A program made the translations under genes and the position numbers. This document shows, one piece after another, positions 1 to 64,000 of a stretch of 64,000 bases of DNA; within the stretch, counting starts at the first letter, position 1, and the number at the start of each line of letters is the position of its first letter. The notes beneath the pieces were generated by a model. The model saw only the letters and a list, made by a program, of their open reading frames with translations. It did no database searches and was not told where the DNA came from. Source of the stretch: Bolinopsis microptera (taxonomy: Eukaryota > Ctenophora > Tentaculata > Lobata > Bolinopsidae); the NCBI RefSeq assembly GCF_026151205.1, contig NC_087073.1, positions 8,037,411 through 8,101,410 on the forward strand, read 5' to 3'.

Positions 1-3000
1 GGCCATTAAACTTAATCCTTCCACAACATTTCCAGCATCTTTCAGTTTCGAAGCTGCATCTCTCACAAAATCTAACGTTCGGCCTTCTTTGGTCAACTCC
101 TTTGCTATGAGCGGATACAAGTCAGTATTTACTAATTGAAGGTAAACTTCCTTTTCAATAACGAGGCTTAACAAAGTCTTGTTTTCTAGATCAGTTAGTA
201 CAATATCAGGGATAACATCAAAGACGAGGTCGTCATAACTAGAAGATAGTATCAGGATATGAGATAGTGGAGTAGGGAAGAGTTTGGAACAGGATAGGAT
301 AGTATCCTCAAATAGGTTGTCAGAGGTTTGAGACTGGATTATAGCCAGCAACAGTTCACTGATTTCTGGGGTGTGCTCTGCTGTAACTACACTAGGCAAC
401 CTGGAAAAATAGCCGTCAAGAATTCTAATTTTCAATTTCATCCAATTTTTCCTAAAATGTAATCCCAACTTCAATAATTGAGAAGTAATATAGCCACTAC
501 ACTAATTTACTCACTTTGCGATAGTCTGGAGAAGTTGCTGAACCCAAACCTCCCTGACCTCTACAGCACTCCACAGTTTAACAAGCTCAAACAACACTCC
601 ACACCTGGCTAACTCTCTGACAGGTTCACACAGGGCCGAGTAAAACTCATCACTCAGCACACAGCTGGGCTGTATGTCCGTCCCTGGCCAGTACTGGTTA
701 ACTAGAGGCTTTGTTTTGAAAAAGACCAGCAGTTCTGTGTCGTCTTCAGTTGTCAGGTACTTCTCCAGTGCCCAGATTATGTTCTCGAGAACACCCTCAC
801 GGAGGTTTGTAGCACTGCAAACTGCTTTAAGTTTCTCTATAACACTCTTTTGTGGTACGACGTAGTGTGAGTTTTTAATGAGGGTCTCAAATAACTCCCT
901 TTCTTCGATCTGATAAGATAAATTAAGTTATTTGTAAAACTTAACTTGAAGAAATATGTTGATCATAATTCAGATATATAACATGTTTTTGGTGGAACAC
1001 TCGGAGTTATAACCGTCCACTGTTCAGTATTTAGTCAAAAATAATGGGTTATCAAAGATGACGATGCAGAATTTAAAGCGTACCTGAATGAGATTCTGAA
1101 TCTCCTCCTGCAGCACAATAATTTCAGGAACCTTCCTTCCCTCCAACAAGAACTCAATCGTCTTATCAGCAAACTCCTCAACTCCCAGCACGGGTTCTCT
1201 GACTTTCAACAAACCCTCCGCATCAACACACGCCACCCCATCTAACCACATTGCTATCAGCAGCACATCCAACACCTCTACATTCTCATACGACTTCAGG
1301 TAACTCTGGAAATACGTGTCTTTGTATTTCTCAAACAGTTCAACCGAGAAATTCTCCAAAAATTGGTGGATATCAGGGTGACCTTTACAAATCTGTAGTC
1401 GGAGTTCCATTCCAATGCTGTAATCGGAAGAGAGGCAGATTTCAGTTACCAGTCTATCAAGAGCAGTTTGATCCAGAAACTGTAACATGTCCCTCACTTT
1501 ATTCCATCTGTCCGAGTGTGACGTCACTGTTTTACCCTCCCCGTTAAAGAAGTATTTGTGAGCGTAGCAGTAGAACACTGCACTTTTAGTCAGAGAGGAG
1601 TGTACATTAGGTCCTATCTTCCCTATAACATGAACATTACCACCTTTAAGGAGAGGTTTAAGAAGATCCAGCTGAGACTGCGGAGACTCAGCAGCTAGAA
1701 ATACTTTATAATCCAGCCCAGGAATAGCAGCTCGTATCTTGTTCACAGCCCTGAGATTAGTGCTATCATCCAGTAAGGTGTAGTAAGTAACCAGGGTGTT
1801 GTACTTTGTTCCACCGAGGAGAGGGTACAGGTCTCTGCCACATTTCTCTTTAAACCTGTCATCATCTGATAACAACACTTTACTTACAGGCTCTGAAACC
1901 TGCATCTCGTTTAGGAGCAGGTGCTGGTAGTGTTTGAAGTGGATCTCCCAGATGTCCATGTTGTATTTGGTACCCAGGGACACGGCCAGGTCACATGTTT
2001 CTTGTTCAGCTAGGTTCATGATGACGTCACGTCTGTAGGACTTGTCGTATGTGAACCGTGGTACGTTTATATTGCCCTGCATCTCCTTCAGGATGTTTCC
2101 TGGAATAAATCATAGGTCAACGGAGGGATGCGGTGGTGATACGATTGAGAATTAGAAAATTAACATCCACCAAAATTATGGTGATCTTAACTTATGCTGA
2201 ACAACAACCTAACATGACAGGCTTTTTCAGGGAACAAACAAGATAGAATTGTAAGTTCAAAATCCTTTAAGTTTGAAGTATTCTAAATGCTAACCTTGTA
2301 AGATATCGCTGATCTTGCTGGATATTATCTTGATATCAGAGGAAGGTTCCATAAGAGCCGAGTTAATGACGTGATCTAAGGAAGATATCTTATCAATGTG
2401 AGAGTTGGTGCAAGATAAGGATCTGCCAAGTAACCAGTAATACAGCTCCTCTAACTTGTCCTCGTTGCTTATCTTCTCTTCCAGATCTGTGATAACAAGT
2501 GGTTACAACTTGGTTACATTATGTTACGCATGTATAATGTATAATGTATCCTTACTAAGAGTGAGGATCAATATAATATCTTCACTTTAGAACATTTGAA
2601 TATAACACACACTAAATGTAGGATATCAGACGAACCACAAAATATTACAACTCACCCATAACTTCATTGTAAGAGGTGATCCTCTGAACCTTGATGCACG
2701 TGACCCCCTCCTGACCAATCCCCACCTCCTCCGCCTTCCTCTTCTTAGACTCCACGTAGCCGGGTAGTCTGTGGTACATGTCCAGTAGTTCGTCTATCTG
2801 GGAGGTGGGCACGTGCTTTATGGCGAAGTGGAAGAGAATTTCTTTGAATTGCGTGTCAGGGAAGTCAGGGTTCTTCAGTAGTTTCACGCAGAGTGGCACT
2901 ATTTCTTCACAACCTGTTGGGATGGATGTTATAGATTTATTAAATTTCTAAAAGTAGACAGATTGTTCGAAAACTTGTGTCTGCACCACATTTTATCTGC

Positions 3001-6000
3001 TAGAAGATTAAAAAAGTGACTTCTCGTCACGTGATAGTGGGGTGAGCACAGATTCGAACAAATTGTTGAAACTTTGTTGACAACAAATAAAGGACAATTT
3101 TACTGGATGAGTCAAATTGAAGAAGGTTTCATACGAAGTTGTTATGTCTGTTATTTTAAACAATATCACCGTTTTAGACATGCCAGGCAACTTCAGCAAT
3201 CACATTCCAACCTGATATTTTCAACAATAGGATTCCATTGTACACCAGTCACATATTATATTCAATGCAGTTTCCTTTGTCCACGTATTTTAGTAGCCTA
3301 CTAAAATCTACATTTTAAAATCGTGAGTCAAAGGCACAAACACTGTGAGGTAGAGATAAAGCACTTTTGTATTTTCTTCTGTGCGATGTTTTACAACTAC
3401 TCGAACTACGACCAGTTTGGTATTAAGAAGGAAGCAGAAAGATACGCTTATGGGGGCTGGTTATCGTTTGTGGTGACATGTTCACTATTAGGAGACACTA
3501 CCATACTCATCGCTTCTATGAAATACAAAGCCTTCCGCCTTCACAAGATAGTAGTGGTACTAATACAACATATAGCTGTTTGTGATCTGCTCAATGCTCT
3601 CTGCAACATTATCCCCGTCACTGTGTCCGTGTTTTACAACAGCAGTCTCAGCTCTAATAAGGCACTGAACTGTGCATGGTTCTTTGTTAACTACTACGCC
3701 TTTATCACAAGCTCTTCTCTTGTCAGTGTACTTACATTAGGCAAGCTGCTTCTTCTCAAATATCCTTTTAGAACAGCATTTTGGTCCAAGAAGAAAACTC
3801 ACAAGTTTTGTATCGGAATCTGGGTAATCCTGCTTTCCATTCCTACCCTTTTCCTTGTTGTTGATACAGATGATGTTATCTTTGATCACCGGACACACTT
3901 CTTGACCTACAAATATTCATCCAACCTGTGGATTGTACTGTCGCCAATAATTGCTCTGATCAACCTGTTTGCTCCAAATATCATAATAATCGTCTCAGCC
4001 ATCCTGCTGCTCAGAGAGGCTAGAAAAGTAGCTAGAAGAGCTCAAGAAAGTCTGCGTTGGTAGGGTGTTACAACTGTGTGTCTTACAGCAGCAGTTTTTA
4101 CTCTTTCGTACCTACCATTAAGTATCTATTTTATGGTAGAGCCTTTTGTAAAGAAAGATCCGCAAGTACCAGGACCGTTCTATGTGGAGTTTTTCAGAGT
4201 GGCGAGCGCTGTGATGACCTGCAATGTGCTGGCTAATTTCTTTGTGTATTGTCTCACAGTACGAAGTTTCAGAGCCTTCTTAAAGAGTAGGTTTCAGCTA
4301 AGTATGGCGTTCCTGTCTAGCAAAGTCTTTTCTCAAGGTAACATTTTGAAGAAGCTAACTTATTAATTTTATCAACGCAACATTCATCTTAATCTGCGTT
4401 CTATGGTACACTAAAAACAAATATTATCACACCTGACTAAAGAATTAAACCAAATTTATATATCATGTGGGTAGAACGATGGAATTTGCCACGCTAAAAT
4501 GTAGCTATGAACTGTGAGTCGACTGACAAAGTTTCAACAGGGCAGAAACCACGGACGACAAGAAAGAACTAAACAAACAGTGCGGTAGGCCAAGTCCAGA
4601 ATGGATGATCGTATTGACTGGTGAAGATAAGATAACGATGGTGTTGTCAAGATGAATATTTGGAATAATTCGGCGACCAGGACTTGAAATGTGAGAGATT
4701 TACAATAATAAATGGAAGAGGATGGGAAGAGGATAAATATATAAGTTAAATTGATAGTTTAAACAGATCATATCAAATATTTGTTGCTGTAAGTAAGTTG
4801 GAATTCTTCAGAAAGCTTTGACGTTCAATTTTTCTCAGTTTTTATATTGTCTACGAGATGTGACTTTCTTTTAGTTTCTATAGTTAAATGGACCCTTACA
4901 AAAATTCGAGACAATTAAAATGTATTTTTGTATAAAGGTCCCACACGTACCTGCATTGATAGCTTTACTGCAGATCTGAGTGCAGTAGTTCCAGGAGCCA
5001 GTGCCAGCGTTCTGATAAGCTATTTCTCCTACTCTGGTGTAAGTGTAACATTTGCTGACACCCAACTTATCTGACAAGGACATCAGCAGCTCCTCCTAAA
5101 CAAGAAAGTAGTTATTGATCTATTGTAATTGTATGTAGACTAGCTAGCTTCAGAATAACGTAGTGAAACAATCATTTTTCTGAGCCAGAAAATGTACCAT
5201 AAAAATAAGATTGTTTCAACTAAATCATTAATCAAGTCCTCAAGTTAAAAATAATCAAGTTAAATTAGAGGATTTAAAACCTGTCGGTAGTTGTTGCTGC
5301 TGTTAGATATACATATCCACAAGAGCTCCTGCTTGTTCTCTTTGTCCAACTGTCCTGGTCTCAGCAACACTCCAAGTTTCCGCATATCTTCCAGGATGTG
5401 CATTTTGTTCTGGATCACAGATAGAACGGGAGATATTATCGATGACTTTAACAGAAACCTGGGGGTATAAGGCTACGTTGAAGATAGAATTAAACACGAA
5501 ATTTATTTTGTGTTTCTACTTTCTATATCTTATCTGTTTATATAAAAGTTATCACGATAGCAGAATATCTATTATCAGCAGGAGAAAGTCCTCTCTTGCC
5601 CTCCCCCTTCTTTAGATAAAAAGATAAATAGTTACGTCTTATCTCAATCAAGATTAGACCGACAATTTTTACTAAAAACAAACGCAGAGAACAGTAGACC
5701 ACCATTGTCCATTACCCTTCTTCTGAAAACGGCACAGTACTAGTGGCCTTCTACCAAACATAAAATTATCATCCGACCTGCGATCAAAATTTCAGTGAAG
5801 TTTGATTAGCGTATAACTTCACGCTTCTAGTGTTATAAATAATATTTTGATTTCCAGGGTATATATTTCTTGGGACGATTATATTTCCTTGAAACTGTTA
5901 GATGCCCGGGTCTCAGAGCAGTGAATACGTTGGCACGTGACTTGCAATGCATCTGTCAAGATGATTCGTTCTTGTAATTCATAGGTGGCTCTTTATTGAC

Positions 6001-9000
6001 ACTATATTATTGGGTTATATTATTATTACGCTCGTGCAACTAATGTAAACTTATGTTAGCGCATGGGCAGCAAATTGCGGAACAAGATATTCAGACTTTC
6101 AGAAAATCAGTGCGATTAGTTTTGTAATCGGCACTTTTCGCCAAGGTACAATGTAGTTTATCAGGGTTGTGGACTCACAATGGCAAGTACCTCTAGTGTT
6201 AAAACTTATAGAGATATCAACCAATTGAGAGAAGTTATACTCTGTAGTCAGTATACTGGTTCAAAGAGGAACTCTAAAATATGGTTGTACTACAAGAAGT
6301 GAACTTATCTTACAGGGATCCTGCATAATTGCTACTGAAAATCACCAAACTACGAAGCCAGTTGAACATTCCCATTAATTACCAGGTAGCTTATTACCAT
6401 AGATATAGCAAAATAAATATATCTTGCTTTTAGTTGGGAGCTGCATGACACAGAGATCATATAGCAGGGATATTTTAAGTCCGACAAGGGTCACGTGGTC
6501 GACTAATTATGTAATTAGGGTTGGCACGTGACTCAAAGCTCATAATGTACTGATTGGGGCTTTTTTGTCTTGTATGCTCACGTGTCCTGTTTATCGGAGA
6601 CTGGGAGGGTTAAAACATCTGATATGCGTGATTTTCGTGACGGAATGTTAGTTTCAACAAGCAATAGGAACCGGCCCTCAAAGTTACACTCCGGTATAAA
6701 TGCCGACTCTTATTTCCAATTGCGACACATTACTCTTTCTTCTTCTCAAGTAAACCCTACAACTACTACTCCTACACTTTCTACTGAAGATGAAATCCAG
6801 ACGAATTGGAAGAGCCCCTGAATTCCACCGGAAGTACAAGCTTATAAAACATCTCGGAGAGGGAGGTTACGGAGAAGTCTTCCTGTGCCAGGAGATACTT
6901 TCTAAACGATTACGAGCTGTCAAGATCATGAATGGTTGGAGATGCTTGAACAAAACATTGTGTCCGACAAGGAAGGAGTGGCTACCTAACGAGTTGATCC
7001 TATGGGAGTCCCTCTCTCACCCCAATATTGTAAACCTACTGGACGTCTATCGAGAACCTGACGAAGGCAAATGGTATCTTGTTATGGAGTACAATCCCGG
7101 ATTTGAGGACCTCTTCGAACATGTTGACAAAAGCAGATCCTTACCCTCCAAAGAAAGTGCTAATATCATCAGACAGCTGGTCAACGTTGTGTACTACCTC
7201 ACTCTCCAGAACATCGACCATCGGGATCTCAAGGACGAGAACATTCTCTACAACCCCGTCACCAAACAGATCAAAGTGATAGATTTTGGATCCTGTGGCA
7301 AACTTTCTGCAGATCCTTACTCAACCTTCCGTGGTACAGATGTCTACATACCTCCTGAATATTTCCTGACTGGATCCTATCGTCCTTTCCAGGCTTCCGT
7401 TTGGGCTATTGGTTGTATTGCCTTCATCCTTCTTAACGGGGACTGTCCTTTCACGAACAGAAAAGCAGTGCAGGAGTTTAAGAGCTTGGAACAATTCAAC
7501 CCGACCTACTCCAACCGGACACTGAGACTCAACTTCATCAGGAGCTGTCTGAACCCCAACCCTGATCACAGAATCCTATTGTCCGACCTTCTTCGACACC
7601 CTTGGCTTAGAGTTTAAAGAGCAGTATCAGATTTAATGACAGTTGTAAATTTAAACATGATGTTTTTGTACATAAGATATACGTTTAGGTATAACATATT
7701 TATACATTTTATTTTACTACCCTTACGAGATAGAAACGTGTTTTATTAATACTGACATATATCAAAATTACAAATAAAGTCACCCCTTTAAATTGTGAGA
7801 ATTGTCTTCAAAACTATATTCCCGGTTGTCTGTACCAAATACTAACACTTTTCAGACTGAATAAATATCTGCGAAAATACTTACTTAGATTATTTTTCAG
7901 GCAGTTTGGTAATCGATAACCGTTCACATTTCTCAGAATCACCAGGTGCAGAATCATTGCTGAAGAATCATTGCTCGAGGTTCACTCATGAAATTAGCAC
8001 TACTCGGCCCCGTACACCGCATTGTTTGATTTAGGCCAGTTTGGCACCTGGTACTCAAATCATTACAAATATCGTCCTGGACGTAATTGTCGCTATAAGT
8101 TATCAGCTGAAGTCCTCTTTCGTTAGTTCTTTTGTTTTGCAATAGGATAAAAATGAAACGTTGTTGTCAAGTAGCACTAATATTTGTGATGATTCTAGGG
8201 ATAACCAATTCGACCAGGTAATTTTTCACCATATTGGATTTTTCACCAGCACAAAATGTCTCCACAAACATTTATCTGCCATTGCTATTGGGTTATTGTG
8301 TCGATTAATTTTCAACTATCTCAGGCTAAGCGAATTAAAGGATAAGACGGTAGATTTTGACGAGGCAGTTAATTTGCTGCGGGCTTACATCTGTACAGGG
8401 TCCTCTGGCTGGATGATAGGAAAAGACAGTGACGGTCCAGATGTTAAACTTATCAAATGGGTAAATATATTAGCAAAACTTCTGACAGGGAAACTGTCAG
8501 AAGATCCATGAAGCAAAACTTAATCATGTCAGTGGCAGGCGAACCTCACTCAAAAATAAATAATTAATATCCCGCAGGGGTGTCAGTTGTTACAGAAGAT
8601 ATTGTGTCCGGATCCGAACAGGCAAGACACTCTTGGAGAAATTCTTGTTACCATTGTCAGAGAGGTGAAATCGTGGATGGCATCTCATAGCCAGGAATTC
8701 CAGAACAAGATGAACAACTGTCTAGAAACGGAGCTGCATCGGGCGATCCAGCTACTACTCTGTAAAGGGGATGTATCCAGGGAGAACATTTCAGCTCTGA
8801 GGGACGGGTTCTTCAAGTCAGCTTGTTCGAAATTTGATATGTTTTGTACAGCCTTGATGTGGCTGACAGAACCCGGCCAGGTAGATGTTATGATAGGTGT
8901 AATGAAGAAAACAGCTTTTTGCAAGAAATCCCAACTCAAAGTGTCAGATCAGGCGATATTTTATTCACCCTATAATCGACAGAAGAGACAATATGACCTG

Positions 9001-12000
9001 GTGACCTTGTATAAAACTTACGTACACATAATCTGTTCTCCAGCAGACGATATTACAGCCATATATAGTAGCAATGATCCAGTTAGTCTCCAGCAACTGT
9101 CTCCGGAGATGAAACTTCTCATCGTGACTCTCAGGCTCAGAGGGCCTATTTGTTGTGTAGCTGATCTAGGTAGATCATACGGATAATTGCCGGTTAGACT
9201 GAATTCGGTTTATTTATTGATATTTTTTTCCATTCACGTACCCTTTTGTAAAAAGGCAATAGTGAAAGGTAACGAATGGACGTTTTTGCAAAAAAACGTG
9301 GATTTTGAAGATTGCGGTAGGTGGGTTTAGATTACAGATAAAAGTTAGGTTCTACGGCAATTGAATTGAATCACAAGTGTTTCCCTATTCAAAGCATAAT
9401 GTTCATGTTATGAAGTGAGCTGATTAGCGCTTGTAGTGAATGGAAATCTAGCGTCCGCCACAACGAAACAACGGGCGCAATTCTTGTTGTCTGATTGAGT
9501 TCATATCTCGTAACCGCACAAAATTAGATGGAACTAGTACTAGTAGCTACATTCCTGTAACAACTTGTACTCAGACTTAAAATAAACATTAAACATCTAA
9601 TACTTAAGTTAGATATTACGTGTCTTTTATTTATTGACTATTTCTTATAAACGTTCAGTCAATTGGTACATTAATAATTGGAGAAACGAATCAGATCGAA
9701 AAATTTTCGGATCATTTATCTCAGCTGGCTCCAATTCAAATATTTTCAAAAATTACAAGATTTGAAAAACAATCCCAACTTTATGGCTTGATGCCAGGTG
9801 TTTAATATCAAACATTCCTTAAATACCATTTTCTATCATTCTGGTCACAAACAGCTTGTGTCCTATGGAAGCTATATAGTTACAGCAAGATAAGCAACAG
9901 AAAAAAAAACCGCTCAAAGTGAACTGACCTGACTAGATCAATGTAAGTATGGTTGATGTCGGTTGCAGCCTGGAGGTACAATTCAGCGTACTTTTGTGAC
10001 AGATTAGCCCAGCAATTATCCTCCAGGTACTCCTCCCTGTATCTAGATACAACACGGAGGATATCTAGATCTCCAGTCTCCAGACATTGTTCAAACACAA
10101 GCTGAGAGAATAGGAGTTTAACTCTTCTGTTACTCGATTACTACAATATAAACATGAACTTAAGATATTAGATAACCTGAACGTAATGAAAATGACTATC
10201 ACATTTTGTGCAGAATAGGCAAAAATGTAAACACCCTAGATGGAATATTCGATGCTGAAATTTAAGCAAACCAACCTTGAAACAAAAATCGAAAACAACC
10301 AATTTCTTATCAACAATTTTCTTGATGAACTCCACAGTTTCAGTATCCTTGTTTTTGAATGATTCCTTTAGCAGTCTTTGCATGAGATCCTTACACAGGT
10401 TCTCGTCCTCGAACGAGTTGAAGAGTTGTGCCGGAGGGAGAACTCCCAGATGTTTCATAACCTGTTCACTGTATTCCAGTTTCAGTTGCAGTTCACTGAA
10501 CATGGTGATATCTTCAATACTTTCAATGAATCATAATTCAAACTCATACTGTAAACCAAAGCAGCTTCTTTTAAAAGTCGAGTTAACGATAAAAGATGAT
10601 CAATGAATCTTGCAAGTTTGATCATGATTGACAAACCTGTTGTTGAGTAACTCCACAACCTCCTTAGCAATTGACAACCAACTCTTTTGCTGCTGGCAGT
10701 TAGCCAGACATTGCTCCGTAAAATGGACTTCCTCCTCTTTTTGTATGATACCGTTAAATTCCTGGAGTAATCAAATTTCAACTTAATATTTAAATAATGT
10801 TGCACAATCACCTAAGTGTCAAAGAGAAAAATAGAGTACTTTGATCGATCGATCAAGCAATATTAACTGAACTAAAATTGCATCCTTATTATAGAGAGGT
10901 GTAATGTGCATATTAACATGTGATTGAAGCACTTGAAGCAGTGGGAGCAAACTATCACGGCATATCTTTACAACATATTTCTGAACTATACTCTTCACTT
11001 CCACTCTCTCCGATACCATCTCCTCCATATCTTGGATAAAGGGAAGATACACGTCCACAATGTTTCCTATCTTATCTTCAGGTTGGCAGTTTGCCAAAAG
11101 AGAAGAGAGGAGTTCGGGGAAGGGGACAGAGAGGATAGAATCAAACGTTACGCTCTGAAACATGAGAAACCGTACAACTTACGCATGGTAAAAGTTATAT
11201 ATAATTATTGGTGTAGCCTGTAAGTATCATAAATAGGTACCACCAGCTAGTACAAATGTAGGTAATAGGTAAGTCCGTTATATTAAGAACTTTAAAAATA
11301 AAGCTCTCACGGTTCAAAAACTGTTCAAACCTGGAACTTAAGTCTGCAAACAGCAGACTCAATAAGCTTTATAACAACCAGATTAAGTTTCAGCGGTACC
11401 AGTCTCTCCACTCCCAGTTCCAGCAGTGACACGGCATTATCAAACAGACAAGACTCAGATAGGATCTGATTAGCACGGGATGTATACCACTGGTACACAG
11501 AGTGCGGAGTCATGGTGCCTACTAGAGGGGCCAGGGCCGAGGATATCTCCAGATCATCAGGGGTCCTGGTGGAAAACGGTAAATCTCAAATATTATAATG
11601 TCTCAATCATTTATGGACACCGTTCATTGAAGTTTGAGGATATTGGTAAATATTAGTGGCCCTATTAAATGGCACGATGATGTAAAATTTGTCACACTAT
11701 GAAACTATATAAACCCTCAATGGTTAGGATAATCGTCTCATTGAATTTATACTGTTGGGGCAAGAAAGGTGAATTTCATCAAATTTCGGTAACTTAGTAA
11801 AATTAAATTCAGTATTGTTAAAAATGAGCTCTGATTTAAACAATAAATACCCCTCAGGTGCATGATTGGAATGTTTAAATGATCTACTATATTCATTTAA
11901 ACTTTACCGAATTACTCATCTCAACTAACTTGGTGCAAGACAGAGTGGATATGTCCAAGTCTATCCCGTCAATATCCTCCTCGTCCCAGTATCCGACCTC

Positions 12001-15000
12001 AGTATCCCCGAACTCTCCCTCGCTATCTTGTGAGATCTTCTCAGTGTCAAACCAGTCTGATAAACAAGCTTCAAGGTCCACCGAGCAACTGAAATTTCAC
12101 GACTTTGTCATTTTTCAAGAAGCATTAAAATTAATGTAACAGCATAAACCCAGCAGACAGAGCTTGTAGCTGTGGATAAACTAAAAAGTAAGTGAAAGGT
12201 TACACAGGGAAATGTATGTTGTAAAGGTAGAGGTATTGTATGGTGTTAGCAGGACGTGTAAGCTTATTAACGTTGAGACCACTAGGGAGGAAGTGTGGGA
12301 TGCAAGTGTATAAAGCTATTCAACCTACACAGTCTAATACATTACAGAATCAGTGTCAACGGCTTGTAGAGTTGTAGGTACATTATGCCTAGGACTATAA
12401 CCACTATAGGATTTAAAAGTTGGCTCTTTGAAATTGGAAAGTGCATGAGAAAGTTTCTTAATCCTGATCTTGTTACATTTTAGTGCATTTCTAGATACTA
12501 AATACTATGAAAAGAAATATTCCTAACACTGGTGACATGTTTTGTATTTTCTTACCTTAAGGAAGGTTTGGAGACAAATTCAGGTAGAATATCAGCAAAT
12601 ATAACAGGGTCCAAAGTTTCCGGAAGATAAGATAACATCACCAACCAATAGGGCTCTACCAGAGGACGAGTCTGCAACATTAATATTTCACATTGTATAC
12701 GAATCACATTTAAAAACATATTTCTAACTCTCAAGAATGAAATCTGAATTCTCTAGCATTACAATTTCTTAACATCAGCTCTACAGTATCAATCAAATGT
12801 AGTACCTTTGTCTTGGTCATCAGAATATCCAGAGCAGTCCAAGTGCCCCTCTTAGCAAAGAGAATTCCTATCTGAACCAGAGAAAGGGAGCACATAACCT
12901 TGAACATCTCTCCGTCGAACTCCAACTCATTTGGTATTTCCCTTTCAAGAATCTCTGAGTACAGAGCTAGAATAACTTTAGCGTTTAAGAGGAACGTTAA
13001 TTTACTCTCTATATCAATATCGAGACTCTTGTTTTCTTTTTTCGGTGCTACAGAAGATATAAGTTGGGGAAGATCGTCCTCAGCTTCATTTTTTCCGCTT
13101 TTTTCATTCTCCTCAGGCGGTGTTTTCCTGTGATAAAACGAAATCACTTTAAGAGATATGCAATAGTCTGATAGCAATAAAAGCAAGTAAGTAATGTAAA
13201 ATTTGTAAATAAATTTTTTTGTGTCACTCTCACCAACTGATTGGTCACTGGTCAAATATTCAGTGAAAACCGCAGAATTTCGGTCGAGGAGGCGGCAGAA
13301 ATGCTTCTCTTCAAAAATCTTTCAAAATCTCTTTTTATATTTTAATGATTTTCTGTTTATCAAAGCTTTAGCTTTATTTGGGAATAGAACTTTCAGTACC
13401 ACAATCGTGTCTTGTGCCATCCTCAGTGACCTTCCTAGACACCCCCCGCGCGTGAGGGCACGTTTTTGCTAGTAATTTGCGACATTACTTTATGGATATC
13501 GAATCTCGCGACTTCAACGAAGTGCTGGGGACAAGTTTTCAATAATTCATAAACTTTTCAGTTCCTATCGTTTTAAGCATCGTTAGGGCTTTCCCAGAAA
13601 CTAACTCTCATCATCCTAGGATAATCATGTGTCGCACAGCACTTGTTTCAGTAGAGAGTGTACTCGCCTTTACGAGAGAATGACGTGTACGTTTCGGTCA
13701 CCTGCGGAAAAAGGAAGTGAGATATCGAAAATCTGAGATAAACCCGATCGATAAAATCCTTTCAGGTAGGTGCTAGTCAAGATTTCATCTCTTTAGACAT
13801 TAAGATGGCTTCAAACACCTCACAAAAAGTTTTCAAAAGTAAAATTGACTCGCGACCTACAAATACCACCATAAAACTTGCCCTCATATATTTTTGAGGG
13901 CAAGTTTTTGAGCGCGCCGCGTGACTTTGTCTCAGCAACAGCAAGACATAGTTACAATCTCGCAACTATGAACAGACAAGGAAAATATTGTATTAATATC
14001 TGTCAAAGGAATTTAATGTATTTTAACAACTTGTTCTAATAATGCTAATAACTAATCGATGAACCTCATAAATGGTCGGCCCGGTGTGAGTGTATAGTAT
14101 GGATTGTGCTCTGAAATGGGGCGCTGTTATTGGTTAATACAGCGGCCAATCAGGATCGAGCTGGTTTGTGGCTGCAGTCCAAATTTAGGATCATATCTGA
14201 TTAGGTACCTAATTAGTGATTATGCACTTTAAAGTAAGATTAACTCGGTATTCACAATCCACATTAACAATTGTCTGCAACCAATCAAGGTCAAGCTGAC
14301 TACTTAACGTGAAAATCATATTATTATAATATAGTGTTTGTATCATTATAAGACGACTCATGTTTCTGACATGTCACTTGTCAGTTAAGAGGTGAAATGA
14401 GAAGACAGTTAGTACCATTTTAACTCTCATGCAAGTTTACTCTTCTACTGCACTGGTTTTAATTGAACTTCCAAGAACTGTCCGGAAAATAAATCAGTCA
14501 AAAGCAAAGCCCCCGAATGCACTGTACACAATCTTTGTAATTACCCAATGTATTTTATCGTGTACACTGTACAGACAGTTCCAATTAAATGCAGAAGAGT
14601 TGTTTAATGTTCCCACTTCCCAATTACAATCATAACAAACTCAAAATTGAGGATTGTATGCGGTACTAATTTCTGCCAAATAAGCACTATATAGACATCA
14701 CAATTTTAATTAGCGTATATCCCGTGTGGCGTGACGGCTAGAGCGTCTAGTGCATCGCAGGGCGGTCGCACGTTCGATTCCCCGTGGAGTTCGAATTAAT
14801 TTTTTGCCCAGATCACTCCGAGCACAATCATTTTTCATGATAAATAGAACATAAACAAAACTGACATGGGCCTGGCTATATCTAATTTTAAAACATAACC
14901 AGGCCAGAATTTTCTTGAATAACTGTTGAGCATCAGTAACCAGTGCAGAAAAAGAGAAGATATTTATCTCACTCCACTCTTTCTGCTGTTCTTACTGTAA

Positions 15001-18000
15001 TTCTCCACCTCTGTTTTAGTGTCATTAACCGCTGCTGGTTCTTCTATCCTGAATGCTTGTTAAACCGGGGACCTGTATAAATATATAAGTTACAACTATT
15101 TTTTAAAGTTACAAATATCAGCTGATTTGCAAAATGTAGCGATTTAATGTGGATTGTGAATACCGAGTTAATCTTACTTTAAAGTGCATAATCACTAATT
15201 AGGTACCTAATCAGATATGATCCTAAATTTGAACTGCAGCCACAAACCAGCTCGATCCTGATTGGCCGCTGTATTAACCAATAACAGCGCCCCATTTCAG
15301 AGCACAATCCATACTATACACTCAAACCGGGCCGACCATTTATGAGGTTCATCGATTAGTTATTAGCATTATTAGAACAAGTTGTTAAAATACATTAAAT
15401 TCCTTTGACAGATATTAATACAATATTTTCCTTGTCTGTTCATAGTTGCGAGATTGTAACTATGTCTTGCTGTTGCTGAGACAAAGTCACGCGGCGCGCT
15501 CAAAAACTTGCCCTCAAAAATATATGAGGGCAAGTTTTATGGTGGTATTTGTAGGTCGCGAGTCAATTTTACTTTTGAAAACTTTTTGTGAGGTGTTTGA
15601 AGCCATCTTAATGTCTAAAGAGATGAAATCTTGACTAGCACCTACCTGAAAGGATTTTATCGATCGGGTTTATCTCAGATTTTCGATATCTCACTTCCTT
15701 TTTCCGCAGGTGACCGAAACGTACACGTCATTCTCTCGTAAAGGCGAGTACACTCTCTACTGAAACAAGTGCTGTGCGACACATGATTATCCTAGGATGA
15801 TGAGAGTTAGTTTCTGGGAAAGCCCTAACGATGCTTAAAACGATAGGAACTGAAAAGTTTGTGAATTATTGAAAACTTGTCCCCAGCACTTCGTTGAAGT
15901 CGCGAGATTCGATATCCATAAAGTAATGTCGCAAATTACTAGCAAAAACGTGCCCTCACGCGCGGGGGGTGTAGATGGTCATTCAAGAAAAATTCAGTCA
16001 AAACAGTGAAATTAAAATAAGATATTTTAAAGAGTTCACTTACAACTCTTCAATGATATTTAGTCCATGTTCAAGAAGGAGAGATGCAAACTCAGGAGTA
16101 CTCGGAACAAATACTTCTATTTCATCAAGAACCCAACCATAATCGGTAATCTTGTACAGAAAATCCTGAAACAGAATGTTTCTACAACAAATCACAGATC
16201 ATAAGAATACACTACCGTAATTTTCATACAGCCGGACCACGTGATATTAATCTTAATATATAGATATTAACAAGGAGTTAATAAGTGGTTATTGAAATAC
16301 TGAGCCCTGTGCAATAATCTCACGTTTATGGCAGAGATGTGACTGTTACTCATGCTCCACTGAGCTTTGTAGACTTCATTCTTGTCCAGCCCAAACTTGT
16401 TGGCCAACAAGATTGCTTCTCCATATTCTTTATTAACTATCTTCTGGTAGAAGAGGATGGAGGGTGATGTCTGTAGGAGCTGGTACAACTTGTAGTTCAC
16501 GTTCACCTCATGGGACTCATCTTCCGACCAATTCACTAGCTGTTTCATTGATTTCAGTATGTCTGACCTCAACGCTTCTCCTGATTGCTGAGGAGAAAAG
16601 TTCAGAAGGAATGTTAAGTACCCTACAAATTTCATATTTTAATCAAGATTAATGCAATTTATTTGATAGTCACAAACTGAGAAAGTTTTGAAAGTTTTAA
16701 ATGGATCTTCATAAAGTGCTTACCTCGAGAACGAAAATGGATTTGATCGGAGATGGAATGAAAATAGAGGGTATTTGGAAGTTTTCTGCCTCAATTATGT
16801 CCATTGTTTTGAAGGAAATGAGGATGAATTTTCCAGTTGATGATAACATAGCAATTATATCTTCAGACCACCATCCAGCATCGACAATTGTTTCATGTGA
16901 CCCTAAATCTGTAACCTAAAATTGTCAAAACATTTAATATGCATAATCAATAAGAGGAAACTAATAAGACACTTGAAAGATGTTTTTAGTAATCATGTTT
17001 TTAGTAGTCATGTTTTTAGTAATCAACTTATTGACTTGGATACACACCTTTGAGTAAGGAAACATCTTGGCGATGGACAGAGATGGAAGATAATGTATCG
17101 AAATAACCCTATTACTGTTGTTAAGAACCACAATATATTTTTCGGTTGACTTTTCTAGTCTGCAGAATGTATATCTGTTGTTTTTCACTATGCCACCTAA
17201 CTGCCACTGCTTCTGTACATGTGTAAATCTGTTGAACAATTGGAGATACTGGCTTTCTTTATCAAGGCATGTATTCCAACTCCTTATAACATATCCTGTG
17301 GTGAGATCGTATAACTATAAAATGTAAGATCAAAGTGTAGTTTTCCTTTTTTAAATAATTTTAAATTTGACTAACAAAATGATTTTTAGAACTACTACTA
17401 GTTGAGTATTAGTTGACATTAATGTACAATTAATTAAGTACAATTAATTAAGTACAATTAATTAAGTACAATTAATGCAGTAATGATCTTACCATTTGAC
17501 TCTAAGTGTGTGGTGATGATCCTGCCACTGCCCGAGAGGCGCATCATTTCAAGAACAGAATCACGAAATTCAAAGTTAAACCACTGTTTTTCAGAAGTGC
17601 AATGAGATAATAGTAAACCATCATCAGATAAAACAAGAAAATTGAGTCCTTCATCTAACAAGAAATCAAATGTAGATATTTGGCTGCCTATGATCATGCT
17701 GCAAGTATGAATTGTATTTCCTTGCACATCATACACACAGATTTCATTTCCCTTGGTGCAGACCCCAAGGTGGTTACTATTAGATGACCACTTTATATTA
17801 GATTCTGCCTGGATATCAACATTTATCTCCGCCAAGAGAGAGAAGGTACTCTGTTTGTCTCTGATTTCAATTGTAGAGTTAGCAACCAGGGCAACATATT
17901 CCCCATCATGAGAAATAGTTGGATTTGGATTGCACTGTAAAAATGATGAGACAGGAGAATCACAAACTTTCTGATAAGCCTGCTGACAAGAGGATGTAAC

Positions 18001-18114
18001 AACGTCTTTTAAAAAGGGCTTTTTTTCTGTTATACATTGCTCCCAGGCATGAATATTGTTTAGCTCATAAAGCATTTTGTTGTCCAGGCCATTTTCACCT
18101 TCTTCTGCATCCAT
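1..18114 (-). CDS. NBAS: NBAS-like ER tethering (NRZ complex) subunit, 3' end outside window
   Basis: In its family, NBAS joins RINT1 and ZW10 in the NRZ complex, which tethers Golgi-to-ER vesicles at the ER; it also has a reported role in nonsense-mediated decay. I assign it by recalled order and motifs: an N-terminal beta-propeller-like exon, the 'YGEAILLANKFGLDKNEVYKAQW' region (shown broken here: EAILLANKFGLDKNEV, then YKAQW), 'YQWYTSRANQIL', and a late exon with 'YPLLGGTKYNTLVTYYTLLD'. Exons from 5' to 3' (approximate): 18114–17493, 17314–17048, 16915–16724, 16587–16324, 16165–16044, about 13318–13234, 13130–12806, 12671–12556, 12088–11908, 11565–11331, 11154–10918, 10761–10637, about 10515–10276, 10101–9929, 5458–5281, 5095–4951, 2913–2656, 2486–2295, 2099–1084, 909–515, 400–1. 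About 1,900 codons are visible, against roughly 2,370 in human. The exon 1/exon 2 phase does not join cleanly, so a small exon or another splice site may be missing there. Confidence 0.88.
3386..4366 (+). pseudogene. Class A-like GPCR broken by one in-frame TAG, inside an NBAS intron
   Basis: A seven-helix receptor of about 326 codons reads through in one frame except for TAG at 4061–4063, between the end of TM5/ICL3 (…RRAQESLRW) and TM6 (VCLTAAVFTLSYLPLSIYF). I chose ATG 3386; the peptide starts MFYNYSNYDQF and has an N-glycosylation site. TM2 carries AVCDLL, a relative of the LAxAD motif. At the end of TM3 the DRY motif is replaced by GKLLLLKYPF, and TM7 ends NVLANFFVY instead of NPxxY, so the receptor is divergent even apart from the stop. 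It is a single exon on the opposite strand to NBAS, between NBAS exons 5095–4951 and 2913–2656. Everything after the stop is still intact to a natural end at 4366. That fits a recent nonsense mutation, a polymorphism, a sequencing error or readthrough. Ligand unknown. Confidence 0.75.
6695..6700 (+). promoter_or_regulatory. TATA box of the PIM-like kinase gene
   Basis: TATAAA follows CCGG and lies 90–95 bases before the kinase ATG at 6790. Initiation about 30 bases downstream would leave a 5' UTR of roughly 65 bases, including a pyrimidine-rich stretch (CTTTCTTCTTCTC). The placement supports 6790 as the start and argues that this intronless gene has its own promoter. Inferred from position only. 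Confidence 0.5.
6790..7617 (+). CDS. PIM-like serine/threonine protein kinase, intronless, nested in NBAS intron
   Basis: The 275-residue protein is a bare kinase domain and looks complete. Visible elements are the glycine loop GEGGYGEV (residues 23–30), the ATP lysine in AVKI (K45), the alpha-C glutamate (about E68), the hinge YLVMEYNPGFEDLF, the catalytic loop HRDLKDEN (D146), DFG (D165) and PPEYF in place of APE. The hinge followed by 'DLFEHV', the 'KDENIL' catalytic loop and 'GTDVYIPPEYF' most resemble the PIM family, small constitutively active Ser/Thr kinases acting on growth and survival substrates. PIM has no regulatory domains, which fits the length. The gene has no introns, a TATA box upstream and a polyadenylation signal at 7773–7778, and it lies antisense in the NBAS intron between exons 10101–9929 and 5458–5281. 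A retrogene origin is possible but unproven. A related CAMK-group kinase is the main alternative. Confidence 0.85.
   Translation: MKSRRIGRAPEFHRKYKLIKHLGEGGYGEVFLCQEILSKRLRAVKIMNGWRCLNKTLCPTRKEWLPNELILWESLSHPNIVNLLDVYREPDEGKWYLVMEYNPGFEDLFEHVDKSRSLPSKESANIIRQLVNVVYYLTLQNIDHRDLKDENILYNPVTKQIKVIDFGSCGKLSADPYSTFRGTDVYIPPEYFLTGSYRPFQASVWAIGCIAFILLNGDCPFTNRKAVQEFKSLEQFNPTYSNRTLRLNFIRSCLNPNPDHRILLSDLLRHPWLRV
7773..7778 (+). terminator. Polyadenylation signal of the PIM-like kinase gene
   Basis: AATAAA occurs about 155 bases after the kinase stop codon, in AT-rich sequence and followed by a T-containing stretch. This is a normal spacing for a short animal 3' UTR. Confidence 0.5.
8153..9186 (+). CDS. 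Novel secreted protein, three exons, nested antisense in NBAS intron
   Basis: Exons 8153–8217, 8325–8460 and 8578–9186 join in frame with clean GT–AG borders to give 269 residues. Residues 1 to about 20 (MKRCCQVALIFVMILGITNS) form a typical signal peptide: basic start, hydrophobic core, small residues before the cut. No transmembrane segment follows. The mature part is mostly predicted helical, has scattered cysteines (CTGSSGW, LLCKGD, SACSKFDMFC, HIICSP, PICCV) and contains RQKR, a furin-type dibasic site, about 75 residues from the end. I recognise no family. It shares the NBAS intron with the PIM-like kinase and has the same orientation, 536 bases after the kinase stop. The function is unknown; a processed secreted factor is one reading of the signal peptide plus RQKR. 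Confidence 0.72.
13873..13909. repeat. Short perfect hairpin inside the left foldback arm
   Basis: AACTTGCCCTCA and TGAGGGCAAGTT flank a TATATTTT-type loop. The mirror copy lies in the right arm at about 15502–15538. The same GAGGGCA core appears at the element's outer end, so it may be a subterminal transposase-binding repeat. Confidence 0.6.
14719..14804 (+). repeat. tRNA-derived sequence (SINE head or tRNA relic)
   Basis: An A-box-like TGGCGTGACGG (14727–14737) is followed 33 bases later by a good B box, CGTTCGATTCC (14771–14781), and then by T6 at about 14799, a Pol III stop. The acceptor and T stems do not pair cleanly, so it is not a sound tRNA gene. It sits in the unique centre of the foldback element, so it was either captured or inserted there. 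Confidence 0.5.
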
Positions 18115-18624
18115 CCTGCAAAGAAAATTGTCGGTTAAACAGTATAAACCCCTGTCGCAGTAGCCTCGGAGCCGGCGCTTTGCACCGACTCCTTGCCCAC
18201 CCCTTGCCCACCCCTTCTAAAAATCCTGTGCATGCCCCTGTTGTAAAAGTAACTTAGCCGCTGCGAGCGAAGCGAGCGGGCCACAGAAGGGTCTGAAAAT
18301 GGGTTTGGGAGGAAATTTTGAATTATGTGGATATGGGTCAGACTCTTAGTAGTATACATTACTTGTGTGTAACACAGCAGCTGATAAGGCATGTAATGTG
18401 TAGTACAAGTAGTGAATTGTTGGGATTGAGTTGTCGGCGAGATAGCTTAATGGTATAGCACCTGACTGGTTTTCGGGAGGTCACGAAAACGTAAGTTACC
18501 TTACTGCCTTGATTCAGTTAGCTGAATGAGAATAGACCATGCTGACAACAACAACAATTTAAAATGCACAGGTGCAATCCACAATTATATTCTAAACCAT
18601 ACAAAATATAAAGACTTAATAGAC
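18115..18624. other. NBAS upstream region with a degenerate tRNA-like segment
   Basis: This should hold the NBAS promoter, since NBAS starts at 18114 and runs leftward. The first 150 bases are GC-richer than their surroundings; no TATA box is evident. From about 18435, GGCGAGATAGCTTAATGG contains a good Pol III A box (TAGCTTAATGG, 18443–18453) without a matching B box downstream, which suggests an old tRNA-derived SINE head. No gene seen. Confidence 0.35.
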
Positions 18625-18627
18625 TAA

Positions 18628-20467
18628 GGGGTCGTTCACATATTATGTAATCAGCCAAGGGGGGAGGGGATTCCCAAATGATTACGGTTGATTATGAGGG
18701 GGGGGGGTTGGCTGTTGATTACATAATCAAAATTTTCTTTGTTACCGTCTAAAATAATAAAAATTTTACAATATTTTAATTCAAGTTCCACTCAATTTCA
18801 CTCTGATAGTGATAAAATTTAGGAATGGATCGGGTATCCAGCTGCTAAAGTAAGTAGTTGGGAAGGTGATTGGCCGGATATCATAACAATGATTTCGACT
18901 CATAATGATCAGGGTAGCATGAAACGTAGAGAAAAGTGTTTTTCAGGGGAAAAAGTCAAAAAGGGGGAGGGGGTCAGGCCATGATAACGTAAAGTAAAGT
19001 AAAGTAAAGTAAAGTAAAGTAAAATTGATGACATCACATCATCACACATGTCTACAAAATATCATCACACTGTGTGAAAAAAATATATAATAAATATTTT
19101 CCCACCAACATTAATTATTTATCATATACAATAATTTAACATTATCCTATTTTAAAAACCTTTATAATCAAACTTCCCAGTGGAATAAAGATTCATGAAA
19201 CACTTCTTTGCCACATAAGGATGAAACCACATAACATTATAAATAATGCCTCTCTGGGCATCTCAAAAAGAAATTCATAGAAAATGAACACTTTACGTTT
19301 GAAACAATATAATTACAAACTTTAAAAAAATTTAACTAAATACCTTTGATATTAACCTTCTTCCTCTTAGCTACCAATGGATTCTCTTTCATATAACTTA
19401 CATAACTATTCCTATTAGACACAGGCACATCTATCCTATCAAAGATGTCATATATGAAAGTTCCCAGTGATGACCAAGCTTATTAGCTCAATATCCATGA
19501 AGACGAAAGGCATCTAATCCCCTCTTGAAACCAGTAACCGACTCACTAGCTTTCACAAGTGGTGACTGGTGGTAGACTGTTCCAATAGCGCAAGACCCTT
19601 TGGGCAAAGAAATCAGTCTCATTTGTGGTGAATCTATGAGTCTTTGATCTAGCAGCAACGGTCCTACCAGAACGACCAAATAAATCGGAACCATAACCCA
19701 CAAAGCCTTCCTGGATCTTGAACATCTCAATGAGATATCCACAAACCCTGCGTTCAAGCAGGGTTGTGAGGTTCAGCTTATCCAGTCTCTCTCTGTAAGT
19801 CATGAGTCCCAATCCATCAATCATACGGGTGAACGATCTTTGAACACCTTCCAATTCAAGAATCAGTGACCAGTTTCCATGCCTAGCCATTGGAGCCCAT
19901 GCCTGTGAACAATACTCTATATGAGGCTTTACTAAAGACTTATACAAGCCCAGCATAACGCTTGTTTCCCTCGATATAATATTTCTTGTAAGCCAGGCAA
20001 TGGTACTATTAGCTTTAGCAATGCACTTTCTCACATGACCCTCAAACCAAAGATTATCGTTATGTTTCTCTTTATTACTGACATAACTGGCTCCCTCAAT
20101 TCTTACCAAAACTTCAATAGAAACATTCCAAAAAAAGCAATCATTTGTAATACTTTTAGAAATCATATCTTTCTTAAATCCTTCTAATTTAAATTTAAAG
20201 CCTAAAACTGTCACAGAGTTCTTGACATCTGGAGGGGGTTTGTTCAAATATGGAATAACTTGCTCTGGGAGAAATTTTGCTGTCAGGATGGGGGGTGCAG
20301 GTGGGTCTTAGTTACAATTGATTATGGAGGGGGAGGGAGGGTCAGGCCATGATAACGTAATTTTGCTGTCAGGAGGGGGGGGTCTTGATTACGGTTGATT
20401 ACAGAGCTGAGGGGGGCGGGGGGTAAAAATTGCTAAAATGTTGATTACGTAATATGTGAACGACCCC
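18628..20467. mobile_element. PIF/Harbinger-like TIR element carrying a nested LINE
   Basis: The ends are inverted: GGGGTCGTTCACATATTA at 18628 and its complement at 20450–20467 (TAATATGTGAACGACCCC). TAA occurs directly outside both ends (18625–18627 and 20468–20470). A 3-bp TWA target site and GGG-starting ends are typical of PIF/Harbinger. The body is G-rich, with repeated TTGATTA motifs. No transposase remains. The stretch from about 18989 to 20260 is LINE sequence inserted into the element: the element text GTCAGGCCATGATAACGTA breaks at 18989, and the continuation AATTTTGCTGTCAGGA resumes near 20270. Confidence 0.72.
18989..20260 (-). pseudogene. Non-LTR retrotransposon 3' fragment (reverse transcriptase thumb and tail)
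   Basis: On the minus strand, 20247–19546 encodes the C-terminal part of a LINE polymerase: CIAKANSTIAWLTRNI, LGLYKSLVKPHIEYCSQAW, then RERLDKLNLTTLLERR and VLRYWNSLP. These are the standard thumb-region motifs of jockey/CR1-type ORF2 proteins. The catalytic YxDD region and the endonuclease are missing, and a frameshift near 19555 separates the last 25 codons. The 3' UTR runs to a pentanucleotide tail, (AAAGT)n on the plus strand at 18989–19024, i.e. (ACTTT)n in element sense. So this is a 5'-truncated dead copy. Confidence 0.8.
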
Positions 20468-20845
20468 TAAATAACAAGATAAAGGGGTATGCATTGTAGC
20501 GCGATGCGTTACTGTGATCGGCGAGATGCGCTACTGTGCCGCACTGAGCTGCGATGAATTGACATCATCAATTAAGGCTATGCACTTTTCCGTAGAAATC
20601 TCACCTCCAGAGAGTTGAGAACTTTGAACTTGCTAGGACTTTTTGCTGAAAAACTATGTTTTATTCTGAATATTATAATAATAATAATTCTATACGGTTA
20701 CATGATTTAAAAATTATGGCCCCTTATTGTGGGCAGAGTATGTGTCTTTGTTGAAGTGTCCTGATTTGAAATCTGAGTGACTGAAAACCAAAGATTTACT
20801 ATGAATATTGCCATAATTTGGTATGGAAGATTTTAAAGAACTTGA

Positions 20846-20955
20846 AAGTAAAGTAAAGTAAAATGTATGACATCACATCATCACACATGTCTACAAAATA
20901 TCATCGCACTAAGTAAAAAAAACATATAATAAATATTTCCCGAAAACAGGTAATT
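20846..20955 (-). mobile_element. Second LINE 3' end fragment with the same tail
   Basis: AAAGTAAAGTAAAGTAAAAT followed by the same 3' UTR text as at 18989–19100 (GACATCACATCATCACACAT, then TCTACAAAATATCATC). It covers only about 100 bases, so it is a severely truncated copy of the same LINE family, or part of one, in the same orientation. Confidence 0.65.
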
Positions 20956-22245
20956 TCTTGCTTAAAATAAAAATAGTAAAAAATAGAGGGAAATTATTCA
21001 AATAATATATTATTATTATAAAACAGGATCTTACCGACAAAAATGATTCTTAAAAATACCTTAATGCGGTAAACTGTACCCTTGAAAAAAAATTTCCCAA
21101 CATCTGTTGCATGCAGCTATATCTTTAATTTCGTTCAATTCATACAAGTTGTCCATTTGCAAACTTCTACTATTCAAATAATATACACATAATATATGAT
21201 ATAACAATAACCCTATACAAAAATTCAATAAAAATCTTTAAAAATTTCATAAAAACCCTTTGTTGTATTGTATCACGTGGTGACCCCCACTGTCGCTTTA
21301 CTATAGTCACTGTAGAGTTTCGACGATACAGGGGGAGCCGCGCACTCGTGCGCGGCGGGTCATACAACGTATGACAATATTAACGGATGTCATGTTACTA
21401 GTGACTAGGTAGTGCGCCATCGACAGTGAGCCGCGCGTGCCGACTGTATGATGGTTTTTTAGCGCTAATTTCGGCCAGCACAATTTTCTTCAAACAAATA
21501 GATATTAAGTATCCTTCCCGACCTCCGATTGCAACAAAAATTGATTAGCTTATTCATAAACTTACAAGGAAAGTGTCCGACAACAGACAAAATTAAAGCA
21601 TATCCAACCATTACATATTATGTTACAGCTAAAAGCAGCGTATTTTGCCCCATTTTGATCAGTATATTAACAGTAACTCCGATATCCACCAAATTTTTCG
21701 GACAGTTGTGAAAGCCGTAATTAGTATTGAAAGGTCGTCGCCAATTTCAGAATGATCTCATTCAAGGAACCGAAGATATATCCGAATAATGCGACAAAAA
21801 TCAACGAATTTGGTCAAATTACGCGACTTTTATAGCTAATTTTGCTTCAAAAGCCGCGCACCATCAAATATGACACCTAGGCGAAACTCACAGTCACTGA
21901 TCTTTCCAAAAAGGTATAACAAATTTGGTATTGTGAACATTCTCACAGTCTCTAGAAAATAATGGTACAAACATTTTTTAAATCCGAGCAAGTTTATTTT
22001 TATCGTGCACCCCCTAATCACTAATGCATAATGTTACTCGTTTAAATTTCTTCGAAGTAGCGCCTTTCTTTTCGGCAATTACCTGGGTCGACCCCAGGCT
22101 ATTATGAATATGTTCATATTAAACATAGCCCTGCGTAATTGAACTCTCTAAAACACGCAAGTAAGCGCGTTTATGCGATTACATACAATTACAACAAGAA
22201 TCTGTCGAATTATAATATAGACTAGAAAAAACGTGCAGTCACAGC
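20956..22245. other. Intergenic, no gene seen
   Basis: Only short frames without family features. A near-palindrome, CCGCGCACTCGTGCGCGG (about 21335–21357), is followed by GTCATACAACGTATGAC. These could be element ends, but I could not pair them with a partner. Confidence 0.4.
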
Positions 22246-22642
22246 GAGCGTGCTAAATCACTTTACAGTCGATCTTCGAGATTATTTTAGAAGGGCCCCC
22301 GACAGTTGAAACCAACTTCAAGTTCAATCGATGTATTTTCGGACGCTGATTCCGAATCACCTCCCATAACATGACATAGGGTTAAAATGCTCCCCTGACG
22401 AGATATTGGCGAAAAACTGTCTCGATCACGTGATACTGATATGACCGTATAAGGAAGTTAGTATAACTTCTCGTTAGGGTTAGGGTTTCAGTGAATGCTT
22501 TTGTTAAAGATTGGGTTAGGGTTAGGGTTGAGATCAGATTAGAGGGCTAGTATTTCGAAAAGTCGTTCAGGACCAGCTAGAGAACGGGTTGAAAAAGTCA
22601 CGTGACAGTCGAGTGTAGAGTGATTAATCATCATCCTGGTCA
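22246..22642. mobile_element. MITE family copy 1, with internal telomere-type repeats
   Basis: It starts GAGCGTGCTAAATCACTTTA and ends GTAGAGTGATTAATCATC, which are imperfect inverted ends. Inside are GTTAGGGTTAGGGTTTCAG (about 22477) and GGGTTAGGGTTAGGGTTGAG (about 22514). Copies lie at 35551–35935 and, shorter, at 42091–42206. Non-coding. Confidence 0.6.
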
Positions 22643-23480
22643 CAGGGAGGAAGCTAATAGTATTTTTTGTTAGTTAGTTTAAATTGCATACAAAAATATC
22701 CGTTACAGTGCAACCGAAGATACAGCCGATTAAAATGTAGCTCGCACTAAACACAAGGTAATTACCATAAAACCGATCGAAATGACGTTAAACAATTAAT
22801 ATCATTGCACGTGCACGTGCGTTTAAAAACCCTCGTCACCATGGTTACTTTGCATTTACATATTTCTCATCTATTTGCACGTGGGCGGTCGTACATACAT
22901 ACATACAAAAAGAATCTTTTGATTTATAAGTATGATACTTTTTTCGGAGAAATAAAACAATTATACAATGTTCCTTTATCAAATTAATTAAATACATTGT
23001 AAAATTCACAATGTGAATAATATTTCTAAAATTAATTTCCAACTAAAAACCTTCTAGTGGCGACATTACTATAACTATACGATAATAGTAATAATAAAGA
23101 AAAGTAATAAGCTGGTTTGTTACACGTTATATTTATATATATATCAGCCTCTGATTCTAAAATATGCGAATATGATTTATGCCTAATCAATGTGTTTGAA
23201 GGTGATGGAGTGACTTAAAGTTAAAGAAAACTCAAGAGGCTAAAGATCTTTAACTAACTTTTTTCTCCAATTTTTAAAAAGGTGGGTTGGTCTTGCCAAA
23301 ATTTGAATTAACCTCTGATTTAACAGTTTTAAAGTTACGAACGTTACGTTTTAAGTGGTTTCGACCATGTTGCACATATAAAACATTAATTTACAGTGCT
23401 GTTTACTTTTAATACGACTGGAAAAGAAAGTTAGCAAATTCATACATCAAAATATTCATCAGTTCCATAAACTTATCAAT
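22643..23480. other. Intergenic, 3' side of the SRCR/TSP1 gene
   Basis: AT-rich, with simple TA runs near 23130. No gene seen. The 3' UTR of the adjacent minus-strand gene should lie just below 23481. Confidence 0.4.
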
Positions 23481-26400
23481 TTATTCGCATTGCAAAAACA
23501 CATCCTCTCCGTGACTACAATCGTCAACGAATGCAAACGAACATGAGCTCCATTCACCACTGCTACAGGCAACATCATCAAGAGTTATTTCGAGCCCCGC
23601 TTGAATGGCCCAGTTGTCACCGAATGACCAGCTCATCTGATTAAAGTATCCCATTTCTTTACAAATAGCATCAGCTGAGTTATCATCAAAACTATCGTCA
23701 CAAACTGTTCCTCCATTGCTGAGCAGTAACCCTAGAACTCCAGCACCGACTGCATCACCATTTTCATCTACCAGACTTAACACTGAAAGTTTGATTAGTG
23801 TTACTTTAAATGAAATTATAAAAATAACTCTAACAACAAGTCATAATCAAAATCAACTTTCTTAAGCAACTGAAATAGCTTTTAAGTTATTTCAGCTTAA
23901 AAACTAAAAGAGCTTAAAAACTAAAAGAACTTCTTGGATGCCGGCAATGAAATCTATGTGTGAAAGGTACTTTAACCTGGACATTCATTGAGTTTGCAAG
24001 GTTGAGTCTGAACCGCTTCCCCAACACAATCTGCACCACCATTAGCCGGAGCAGGGTTAGTGCAAGTTCTTGTTCTGCTTTGTTCACCTTCTCCACAATA
24101 AACTGAACATTCAGACCAATCTGGGTCTGTGTATCCACCGTCGACTAGATTTAAAAGATGTTATTATTATCTTGATATACTTGAATCAAAAACTCATGGA
24201 CCGCCAGTAACCAGATCTTTGGATCCTGGCTTGTCTCAACGATTCCAGAAAATATGAACCAAATCTTAGAATGAAACGAGAACAAGTATTCATGATCAAG
24301 AAACTAAGATAGACTCACCAACTCCTTCGCATTGTAGAAACACATCCTCTCCGTGACTACAATCGTCAACGAATGCAAACGAACATGAGCTCCATTCACC
24401 ACTGCTGCAGGCAACATCGTCTAGAGTTATTTCGAGCCCCGCTTGAATGGCCCAGTTGTCACCGAATGACCAGCTCATTTGATTGAAGTGTCCCATTTCT
24501 TTACAAATAGCATCAGCCGAGTTATCATCGAAACTATCGTCACAAACTGTTCCTCCATTGCTGAGCAGTAACCCTAGAACTCCAGCACCGACGGCTTCAC
24601 CATTTTCATCTACCAGACTTAACACTGAAAGTTTGATTAGTGTTACTTTAAATGAAATTATAAAAATAACTCTGATAACAAGTAATAATTAAAATCAACT
24701 TTCTTAAGCAACTGAAAAAGCTTTTAAGTTATTTCAGCTTAAAAACTAAAAGAGCTTAAAAACTAAAAGAACTTCTTGGATGCCGGCAATGAAATCTATG
24801 TGTGAAAGGTACTTTAACCTGGACATTCATTGAGTGTGCAAGGTTGAGTCTGAACCGCTTCCCCAACACAATCTGCACCACCATTTACCGGAGCAGGGTT
24901 AGTACAAGTCCTTGTTCTGGTTTGTTCACCTTCTCCACAATAAACTGAACATTCAGACCAATCTGGGTCTGTGTAACCACCGTCGACTAGATTTAAAAGA
25001 TGTTATTATTATCTTGATATACTTGAATCAAAAACTCATGGACCGCCAGTAACCAGATCTTTGGAATCCTGGCTTGTCTCAACGATTCCAGAAAATATGA
25101 ACCAAATCTTAGAATGAAACGAGAACAAGTATTCATGATCAAGAAACTAAGATAGACTCACCAACTCCTTCGCATTGTAGAAACACATCCTCTCCGTGAC
25201 TACAATCGTCAACGAATGCAAACGAACATGAGCTCCATTCACCACTGCTGCAGGCAACATCGTCTAGAGTTATTTCGAGCCCCGCTTGAATGGCCCAGTT
25301 GTCACCGAATGACCAGCTCATTTGATTGAAGTGTCCCATTTCTTTACAAATAGCATCAGCCGAGTTATCATCGAAACTATCGTCACAAACTGTTCCTCCA
25401 TTGCTGAGCAGTAACCCTAGAACTCCAGCACCGACGGCTTCACCATTTTCATCTACCAGACTTAACACTGAAAGTTTGATTAGTGTTACTTTAAATGAAA
25501 TTATAAAAATAACTCTGATAACAAGTAATAATTAAAATCAACTTTCTTAAGCAACTGAAAAAGCTTTTAAGTTATTTCAGCTTAAAAACTAAAAGAGCTT
25601 AAAAACTAAAAGAACTTCTTGGATGCCGGCAATGAAATCTATGTGTGAAAGGTACTTTAACCTGGACATTCATTGAGTGTGCAAGGTTGAGTCTGAACCG
25701 CTTCCCCAACACAATCTGCACCACCATTTACCGGAGCAGGGTTAGTACAAGTCCTTGTTCTGGTTTGTTCACCTCCTCCACAATAAACTGAACATTCAGA
25801 CCAATCTGGGTCTGTGTAACCACCGTCGACTAGATTTAAAAGATGTTATTATTATCTTGATATACTTGAATCAAAAACTCATGGACCGCCAGTAACCAGA
25901 TCTTTGGAATCCTGGCTTGTCTCAACGATTCCAGAAAATATGAACCAAATCTTAGAATGAAACGAGAACAAGTATTCATGATCAAGAAACTAAGATAGAC
26001 TCACCAACTCCTTCGCATTGTAGAAACACATCCTCTCCGTGACTACAATCGTCAACGAATGCAAACGAACATGAGCTCCATTCACCACTGCTGCAGGCAA
26101 CATCGTCTAGAGTTATTTCGAGCCCCGCTTGAATGGCCCAGTTGTCACCGAAAGACCAGCTCATTTGATTGAAGTGTCCCATTTCTTTACAAATAGCATC
26201 GGCTGAGTTATCATCGAAACTATCGTCACAAACTGTTCCTCCATTGCTGAGCAGTAACCCAAGAACTCCAGCACCGACGGCTTCACCATTTTCATCTACC
26301 AGACTTAACACTGAAAGTTTGATTAGTGTTACTTTAAATAAAATTTCAAAAATAACTCTAACAACAAGTTATAATCAAAATCAACTTTCTTCAGCGATCA

Positions 26401-29400
26401 AAATAATTTAAACTAAAAAACTCCTAGGAAGAAAACAATGAAACTTATGTGTGAAAAGTACCTGGACATTCAAATAATGTGCAAGGTTGAGTTTGAGACG
26501 CTTCCCCAAAACAATCTGCACCACCATTAGATGGAGCAGGGTCAGTACAAGTCCTTGTTCTGGTTTGTGCACCTTCTCCACAAGAAACTGAGCATTCAGA
26601 CCATTCTCCAAAATCAGTGTATCCGCCGTCGACTATATTTGAAGAATTTTATCATCATCTTGTTATACTTGAATCAAAAACATATGGACCTCCAGTTACA
26701 AAATATTTGGAATCCTGGCTTGTCTCAACAATTCCTGCAATTTCAATCAAATCTTGGATTGAAACCCGAGAATGTATTTATGATTAAGAAACTAAGATAG
26801 ACTCACCAACTCCTTCGCATTGTAGAAACACATCTTCTCCGTGACTACAATCGTCAACGAATGCAAACGAACATGAGCTCCATTCACCACTGCTGCAGGC
26901 AACATCGTCTAGAGTTATTTCGAGCCCCGCTTGAATGGCCCAGTTGTCACCGAATGACCAGCTCATTTGATTGAAGTGTCCCATTTCTTTACAAATAGCA
27001 TCAGCCGAGTTATCATCGAAACTATCGTCACAAACTGTTCCTCCATTGCTGAGCAGTAACCCTAGAACTCCAGCACCGACGGCTTCACCATTTTCATCTA
27101 CCAGACTTAACACTGAAAGTTTGATTAGTGTTACTTTAAATGAAATTATAAAAATAACTCTGATAACAAGTAATAATTAAAATCAACTTTCTTAAGCAAC
27201 TGAAAAAGCTTTTAAGTTATTTCAGCTTAAAAACTAAAAGAGCTTAAAAACTAAAAGAACTTCTTGGATGCCGGCAATGAAATCTATGTGTGAAAGGTAC
27301 TTTAACCTGGACATTCATTGAGTGTGCAAGGTTGAGTCTGAACCGCTTCCCCAACACAATCTGCACCACCATTTACCGGAGCAGGGTTAGTACAAGTCCT
27401 TGTTCTGGTTTGTTCACCTTCTCCACAATAAACTGAACATTCAGACCAATCTGGGTCTGTGTAACCACCGTCGACTAGATTTAAAAGATGTTATTATTAT
27501 CTTGATATACTTGAATCAAAAACTCATGGACCGCCAGTAACCAGATCTTTGGAATCCTGGCTTGTCTCAACGATTCCAGAAAATATGAACCAAATCTTAG
27601 AATGAAACGAGAACAAGTATTCATGATCAAGAAACTAAGATAGACTCACCAACTCCTTCGCATTGTAGAAACACATCCTCTCCGTGACTACAATCGTCAA
27701 CGAATGCAAACGAACATGAGCTCCATTCACCACTGCTGCAGGCAACATCGTCTAGAGTTATTTCGAGCCCCGCTTGAATGGCCCAGTTGTCACCGAATGA
27801 CCAGCTCATTTGATTGAAGTGTCCCATTTCTTTACAAATAGCATCAGCTGAGTTATCATCGAAACTATCGTCACAAACTGTTCCTCCATTGCTGAGCAGT
27901 AACCCTAGAACTCCAGCACCGACGGCTTCACCATTTTCATCTACCAGACTTAACACTGAAAGTTTGATTAGTGTTACTTTAAATGAAATTATAAAAATAA
28001 CTCTGATAACAAGTAATAATTAAAATCAACTTTCTTAAGCAACTGAAAAAGCTTTTAAGTTATTTCAGCTTAAAAACTAAAAGAGCTTAAAAACTAAAAG
28101 AACTTCTTGGATGCCGGCAATGAAATCTATGTGTGAAAGGTACTTTAACCTGGACATTCATTGAGTGTGCAAGGTTGAGTCTGAACCGCTTCCCCAACAC
28201 AATCTGCACCACCATTTACCGGAGCAGGGTTAGTACAAGTCCTTGTTCTGGTTTGTTCACCTTCTCCACAATAAACTGAACATTCAGACCAATCTGGGTC
28301 TGTGTAACCACCGTCGACTAGATTTAAAAGATGTTATTATTATCTTGATATACTTGAATCAAAAACTCATGGACCGCCAGTAACCAGATCTTTGGAATCC
28401 TGGCTTGTCTCAACAATCCCTGTAATTTGAACCAAATCTTGGATTGAAACCCGAGAAAGTATTCATGATCAAGAAACTAAGATAGACTCACCAACTCCTT
28501 CGCATTGTAGAAACACATCTTCTCCGTGACTACAATCGTCAACGAATGCAAACGAACATGAGCTCCATTCACCACTGCTACAAGCAACATCATCTAGAGT
28601 TATTTCGAGCCCCGCTTGAATGGCCCAGTTGTCACCGAAAGACCAGCTAATTTGATTGAAGTGTCCCATTTCTTTACAAATAGCATCAGCTGAGTTATCA
28701 TCGAAACTATCGTCACAAACTGTTCCTCCATTGCTGAGCAGTAACCCTAGAACTCCAGCACCGACGGCATCACCATTTTCATCTACCAGACTTAACACTG
28801 AAAGTTTGATTAGTGTTACTTTAAATAAAGTTATAAAAATAACTCTAACAACAAGTTATGATCAAAATCAACTTTCTTCAGCGTTCAAAACAACTTAATC
28901 TAAAAAACTCCTTGGATGAAAACAATGAAACTTATGTGTGAAAAGTAATTTAACCTGGACATTCAAATAGTGTGCAAGGTTGAGTTTGAGACGCCTCCCC
29001 AACACAATCTGCACCACCATTAGATGGAGCAGGGTCAGTACAAGTCCTTGTTCTGGTCTGTGCACCTTCTCCACACGAAACTGAGCATTCAGACCATTCT
29101 CCAAAATCAGTGTATCCGCCGTCGACTAGATTTGAAGAATTTTATCATTATCTTGGTATAGTTGATTCCAAAAACACATCGACCTCCAGTTTCAAAATAT
29201 TTGGAATCCTGGCTTGTCTGAACAATTCCTGCAATTTGAACCAAATCTTGGATTGAAACCCGAGAAAATATTCATAATCAAGAAACTAAGATAGACTCAC
29301 CAACTCCTTCACATTGTAGAAACACATCTTCTCCGTGACTACAATCGTCAACCAATGAAAACGAACATAAGCTCCAATCACCACCGCTACAGGCAACATC

Positions 29401-31601
29401 GTCTAGAGTTATTTCGAGCCCCGCTTGAATGGCCCAGTTGTCACCGGATGACCAGCTCATTTGATTGAAGTGTCCCATTTCTTTACAAATAGCATCAGCT
29501 GAGTTATCATCGAAACTATCGTCACAAACTGTTCCTCCATTGCTGAGCAGCAACCCTATAACTCCAGCACCGACGGTTTCACCATTTTCATCTACCAAAC
29601 TGAACCCTGCGAGATGGATTAATTTTATGAAAGAAATAGAAGTAATACTAGCACTCTAGCAGTTAAACTATCATAGTACCATGATAGCGCTGGCATGTGC
29701 GACGGTCCAATTTGTAGCTCCCTACGGTAACACTTCGAGCTGATACCTTTTTCTGAGGCGCCAGACACCGAATCGAAGGATCATGCTTCAACCGTTGTTC
29801 GGTATGCCACCACCCCGATCAAATCTTTCCGATAACCTTTAAAATTATACTCAAGCTTAAGTAATATGGTGTCATTATCTTATTATGAACTCATGATGAA
29901 CTCATACATTCTACCTGAGGCTGAATCCCTTAAAATATTTAGCAGACCCCTTCTTTCATCAAAATCCCGCAAGAAGACCTGTACCGAATATGAAAACAAT
30001 ATTTTTAAGGGCGATGGCTTTTTTTAAAGATTGGAGTTTTAGTGCTCTTCTTGATCAATTTATGTTAAATTCCTGTATTGATTCCTGTGCGGCAATGTTT
30101 TTTAGCAGTTCGTTATTAACCTCAAATGTAAAATAACTTATTCCACTTGATTTATTAATTTAATGTTAATTCGAAAGTTCTGATAATCAGTATTGGCATC
30201 CAATATGCTACTCCCAATTACTCGAACTACCTTTGAATATGGCCGGTTACATAAAAAGTAATCTCACCATGGCAGGATTGTTGGTTGCATCTCCTTGTCT
30301 CCTCATCTTCCCCCTCACATTCATTTCCTCCGTTCGCTGGAATGGGATTTGTACAGGTCTTACTCCTGCTTTGAGAACCTCCTCCACATTCAGCAGAACA
30401 AACCGACCACTCTCCAAAGTTACTCCATCCACCGTCGACTGTTAACAGATCCTTGTTTGTAAATTTAGAAACCACTGTCATTTGCTGTGCGGCAAGGACA
30501 AATCACAAAAGTAGATCGTGGGTTTAAGGTTAGTATTTTTTTTATAATTTTCATACATTGTTCTGTACCATAAAAGTCATAATACCCAACGTGTAAAAAA
30601 ACACATCCATTTGATTTATTCACTTAATATTAATTCAAAACGTCCTCATAATCAGAATGTGCATATAATATGCTACCACCGACTACTCGAACTATGGCTG
30701 GGTACATAAATAGTACTCTGACCTGGGCAGGGATCAGGGTTGCAAGTCCTCGACTCCTCATTTCCCCCCTCACATTCTTGTCCTCCGTTCGCTGGAATGG
30801 GGTTTGTACAGGTCTTACTCCTGCTTTGAGAACCGCCTCCACATTCAGCAGAACAAACCGACCACTCTCCCAAGTCACTCCATCCACCGTCGACTGTTAA
30901 CAAATCCTTGTTTGTAAATTTAGAAACCACTGTCATTTGCTGTGCGGCAAGGACAAATCACAAAAGTAAATTGTGAGTTTAAGGTAAGTATTTTAATTTT
31001 AATTTTCATACATTGTTCTGTACCATAAAAGTCATAATACCCAACGTGTAAAAACACATCCTTTTGATTTATTCACTTAATATTAATTCAAAACGTCCTC
31101 ATAATCAGAATGTGCATCTAAAATGCTACCACCAACTACTCGAACTACCTTAATATATGGCTGGTTACATACAAAGTACTCTGGCCGACCTGGGCAGGGA
31201 TCAGGGTTGCAAGTCCTCGACTCCTCATCTTCCCCCTCGCATTCTTGTCCTCCGTTCGCTGGACTGGGGTTTGTACAGGTCTTACTCCTCATTTGAGACC
31301 CTCCTCCACATTCAGCAGAACAGACCGACCACTCTCCAAAGTCACTCCATCCACCGTCAACTGTTGGAATATCAACTTTACAAGTGTAGTCACATTTCTT
31401 CAATATCTTCTCCACCTTCGCACACTTCTTCGTCTGCCTTCTCTTCAATTTGCCCTCTCCTGTAGCAGAACAGCCCTCTATTGTAGATTTGAAGCCACTG
31501 GCAAGGCATTTATCAAACTGTTTAACTTTTTTCCCTTTGCATTTTGCATCCACAACTGTCAAAATGAAAAGAGCTGCTGCGGCTAGCACAAGAGTTCGCA
31601 T
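23481..31601 (-). CDS. Secreted SRCR/TSP1 mosaic protein (10 TSP1, 8 SRCR domains)
   Basis: Eighteen exons join in one frame to a predicted 1,459 residues. Exon 31601–31190 holds a signal peptide (MRTLVLAAAALFILTVVDA), a basic six-cysteine N-terminal domain of about 60 residues and the first TSP1. TSP1 exons 30893–30723 and 30438–30268 follow. SRCR exons (306 bases each) then alternate with TSP1 exons: SRCR 29606–29301, 28797–28492, 27955–27650, 27112–26807, 26310–26005, 25467–25162, 24624–24319, and terminal 23782–23481 with TAA; TSP1 29125–28955, 28317–28150, 27474–27307, 26632–26462, 25829–25662, 24986–24819, 24144–23977. TSP1 signatures are GGWSDFGEWSVCSAECGGG and RTRTCTNPAP; SRCR signatures are GGTVCDDSF, DAICKEMG and LDDVACSSGEWSSC. 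There is no membrane anchor. Both families act in extracellular recognition and adhesion. All internal exons are symmetric (multiples of 3). The exact ligand is unknown. Confidence 0.85.
23977..29606. repeat. Tandem exon array, about 843-bp unit, higher-order A-A-B period
   Basis: Each unit is an SRCR exon, an intron, a TSP1 exon and an intron. Successive SRCR frames are spaced 843, 843, 802, 843, 842 and 809 bases. The short (B) spacings contain a TSP1 variant of 171 instead of 168 bases (FGEWSECSVSCGEG versus PDWSECSVYCGEG). A-A-B therefore occurs twice, with a period of about 2,488 bases (24296 to 26784, 25139 to 27627, 25982 to 28469). Even the introns are near-identical between units, so duplication or conversion is recent. 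Confidence 0.85.
30210..31370. repeat. Tandem TSP1 exon duplication in the 5' half of the gene
   Basis: Three TSP1 exons with their flanking introns repeat at about 450-bp spacing. Shared flanks include ACTACTCGAACTA, TGATAATCAG/ATAATCAGAATGTGCAT and CTTGTTTGTAAATTTAGAAACC. This is a second, independent duplication within the same gene, with a TSP1 sequence type different from the SRCR-linked ones. Confidence 0.7.
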
Positions 31602-33359
31602 TTTATCAAAGGTTCGGAGGATTATAATAAAAATAAATGGTGAGGTTCGTTCTAACAAGCTTAATAATAAGCCATCATGGAAGTGTGTGCCTTTGCAAAT
31701 GTACTCACAACTTAGTTTTGAATTGGTTTAAGAAAAGGAACTATTGGTTAGATCACCAAACTTGACCACACGAGAAGCAGTGTGCTCAATGGTCATTCAC
31801 CTTAGTCCTGAGATGCACCTTACTGGATCAAGTGTCAGGTTTATAAACTGTAACGATTTCACACTTCACACTTCACAGTATATAACAGTCACTGTAACAT
31901 ACTGTAACGACGTTACATGACAGTATATAACAGCCACTGTGCAAATCCAGGATACATAACATGAAGACTTTGTTGTAACTTTGTATGAAAAGCATTAATA
32001 CTGTAACGACGACTGATCTCAGACATACCGTGTATAACGGTAGTGAGTTCCAGAACTGGTTAGAGTTATATTTCGCGTCCGACACAGCGTCTGATTACTA
32101 AAGACAACAACCATGGGCGACTGATAAATAATTAATGAATAAAGTCATTTTTAAATTGCTGTCCAGAAAGAGAAATTTGAAGTGATGTGGAATGTGGATG
32201 TTGATAGTGATTACGTTATTGCATGCGGAGGCGGAGAACCACCGGGACAGAGTAGTCTATAGATTGTTTAATGTTTAGTGGGGAAGAATATCGGATGTTG
32301 AGCAGGTGCGAATCTATGATTTGACTTGTCTCCCTTCGGTTACGTTTGCTGCCTGCAAACGATCATTTGACAGTGACAGCCAAATTGTTTTATTCCGCAC
32401 AATTATTGTAAACGAGATTTTCGTCTCTCCCTGTAAATTTAGAGCGAATGATGATCCAAACTCGCGATCAACATCAAAAAGTCATAGATTATGCGCATAA
32501 AATACCATTAAAAATCCATAGGTCATTTCCATAGTAAAATAGTTTAAACTTACTTGGCGACACTCCAAATAGTTATGCAATATGTAACAGCAGCGGTGAC
32601 GCCCCCTCCAGAATCTAACATATGCATTATGCACTGCCTACTAGGTCCAATCCTTTAGTCTCACAGACGAATCCAATAATTCAAGCGAAGTAAAAGTTTC
32701 GAACACGTACTATTTCCATGAGTATGACAACTAAAAAGAGTAAATATTTAAAATATTCCATGACACGTGCAGCATCCATGGCATGGGTGGACATAAGACA
32801 AGAAAAAATCAACATCAAACAAGGGCAATACTAATTTGAACAGATTGGTATGCGTAACAATAATACTTGGTTCGCTTATATATTCTATAAAAATAGCAAT
32901 AATTTGGGGTAATTTTATACAGTTTATTATATATTGTTTATTATATATTATGCAAAGTGAAGATAAAAACAGCAGCTTGATAAAACAACATACCTTAACA
33001 TGCGAATGATGTTGCCCAATAACGTTCTAAACTCGAATCAACATCAAAAAGTTATAGATCATGGGCATAAAATACCATTAAAAATCCACAAGTCAATGAA
33101 CAATGAACTTTGCGAAAATATTCCCCGTGTTAAACTGTGTTACTTGGCGACACTCCAAATAGTAACAATTTATAACAGTATTACTATTGGCCTCGCCCCC
33201 TCCAGAAATTTGTTGAAAATTTGATTTGAAGTAACATTCCGGGTCCGCACAGTTTGATCTCTAGTCATGAACGCATGTCTCGAGATCGGATGCCTGGTAA
33301 AAAGTCTACATGCCGCGCCCAGGCCGGGGATCACAGGGTCCAAATTGGACTCCAATGGC
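31602..33359. other. Intergenic; SRCR/TSP1 promoter side and a dispersed repeat pair
   Basis: The first 300 bases must contain the SRCR/TSP1 promoter; no convincing TATA box. At 31870–32040 there are short repeats of CAGTATATAACAGYCACTGT and CTGTAACGACG. At about 32458–32610 and 33031–33210 a related 150–180-bp segment occurs twice in direct orientation (AACATCAAAAAGT, ATAAAATACCATTAAAAATC, CTTGGCGACACTCCAAATAG, CGCCCCCTCCAGAA), apparently a small dispersed element. No gene. Confidence 0.45.
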
Positions 33360-33368
33360 ATGAGGTGC

Positions 33369-34897
33369 TAGGGCCTGTCGCGATATCATGGATCGCTTAG
33401 GTTCCACCAGGATCTGGTAGTCCTCATAATTCTGCGGCCTGTATGTATCGTCATCTTGCACAACTCCTTAAGAATCTTGTGAGTTTGGCATTTGAAAATT
33501 TGCAGCCTTCCAGACATTGATTGGGTCAACGAGGTGTTGTACGTCACCTCAAGATCGGGTGACAGGGGGCCGGGCTGACTAGGCCAGAACCCAATTGATT
33601 GGGTCTGAGGTCACGTGATTATGAGCCTGAGGTCACATGATTAAGACGTCACCAGAGCTTGTTCTCCGAGCTCAAGCTACTTGATCAGGCCTTATATGGA
33701 ATAATGTAGTATATCGCGTGTAATTGGATCCAATTATAGGAGCTGGGCAATTATCGCAGCATATTGATCTAGTTTCACCTACTGAAACCCAGCATGCAGC
33801 TGGGCCAGAGATATTAGAATAGAAGGATTATTTGTTAATGAAAATCGAAGTGAAAATCATGTAACCCTATATTTTCGAGGACGCTGAACACAATAAAACT
33901 GGTTGTAATTATCATACTTCAGGGCAAATTGATTTAAAATGCACTTGAAAGTCATGTATGTTATTATAAGCTAATTGCCTGAGCGGCTTATCGGGTGGCA
34001 CCGGTCTCTCTGCCGAATCTTAGTTATTTTAAACAACGACGCCACTAGGTCTCAGCCAATGAGCGGGCTTATTAAGGAAATATCTCGAGTTGAAAAGACT
34101 AAAGAAATTTTTCCAAATATTTGCTAAAGATCGACCAATACGGATATCAACCAATATCGAAAAGTACTACCAAGCTTGAGCGAGCATGCTGTCTCTTTTA
34201 CACAAAAACTCAGTTACAGTCTTGAACGGTGCGAGAGTCTTGGTAATGTCTTTAGCTAAGTCAGTCTCTCCTGCTCCAGTTTTTGATTGCCTAGCTCCAA
34301 TTAGTCATCTAAAATTCCGTGTACTACATCAGTTATCTGGGTTTATCTCTCCAACATACTGCACAGCGAGCTCCAACGGGTTTTGTAGTCTCGTTGCAGT
34401 CTGAGTTTTCACTTCGATTTTCATTAACAAATAATCCTTCTTTTTTTAAATCTCTGGCCCAGCTGCATGCTGAGTTTCAGAATGTGATACCAGATCAATA
34501 TGCTGCGATAATTGCGCAGATCCTATAATTGGATCCAATTACACGCGATACACTATATTATTCCATATAAGGCCTGATCAAGTAGCTTGAGCTCGGAGAA
34601 CATGCTCGCTCTGGTGACGTCTTAATCATGTGACCTCAGGCTCATAATCACGTGACCTCAGACCCAATCAATTGGGTTCTGGCCTGGTCAGCCCGGCCCC
34701 CTGTCATCCGATCTTGAGGTGACGTACGACACCTCGTTGACCCAATCAATGTCTGGAAGGCTAAAAATTGTCACATGCCAAACTCACAATATTCTTAAAG
34801 AGTTGTGCGAGATGACGATACATAGAGGCCGCAAAATTATGAGGAATACCAGATCCTGGTGGAACCTAAGCGATCCATGACATCACGACAGGCCCTA
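33369..34897. mobile_element. Mutator-like foldback element with 9-bp target duplication
   Basis: The ends are inverted (TAGGGCCTGTCG… and …CACGACAGGCCCTA), with arms of about 490 bp (about 33369–33860 and 34405–34897) around a unique centre of about 545 bp. ATGAGGTGC occurs exactly outside both ends, at 33360–33368 and 34898–34906. A 9-bp duplication with TIRs of several hundred bases is characteristic of Mutator-like elements (MULEs). The arms differ at scattered positions, so the insertion is not new. No transposase frame is seen, so it is non-autonomous. Confidence 0.85.
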
Positions 34898-34992
34898 ATG
34901 AGGTGCACAAAATCAGAAATTTTAAAACTTTTCAGTACAATTTCAATGCTCCCTTTTGCCAGTCGGTTCCGGTCTGCACTAGCAAACTATAA

Positions 34993-35101
34993 TACGTGTC
35001 GAGCTAGAGTACGTGTCGAGCTAGAGTACGTGTCGAGCTAGAGTACGTGTCGAGCTAGAGTACGTGTCGAGCTAGAGTACGTGTCGAGCTAGAGTACGTG
35101 T
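34993..35101. repeat. 17-bp minisatellite, 6.4 copies
   Basis: The unit TACGTGTCGAGCTAGAG repeats without interruption from 34993 to 35094, then a partial copy. Related text (GTCGAACTAGAGTGCG) occurs near 53511 and 53596. Confidence 0.9.
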
Positions 35102-36308
35102 GCACCCCATGACGCGGCTCCTCCTTGATCTCAGAATAGTCTAGACATAAGACAATTGTGCTGACAATAACAATGGAGTTTGAGGTCAGCTAAACGCCAA
35201 CTTGTAGTGATTAATTGTCTCGATCAGCTCCCATTAAGATTACATTCACACGATATATTATAGTTTAACAGCATCTGATAAATGGAAAACAAACGAACGA
35301 ATAGACTTCAAGTTCATAAAGTTGGTCAAGGATCGTCGCTTGAGATTGTAAATTTTAAAACTTTTAGGAAAATGTTAAATTCTCAAACATTTACTGAGAG
35401 GTTGGAAATTTCAAAACTTTTTAGATATATATTATAACTATCATCATTTTATTTCGGGTAATCAACTAACATGTTGGGTCCTTTAGTTAGGATGTCAGGG
35501 CAGAATAAGATGACTCAAGATCTGATTTACTTCGGATTTCAAGGTATAACAGCGAGCGTGCTAAATCACTTTAGTTCTATACTGCTACAGTCAATCTTCG
35601 AGATTTTTCTGAAAGGGTCCCCGACAGTTGAGACCAACTAGAATCGATGTATTTTCGTACGCTGATTCCGAATCACCCCTATGACATATAGGGTTAAAAT
35701 ACTCCCCTGGCGAGATGTTGACGAAAAACTGTCTCAATCACGTGATATGACCATATAAGGAAGTTGGTATAATTTCTCGTTAGGGTTAGGGTTTCAGCAT
35801 ATGATTTTGTTAGAGATTGGGTTAGGATTGGGATCAGATTAGAGGGCTATGATTTCGAATAGTCATTCAGGGCCACCAAGAGAACGTGTTTGAAAAGTCA
35901 CTTGACAGTCGAGCGTAGAGTGATTAATCATCATCCGTATAATAGCAGGTTCAGTACCATATTATTGCCAAATCAAATAAATAATTGGTTTTAAGTACTA
36001 CATTTTCCGGCAAACCCGATTTTATCTCAACAAGAGAATATTCTGTAAATCAAACCATCAATCAAAATAATTCATTTGCAATCATATTATCCATGAACTA
36101 TTAACAGCTCTTAGTTTTTATAAACATTAAATCAGTACGCATAGTCAATACGTGTAGCTATTCATAGTGGAATGCGAAGGCACAATCATTAAGTCATACG
36201 GTAATCTAAGTTGCAAATGCCACATATTAATCGGTAGCAGTTCATCTATGACCTTTAAAACAGTAAGTTTATATCCAAACGACAACTGTAACGGTAACAA
36301 GTATGTGG
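35102..36308. other. Intergenic, contains MITE copy 2
   Basis: Apart from the MITE at 35551–35935 nothing is recognised. It is the 3' flank of the BCCT transporter gene. Confidence 0.4.
35551..35935. mobile_element. MITE family copy 2, with internal telomere-type repeats
   Basis: Collinear with 22246–22642: GAGCGTGCTAAATCACTTTA at the left, CGACAGTTGA and GGGTTAGGGTTTCAG inside, GTAGAGTGATTAATCATC at the right. It differs by small indels, so the copies inserted separately. Confidence 0.6.
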
Positions 36309-39300
36309 TTACACGGTCAGACTTTTCGTAAGACTTTTCGTGTCTTCCTCCTCCTCAGGACAAATCAGGTCAGGATTGACACGTGGCATCAACTGAACAG
36401 TACCGGAGCCGAACACTGTCTCAGTCATCTGTACAGCGACTACTGGATAGAGGAGGAAACAGCAGAAGAAGTCCTCCACAGGGTTTCCTATGATGCCTTT
36501 ATCAAGTCGAACTGAGACTCGCACGCTGGAGACGAGCGAGACGAAGAAGAAATAGAAGACGAGAGAGAGGGCCAGCATTCCTGTCACCTGAAATGAACGT
36601 GAATAAGGACCTATAAGCTGATTATGAAGATACAGGGGACAATAATATGACAAATGTACATTCTTTGAACTCAAATTGTGAATAATATCATATCTTAACG
36701 TTGTAGAAATAACTTTTGATTGTTACCTCAGTAGTGTACTCAGCGAGAAGCAGAATAATGAATCCTAGCCAGGTTACCACAGTAACGCAGCACATCAGTA
36801 CCCCAGAGTACTTCGCTCCACTGTCTAATTCCACCATTACTCGGTACAGTGTCACCGGACTGGGGTGGTTCATTTATAATTTAAAGTCATGCACCATTTT
36901 TTTAAATCATTAATTTTCGTTGTTGATGATATATCAACATTAATTAAAGTTAATTCTTACATTCACTAATTACCGCTTGAAGCTTAAATTAAAATTTAAG
37001 AATACACAATTTTTTTAAATATTGGAAAGAGGAGTCTCCAACACTCACGTCAAAACTATTTCCTTGATTATATCCAACCACAGCCTCGGTTTTATAGAAG
37101 TGAAGGGGTCGAGTACAGTGAACGCGAAGTCAGGTCCGAACGGGTCGATATCTCCAAGCTCCATTGCCAGAGCTCTCCACAATGAAACACACATGAAACA
37201 AAGGAGGATAGTGTAGGGCAGTCCCGTGATAACACTCGCCGTCTGAGGAGTAGACCGGGTTAGAGAACCTTTCTCTGCCTACATTCCAAAATAATCTAAA
37301 TGTAGTACTAGTCAAGAAAATGATGATATGTTACTGTCCTAAGTTATTGTCCTTAAGTTCCAACCCAAGTGTAGGTTACAGTTGGAGTCTGAGTAGTTGA
37401 GATGTATAAGTTATACCTGGAGAGCTTTTAGAGAATCAGTTCCGCCAGCAGCTAGTAGAGCAGTAGCAGTAGCACCCTCAACCAGGGCCCAGAACAAACG
37501 CTGTAACACTGGAGGTTCCTGAACAAAACTATTTATAACACACGAGGAACACGTTCTGAGAAACACGTGCAAAGTTCGACTATGCGGCACGTTTGTTTGC
37601 ATATTGAGTTTTGGAAACGTTCGGTCATGTCATTAATATCAGCTAATCAGACATCATGGCATCATCTGAAAAACTTTACTGGTGATCAAGTACAAAAAAA
37701 AAGACTAACCTGGTCACCATTAGCGGAAATGATATCGATGATAAGACTGCCAGAATCGGAGCTAGTGACGAAGTAGAGGACGATGGCGAACATACTGAAC
37801 CCAGAAAGAAAGGGGCCCACGTCTCCAAACGAGTACATCAGGGCGAACCACATGTCATCAATACCAAAACAGGACAACCTGCGTAAGGTAAGCTGGTAAA
37901 TTCTAAACAGCGGGTATTTCGGAAAAGTGGAGGGTTTGTCAATGTATAATATATCAACAATTAATATACATTTCGATATGATTCGAACAAATTGAAACAA
38001 TCAAAATGGCGGGCAAACGATCCGTTTCATGATATGTACAAAACAATGCCAATATCTTGATCTAATGCAAACGACAAACCCGACATTTACCTGGTTTCAG
38101 CGTAATCGTGAGACGTTTGTCCGAATCTTCCCCGCGTCGCAATCAGGGTCTCTGAAAAGGACAAATGTTAAAAGAAATAGAAAATATTAATGTAGTGTTG
38201 TTAAATGAAGTCTTTGGTGGTGGTAATTTGGCCTGTATGCCAATTATATTTACAATAAAATCTAAGGGATGAAATTGTTCAATGATCCAAGAAACAGACT
38301 TTATCCTAGAACATGAAGAGTAAATGCTACTTTTAAATTGTTACACTTAAACGTTATCTCATTGGCTACTGCCTAGTGCCTACTGGTATCTCTACATGCC
38401 AACCAGACAGGGGGGGGGGGGTAAATGTTGGGTAAAATATCCGAATCTCCCCCGGCCAAGTGCACGATTTATTATCATTAGTTATTCAGTATCATTATAA
38501 CAAAATAAGTTCTTAGTTTAGAATTGTATTTGTACGAGGATAGTATAATGTGCGTGATAGAAGTGTACGAGGGTATACCTTATCGGACCTTATTTGGACG
38601 GACATTACTTGAACGCTGGAGGTCCTAGCGTTCATCTTAATGTCCGTTCAAATAAAGTCCGTTCAATTTATGTCCGTCCAAGTTAAAGTCCGTTGAAATT
38701 TTTTCAAAAATGTTTCCATTTCGAACTTTTTGTCCAGAATATGACAACTTTGAGAACTTTATTGTGCCGTAAGTTAACGATGGAAAGGTTCTCCTTGGTC
38801 TGCCGGAGGCACAGAAAACTCTACTAGTATATGATATTTTCAAGGGTCACTTGGCGGAAAAAAGTCAACGAAATTATGGCACTCAACAACATAGTTCATG
38901 AACTAGTCCCCGCCAACATGACAAACTTGTTCCAGCCTCTAGATATTACGGTAAATCGTGTTTCCAAGGACATTGTCCGACGTTGTTATAGTTCATATTA
39001 CTCGGGGGCGGTCATGAAACAGTGCTAGGAAAGCTCCACGTGATGTTAAGGTTAACCTAAGTTGTCTAAGATAAAACCACTTCACGCCGAATGGCTTGTA
39101 AACGTTAACACTGAAATGCAGGACCGGGGTAGTTTGATAAAAAAGGTTTCCATAAAGCTAGAAATCACTGATGCTTTAAGCATGGACTATTTCATGCACG
39201 AAAACCCATTTGATGAAGATATGTGATATTAGACACTGATCATGTACACATATCTTAACATTTTTACTGCTCAATGACTGCTTTTCTTACTTACTGTATA

Positions 39301-42300
39301 AAAAATGGATTTAAAAATCATTTGCTGAAATTTAAAAAACGTCAAAAAAATTGAAAAAATTCGGATTTTTGATGGTTTTGAATGCCTTCGAGCGTTCATA
39401 TTAATGTCCGTTCATAATTATGTCCGTTCATGTAATGTCCCGGTCCGTCCAAATAAGGTCCGATAAGGTAGTTTGTGCGTAATAGAGGTGTTTAGTCGTC
39501 TGCGCCAATATTGTCCGGTCGGTTCCATGAATCGTCAAAGGGTGTCTGCTGACCGAATGGATACAATAACCAACCTCAGGACACAGTTCTATGTTGTCTA
39601 TCAAAGGGTTATGATTCAGTATCATTAATTGTTTATGGAACTGTACGTGGGGAAACTATCATGATCTTACACAGAGTTACAGAGCCGCTAATTTAAATTT
39701 TCCTTTCCAATTGTATCGATCATGAGCTGTCAAAGGGAACGAAAACAACAGGAACTTCAAGACCTGTTTCCATTTTTCCCCTTATCGAGTTATCAAAGGT
39801 TGCAGGGTTGCTCTTCAAACGCTTAAAAATAAGTTACACTGATGTATAGCACCAACATGGAAATTTATCTTGTCTGAAACATGACGCAGTCTTTATTAGC
39901 AGCCGCGACACCCATACTATACATTACCAATTATTATTAGCAAGTCGAGGGAATTTGAATGTTATCATCCACAATGTACTACTTTATTTGGATTATATTT
40001 GGTGTTATACTCAATCAGAAATGACCAAGAGCAAGTAAGTTTGACGTTACTCGTAGGGGTTCGTCAAAAAGGTAAAATTTGAGCTTTCTTAAAAATATTT
40101 GGCGGCTGACTTCTGAAATTTGGAATTCCATATGAAAAAATTCCACTCCAAAATTCCACTCCAAAACTACAATTAGCAACAATGATCAGAATAGTAATAC
40201 TTAGTACTTACTATAAAGGTCAGTGAACGTATCGTGAGATTCTGCGGAAAGAATTGCAGACTGGTTATCTCTAGTCAGATACCACCCAATGATCTTCTCA
40301 GCACAAGGATTACATTTGGCACCTTCACACAGAATATCCCAGTTCCCATTTAGACTCCTCCCAATATCCTCCATCCGTACTCCATACTCGCTCACAAACC
40401 TCCCCTCCTCCTCGTATGTGCCGTTAACAACGAGGGGGTTCCATTTAGGACAACACAGGCCCACCCCAGCTGCTGAGCGCTCTCGTTGTATTCCAGTACC
40501 TCCGAATACTACCATCCAGAGGAAAGAGTAAATGACTGGGGCCGTCAGAGCTCCTAAAATAAAGTTATTAAGAGCCCTTGTAATGAACGAGTGTTCTGTT
40601 ATAGTCCACAATAATGGGCAGTTGTTGATTCAAAACTGCATTTTATATATGTTTTGAATTTGATCTCTTGATCTCGTAAAACCATTAATTCAGACACATT
40701 GGACATTTGAAACAAATTAAAGAATACAACAAATTTTTGGAATTTAAAAATACAAACCATTGACAAACTGCCTGATTGTTCTCCCTCTGGATATCTTAGC
40801 AATGAAAGTTCCGACAAAAGGTGACCAGGAGATCCACCATCCCCAGTAGAATATAGTCCATCCGTCCATCCAGCTACTCGGGCCATCAGTGCTTGTGTCT
40901 TCATAAGCTCTAAAGGATTGGTTATATTAGCAATCGTCATAATTTCGTCATATTGAACTGAATAACAGACTTTACAACGTTGCGGAAGTTAAATTCAGAA
41001 AATGATTAATAATCAATCTCAGAGCATGTTCACTGTTCAATTCACTAATACTTGGTAGTGACTAGCGAGTAACTAATATGTTCAGACATATGTTCAGACC
41101 TGCCGCGATCCTTGCCGCCAAAAGAAGGGACACTCATTTCAAATGCATCGGAATGTGTCCCCAGCTGCAGAATCCATTGGAAGTAGTAACCAATACTTTG
41201 AGTGAACAAATTTAGTATAAACCTGAAGAGACCGGACGATCAGCTCAATATTATAATGCCAGGATTCGACAAGTTATAAAATACCATCATTGTACACGAA
41301 TATGGTCAAAACGTTTCAAGACACAGACATGATTAACTAACCAAGGGTCTCCGAGGAAGAATATTGCCAGTAACACAAACATTCCCACTGTAAAACAAAC
41401 TTCACTGATTCTCCGGATCCCGTTTCCGAGTCCCGATACCACTGATATGGTGGCGATCAGGGTGACACACCAAATTATTATCACCTGGAGGAAACATGCG
41501 AGTGACATGCTCCAACTTATAGATTTTTTTTTATATCTAGCGTTTTTCAAGACGACAATCGCATGATTAATGAAATTATTTATAATATTCAGGTTTCATT
41601 TTGCAACTAATGCTACTCGCATTACAGGTATCATATTCGATACTCTCATATGATATTAATAAATAAGCTAGTGGAGGTTGTAGTTTGTACGCAAGATCAT
41701 ATCCCTGGCTCACTGACTGACCTGGTTCGTTACACTCTTCTCGATGTTAGGGTTGATGTAGTTCATTCCCGCGTTGACCTGTACCACTCCCAGCCCCAGC
41801 GAGGTACACACCCCAAACAATGTGGTGATAACGGACAAGATATCAATCATATCTCCGGGCCAACTGTAGATCTTATCTCCTATCAGGGGGTAGAAGCAAG
41901 ATTTCATCGTCATGGGCATCCCCTTTCTGAATGTAACGAAACCGAGGAGTAGTCCTACTACTACGTATACTACCCATCCATGAATACCTGCGGAGAAGTG
42001 AATTAGAATATTATTTTCAGATAACAAATTTGAAGTTGTGATTTGCGTTCGTAGTTCCACGTCGTTTAGGCGAAGTTATAAAATGGCATGAGCGTGCTTA
42101 ATCACTCTACACTAAAGATCTTTCTGGAAGGGCCCTCGGCCCCCAACTTGGTTCTACACGTGTTAGTCACGTGATAACAGGCGTGGAGTAATTAACCATC
42201 AACCAAGATGGCACTCATTCTTTAGAATATCATAAAATCAAACACTGTTAAATTTAGGACGAAAATACACAATTATAAGATGAGGTTACGAACCCCAATG

Positions 42301-45300
42301 ATAGAAAGTGAGGTTGATAGCTTGCTGAGCGAGCTGGTTATCGGGGCTGTAGCTGTCTGTAGTGTACCGGTTATCTGACGTGTAGTGGTAGAGAGGTTCT
42401 GCCACTCCGTAGAAAAACAGTCCTACTCCCACACCACAAGCAAACAACATTGTGAACCACGAGATGTCGTTATATTCTGGCTCCTCGTGGTCTTGTCCTG
42501 AAGAGGCAATTTTACTTTTAGTTTTGTCCTGATATCAAAATTGGTACTTTTTTGTTTTTGCTTACTTCAACAATCAACACTTACTAAAATAAGAGTTGCT
42601 AAAATACCAAATATAATTGTTGTGGAGAATCCTATGCACCATTGCTAGTACAATAACGCGATGAAGAATTGTAAAAATGTGAAAATTTCTCATCTACCTG
42701 TGAAGTGTGAGCATATTGCTTACCTAATTTGATCTTGCCGTATTTGCTGAAGTAGATGATGATAATGATAATAGCCCAAACATCCTGTGACCCAATGTAA
42801 AGCCAAGTGAACTTGGCAGTAATCCAAGTTTTAGCTGATACAAAACTTTCTCCAGCACCTGCGGGTTAAAACTTAAAAGATCAGCTACAAGTTCCCTCTC
42901 GCCGCTTTATCACAATGCTGGCAAGCATAACCGTTGCCCTTATATTCACAACACTATGTACCCCCTATACTATTATATCCCCTTTATTGTTTTCCAGGCA
43001 TTAAGACTCATCGAAAGAAGTTCAGCAGGTATATTTAAGTTCAAAACATTCTAATTCAATGTTAAAGATGACAGGAATAAGAAATAGTTATGTGGAGGTT
43101 TTTAAGAAATTTGCGCAAAATACGCGCCAGCATGTTATACGAAATTAGGTAAAAAACCCAAAATCGCCATATTCAGGTGCCTTAAAAACCATGTTAAAAT
43201 TGAGTTAGAGATCTGAAACTTTGCAGAGCGTCTAGACCTTGTCCAAATCGACTGTAAAAAAAATTTCATGTTGCAGGAGTATCGGGAAGTGGGTTTTCTG
43301 GAACCCCTGTTTTACAACAGATTGTCGTGAAGCTATATATATATGTATAGACGCTTTTGCAGTAAATTGTAGCCTACATTTAAGTGTCCGTAGATTCAAA
43401 AGTATAAAAGATACAGTCATTTCGAACCACAGGTTTTAAAGATAATTGTTTATACTTTAGTTTACATTATATCGAAAAATAATTTATCGTCATCATCATC
43501 ACTTGATGACGTCATCAATTTAAGTGTTTTTAAAACTTGATTTTTGACAAAATAACAACTTTTCAAATCGATTTTAAAGCATTAAGGAGTAATTTTATTC
43601 AAAATCTGAGGACATTTTCATCTTAGATAATTGTTCAAGCATTCTGAAAATCTACCGGAAAGTTTTCCTACCTTGCTCCTTCATAAAGATATTCGCTATT
43701 GAAGTTTGTGCTTTTTTGAAGAATAATTTTATAAAAACACAAAAGTTGTGAATTAGTATTCTCTGGTGTTGGGCCATCCCTTGGGTTGTGGAGCTCAATT
43801 TTGCTTCCTAAAGGTCTAAATTGTGTTATAGGCTAGTTTTAAAGTTGAAAATCGAAAAGTTGCACACGTGGGGACACGCCCAAATTCATTTAAAATAGCT
43901 AAAATCACTAAAAATTGTTATTTTCACGATTTTTACCAACTTTGGAGTCCCGTTGTGATCCAAGTTCTTTTTGAAATCTTCTGAAACTTTTCATGCTTAT
44001 CAAACTATATATTAAATAACACTATGCAAAAATTTATGGTGATTCAATATTTTATGCGCACGCAACGTCCGCTCAAAGTTTGCACGTGCGAAAGGTGAGA
44101 ATTTTGCTCATTCGTGATTTCGAATATATTCTGCTTTCCCACGATATTAAAATGGCATTATATATGAATTTAATGCCAACTTGAATGAGTAAAAAGTGCT
44201 ATATCCAGTCTGTTATTGACAGATATGCCTACCTAAACACAAGGAAACGTTTTCAAAGGTAAAATTTCGAAATCGTTGAAATTACCTCCTTATTAAGTTT
44301 CGACTGTGTAAATTATCCTGACATTATAATCAAAAAGAGATGATATTTGACCAAAACCCATAATCATGGGTAGAGTGAACCGCTGCCAGTGTCTCTCTTT
44401 TCCAAACAAAAGAAAATGATATTAATTTGAGGAACCGTCCGCAAATGCAAATTGATACCGAGAATGAAATCGGTCGCTCGCTTTTCCCATTCATTCACGG
44501 CTTACGTATTGTAATAAAGCTTATTGAATGGGAAAAGCGAGCGACCGATTTCATTCTCGGTATCAATTTGCATTTGCGGACGGTTCCTCAAATTAATATC
44601 ATTTTCTTTTGTTTGGAAAAGAGAGACACTGGCAGCGGTTCACTCTACCCATGATTATGGGTTTTGGTCAAATAACGTCATAGTTATTTCATGATTAAAG
44701 ATTCTCGAAAAATTAAGTCTTTAAGAAATTAATGATGTTATGATTTTCTTCTCGAATCAGTTTGTATTAAATTGTTTTATGTGAGCATGGCTTACTTAGC
44801 CAGGATATACGTTTACTAATCAGCGTATTAGACTGTACATATTTTTAACTGTTTATAAATTGTTTATAAACAGTTTGATACGATAACATAATCATACAGA
44901 AAAAAGTGTATATAAACACATATTTCTATGTTTATTCTTAGGATGCATCAATATGGTCTTCTCAACAAGGTCTTATGAGCATGCTGAACTAAATTGATAA
45001 AAACGGTGTTTCTTTTTTTCTCAATTCAGAGTAACAACATCCAGCTCTAGATACTGGATACTTGAGGAGCTTTTCAAATTTGTGGGGCTTTGGGTTCTTG
45101 TTACGGCAGCTCTCAAAATCTCAGTCAATAGAAAATGCATTCATCGTGGAGGGAACTTTTGGAGCTTTATAACGATTTTGTATGGTAAACTGTGTGTTTT
45201 CATTAGCCCCGAAAGGCCACTTTCCCGTGTGAGACACAACCTTCCTAGAAAAGGGCATCAATAGATCGCAAACATTGCGTTGCTGGATCAATTTGTACAG

Positions 45301-46503
45301 CTTCGCATGCACCCCTTGCAGCGGCCCGGCGGAAATGGGTCACGCAGTAACGTGTGACAAGGAGCAATGAAATTGTTGTATTTCGAAATCCAGAGGTCAT
45401 TTTGTGCGATAGTGCCACTATTATGAGCATCTCATTAATCGAGAAAGTCCTTTGTTCACAGATCCGACTTGACTGGCCGGATATTGTCTGCAGTTTTAAT
45501 CATCCGTAGTTACAGCTTTGCCCACACCACATACGACCATACGTGTATAATTATGTACTAACATAGTTCACAGCCTTTTTCCCTTCTTTTATTCGATCGA
45601 TAACAAAACCGCGGGGTCATTTGGCATTTGTTCACCTTATAGCCAATACAAAAAACTGTTAAACAGATATACTATAGAAGATATTGTTATCGTAATACCT
45701 TTAGCATCGATAATGCACCAGAGTACAAAGCCAGCCACAAGAAGTATTGAGCTGAAGCTGACTATCGGGTTAAATCGAAGTTCAGGAGCGTACTTCCCGC
45801 TTCCAAACTTCACTTTTATCCATGTGTTCCTATCCTTCGTCTTAGCATTCTGAGGGTGAACATGACTGTTACAGAAACGAGATTTATAGCTGGTTCGTTT
45901 GTTCATTTTTCGCAATTGCTATCGATATAAATAATTGATGGTATCATTTGATCCAATATGATTTTGTAACCTTCAAATTGTTATTTCTTTATTAGGGTCT
46001 GCCCACACTACGCCATGTGTCGACGGGCCACATGGCGTGGGTCAAAAGGCACAGTGTGTTTAGAGCTCCCGCCATGTGGCCCGTCTATCTAAACACATTG
46101 TGCCACTTGGCGTGGATTTAGCAAGGGGAATAGAGGCACGGATTTTAAAAATCCGTGCCTCTCTTCCCCGAGAGTTTCCACGCCAACTGGCGGGAGCTCT
46201 GCCCACACTTCGCGCCTCGTTGTGTGAATCCGTTTTTTTGACCCACGCCATGTGGCCCGTCACCACATGGCGTAGTGTGGGCAGACATTCGGGGAATAGA
46301 GGCGTAGTGTGGGCAGACCCTTAGGCTAGATCATCCATGACAATTGAACTAAATGTAATAAAACGAATATCGAAAGGTCCAGGAATTTAAATAATGTAAA
46401 GAATGCGACTGACTTGCCACACGAAGGTTCCACGACGTTCAGGATTGTGAGGTTCCTTGGGAAGCGTGGTGGTGGAGTTGGTTTCACTCATGCTGCCCTG
46501 CAT
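36309..46503 (-). CDS. BCCT-family betaine/carnitine/choline-type transporter, 15 exons
   Basis: Exons 46503–46414, 45849–45699, 42858–42724, 42497–42294, 41987–41722, 41484–41342, 41222–41100, 40909–40758, 40553–40212, 38151–38091, 37878–37710, 37518–37417, 37242–37049, 36859–36727 and 36587–36309 sum to 2,544 bases: 847 residues with the frame kept throughout. BCCT signatures are [19 protein letters not shown], 'NLTFYHWG', [20 protein letters not shown] followed by [10 protein letters not shown], '[13 protein letters not shown]' and 'LAAGGTDSL…[15 protein letters not shown]'. The aromatic [13 protein letters not shown] segment lines the substrate path in the family. These 12-helix carriers move quaternary amines such as betaine with Na+ or H+, often for osmotic balance; substrate here is inferred. 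Exon 40553–40212 adds a loop with paired cysteines ([16 protein letters not shown]) that bacterial relatives lack. Mammals have no BCCT gene. Confidence 0.88.
38578..39468. mobile_element. Tc1/mariner-type (pogo-like) transposon relic in BCCT intron
   Basis: The ends are inverted (CCTTATCGGACCTTATTTGG at 38578 and its complement, allowing one small gap, ending 39468). TA lies outside both ends (38576–38577 and 39469–39470). Many short GTCCGTTCA/GTCCGTCCAA motifs repeat just inside both ends. The TA target site and transposase remnant point to the Tc1/mariner superfamily, pogo branch. Confidence 0.75.
38875..39226 (+). pseudogene. pogo-like DDE transposase C-terminal remnant
   Basis: Frame fragments read [20 protein letters not shown] and, after a stop and a frameshift, [10 protein letters not shown]. 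These match the conserved end of the DDE_1/pogo–Tigger transposase core (the 'T.LLQPLD…N' block and the later 'LKP.HAKWL' block). The catalytic D residues and DNA-binding domain are gone. Confidence 0.65.
42091..42206. mobile_element. Short MITE copy 3 in BCCT intron
   Basis: GAGCGTGCTTAATCACTCTA at the left, GGAGTAATTAACCATC at the right, with AAGGGCCCTCGGCCCCCAAC inside. It has the same ends as the copies at 22.2 and 35.5 kb but lacks the internal telomere-type repeats, so it is an internally deleted derivative. Confidence 0.55.
44344..44674. repeat. Near-perfect 150-bp-arm hairpin in BCCT intron
   Basis: Arm 44344–44493 and its reverse complement 44525–44674 are separated by a 31-base loop. 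I see no mismatch over the 150 bases. It lies in the large intron between BCCT exons 45849–45699 and 42858–42724. It is non-coding; the 75-codon frame on the plus strand is a shadow of the arm. Confidence 0.85.
45995..46320. mobile_element. 326-bp MITE with TTA target site in BCCT first intron
   Basis: Ends GGGTCTGCCCACACTACGCC and the complement GTGGGCAGACCC are flanked by TTA on both sides (45992–45994 and 46321–46323). Internal subterminal repeats CCACATGGCG and GACCCACGCCATGTGG, and a central palindrome GGCACGGATTTT/AAAATCCGTGCC (about 46135–46162). TWA site plus GGG ends suggest PIF/Harbinger. Confidence 0.78.
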
Positions 46504-46530
46504 GTTGTACGTAGCTTTATCAGCAACCAC

Positions 46531-46554
46531 TCTATCTCTCTCTCTCTCTCTCTC
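46531..46554. repeat. (TC)n microsatellite
   Basis: About eleven TC/CT units, directly upstream of the BCCT start codon region; may lie in its 5' UTR or promoter. Confidence 0.9.
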
Positions 46555-49204
46555 AGCAACCACTCATGTCTGACCTGGATTGATTCATAGTTTTATCACG
46601 TATTTGTTTACAATCTGAAGGCTTGGAAAGGGCCACAAATTAACGATCAACTTTTAAGCGAGACAATATAAATCGTTCAAATAAAGTCTGTCCGTTTAGA
46701 GTCCTTTCACATTGGTTCCCAAAAGTATTCCACTACAAACTTATTACCCAGGATATAACTACTTTTTAATTTCGGATTTAAGTACACCAGCCAAATGTTT
46801 TTTTAAATCATATGGTACATAACAATATAATTTTATCACAGTGCTGGCAAGCATGACCGTTGCAATTATACTTACTATACTATTTCAGTATTAATTATTA
46901 TTTCAATATAAGTAAAGATGAGAATTCAAAAGACAAAATGTTATAGGTAACACATCTACGAAATGTGGCGTTAAATGCCTTTGCACCCACGTACACTGTT
47001 TTGTCTCTAACCGGAAAGGAGGTTTACTATCGGAAATAAAAAATGAAGTATAATAATGGGAGAAAAATTAGACTCTGACGTAAACAATAAGCAAAAATTA
47101 TAGATTGAAACCAATTATTGTTCTACCAAATTTTTGTGAAACTTTGATAATTGGTTGAATTTGAATTGGCCAATAAAGATTTTAACTTCGTTAATACTTC
47201 TTAATTAGATTAAAGAAAATTTGGTGGGTCGTGACGCAATAAGCAGCGACATCAACTTTTCACTTTCAGTTTGCACGCTTCTTTAATATGGCGCTAATAG
47301 CCGAATTAAAGTTGCGGTAAAAAATGGTTTCGGGAACCGGATTTACAATTATTAATGGTAGCCAACAACACAAGCGTTTATTCGGCCATATAAATATAAT
47401 GCTGGGGTGAAAGTTACTTAAAAATCTCGCGATATTATTGTACCATAGCAATGGACAGCACTCAATACTCAGTAGCACTCAGTACATAGCACTTAGTACT
47501 CAGAGTCAGTGCAGTTATGGGTGTGACCTTGACTCTTTTGTCCGGCTACAATTGATCCCTTTGTGAGCGGTGAATATCGAGAAAACGATTAACCAGCAAA
47601 AGGGACAGTGACACCAGAAATATCGCCTTTGACCACAAATTACACCGTTGGTGTGAACCATTCGCGAATTATATAGTAAAGTTGAGGCTATCCAACCAGA
47701 CATAATCATGTATCTATACAAGAAGACAAAAAACATTTAAAAGTAATCGCAAATCTAACTAGGATACCATCCATTAAAAAGGAGATGATTGGTACTAATA
47801 TAAAGCAGCAATGATCCCATCATGAGCCCCGCAGTAAGTTTACATCAGAATGATCACGACACTATATCAATAAGAATTACTGGCGAGTATATGCACATCT
47901 TCTGCAAAATCGGCTGGTGCTCTATTTTTAGGATTAATTGTAATATTACTTTCAGTTCTTAATATAGCACCGGTTCATGGGATGATATTCAGATTAATCC
48001 CAGTGCCCTGACAGTAAATTAGAAGTACGGTCTGCACATATAGTTCTAATGAATTGGAGCAGCTAATATCGATCCAGTCGGATGTTAGAAAAGTTCATTC
48101 AACCGATCAATTAATCCTGCACCTCAATTAAGCACATTTAGTGGCTGTAAACAAAAATGTCTACAAAACATACTGTTACTTCCTTATCAGAAATACATTC
48201 TGATCTACAAATTTAAAAATTAACCAAGCGTACACAAGCAGACAAAATTAATCAAGGTCTAAAAAGTAATTATTAACGAGAGTATATTCAAATTTATGTT
48301 TCTTTGGTAGAATATCCTGTTAATTACAAATCTAAATTTCTGACAGGTGCTAAATAAGTAGCAATTAACCCTAGGAAAAACATCGTCATTTTGGCGTTGC
48401 TACAATTTTCTCAGACAATTAAATCAGAGAACAGACTATAATTCACTAACATTTCATGAAGATCATAGTAGCTGATTGGACCGATCGTAGTTGCTAAAAC
48501 AACTTACCACAATCACGAGGATAAGATCTAAGGACCAAACATATCTCCTTCGAATCAATTTTTAAATAAAAGCCGAAATCAAAATATTACGAGAAACAAC
48601 CTAAAACTTACGCTCATGTAGTAGTAAATCGTTAATATCTTGTGATCATCTACCGGCGTTATCGCTGACAATAATGGTGGTCCTGAACCAAACGAACACT
48701 GTGTCTCCCTGAATCCTGATGGTTACTCCACGCCAAACCTAGATACAATGGATTCGGTTATTATGTGTTTTCCATCTAGGTTATGAGGTTAATTGACTAA
48801 ATTCGATTCCTTATAACAGTAACAGTAACTTATATAAAAGTTGTCCATAGTATTCAATAGCAATTCAATGCTGGTTAAGATTTTACCTATTTCAGCATTC
48901 TTCAAGTAGTGCGTGCCTGTCAGATAGTGGGAGCCTTCCGTACTTTCCTTTTTATCATCACAGTCTTAAGAAGAGTAGTTGCTTTTTCGTACTAGTCTAG
49001 TTGCTAGTCTAGTTGCTAGTTTCCTTTTTATCATCACAGTCTTAAGACTTTAAGAGGAGTTGTTGCAATTTCGTAATAGTCGTTTAGCACATTATACAGC
49101 GTAACAAAGTTTGAAAAAAGTTCTATCAGGGAGCTTTATTGCTAGCTAAAGGATTCTATTTTAAGATAAAGAGAAATGAAGTGTGACTGATGAGATGCAG
49201 CATA
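46555..49204. other. Intergenic between BCCT and LDLa-GPCR genes
   Basis: No coding sequence recognised. A direct duplication near 48946–49045 repeats TTCCTTTTTATCATCACAGT with CTTAAG, separated by three copies of CTAGTTGCTAG-like text. At 46835–46870 the text ATCACAGTGCTGGCAAGCAT resembles 42910–42930 (ATCACAATGCTGGCAAGCAT), hinting at an unrecognised dispersed repeat. Confidence 0.4.
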
Positions 49205-52200
49205 TTACAAGTGGACTGATTCATCATTACGACGGTAAGTAATCACTCTATTTGTCTCCCTCTCTGACGTTTGGTTCTTCTTTATTTCTTTCTGAGTGTT
49301 CTCAAGCTTAGGAGTGTTCTCAAGCTTAGGAGTGTTCTTAGGAGTGTTCTTAGGAGCTCGGCTTGATGTTGCTGGGGTTCTCTCTTCTTTACCTGAAAAC
49401 TTGTTTGTCTCAGAAATATCAATCTGGTTATGCGAGTTCCGACTGTAGCGCTGAACGGCAAAAGACTCACTTTTCTTTTCTTTATGTATCACTGCTTGAC
49501 TAGAGTTTTCACAGCTTCGTCCATTCTGACTATCAGATTTTGTCGTTGGTCTGAGATTCCGAGTTGACAGACCGACAATGCTGGCTACTTTTCCGAAAAT
49601 ATCAGAAGCTAAGTTACTGTACAAAACAGGGTTCATAACAGAGTTCAAGGGCAAGACAACAATTGACAGGACGGGGTAAAGAGGTGTAGCATCGAGCATG
49701 GAAAAAGAGTGCAGGAAGCATATTATTACAAATGGTATCCAACAGCACAGATCTGTGATGATTATGACAGTGATCTTTCTGTTTAGTCGACTTTGTTTAT
49801 CTATCTGAACGCGATCTGCATTGCTGAATTTCTGGACAGCCTTTCTCGATTTCCTTAATATCGTGGCAACCATACCATATGATACTACGGTTAATGATAC
49901 GCAAAGGAAGTTTATCCCAAGGGTAAGCCACACAAAAACTCGTTGGGGATCGTCCTTGTTGACAATGTACTTAAAGAGGCATACACCATCATTTCCGTAA
50001 AAGTCTAAGGTTTTTCGTTTTATACCCCCATAGTCATTAGAAAACATGCTGTCTACCAAATCATTGATGAGGTCCCAGGAGGGAAGCTGTTCCAGGCCAG
50101 CTATTCTTCCAAAATACTCTCTGAATATGTCAATGTGATCTTTCTTAGTGACAACTCCAGAAAACAACTTGTTGGTTTTCTCATACACCAGGCCGTTTAC
50201 AAATACATCCTGGCACCAAGGAAGTAATGGCACAGCAGCAATTGCTATTGAAAGACTATAAATACCACCAAGCAACAGCAACTGCTTACATTTAAATTTA
50301 ACTGACGCTTTTTCTCTTGCTATGAATATATTCTGCAAGTCGATAATTCTCATCACACTAAGAGTGGTGACGGAAAAAAGGGACAGCTGAGATCCAACTG
50401 TGCTAAGGATGCCAATAACAGAACAAAATCTACTTGATTGCCATTCTATCTGAGATAAGCAGTATCCTTTGCCGTATCGTAGGTCAGTTATTGCCAGGCA
50501 TAGCAGGTATATTCCAATCGCCAAATCGGCTACCCCAATAGCCGTAACAAAGACTTGATTTTTGAACGACGGTTTGGTGCAGTTTTTCTTCCAAATGACG
50601 CTCATATTATTCCCAATTGATAGTAGGTTAAGGAGAACTGCAGTGCCCCCAAATATCCAGGCAACGATTTTCAATGGAATACTGTTTAAGATTTCCTTGC
50701 CACAGAGACTATTACATTCATCAGAGAAATCAAAGCAGTTGATAACACCATCACACATCTGGGAAACCGCCACATAACTGTTATTTATGCACTTGAAATG
50801 ATTTGAGCAGTCTCTTTCATCAGAGCCATCGCCACAATTATCTGCCAAATCACAAACCTGCTTGAACTCTATACATCGATTGTTCTCGCATAGAAAATAA
50901 TCATTTTGGTAACCATGACGTTCTGAAGTGGCAAATGTGAGACTGTCTGGGCCGAACATTGCAATAACCCTGTTACTGAACTGGCCAGGACACGAGGAAT
51001 GTTTCAGCTGTCTTGTGAGAGGGCATTTGCCTTCGTTGCACTTACCCGAGCAACTCATGTACACATAATGTTCTCCATAGAAATATCCACACTCTTGGTT
51101 GCTAACATCAGGTATTCTTAATTTGGGGAAATTAGTTCTCCCTACAAAAGTGTTGGTTTGGGAGACAAAGTCAGCCTCTTTGCACGAGATATTCATGTGG
51201 TGCCGAATGTTTTCAAGTCCTGGCAAGCAGAACGAGATACCGACCTCCATTTTAGAATTTTCAGAACTTTTAACTCTGACAGCTTCATGGTGTGCTGGCA
51301 CTGCAGAATGAGAAATTTCACAAATCTTATTCTCATTTCCGCATGTTTCCACTTTATCACACAGCTGCTCTTGCTCGATGAAGGTCGCTCCACCTCCAGG
51401 TGAAGGACACAAAAACACTTCTGAACAGCTCGAACCATAACTTTTATATCTCAAACTAGGACCACTACCACATGTCTCCCAGTCTTGGAGCTCATCTTCG
51501 CCGTTCATGCAATCAATCACCCCATCTTTAATCCAGCTCATGGGGAAAGTTTGAAAGTTTGTCTCCTCTCCGAACCTCCTATTACACACTCGTGTGCTTT
51601 TTGTGGCACACAGAGACGTTAGTTCATCATTTCTGTCGGGACAATCAAACTTTTGGTCGCAGAGTTTATGTTTGTGAACATGGCAGGAGGATGAAACAGT
51701 AACACACTTATTCTCCATCCCGTCATCGCAGAGGTCTGGAAGAACTCTGTATTTTGAAGTGTCAACCCCTGTTCCGTCTGAACATGTCACATAATTTGAA
51801 ACGGTTGATGGGTAACCGTCTATAAGGCATCTGCCCGCGACTCTGGAAGGATCTGAACAGTTGGTCTGATCGCGTCCATTTTCACACAGAGCGACATCAA
51901 AGGAAGCTGCGTTACCAGCAATAGTACGTGCTGAACACCGAGTAACCTCTAGCAGGGGTAGCTTTATTTTCCGTACTGAATCAAGATAGCAGTAATCAGT
52001 CTCATTTCCGCAAAGAAGACCTGGCTCTTTGAGGCAATGTTTGTAATTATTAGCCCCGATTAGACAATTCATGCCGATCGGTTGTACGTAACGCGCTGTA
52101 GTGTTGCAGTATATTCCGTAGTTGAAGCCATTACAGGAAGCTTCATCCTCACATTCATTTTCCCAATGACAATACCCATCACAGATGAGGTCGCTGCTAA

Positions 52201-52835
52201 CTTCTTTACCCGAACGCATCTTCACGAAATCTCTCGAACAACTTTCGTCGTCTTTCCTAAATTCTGCAAAGTTTTCACAAGTCATCATGTTTTGGCAGGA
52301 AAGCCACTCTTCGCACGACTGGGAAGTGTAGAGTGTCGGGATGTGCAATAGAGCATCAAGCCCATCATTTTGACAAAGACAACCACAGAAGGTCTTCTCA
52401 TCATTGGTTATTTGTTGGTAGGTTTCTTGAAGCCCACACCCCTGGTAGTAATGGGGATCATTGGAACAGATACTGCTGACTGTTTTGAACTTTGTCCAGC
52501 CGAAATACCGTGGAGGGTAGATTTGATAGTACTCATCTGAAAACATACACTTGAACAGGGACGGATCCTCCTCACATGTGTATTGCAGGAAACCATTATA
52601 CTCCTTAACTTTAGTGGTACAAACAACTGAAATATAAACCAGGTCAAAGTATATAATTATTATTGGTCACGTCACTTGTAAATGTAAACTGCAAAATCGA
52701 TATTAAAATTATTAGCAGTTTTTTTAATCTCTAAAAATTACCCGACTGAAGCTGAGAATAAGAGAAAGGTTCATCAGCAGCTGCCACGACCAGTAGAGGA
52801 AGACATAAGAACAGAAGTACCATAGAAACACACAT
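49205..52835 (-). CDS. LDLa-rich rhodopsin-type GPCR (relaxin/LGR-related 7TM)
   Basis: Exon 52835–52742 encodes a signal peptide (MCVSMVLLFLCLPLLVVAAA); exon 52626–49205 joins in phase, giving 1,171 residues. The ectodomain of about 640 residues is cysteine-rich, with two classical LDLa modules just before the membrane (CIEFKQVCDLADNCGDGSDE and VSQMCDGVINCFDFSDEC) and several weaker ones upstream (LICDGYCHWENEC, KLCDQKFDCPDRNDE, DGVIDCMNGEDE). LDLa modules bind calcium through their acidic residues. TM1 follows CGKEILNS; TM2 has VADLAIGIYLLCLAITDLRY, which resembles relaxin/glycoprotein-hormone receptors (RXFP/LGR). DRY is replaced by MRI, and NPVLY in TM7 is present. I see no leucine-rich repeats, unlike RXFP or GRL101-type receptors. 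The cytoplasmic tail holds the repeat KNTPKLENTPKLENT and ends VHL, a possible class II PDZ ligand. Ligand unknown. Confidence 0.87.
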
Positions 52836-53911
52836 TTGGTGCAGTATACTAACAGCCTATGAAAAGTTAAAACAGTTTATAAACGTGTAAAATCAAATGA
52901 AAATGTGCCATTATTTTGCAAGGATTTCCTTGATTTTAATTTGAACAGAAAACACTTTATTGGCTAATAATTGACGTAACGAAATGAGATTAGATTTTTA
53001 GAGGAAATTAAATTCATATGCCTATGAGTTGGAGGGAAAGATTGGAGAGCTGCAAAAAAAGTGCACTTTTCTAGAACCTTTTTCGTTTTTATATGATGTC
53101 AAGGCTATCAATGTAACACGTTGGATTGGTGGATAAGTGTTAGGTATTTTGTTGTCTAACACTCTTGTAAGTGGGTGTTACAATGAGTAACAAAGGGAAG
53201 AAAGCAGGGTGGGGAGATAACATGTCAGGTCTAAAAACAGTAAGTCGCTGAGAGGAGATCTTCTTCAATAGCAGCTGCTAGGAGGACTGACGTGGGTGAT
53301 ACAATTTAGAGAAGAGTACGAAGTGCTCGGCTTTGGTGCAATTTATACTTGGTATTAAGACTAATACTATTATAGAGAGGTGGAGTTAAAAATAGATTTC
53401 GCCATTCTTGCGCAAAACCTGTAATCAGAGCACCCTAGCTCAGCACGTACTACAGAGTTCATGACGTGGGCCCGGAGCTGTTGGAAACAGAAAATGGAGG
53501 AAACATATTTGTCGAACTAGAGTGCGCTATCTGGACTCGTTGGATACGTACTGAAGTTCGACAGGGATGATTTTTGGCGCACTTAAGTTGTTGAACTAGA
53601 GTGCGTGTCGAACTTATAGATTACGTAAATCAAGGGTCTTTCCGCAAAGTGGGACAAGCTTCGGAGAAATGTAAAATTTTGTGACATTAAAGAAGCAAAT
53701 CCATTAGGTGATGGTAGGTGAAACCTGACCAGCTAGTATTGTAAGTACTCTACCTTTTAGCAGGGAGCAGGTGTTTAATAATTCATTTGCTAACGCTTTA
53801 TCGTGACTTGGGTTTCACGGCTGTACTACGGAACTTATTAATCAACTATATACAGCAAACACAAGATAATATAAATTAAATCATAAAATCGAGTGGCCGA
53901 GTAGTCTCGAC
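52836..53911. other. Intergenic, GPCR promoter side
   Basis: No gene seen. Around 53505–53690, text resembling the 34.99-kb minisatellite unit (GAACTAGAGTGCG) and the 56.44-kb repeat (GGACAAGCTTCGGAGAAAT, AAAATTTTGTGACATT) shows that fragments of dispersed elements are present. Confidence 0.4.
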
Positions 53912-55605
53912 TCACCCATAACTTCTCCAAAGGCGTCTATCATGAGCTTTGTACACTAAATCGTTGAAATTACTTAAACTAAATCTTTTATTTACAATCA
54001 CAATAATTTGTTTTGTCATAATGTCTTTTAATAATAAATCAAATAAATTTGAACGAGGTCTGCCCCTCCTTCCTTTGTAGTCAAAACATCCTAAACATGC
54101 AAATCTGAAAGATAAGAAGGCGGGAGTGTCATCACCGCTTCTGAGAACGTGCCCAAGCATCTTCCATCTTGCTTTCTTGATCCTTTCAGTAAGGGGTCTG
54201 ACATTACATCTCTTATATAAATTCTCGTTGCTGATAACCGTAGGCCAATAGGTGTTGATTATCTGTCTCAGATGCTTCCTTTGAAGAACGTCGACAGATG
54301 CCATTACGGTTTCAGGAGCAGCCCAGCTGCTACAGTTATACAACAACACTGAAGTGACAAGAGCTTCGTACAGCTTCAGCTTTCTACTCTCACTGATCTG
54401 AACAGAACTATTCAACCAGACTTTCTTGTAGGTGTAGAAGGCAACATTGGCTTTGTTGCGTCTGTTGACAATATCTCTTTCTGAACAGAGCTTTGATCCT
54501 AATAGCACTGACTCTCGCCACTCTTCATCTCCTCTAATTTTATTGCCATGGGCATCTAAAGCATCTGTATCTGCCAAATACACTCTTGTAAACACCGTCT
54601 TTGATTCGTTAACAAAGAGACTCCAATCCTTTAGTATATCACTGGCAATCTCTAGTATCTTCACCAGGCTCTGACCATCTTCACTCAGAAGCTCAGCATC
54701 GTCAGCATAGGCGGACTCTAACGGGAGGCCTCTATCAGAGACTGGGGGGTTCGGTCTAGGAATCGTGACACTGATCACGGCTCTGATGTGATTCAGGGCA
54801 CCGGCAAGGGTCAATGTAAACACTTTACCTGCCAGACTGTCTCCCTGGTAAGCGCCAATATTAATCACAAATTCACCAGACTCAGATCTGTTGACCGTCA
54901 CCTTGAGCTTTGTATTTGAGAGGAGGTACTGAACTAGGCGAATGTCGTCTCTAGAGCATCCTGCATCAATGAGGAGGTTGATGATGGTCTGTCTGCGGAT
55001 AGTATTAAACGCAGCAGTCATGTCAATGTTGATTTTACTATACTCAAACTCGCGCCTGGTAACCACTGATGTCAACATTCTCTGAGACCATACCAGTTCA
55101 GCGCAACTGCGACCCTGCTTGTATGCCGCCTGCCAAGGTCCAGTGTACATATCAACGTGGTAATTGATTCTGTTCAAGGCTACGAGGGATAAGACTTTTC
55201 TAGTTCCATTTAGCAATGTGAGGGGCCGGATAGACTTTATCGGACCTCGGGGTTTTCCTGGCTTCTGAAGGGGTGTCAGGATATACCTTCTCCAATAGCT
55301 GGGATGTATGTGTTGGTCTCAAAGGAGAGATTATAGATTCTAGCCAACTCACAGTGGAGGGGATATCCAGCAGCTTTCATTAGCTCATTAGGTATACCGT
55401 CAGGGCCACACGCTCTACCGGATTTCAGCTTCATAACAGCACGGCCAACTTCTTCAGGTGTTATGGGACAGAGGAGGCTTCCAGGAGGGTCTATGAATGC
55501 TGGGAGGTGGGGTTCATCTTTGTCATTGAACTCATTATTAAAGTATTCTTTAATAGCTACTACGGAACAGTCGCATTTAAACCCTGGTAACCCCGAAGTT
55601 AACAA
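53912..55605 (-). pseudogene. Non-LTR retrotransposon reverse transcriptase, 5'-truncated and frameshifted
   Basis: Two frames together form one RT: 55605–55276 carries 'RACGPDGIPNELMKAAGYPL', and 55216–53912 carries motif A (KINIDMTAAFNTI), motif B (AYQGDSLAG) and catalytic motif C (SAYADDAELL). The C-terminal domain has RWKMLGHVLRSGDD and GRRGRPRSNLFDLL. They are split by a frameshift near 55300; the second frame extends back through YWRRYILTPLQKPGKPRGP. The polymerase core after the frameshift is intact over 434 codons, so the copy is fairly young. The N-terminal endonuclease and any ORF1 are absent. It is a different lineage from the LINE at 19–20 kb. Clade not assigned. Confidence 0.85.
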
Positions 55606-56213
55606 TAATAATCGAATTCTTTTTTACTAGCCTGTCACAATAGATTTTACCATCGATGATTGAATTAAGCTACTTTCATATCCTCAAGGCTCTTGATCGT
55701 AAAAATTTCAAACCCTTAGCGAGTGATTTAGTGGAAATTAAATAATAAATTACTAATGAAGTTGACAAAACTAGAAAATATAAATTTTATAGTGATATTA
55801 TTATTATTTTGCTCGTCCAAAATTTATCACACGACTTGGATTTTTACAGTTTTTTACCCGGGGACCGCCCGGACCACAGGCTAAGTGTTCATAAACACAA
55901 TGAATGAAGATATGGCGAATGAAGATATGGCGGAATGACAGACTGAGCGCCGCCCAGTAGCGGTTTTGCAGACGGAGCTGAACATATCCCTGACCTGCAG
56001 GTGACCTCAACCCGTAAACCATAAACAATCCAACTTGCGTTTTACTAAACCAAAACATTTGTTGTCCACGAATCCTCTAGGAAGCATGTTTATTGTTTAC
56101 AATTACCCTACTTCGTTATCATGGGGTAATGCTGATTCGAATCCATCCGAAATACATCGAATGAAGTTACTTTCATACTCTCAGGGCCTTTTCTCAAGAA
56201 TTTTATTGAATTT

Positions 56214-56685
56214 GGGCGAGCGATTTCGTGGGAGCACGACAAAACACAAATTCAGAAAAGGAAACAAACAATATGACCGAGTAGCATATATGCCTCTGCT
56301 TCGTACTACTACATACTACTATTCTTCAATGCATTTTAATGCAAAATGCATTGTGACGGAATTCTGTCCTTTTCGCACTACCATTCCAAATCAAAGTGGT
56401 AAAATACAGTGGTGCACGCCGCCGCCGGAGGAAACATATTGGACAAGCTTCGGAGAAATATAAAATTTTGTGACATTGTGGGCGAGCGATTTCGTGGGAG
56501 CACGACAAAACACAAATTCAGAAAAGGAAGCAAACAATATGACCGAGTAGCATATATGCCTCTGCTTCGTACTACTACTATTTTTCAATGCATTTTAATG
56601 CAAAATGCATTGTGACGGTTTTGTCCTTTTCGCACTACCATTCCAAATCAAAGTGGTAAAATACAGTGGTGAACGCCGCCGCCGA
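56214..56685. repeat. Tandem duplication of about 265 bp including a MITE end
   Basis: GGGCGAGCGATTTCGTGGGA starts both copies (about 56214 and 56482). Both run through TATGACCGAGTAGCATATAT and TGCATTTTAATGCAAAATGC to GGTAAAATACAGTGGTG. The first copy stops about 20 bases into the MITE end and then jumps to GGACAAGCTTCGGAG. The duplication therefore happened after the MITE inserted. Confidence 0.7.
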
Positions 56686-57053
56686 ACGCCGCCGCCGACT
56701 TTTTGCCGCCACGCCGCCATGCCGAAGAATAAATCAGCAGCGCGCGGCGACCGGCGTGAAAGTTGTATTTTGAGAATTTTGAAATATCTTCCATCGGTAA
56801 AACTAAATTTGTAACATGTTATTGTGAATTGTAGCATGCTTGGGCATTTTCTTAACAATTCACGTTAAAATAAAATTAAAACAACCATAAACTGAAACTG
56901 GAAGCCAAAGCGGTATTTTGAAGCCCATCCCGTACAGAGACTGCATATTTATGTTCGACTGAGTCACAACTACAAGTGCCAAGGGGCCACGCCGCCGAAC
57001 GCCGCCGCCGCTGCAAGTTTTGGCCTCGCAAAACGCGGCGGCGTGCATCACTG
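56664..57053. mobile_element. 390-bp hAT-like MITE with GCC-rich ends
   Basis: Ends CAGTGGTGAACGCCGCCGCC and its partner GGCGGCGTGCATCACTG are inverted. The flanks GTAAAATA (56656–56663) and GTAAAATT (57054–57061) form an 8-bp target duplication with one mismatch. CAG-type ends and an 8-bp site are typical of hAT elements. The centre has no transposase. Several CGCCGCC blocks make it far more GC-rich than its surroundings. Confidence 0.75.
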
Positions 57054-57824
57054 GTAAAATTGAAACAGCAGACTAGCAGAATGAGAACTAGAGCTGCATT
57101 TTGGGTATTTTTTGCTCGATAAGCTAGGGACCCAAGGTAAACCTCCCTTGACGTATTTTTTACCGTATTATTCATCCTAAGATGATTAGACGCTGTTTAA
57201 ATGTTTCCTGGTCAAAATCGCAAAAAACATGTTTTTTTAGATTTTTTGGTGGAATATCGACAAAATATGAAATATGCATAATGATATTGATAAAGCTGCA
57301 TTAGAACTGTACTAGCCGCAAAATATAGTATAAAAATTGATCTTTTATTTCAGGATTTTGTATTGAGTTCATCTTCCTCCATTTTCTCCTTGTCCTTGTC
57401 CTGAAATTAGAAGTGTCCGTGATTCACGCAATCGTTACAAAACCTAGTTTCTCAAGCACTCTTCAAGTCTTCGACTACAATTGCTTCATTTTTGATCTAA
57501 CCTCGCATGAAGACGCGATATCAAACAAAATCGGCGTAATGACAACATACACCATACCTTCTTGAACTTTTGGCGGTTTGGTAATATAGTACAATCAAAG
57601 ATAACCGATATCGTAAACATACCATCGATATTTGTTCATTGTTGTGTTGAGCCCAGGCAAAATTATTTATCGCTTAAATCATTTGTATTGGGCTTGTGGT
57701 TGCTAAAGCATACCGTTGGGTGTTGATCTTATTTATTTAAAAACCAACTGATCCAACTTAAACTATTCTGAGAAAATGAAATACTCAGATGAGATAATGA
57801 TATTCTCCAATTTGAGTATTACTA

Positions 57825-57914
57825 CTTTATATTCTTAATGAAGTTCGAAAGCTCATTAAAAAACAACAACTTTATTTTCTTAATGAAGTTCGAAAGCTCA
57901 TTAAAAAACAACAA
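57825..57914. repeat. 45-bp direct duplication
   Basis: CTTTATATTCTTAATGAAGT… and CTTTATTTTCTTAATGAAGT… run side by side with one difference. Simple tandem duplication. Confidence 0.85.
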
Positions 57915-60900
57915 GACGAATTATATATATTAGTCGATCTTGATTGGTTCATTTTATCAATGCAACTCCCACTTTGCCTATTTTTGACCTCCTGTTTTAT
58001 CATACCAGTCATTTCAGTGAAGTTGATGAGTGATGACCAAATAAAATGTTAACCTTTTTGTAAAATGATGCTGCGGAATTCGCATTTTTTATTTCGATCG
58101 ATTATTCAAAAATGAATAAAAAATGTCTTGGAAGTTTGAGTTGTTCCATCTAATATGACAATTGTTGTCATTTTATCAGGCAGGAGATCTCAAAACCTCT
58201 ACCAGAAGTTGAATTACAATTCTCGACAGTTCCTTGACACGAAACAGGTGCTACTGTATGTCGAATTAGAGACTCCATCGTCCTAAATTAAAGACGCAGT
58301 TGTCTCCGTTCCGTCATGATAATTGTCTACTGAGTTGAGTTGCTGAATAGAACGACCAGTAACCGGTTTATGAAATATTAAAATATGTTACTATTAATTT
58401 AGGTTCTGCCTGTCTTACTAATGGTAATTTGGTAAATAGAGTTAGATAGTTGGATTAGAGCGAGGGTGGAGGGACTATAATTTACTACTTAGTCACGATC
58501 TGTAACCATAACCTTTATTTGGTAACACTAACAGTAGTTCAGAGAACAGGCATTTTACTCCATATTATCCACTGGACCCTGTGGTTTTGTTAGTTTCTGT
58601 TTAGTGTAGGACTGTCAATGTTAGGGATAGAGTAAGGGTTACAGTAATAAATAAGAGTTATATGCAAGGGTTTAAGACAGTGTTGAAGGCTCAATATCAT
58701 GACACAATGCCGTGAAATGAAATATACCCTTTCTTGTGGTTGGTCTATATAAGTCATCACAAAATGAACCTCCTAAGTTCAATAAATCCATTTTCAATTG
58801 CCACACCTTGAGTCATGACTCATGAGGTAACCTTCATCAGATCTCTTTTAATACATATTCATACGTTTATCAGACCGCTTAAATCATTTCCATTCAACCG
58901 TTCTGAGAGGAGGGGTATTATGAGATACGCGTTCATTAATCAGTCATCAGCCAGCGCAATACCATTTTAATGATACTGATCGGAATATCGAAGATTGGTT
59001 ATGCTCGGTACTGAATACATTTCGGGTCTTGATTAGCATGATCGCATCCTGAAGTTGTTTCTGATAGATTGAAACTTGTCGAAGGACCCGAAATTACCTG
59101 GGCTTGTTGACACTTATCGTACAGATTGAGGGGTTCATCCAATATTCATCCAATATTCTGGGATTGTTATGGTAACAATTTGCTCAATTCTGAAATATCG
59201 TAATGAGATTGAGTCGGCTTTACAGTTTACATACTCTTTATATTTGAAGATTGACTCAGAGAGCTTATCATCATCAGTACATATATTATGTATATTGTAA
59301 CAGATTGATCTAGAAATCAAGGCGCAATGTTCTTACCGTGTCTAACTTTCATAATTTCACGTTTACAGGTTTACGTATCACTGATCAGCCGTTTTCTATT
59401 TTCTATTATTTTTGGCTATCCAAAGAATATAGAAAATAGCAAGAACCCTTCTAAAGTGGTGTTAAGAGACAACGATATTTATTTATTTTGCGATTTGACA
59501 TCACTTGTGGATCCAAATTTGGGGACCTGAAGTTTTTATTACAATTTGTATTTCTTGATTTACTGTTCGAAAGGAGATTGCATTCGACCGGCCAAAAATA
59601 TGTTAATCATATACAATGGTTTATCTCTGACGGATTTTCGCGGGAGTTGTTGTCGTGGTTTCAGTGAAATGGTAACAAATATATACATATCTGTAGTAAT
59701 ATTATTTGGTAAATTAGGCAGGTAAATAGTTGGGAATTATAAGCTTAGACTTTGGTGTGTGAGAGTAGAATTGTCGCTTAATATCAAGATACGGTTTGAT
59801 TATAATGAATTTATCGTTAAATTATAGTTACACGAGTGCAGTTGTACTAAGTTGCCGGATTTGTACTTTGTTTAAATTGTTAGTGGTAAATTAATTTGTT
59901 ATAGGTGCACCACTCGTAGGGTGTCTTGACCTATTAGTATAAACCACCAATAAACTAATAGATAAAAACAGATAATGTAATGATCGTACTCACCGATCAA
60001 AGGTTGGCTTCTTTGATCAGTTGCGTAGGCGCCGAATCCTATCAAAAGTAATATAGATTGAATATAACAGCCCATTGTTATTACAAAGTTAATATAAATA
60101 CGTCATGCAATCACCGTATTGAGATGGCAAATGGTAAAACCTGACGAACTTTTTCGAACAGTGACATTAACAATATCAGTGATTGGATTGAAACGTCCTG
60201 GCTTGAAACGTTCCATTTTTATTATACTTTTAGTGATCGAGATCTGATGTTGGCAAGGTGACAACCTTTATCTTTTATCGTATTAATAACGATACCTCCT
60301 TTGAGCAGTAAGCACGTTGAGCACTTGGTGGTACAAATACAGATGATGAACGTTAGTGGCCGCACGTGCAACCTTTTGTCACAAATCAAGATGTTTCTAT
60401 GAAATGACGGCTTGTGCGGCTTAGTGCTTACCATTTACCAATACCTATTACCACCTATGGTCCATACTCCATAGCTATTGAGCTGTTCATGACTCAGATG
60501 AGATCCGTTGTTTTTCTGCTGCTCAGTTGTAGCGGCTAGATCTAATGTGATTATACTCAGTTGTAGCGGCTAGATCTAATGTAATTATACTAACAATAAT
60601 ATATCGGTAGATAAAGAGTGTCTGTTGTGATGATGTCTGGTCCACGAGTGTTACCAAGTAATCGAGCATCTCCGAATCAGACGGTTACTAATGTTTTTGA
60701 TACTGTTCGTCGACCATTATCAAATCAAGAGGCCACCGCCCAATTTATGATATCGAGTACAAAGCCTCAAACTTGATACAGCAACAGTGTTTCATTTGTC
60801 GCGAAGAAAGAATAAACTGTACTTGCTGATGGCTGGCATCTTTAAGGATCAGCCCGAAATTTCCCATTTTCCCATATGCACCCAATTTCTTTCAATCAGG

Positions 60901-61160
60901 GCATCGATCGCTGAATATCTTACCAGAGTCGAAACGAATAAGTGATGTGCGACATTTTTATCCGAGAAACAAGATTATTTAAATAAATAGGTAATAAAGA
61001 TAGTATTTATGCCTTCCTTTAAGCACCATTAAAAACGTAACTTTTGCTTTGAACCCTAATTTGAGAGCTTCTGTAAAAGTTTACACGTGTAGCTGATTAA
61101 CACGTGTTTTTTTAAAGCTTCTAGACTGACAACCTGTTGTACCAATGATATATTTAATTA

Positions 61161-61185
61161 CCCCCCCCCCCCCCCCCCCCCCCCC
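61161..61185. repeat. Poly-C tract, 25 bases
   Basis: An uninterrupted run of 25 C in an AT-rich setting. Its length is likely to be unreliable in the assembly. Confidence 0.95.
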
Positions 61186-61470
61186 TAGAGTTACTCCAAT
61201 ATTGATTAATTCAACATAGTCGCTGTCAAGTGTCAGAATAAATGTTTTTCGCTTCTGACCACTGATCAGCAGTCGTCGAGTTTATGATGGTGTAGTTCAT
61301 GACCTGACCACATGTGATTGAACACAGGAATCTTCGCTTGTTTAATGTTTATCACAAATGTCAAATATATCGTTAAGTAGTTAGTTATAGTACTAGTAGC
61401 ACAGCCAAAATAGTTTATTTATAGTATTTATAGTATAAGTGTCAGGCAGAAATCAATTTTAATCAAGTTG

Positions 61471-61514
61471 CAGAGGGGGAGGTTAACCCCTCCAGAGGGG
61501 GAGGTTAACCCCTC
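61471..61514. repeat. Duplicated 22-bp palindromic unit
   Basis: Two adjacent copies of CAGAGGGGGAGGTTAACCCC plus TC. Each has the near-palindrome GGGGAGGTTAACCCCTCC centred on GTTAAC. Confidence 0.8.
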
Positions 61515-61899
61515 CACATCATTAGAAATTAATTTTGGTCCACACTGGCACAATGTTGTTATTGCCGAGTGCCCATTATAAAACGAGACCTTTCCTCAAA
61601 AAAGCACTTACAGCAGGTGTTATGTACACATGTACACTTACAACATATCATGATGTTGCAATTATCAGACTTCTAAGTGTTGCGTTCTACATAATTTGGC
61701 CCCTCCGGCCTTCAAGCATCGAACATTTACTCGTTATAGTCCTCGTGGTCGGCCAGAAAATTGTGACGATTTCACCGCTTTGACTTTTGTTCTCGTTCCT
61801 GTTCATTTTTATTTCTTGAGTCCATTTTCAGTGTATATAATGCCATTGAACGGTGCGTTATTGGTCGAGATTTGAGGCTTTTAAGGATTTCGCTCATTG

Positions 61900-62010
61900 T
61901 CTGGAAATAACCTTTAAACTCATTCTGACCAAATAACCTTTTAGCTCCTTGTGAAGAAATAACCTTTCAGTTCGTACTTCGTTGTGAGAAAATAACCTTT
62001 CGGTTTGTGT
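61900..62010. repeat. Degenerate tandem repeat with AATAACCTTT core
   Basis: AATAACCTTT recurs about every 30 bases (GAAATAACCTTTAAACTC, AAATAACCTTTTAGCTCC, AAATAACCTTTCAGTTCG, AAATAACCTTTCGGTTTG). The copies are diverged. Non-coding. Confidence 0.7.
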
Positions 62011-62192
62011 GCCTTTCTGAAGAATAAGCCAACATTCGAGGAATAAAAATTCTATCTAAATCATTTCTAGCCAATTCAAGCTTTATTTTTTATTGAACCA
62101 CTTTATATCAGAGTGGGAGTTGGAATATATTTGTTCGTTATGGACGCAATTTAGCCAACGAATCCTTCCAAATTGGCATTAAACGATTCGAT

Positions 62193-63655
62193 CTGGGGGT
62201 CCTTTCCGAAATGAAACTTAGTAGTAAATATTGCTTAGTTTTCCCTTTTTTGCTAAAATCCGTTCCGAAAACCAACTTAAGTAACAAAGTTAGCAAATTT
62301 TCAAGCAAAATTTTTGAATTAAGTTTTTACTTCGATTTTTGCTTAGTTTCAACTTAAGAGCTATTTTTTGCTTAAGTTGCTTCCAATTTTTCATTTTTTG
62401 CTAATTTTTTTAAGTTTGGTTCAGACCAACCTTAGAATTGTAAGTTTTTACTTAATATCCCAAATTTCATTGCAAGTTGATTGAATTGAACAATTTGAAC
62501 AATAATTCAGTGTTCATAAAAGGATTTTCTTTAGATTTGTTTGGAGAGGCGAATCATACACAGTTTAGGTTCTAAAAAGGATTTTAAAGTTATCATTTAT
62601 CAAGAAAAGTAATCATTAACAATATTATTCCGTACATTAATTCCTTTTCTGATTTCTTCCGCCTCGTTCGGCTGCCTTGGAGGGGCAGCCCGCCGGGATT
62701 GTTCAGCTTGCTCTTCTCACATATCTTGAAGAATGTGTGGCAAAATTTCTGGATCACGAATTCTCCTATTACGGCAGTAATTATGAAATACAACGCATGC
62801 AGCAATGATATCGCAACGAATTTTTGGTTTGAATTGCAAACCATCCGTATTTTTACTGTCAAGACATCGCCATCGTGATTTGACCACCCCATTTGTTCGT
62901 TCTATAACACATCTACACCGTTTCAAGGACTTATTGAACCTCTTCTCTGCCTCTGATTTTGGATCCAGAAATGGAACGATAAGTCTCTCACGCAACGGGT
63001 AACCCGAGTCGCCAATTAGCCAACCGGATACAGATGAAGTGCTGAGATTTCTGCAAATTTTGCTCATTTTCCAGACCGTGCTGTCATGAACTGACCCAGG
63101 CCACCGTATAGAACATGCTGTGATGACCATATTCATGTCACATACGTAATATATAAGTAAAGTCTTCTCTTCAGAAGTAAACGAGCGTGCTCTTTGTTTG
63201 CCGGCCACACTCATGGTAACACTACGAGGAAACAAATTAGGGAGATTCAGATTTAATCACAGTGCAGATTCGAATTTCAATAGTGAATATTAGAACTCAT
63301 AAAATTAACATTTATTGATTATCAAATTCAAATTGCGATATCAAATTCAACTCAACATGAATGGTTATATTCATGATAACAAAATCCATGGCACACCAAC
63401 AAGCACGTGATCGCACCAACAAGCAATTGCATGACGAATTACGTCATCAGAGTTTTTGCGCGCATTTTAGGCGCGCATTTGTTACTTGCACGTGTAAATT
63501 TGTAACTTTGACGCGTTTCGTAAACACTTTAAGTAAAAGTTTCGGAAACGCTGCACTTTACTTAAGTAGTGTTTCGGTAAGGACAAACATGATTTTACTT
63601 GGCGATTACTTAAACTAAGTAAGAACTTAAGTTTCATTTCGGAAAGGACCCCCAG
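62193..63655. mobile_element. 1.46-kb Harbinger-type transposon with perfect 28-bp TIRs
   Basis: CTGGGGGTCCTTTCCGAAAT plus GAAACTTA at 62193–62220 is an exact inverted match to 63628–63655. A Harbinger-type transposase half lies between. No matching 3-bp target duplication is visible with these borders (left flank GAT, right flank GCG). Subterminal AACTTAAG/TTAAGT motifs recur at both ends. Confidence 0.8.
62717..63235 (-). pseudogene. PIF/Harbinger (HARBI1-like) transposase, C-terminal half
   Basis: The frame holds IRWPGSVHDSTVW, 'WLIGDSGYPL' with the second catalytic D, and RCVIERTNGVVKSRWRCL with the catalytic E, then VVFHNYC. Order and motifs match the DDE_4 core of Harbinger transposases. 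The upstream half with the first catalytic D (usually in a 'DGTH' motif) and the helix-turn-helix region is not found within the element, and there is no Myb/SANT-like second gene. The remaining 172 codons are open, so the loss may be a recent internal deletion. It cannot be autonomous as it stands. Confidence 0.82.
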
Positions 63656-64000
63656 GCGTCTTAGTATTTGCCCAGACTAAAGGAGGAAAGTTTTAGATCG
63701 TTCAGCCACAATCGCTCACGCGTGAGAAAGGTCTGTCTATTTACTATATAGGTCACATCTTTCGAGTCTCAATTCGAATATTTCTTATTTTTTTAAAGTC
63801 TTTGTTATTAAGGTATCAAATAATCATGTATGTTGATTTGAAGCCCTGAGATTTCAACCAATGCGTGCTCCTAACTCACTAAATATACGTTGTTCTAGCT
63901 AGTTCCATCATGGCGTTTGATTGGGGAAGCACGTGCACTACGCCTCCCTAGTTACAATCACTTCACCGCTGTGACTCACCACGGTTATTAATGGGTTAAC
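63656..64000. other. Right edge, no gene seen
   Basis: No supported feature in the last 345 bases. Confidence 0.4.

Follow-up and report, generated by a model that had tools for sequence, protein, structure and literature searches.

Alternating SRCR and TSP1 exons form a predicted ctenophore gene that may encode a secreted multivalent agglutinin

Whether a long run of SRCR and TSP1 exons in the ctenophore Bolinopsis microptera belongs to one gene, and what kind of protein such a gene might encode, are the questions raised by the locus described here. The window, that is, the whole stretch of 64,000 nucleotides analysed (contig NC_087073.1, positions 8,037,411 to 8,101,410), was searched by script for phase-1 exons lying between AG and GT. 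In agreement with a ctenophore source, one iGluR encoded in this genome has ML032222a iGluR of Mnemiopsis as its best PDB hit; another iGluR was nearest to vertebrate kainate receptors and was uninformative as to phylum. The predicted gene consists of 18 exons on the minus strand, running from window position 31601 to 23481, which join in frame to a coding sequence of 4,380 nt (1,459 residues and a stop codon) with no internal stops. The length of each of the 16 internal exons is divisible by three, and exons 2-18 are all entered in phase 1. The 18 symmetric exons and approximately 1,459 residues reported in an earlier note were thus recovered by the exon search and in-frame join; the interval given there, 23481-31601, is that of the coding sequence, and the strand, absent from that note, is minus.

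The encoded protein begins with a signal peptide and a basic six-cysteine N-domain, continues with three TSP1 repeats and seven SRCR-TSP1 pairs, and ends with an SRCR domain and the stop codon, an order which had been proposed before and which is confirmed by the translation and the Pfam counts. Exon 1 (412 nt, 31601-31190) encodes the signal peptide (residues 1-19, MRTLVLAAAALFILTVVDA; 31545-31601), the N-domain (residues 20-80; 31362-31544; placed by translation, family comparison and an AF2 model) and TSP1 #1 (31190-31361; exon script, translation and Pfam). Exons 2 to 17 were delimited by the exon script and translation. TSP1 #2 (exon 2, 30723-30893) and TSP1 #3 (exon 3, 30268-30438) belong, as TSP1 #1 does, to a leader class; exon 4 (29301-29606) encodes SRCR #1, the most divergent copy in the copy comparison, and exon 5 (28955-29125) encodes TSP1 #4, of the alternating class. 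The chain continues with SRCR #2 (exon 6, 28492-28797), TSP1 #5 (exon 7, 28150-28317), SRCR #3 (exon 8, 27650-27955), TSP1 #6 (exon 9, 27307-27474), SRCR #4 (exon 10, 26807-27112), TSP1 #7 (exon 11, 26462-26632), SRCR #5 (exon 12, 26005-26310), TSP1 #8 (exon 13, 25662-25829), SRCR #6 (exon 14, 25162-25467), TSP1 #9 (exon 15, 24819-24986), SRCR #7 (exon 16, 24319-24624) and TSP1 #10 (exon 17, 23977-24144). Exon 18 (23481-23782), placed by translation, encodes SRCR #8 and the stop codon without any tail. Unit comparison defines seven SRCR+TSP1 units, each 802-843 bp long, arranged in tandem (23783-29606), all on the minus strand.

Over the whole protein, 10 TSP1 and 8 SRCR stretches are recognized by Pfam. 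Residues 1-512 score 137.8 bits for TSP_1 (4 stretches) and 71.4 bits for SRCR (2), and residues 513-1459 score 228.9 bits (6) and 209.1 bits (6), respectively, all above the curated cut-offs of 21.6 bits for TSP1 (PF00090) and 26.1 bits for SRCR (PF00530); by Pfam score, the protein belongs to both the SRCR superfamily and the TSP1-repeat superfamily. Matches of residues 513-1459 to DUF4232, UPF0113, Peptidase_M43 and other families were set aside as weak scores summed over repeats, with no single stretch passing. In a 19-residue scan, hydropathy reaches its maximum of 1.99 at the first residues of the protein and is at most 1.23 elsewhere; the signal peptide was called from this peak and from the translation read by eye, and no membrane anchor was seen in the scan. 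The protein contains no N-glycosylation sequon in its 1,459 residues, and the N-domain (residues 20-79) has a net charge of +12 versus -210 for the protein body. The signal peptide, hydropathy scan and repeats are consistent with the previous suggestion of a secreted, anchor-free and multivalent product.

The same exon order is observed elsewhere in the genome. At two further loci, an N-exon and a leader TSP1 accompany an array in which SRCR and TSP1 alternate, with copy numbers of their own. The number of SRCR domains varies between loci, with 8 in the window gene, 5 at C3, 5 in the right-hand array at C2 and 4 at C2b. Because the identical exon order recurs at other loci, the gene structure is not a product of chance. 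The earlier note knew of no described protein with this layout; the layout proves to be that of a small paralog group rather than of a single protein, and a figure legend (Fig. 3c, PMC11797021) already points to TSP1-bearing SRCR proteins in Mnemiopsis leidyi. The genome-wide exon pattern caught 35 SRCR and 46 TSP1 exons, including only 2 of the 4 SRCR exons at C81, and in the two genome domain searches 150 candidates each were scored, out of 869 and 319, respectively, such that the TSP1 and SRCR counts in those searches are lower bounds. A gene for the N-domain and three TSP1 repeats might instead lie next to a separate gene for the SRCR/TSP1 array, as the longest intron (661 nt) separates exons 3 and 4, approximately 4 kb lie between the N-exon and array sides of both C3 and C2 right, and the N-exon was not found for the C2b and left-hand C2 arrays in the stretches read. 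However, exon 3 ends with a GT donor in the correct phase and without a stop, a leader-class TSP1 exon at C3 lies approximately 250 bp from SRCR #1 on the identical strand, leader TSP1 exons stand ahead of the C2 and C2b arrays as well, and the stretch L007 beside C2b holds 837 N, in which an N-exon may be hidden. Two adjacent genes are therefore highly improbable, and the prediction that the TSP1 and SRCR exons form one gene gains support from paralogs that keep the order and strand of leader TSP1, SRCR and alternating TSP1.

Tandem duplication of the SRCR+TSP1 pair has produced very similar copies. Five of the seven units share 96.3-99.9% identity over exons and introns, with gap columns disregarded, and units U3, U5 and U6 are 99.4-99.9% identical to one another. 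SRCR #3-#7 are identical at all 99 amino-acid positions compared and are thus homogenized rather than diversified. Moreover, the SRCR copies of the window gene and the paralogous loci group by gene, which, together with the near-identical units, suggests that the arrays expand or homogenize inside each gene. As the units are nearly identical, their exact number rests on the assembly, and the resemblance of U3, U5 and U6 could reflect an assembly artefact concealing a shorter array. This explanation is unlikely, given that U1, U2, U4 and U7 are each distinct from every other unit, that the other loci share the organization with unit sequences of their own, and that the window contains no N. The dN/dS values for SRCR are 0.014/0.104 inside the window gene and 0.088/0.238 between the window gene and C3 (reconstructed as 873 aa and a stop, with the second leader TSP1 exon left out). 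Two close C2 genes give a ratio near 1 (0.035/0.038), and the N-exon pair of the window and C2 gives a ratio above 1 (0.123/0.109; few changes), indicating that constraint is not uniform.

SRCR domains of group A contain six cysteines, and those of group B contain eight and are encoded by a single exon. The window SRCR domains have the six cysteines of group A, yet each is encoded by an exon of its own, a group B trait, and the nearest PDB chains by sequence are PIT54, CD5L and CD163/M130, followed by DMBT1. Thrombospondins proper have a conserved thrombospondin C-terminal domain, which is not among the Pfam matches of either part of the protein; the protein ends at SRCR #8. All eight SRCR copies retain the motifs VCDD and LDDV, an acidic residue preceding the fifth cysteine and the E of GED, corresponding, by motif position and not by residue-by-residue alignment, to the DMBT1 cation-site residues D1019, D1020, D1058, D1059, N1081 and E1086, among which the changes D1019A and D1020A eliminate binding (PMC7043408). 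The window protein resembles DMBT1 (SALSA, salivary agglutinin, gp340) as a predicted secreted protein with many SRCR domains at regular spacing, tandem unit copies, differences in copy number and cation-site positions kept by motif. In contrast, its spacer is TSP1 rather than the Ser/Thr-rich glycosylated SID, it has six cysteines per SRCR and an N-domain of its own, and the CUB and ZP domains of DMBT1 are absent from the Pfam matches of both of its parts. The SRCR number of DMBT1 varies from 7 to 21, and a short form binds bacteria more poorly (PMC9038570). The M. leidyi proteins share the phylum and the domain pair; order, copy number and an N-domain are not described in the available text of PMC11797021. 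Cnidarians offer a further invertebrate case of an expanded SRCR repertoire in which domains are combined in unusual ways, and TSR and thrombospondin do not occur as terms in the main text of that report (PMC5119243).

The N-domain had been described as novel-looking. Consistent with that description, the window copy has no Pfam match at E<=1, neither this copy nor a 40-member profile matches the PDB up to E 10, and NCBIfam yields only two matches, each of one member (E 0.014 and 0.054), without a consistent pattern. However, the domain is not peculiar to this protein, since it matches 73 places in the genome at E<=1. We read 63 of these places (the window, two in larger loci and 60 fetched); the 10 left out had E values of 0.005 to 0.37 in the family search, and strong matches to other members were obtained for two of these (C8:10777338, E 5e-11; C7:19085698, E 1e-13). 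A later search added a further place (C6:2066901, E 2e-31). The full six-cysteine pattern is present in 51 of the 63 places. Of the 63, 35 are followed downstream by TSP1 and 11 by PAN-type repeats (L041, L042 and L058 are N-domain genes with PAN); individual members contain tectonin, B-lectin-like, WSC-like or GLEYA parts, the B_lectin and WSC matches being weak. The alignment and profile comprise 40 of the 63 members, 23 having been left out by eye (9 fragments and 14 near-copies or similar members). Net charge is negative in 3 of these 40, a count that speaks against a general role for N-domain charge.

A single-sequence AF2 model of the N-domain (pLDDT 67) predicts two helices, and Foldseek with this model returned 10 matches at E<=10, none at E<=0.001, and was given no weight. 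The two-helix model recalls CHCH and twin CX9C domains, as does the cysteine spacing, with C4-x9-C5 in 37 of 40 members and C1-x9-C2 in 12 of 40 (C-x10-C and C-x9-C in the window protein). PF16860 weakly matches 9 of 40 members (best E 2.3e-4) versus 1 of 40 Cys-fixed shuffles (best 0.45). In this one set of 40 shuffles, matches fell from 9 to 1 of 40 for CX9C, from 2 to 0 for CHCH, from 1 to 0 for NDUF_B7 and from 4 (best 0.012) to 2 (best 0.01) for Cmc1, stayed at 1 for COX6B and rose from 0 to 1 for Pet191_N; the likeness to CHCH-type families thus stems partly from cysteine spacing and composition. Two members reach 14.0 and 15.9 bits, below the Pfam cut-off of 26.4 bits for CHCH / CX9C. 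Unlike CHCH domains, the N-domain stands behind a signal peptide instead of undergoing mitochondrial import and has two extra cysteines. Since the shuffles reproduce part of the likeness, a true CHCH identity was reduced to an analogy.

Based on sequence features and the analogy with DMBT1, we propose, with a probability of roughly 0.5, that the gene encodes a secreted, Ca-dependent multivalent agglutinin that works like DMBT1 but was assembled independently, outside the DMBT1 family. Epithelial or gland cells would release the product into mucus or a surface matrix, where eight acidic SRCR domains may act as Ca-dependent heads that bind repetitive ligands, polyanions or glycans, on microbes, prey or matrix, the TSP1 domains may serve as stiff spacers holding the heads apart, and the near-identity of the heads would provide avidity rather than diversity. 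As a conjecture, the basic N-domain could pack the protein in granules or cross-link the acidic bodies after release. In Mnemiopsis, no candidate gene changed upon first exposure to Vibrio, and 12 SRCR genes changed upon re-exposure, 8 up and 4 down (PMC11797021). The missing CUB and ZP domains, the lack of N-glycosylation sequons and the uneven constraint argue against this proposal.

Developmental matrix roles are also known for SRCR and TSP1; therefore, the two domains do not imply microbial binding. A structural matrix or adhesive protein of the mesoglea, egg coat or tentacle glue, binding host matrix or a prey surface through SRCR and TSP1 without any immune role, is accordingly a possible, although less probable, alternative, consistent with an anchor-free, repetitive and acidic protein whose copies are not diversified. 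TSP1 (PF00090) and the propeller PF06462 are among the Pfam domains of Mnemiopsis colloblast candidates, but SRCR is not named among the colloblast domains in the available text, and the Pfam overlap of the candidates with known adhesives is not significant (PMC6278862). Matches to Tectonin and PF06462 share one reading frame with the N-domain in two of its genes, and a third locus has Tectonin approximately 500 bp downstream; however, Tectonin has 87 matches genome-wide and only these three N-domain loci are linked to it, which makes the link to colloblast glue weak. More tentatively than either the agglutinin or the matrix protein, we suggest that the N-domain represents an animal domain not described before, which has expanded in ctenophores, an exported CX9C-type helical hairpin that would cap a multivalent, mostly lectin-like secretome (TSP1, SRCR, PAN, tectonin, B-lectin, WSC and GLEYA), its charge packing acidic bodies in granules or cross-linking them on release and so making a phylum-specific mucus or glue, with the SRCR-TSP1 protein as its agglutinin.

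It has been argued that the ctenophore lineage is the sister group of all other animals (PMC10232365). The present results suggest that an agglutinin-like design, which combines an SRCR head with a regular spacer and takes its copy number from tandem exon pairs, evolved separately in this lineage. They also bring to light an unlisted N-terminal domain that recurs within one genome in dozens of proteins predicted to be secreted, and together these provide concrete handles on the composition of ctenophore mucus, immunity and adhesives.

The gene at 23481-31601 on the minus strand was modelled by a script scanning for phase-1 exons between AG and GT, which found the TSP1 exons and every SRCR exon except the last. 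Once the exons holding the ATG and the stop are joined to these, the chain has 18 exons, comprises 4,380 nt and encodes 1,459 residues with zero internal stops. Exon 1 (31190-31601, minus strand) encodes a signal peptide (by eye), the basic six-Cys N-terminal domain (N-domain) and the first TSP1; exons 2-17, on the same strand, are in phase 1, encode one domain each and have lengths that are multiples of three; and exon 18, also on the minus strand, encodes the final SRCR, ending in LQCE-stop. Pfam stretches over both parts of the protein numbered 10 for TSP1 (4+6) and 8 for SRCR (2+6). The exon chain and 1,459-residue product proposed in the earlier note were borne out as a gene model by exon scan, joining and domain counts. 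The absence of an anchor was likewise upheld, as no membrane anchor was seen because the hydropathy maximum (1.99) sits at the protein start and no second peak exceeds 1.23. The 1,459 residues contain 0 N-glycosylation sequons; 2,000 shuffles of residues 1-513 had a mean of 3.5, and 2.3% were without any. Within exon 1, the N-domain/TSP1 join reads CAACAG followed directly by TTGACGG, resembling the acceptors of later TSP1 exons, and looks as if it were the remnant of a lost intron. Elsewhere in the window, the minus strand carries open frames resembling, by eye, a retroelement reverse transcriptase (53915-55623) and a DDE transposase (62720-63256), and a 1,153-codon open frame (49208-52666); a perfect tandem repeat of 6.4 copies with a 17-bp period lies at 34993-35101.

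The N-domain, described earlier as novel-looking, kept this status in part: the N-terminal 80 residues of the window protein had zero Pfam matches at E<=1, and the mature domain (61 residues) had zero PDB matches at E<=10, but the module is widespread, with 73 places at E<=1 in the genome using the 78-residue N-part as query. When two other family members served as query instead, the searches found 57 and 58 places at E<=0.01, mostly at loci already recovered. Among 63 places read (60 fetched and three of the main group, at the window, C3 and C2), the complete six-Cys pattern was observed in 51, namely 48 fetched places by pattern and the three main-group places by eye. By pattern and eye, the N-domain leads directly into TSP1 in 35/63 (32 fetched plus window, C3 and C2), PAN-type repeats in 11, other tails in 7, and a short tail in 10. 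Pfam searches of 16 chosen members returned TSP1, Tectonin (E to 7e-54), PAN and GLEYA (3e-13), with B_lectin and WSC weaker, under their cut-offs, and zero matches for two of the 16 (L022, L069). Tectonin propeller repeats are linked in frame to the N-domain loci L013 and L015 and lie downstream of the L014 N-domain at C13:2544019-2544636. In six N-domain genes (L041, L042, L044, L047, L048 and L056), PAN-type repeats occur along with PEPQ or PEPTEP spacers, and L041/L042, L044/L056 and L047/L048 are, in the parts printed, apparent close pairs far apart in the genome. The L036 gene carries tandem repeats that are almost identical to one another; it has a PEPEPK linker and matches Pfam GLEYA (E 2.8e-13).

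In a 40-member alignment, C15, G19, C27, C43, C53 and C57 are invariant and E47 nearly so, and the first Cys occupies no single column. The spacings C4-x9-C5 and C5-x3-C6 were observed in 37/40 and 38/40 members, respectively, and the charge was positive in 37 and negative in 3 (mean +9.5). The window N-domain, modelled without an alignment, has two predicted helices (4-16 and 35-50; mean pLDDT 67), and Pfam CX9C matched 9/40 members (best E 2.3e-4) and 1/40 Cys-fixed shuffles. The domain is possibly a CX9C-like hairpin; membership in CHCH was not adopted.

The window is C2:8037411-8101410 of a 264.65 Mb assembly (232 contigs; C1-C13, of 15.2-26.2 Mb, make up 97.5%). Against PDB, one iGluR reading frame of this genome was closest to ML032222a iGluR and another to vertebrate receptors. 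The search of the assembly also revealed paralogous arrays, with layouts taken from tblastn in fetched stretches and exon-pattern scripts. With N for the N-exon (containing the first T where present), T for TSP1 and S for SRCR, C3 reads N-TT-(ST)x4-S with a stop; the C2 right arm N-TTTTT-(ST)x4-S, its stop not found within the fetched stretch; the C2 left arm, an inverted copy, TT-(ST)x3-S; and C2b TT-(ST)x3-S with a stop. C81, a contig of 31.7 kb, holds a partial array, and SRCR and TSP1 are intermixed in the more distant C7 cluster. By tblastn, ~4 kb separates the N-exon from the next TSP1 at C3, and at C2 right a gap of similar size comes after the third TSP1. The N-exon was not found within the stretches read at C2 left, C2b, C81 and C7; the stretch beside C2b (L007) contains 837 N, so this negative holds there for the sequence read and not for the locus. 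The two C2 arms (C2:17835181-17848882; L004, L005) are nearly identical, inverted relative to each other and arranged tail to tail, which reflects either a true palindromic duplication or an assembly effect. Thus the alternating plan is not unique to one protein, recurring with other copy numbers.

In trees, SRCR copies cluster by gene, with the two C2 arms in one group, and TSP1 copies form a leader class (before the array) and an alternating class (between SRCR), each across several loci, with C7 separate; by-gene clustering is imperfect in the alternating class, and the last window copy groups with C2 copies. Because the TSP1 classes span several loci, the order of leader TSP1 followed by alternating units probably predates the duplications, and the by-gene SRCR clustering indicates that units were expanded or homogenised within each gene afterwards. 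The seven window units (U1-U7, 802-843 bp) were compared without gap columns: U2, U3, U5, U6 and U7 share 96.3-99.9% identity, U1 and U4 share 94.3%, and these two share 87.6-90.0% with the others. At printed precision, U3, U5 and U6 have identical introns, and SRCR copies 3-7 have zero amino-acid differences over the 99 residues compared. As NG86 means over non-independent pairs, comparisons inside the window gene gave dN 0.014 and dS 0.104; those against C3 gave 0.088 and 0.238, C2 right against C2b 0.035 and 0.038, and the window N-exon against that of C2 0.123 and 0.109. Net constraint is therefore seen in most comparisons, not every one.

For Mnemiopsis, a figure legend in PMC11797021 already points to proteins that combine SRCR with TSP1. 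In the titles, opening lines of abstracts and cited passages searched, neither the (SRCR-TSP1)n layout nor the N-domain was found described; the claim of an undescribed layout therefore stands within that scope for the exact arrangement but not for the pair, and the N-domain family is more novel than the SRCR-TSP1 protein.

The window SRCR copies resemble those of DMBT1 (human salivary agglutinin) in keeping acidic residues at its cation-binding positions, matched by motif position and PDB alignments to PIT54 and CD5L, not by structure. According to PMC7043408, loss of either of two DMBT1 aspartates abolishes hydroxyapatite, heparin and streptococcal-protein binding. The common SRCR copy has a charge of -18, the TSP1 spacers -7 to -8 and the N-domain cap +12. 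We propose that eight near-identical acidic SRCR heads on TSP1 spacers would confer avidity for repetitive ligands, and that the cap against the acidic body might drive packing by charge. The DMBT1 design serves microbe binding, and unit number matters (PMC9038570). With a matrix or adhesive role as the main rival explanation, we infer by analogy with DMBT1 that the window protein may bind microbes.
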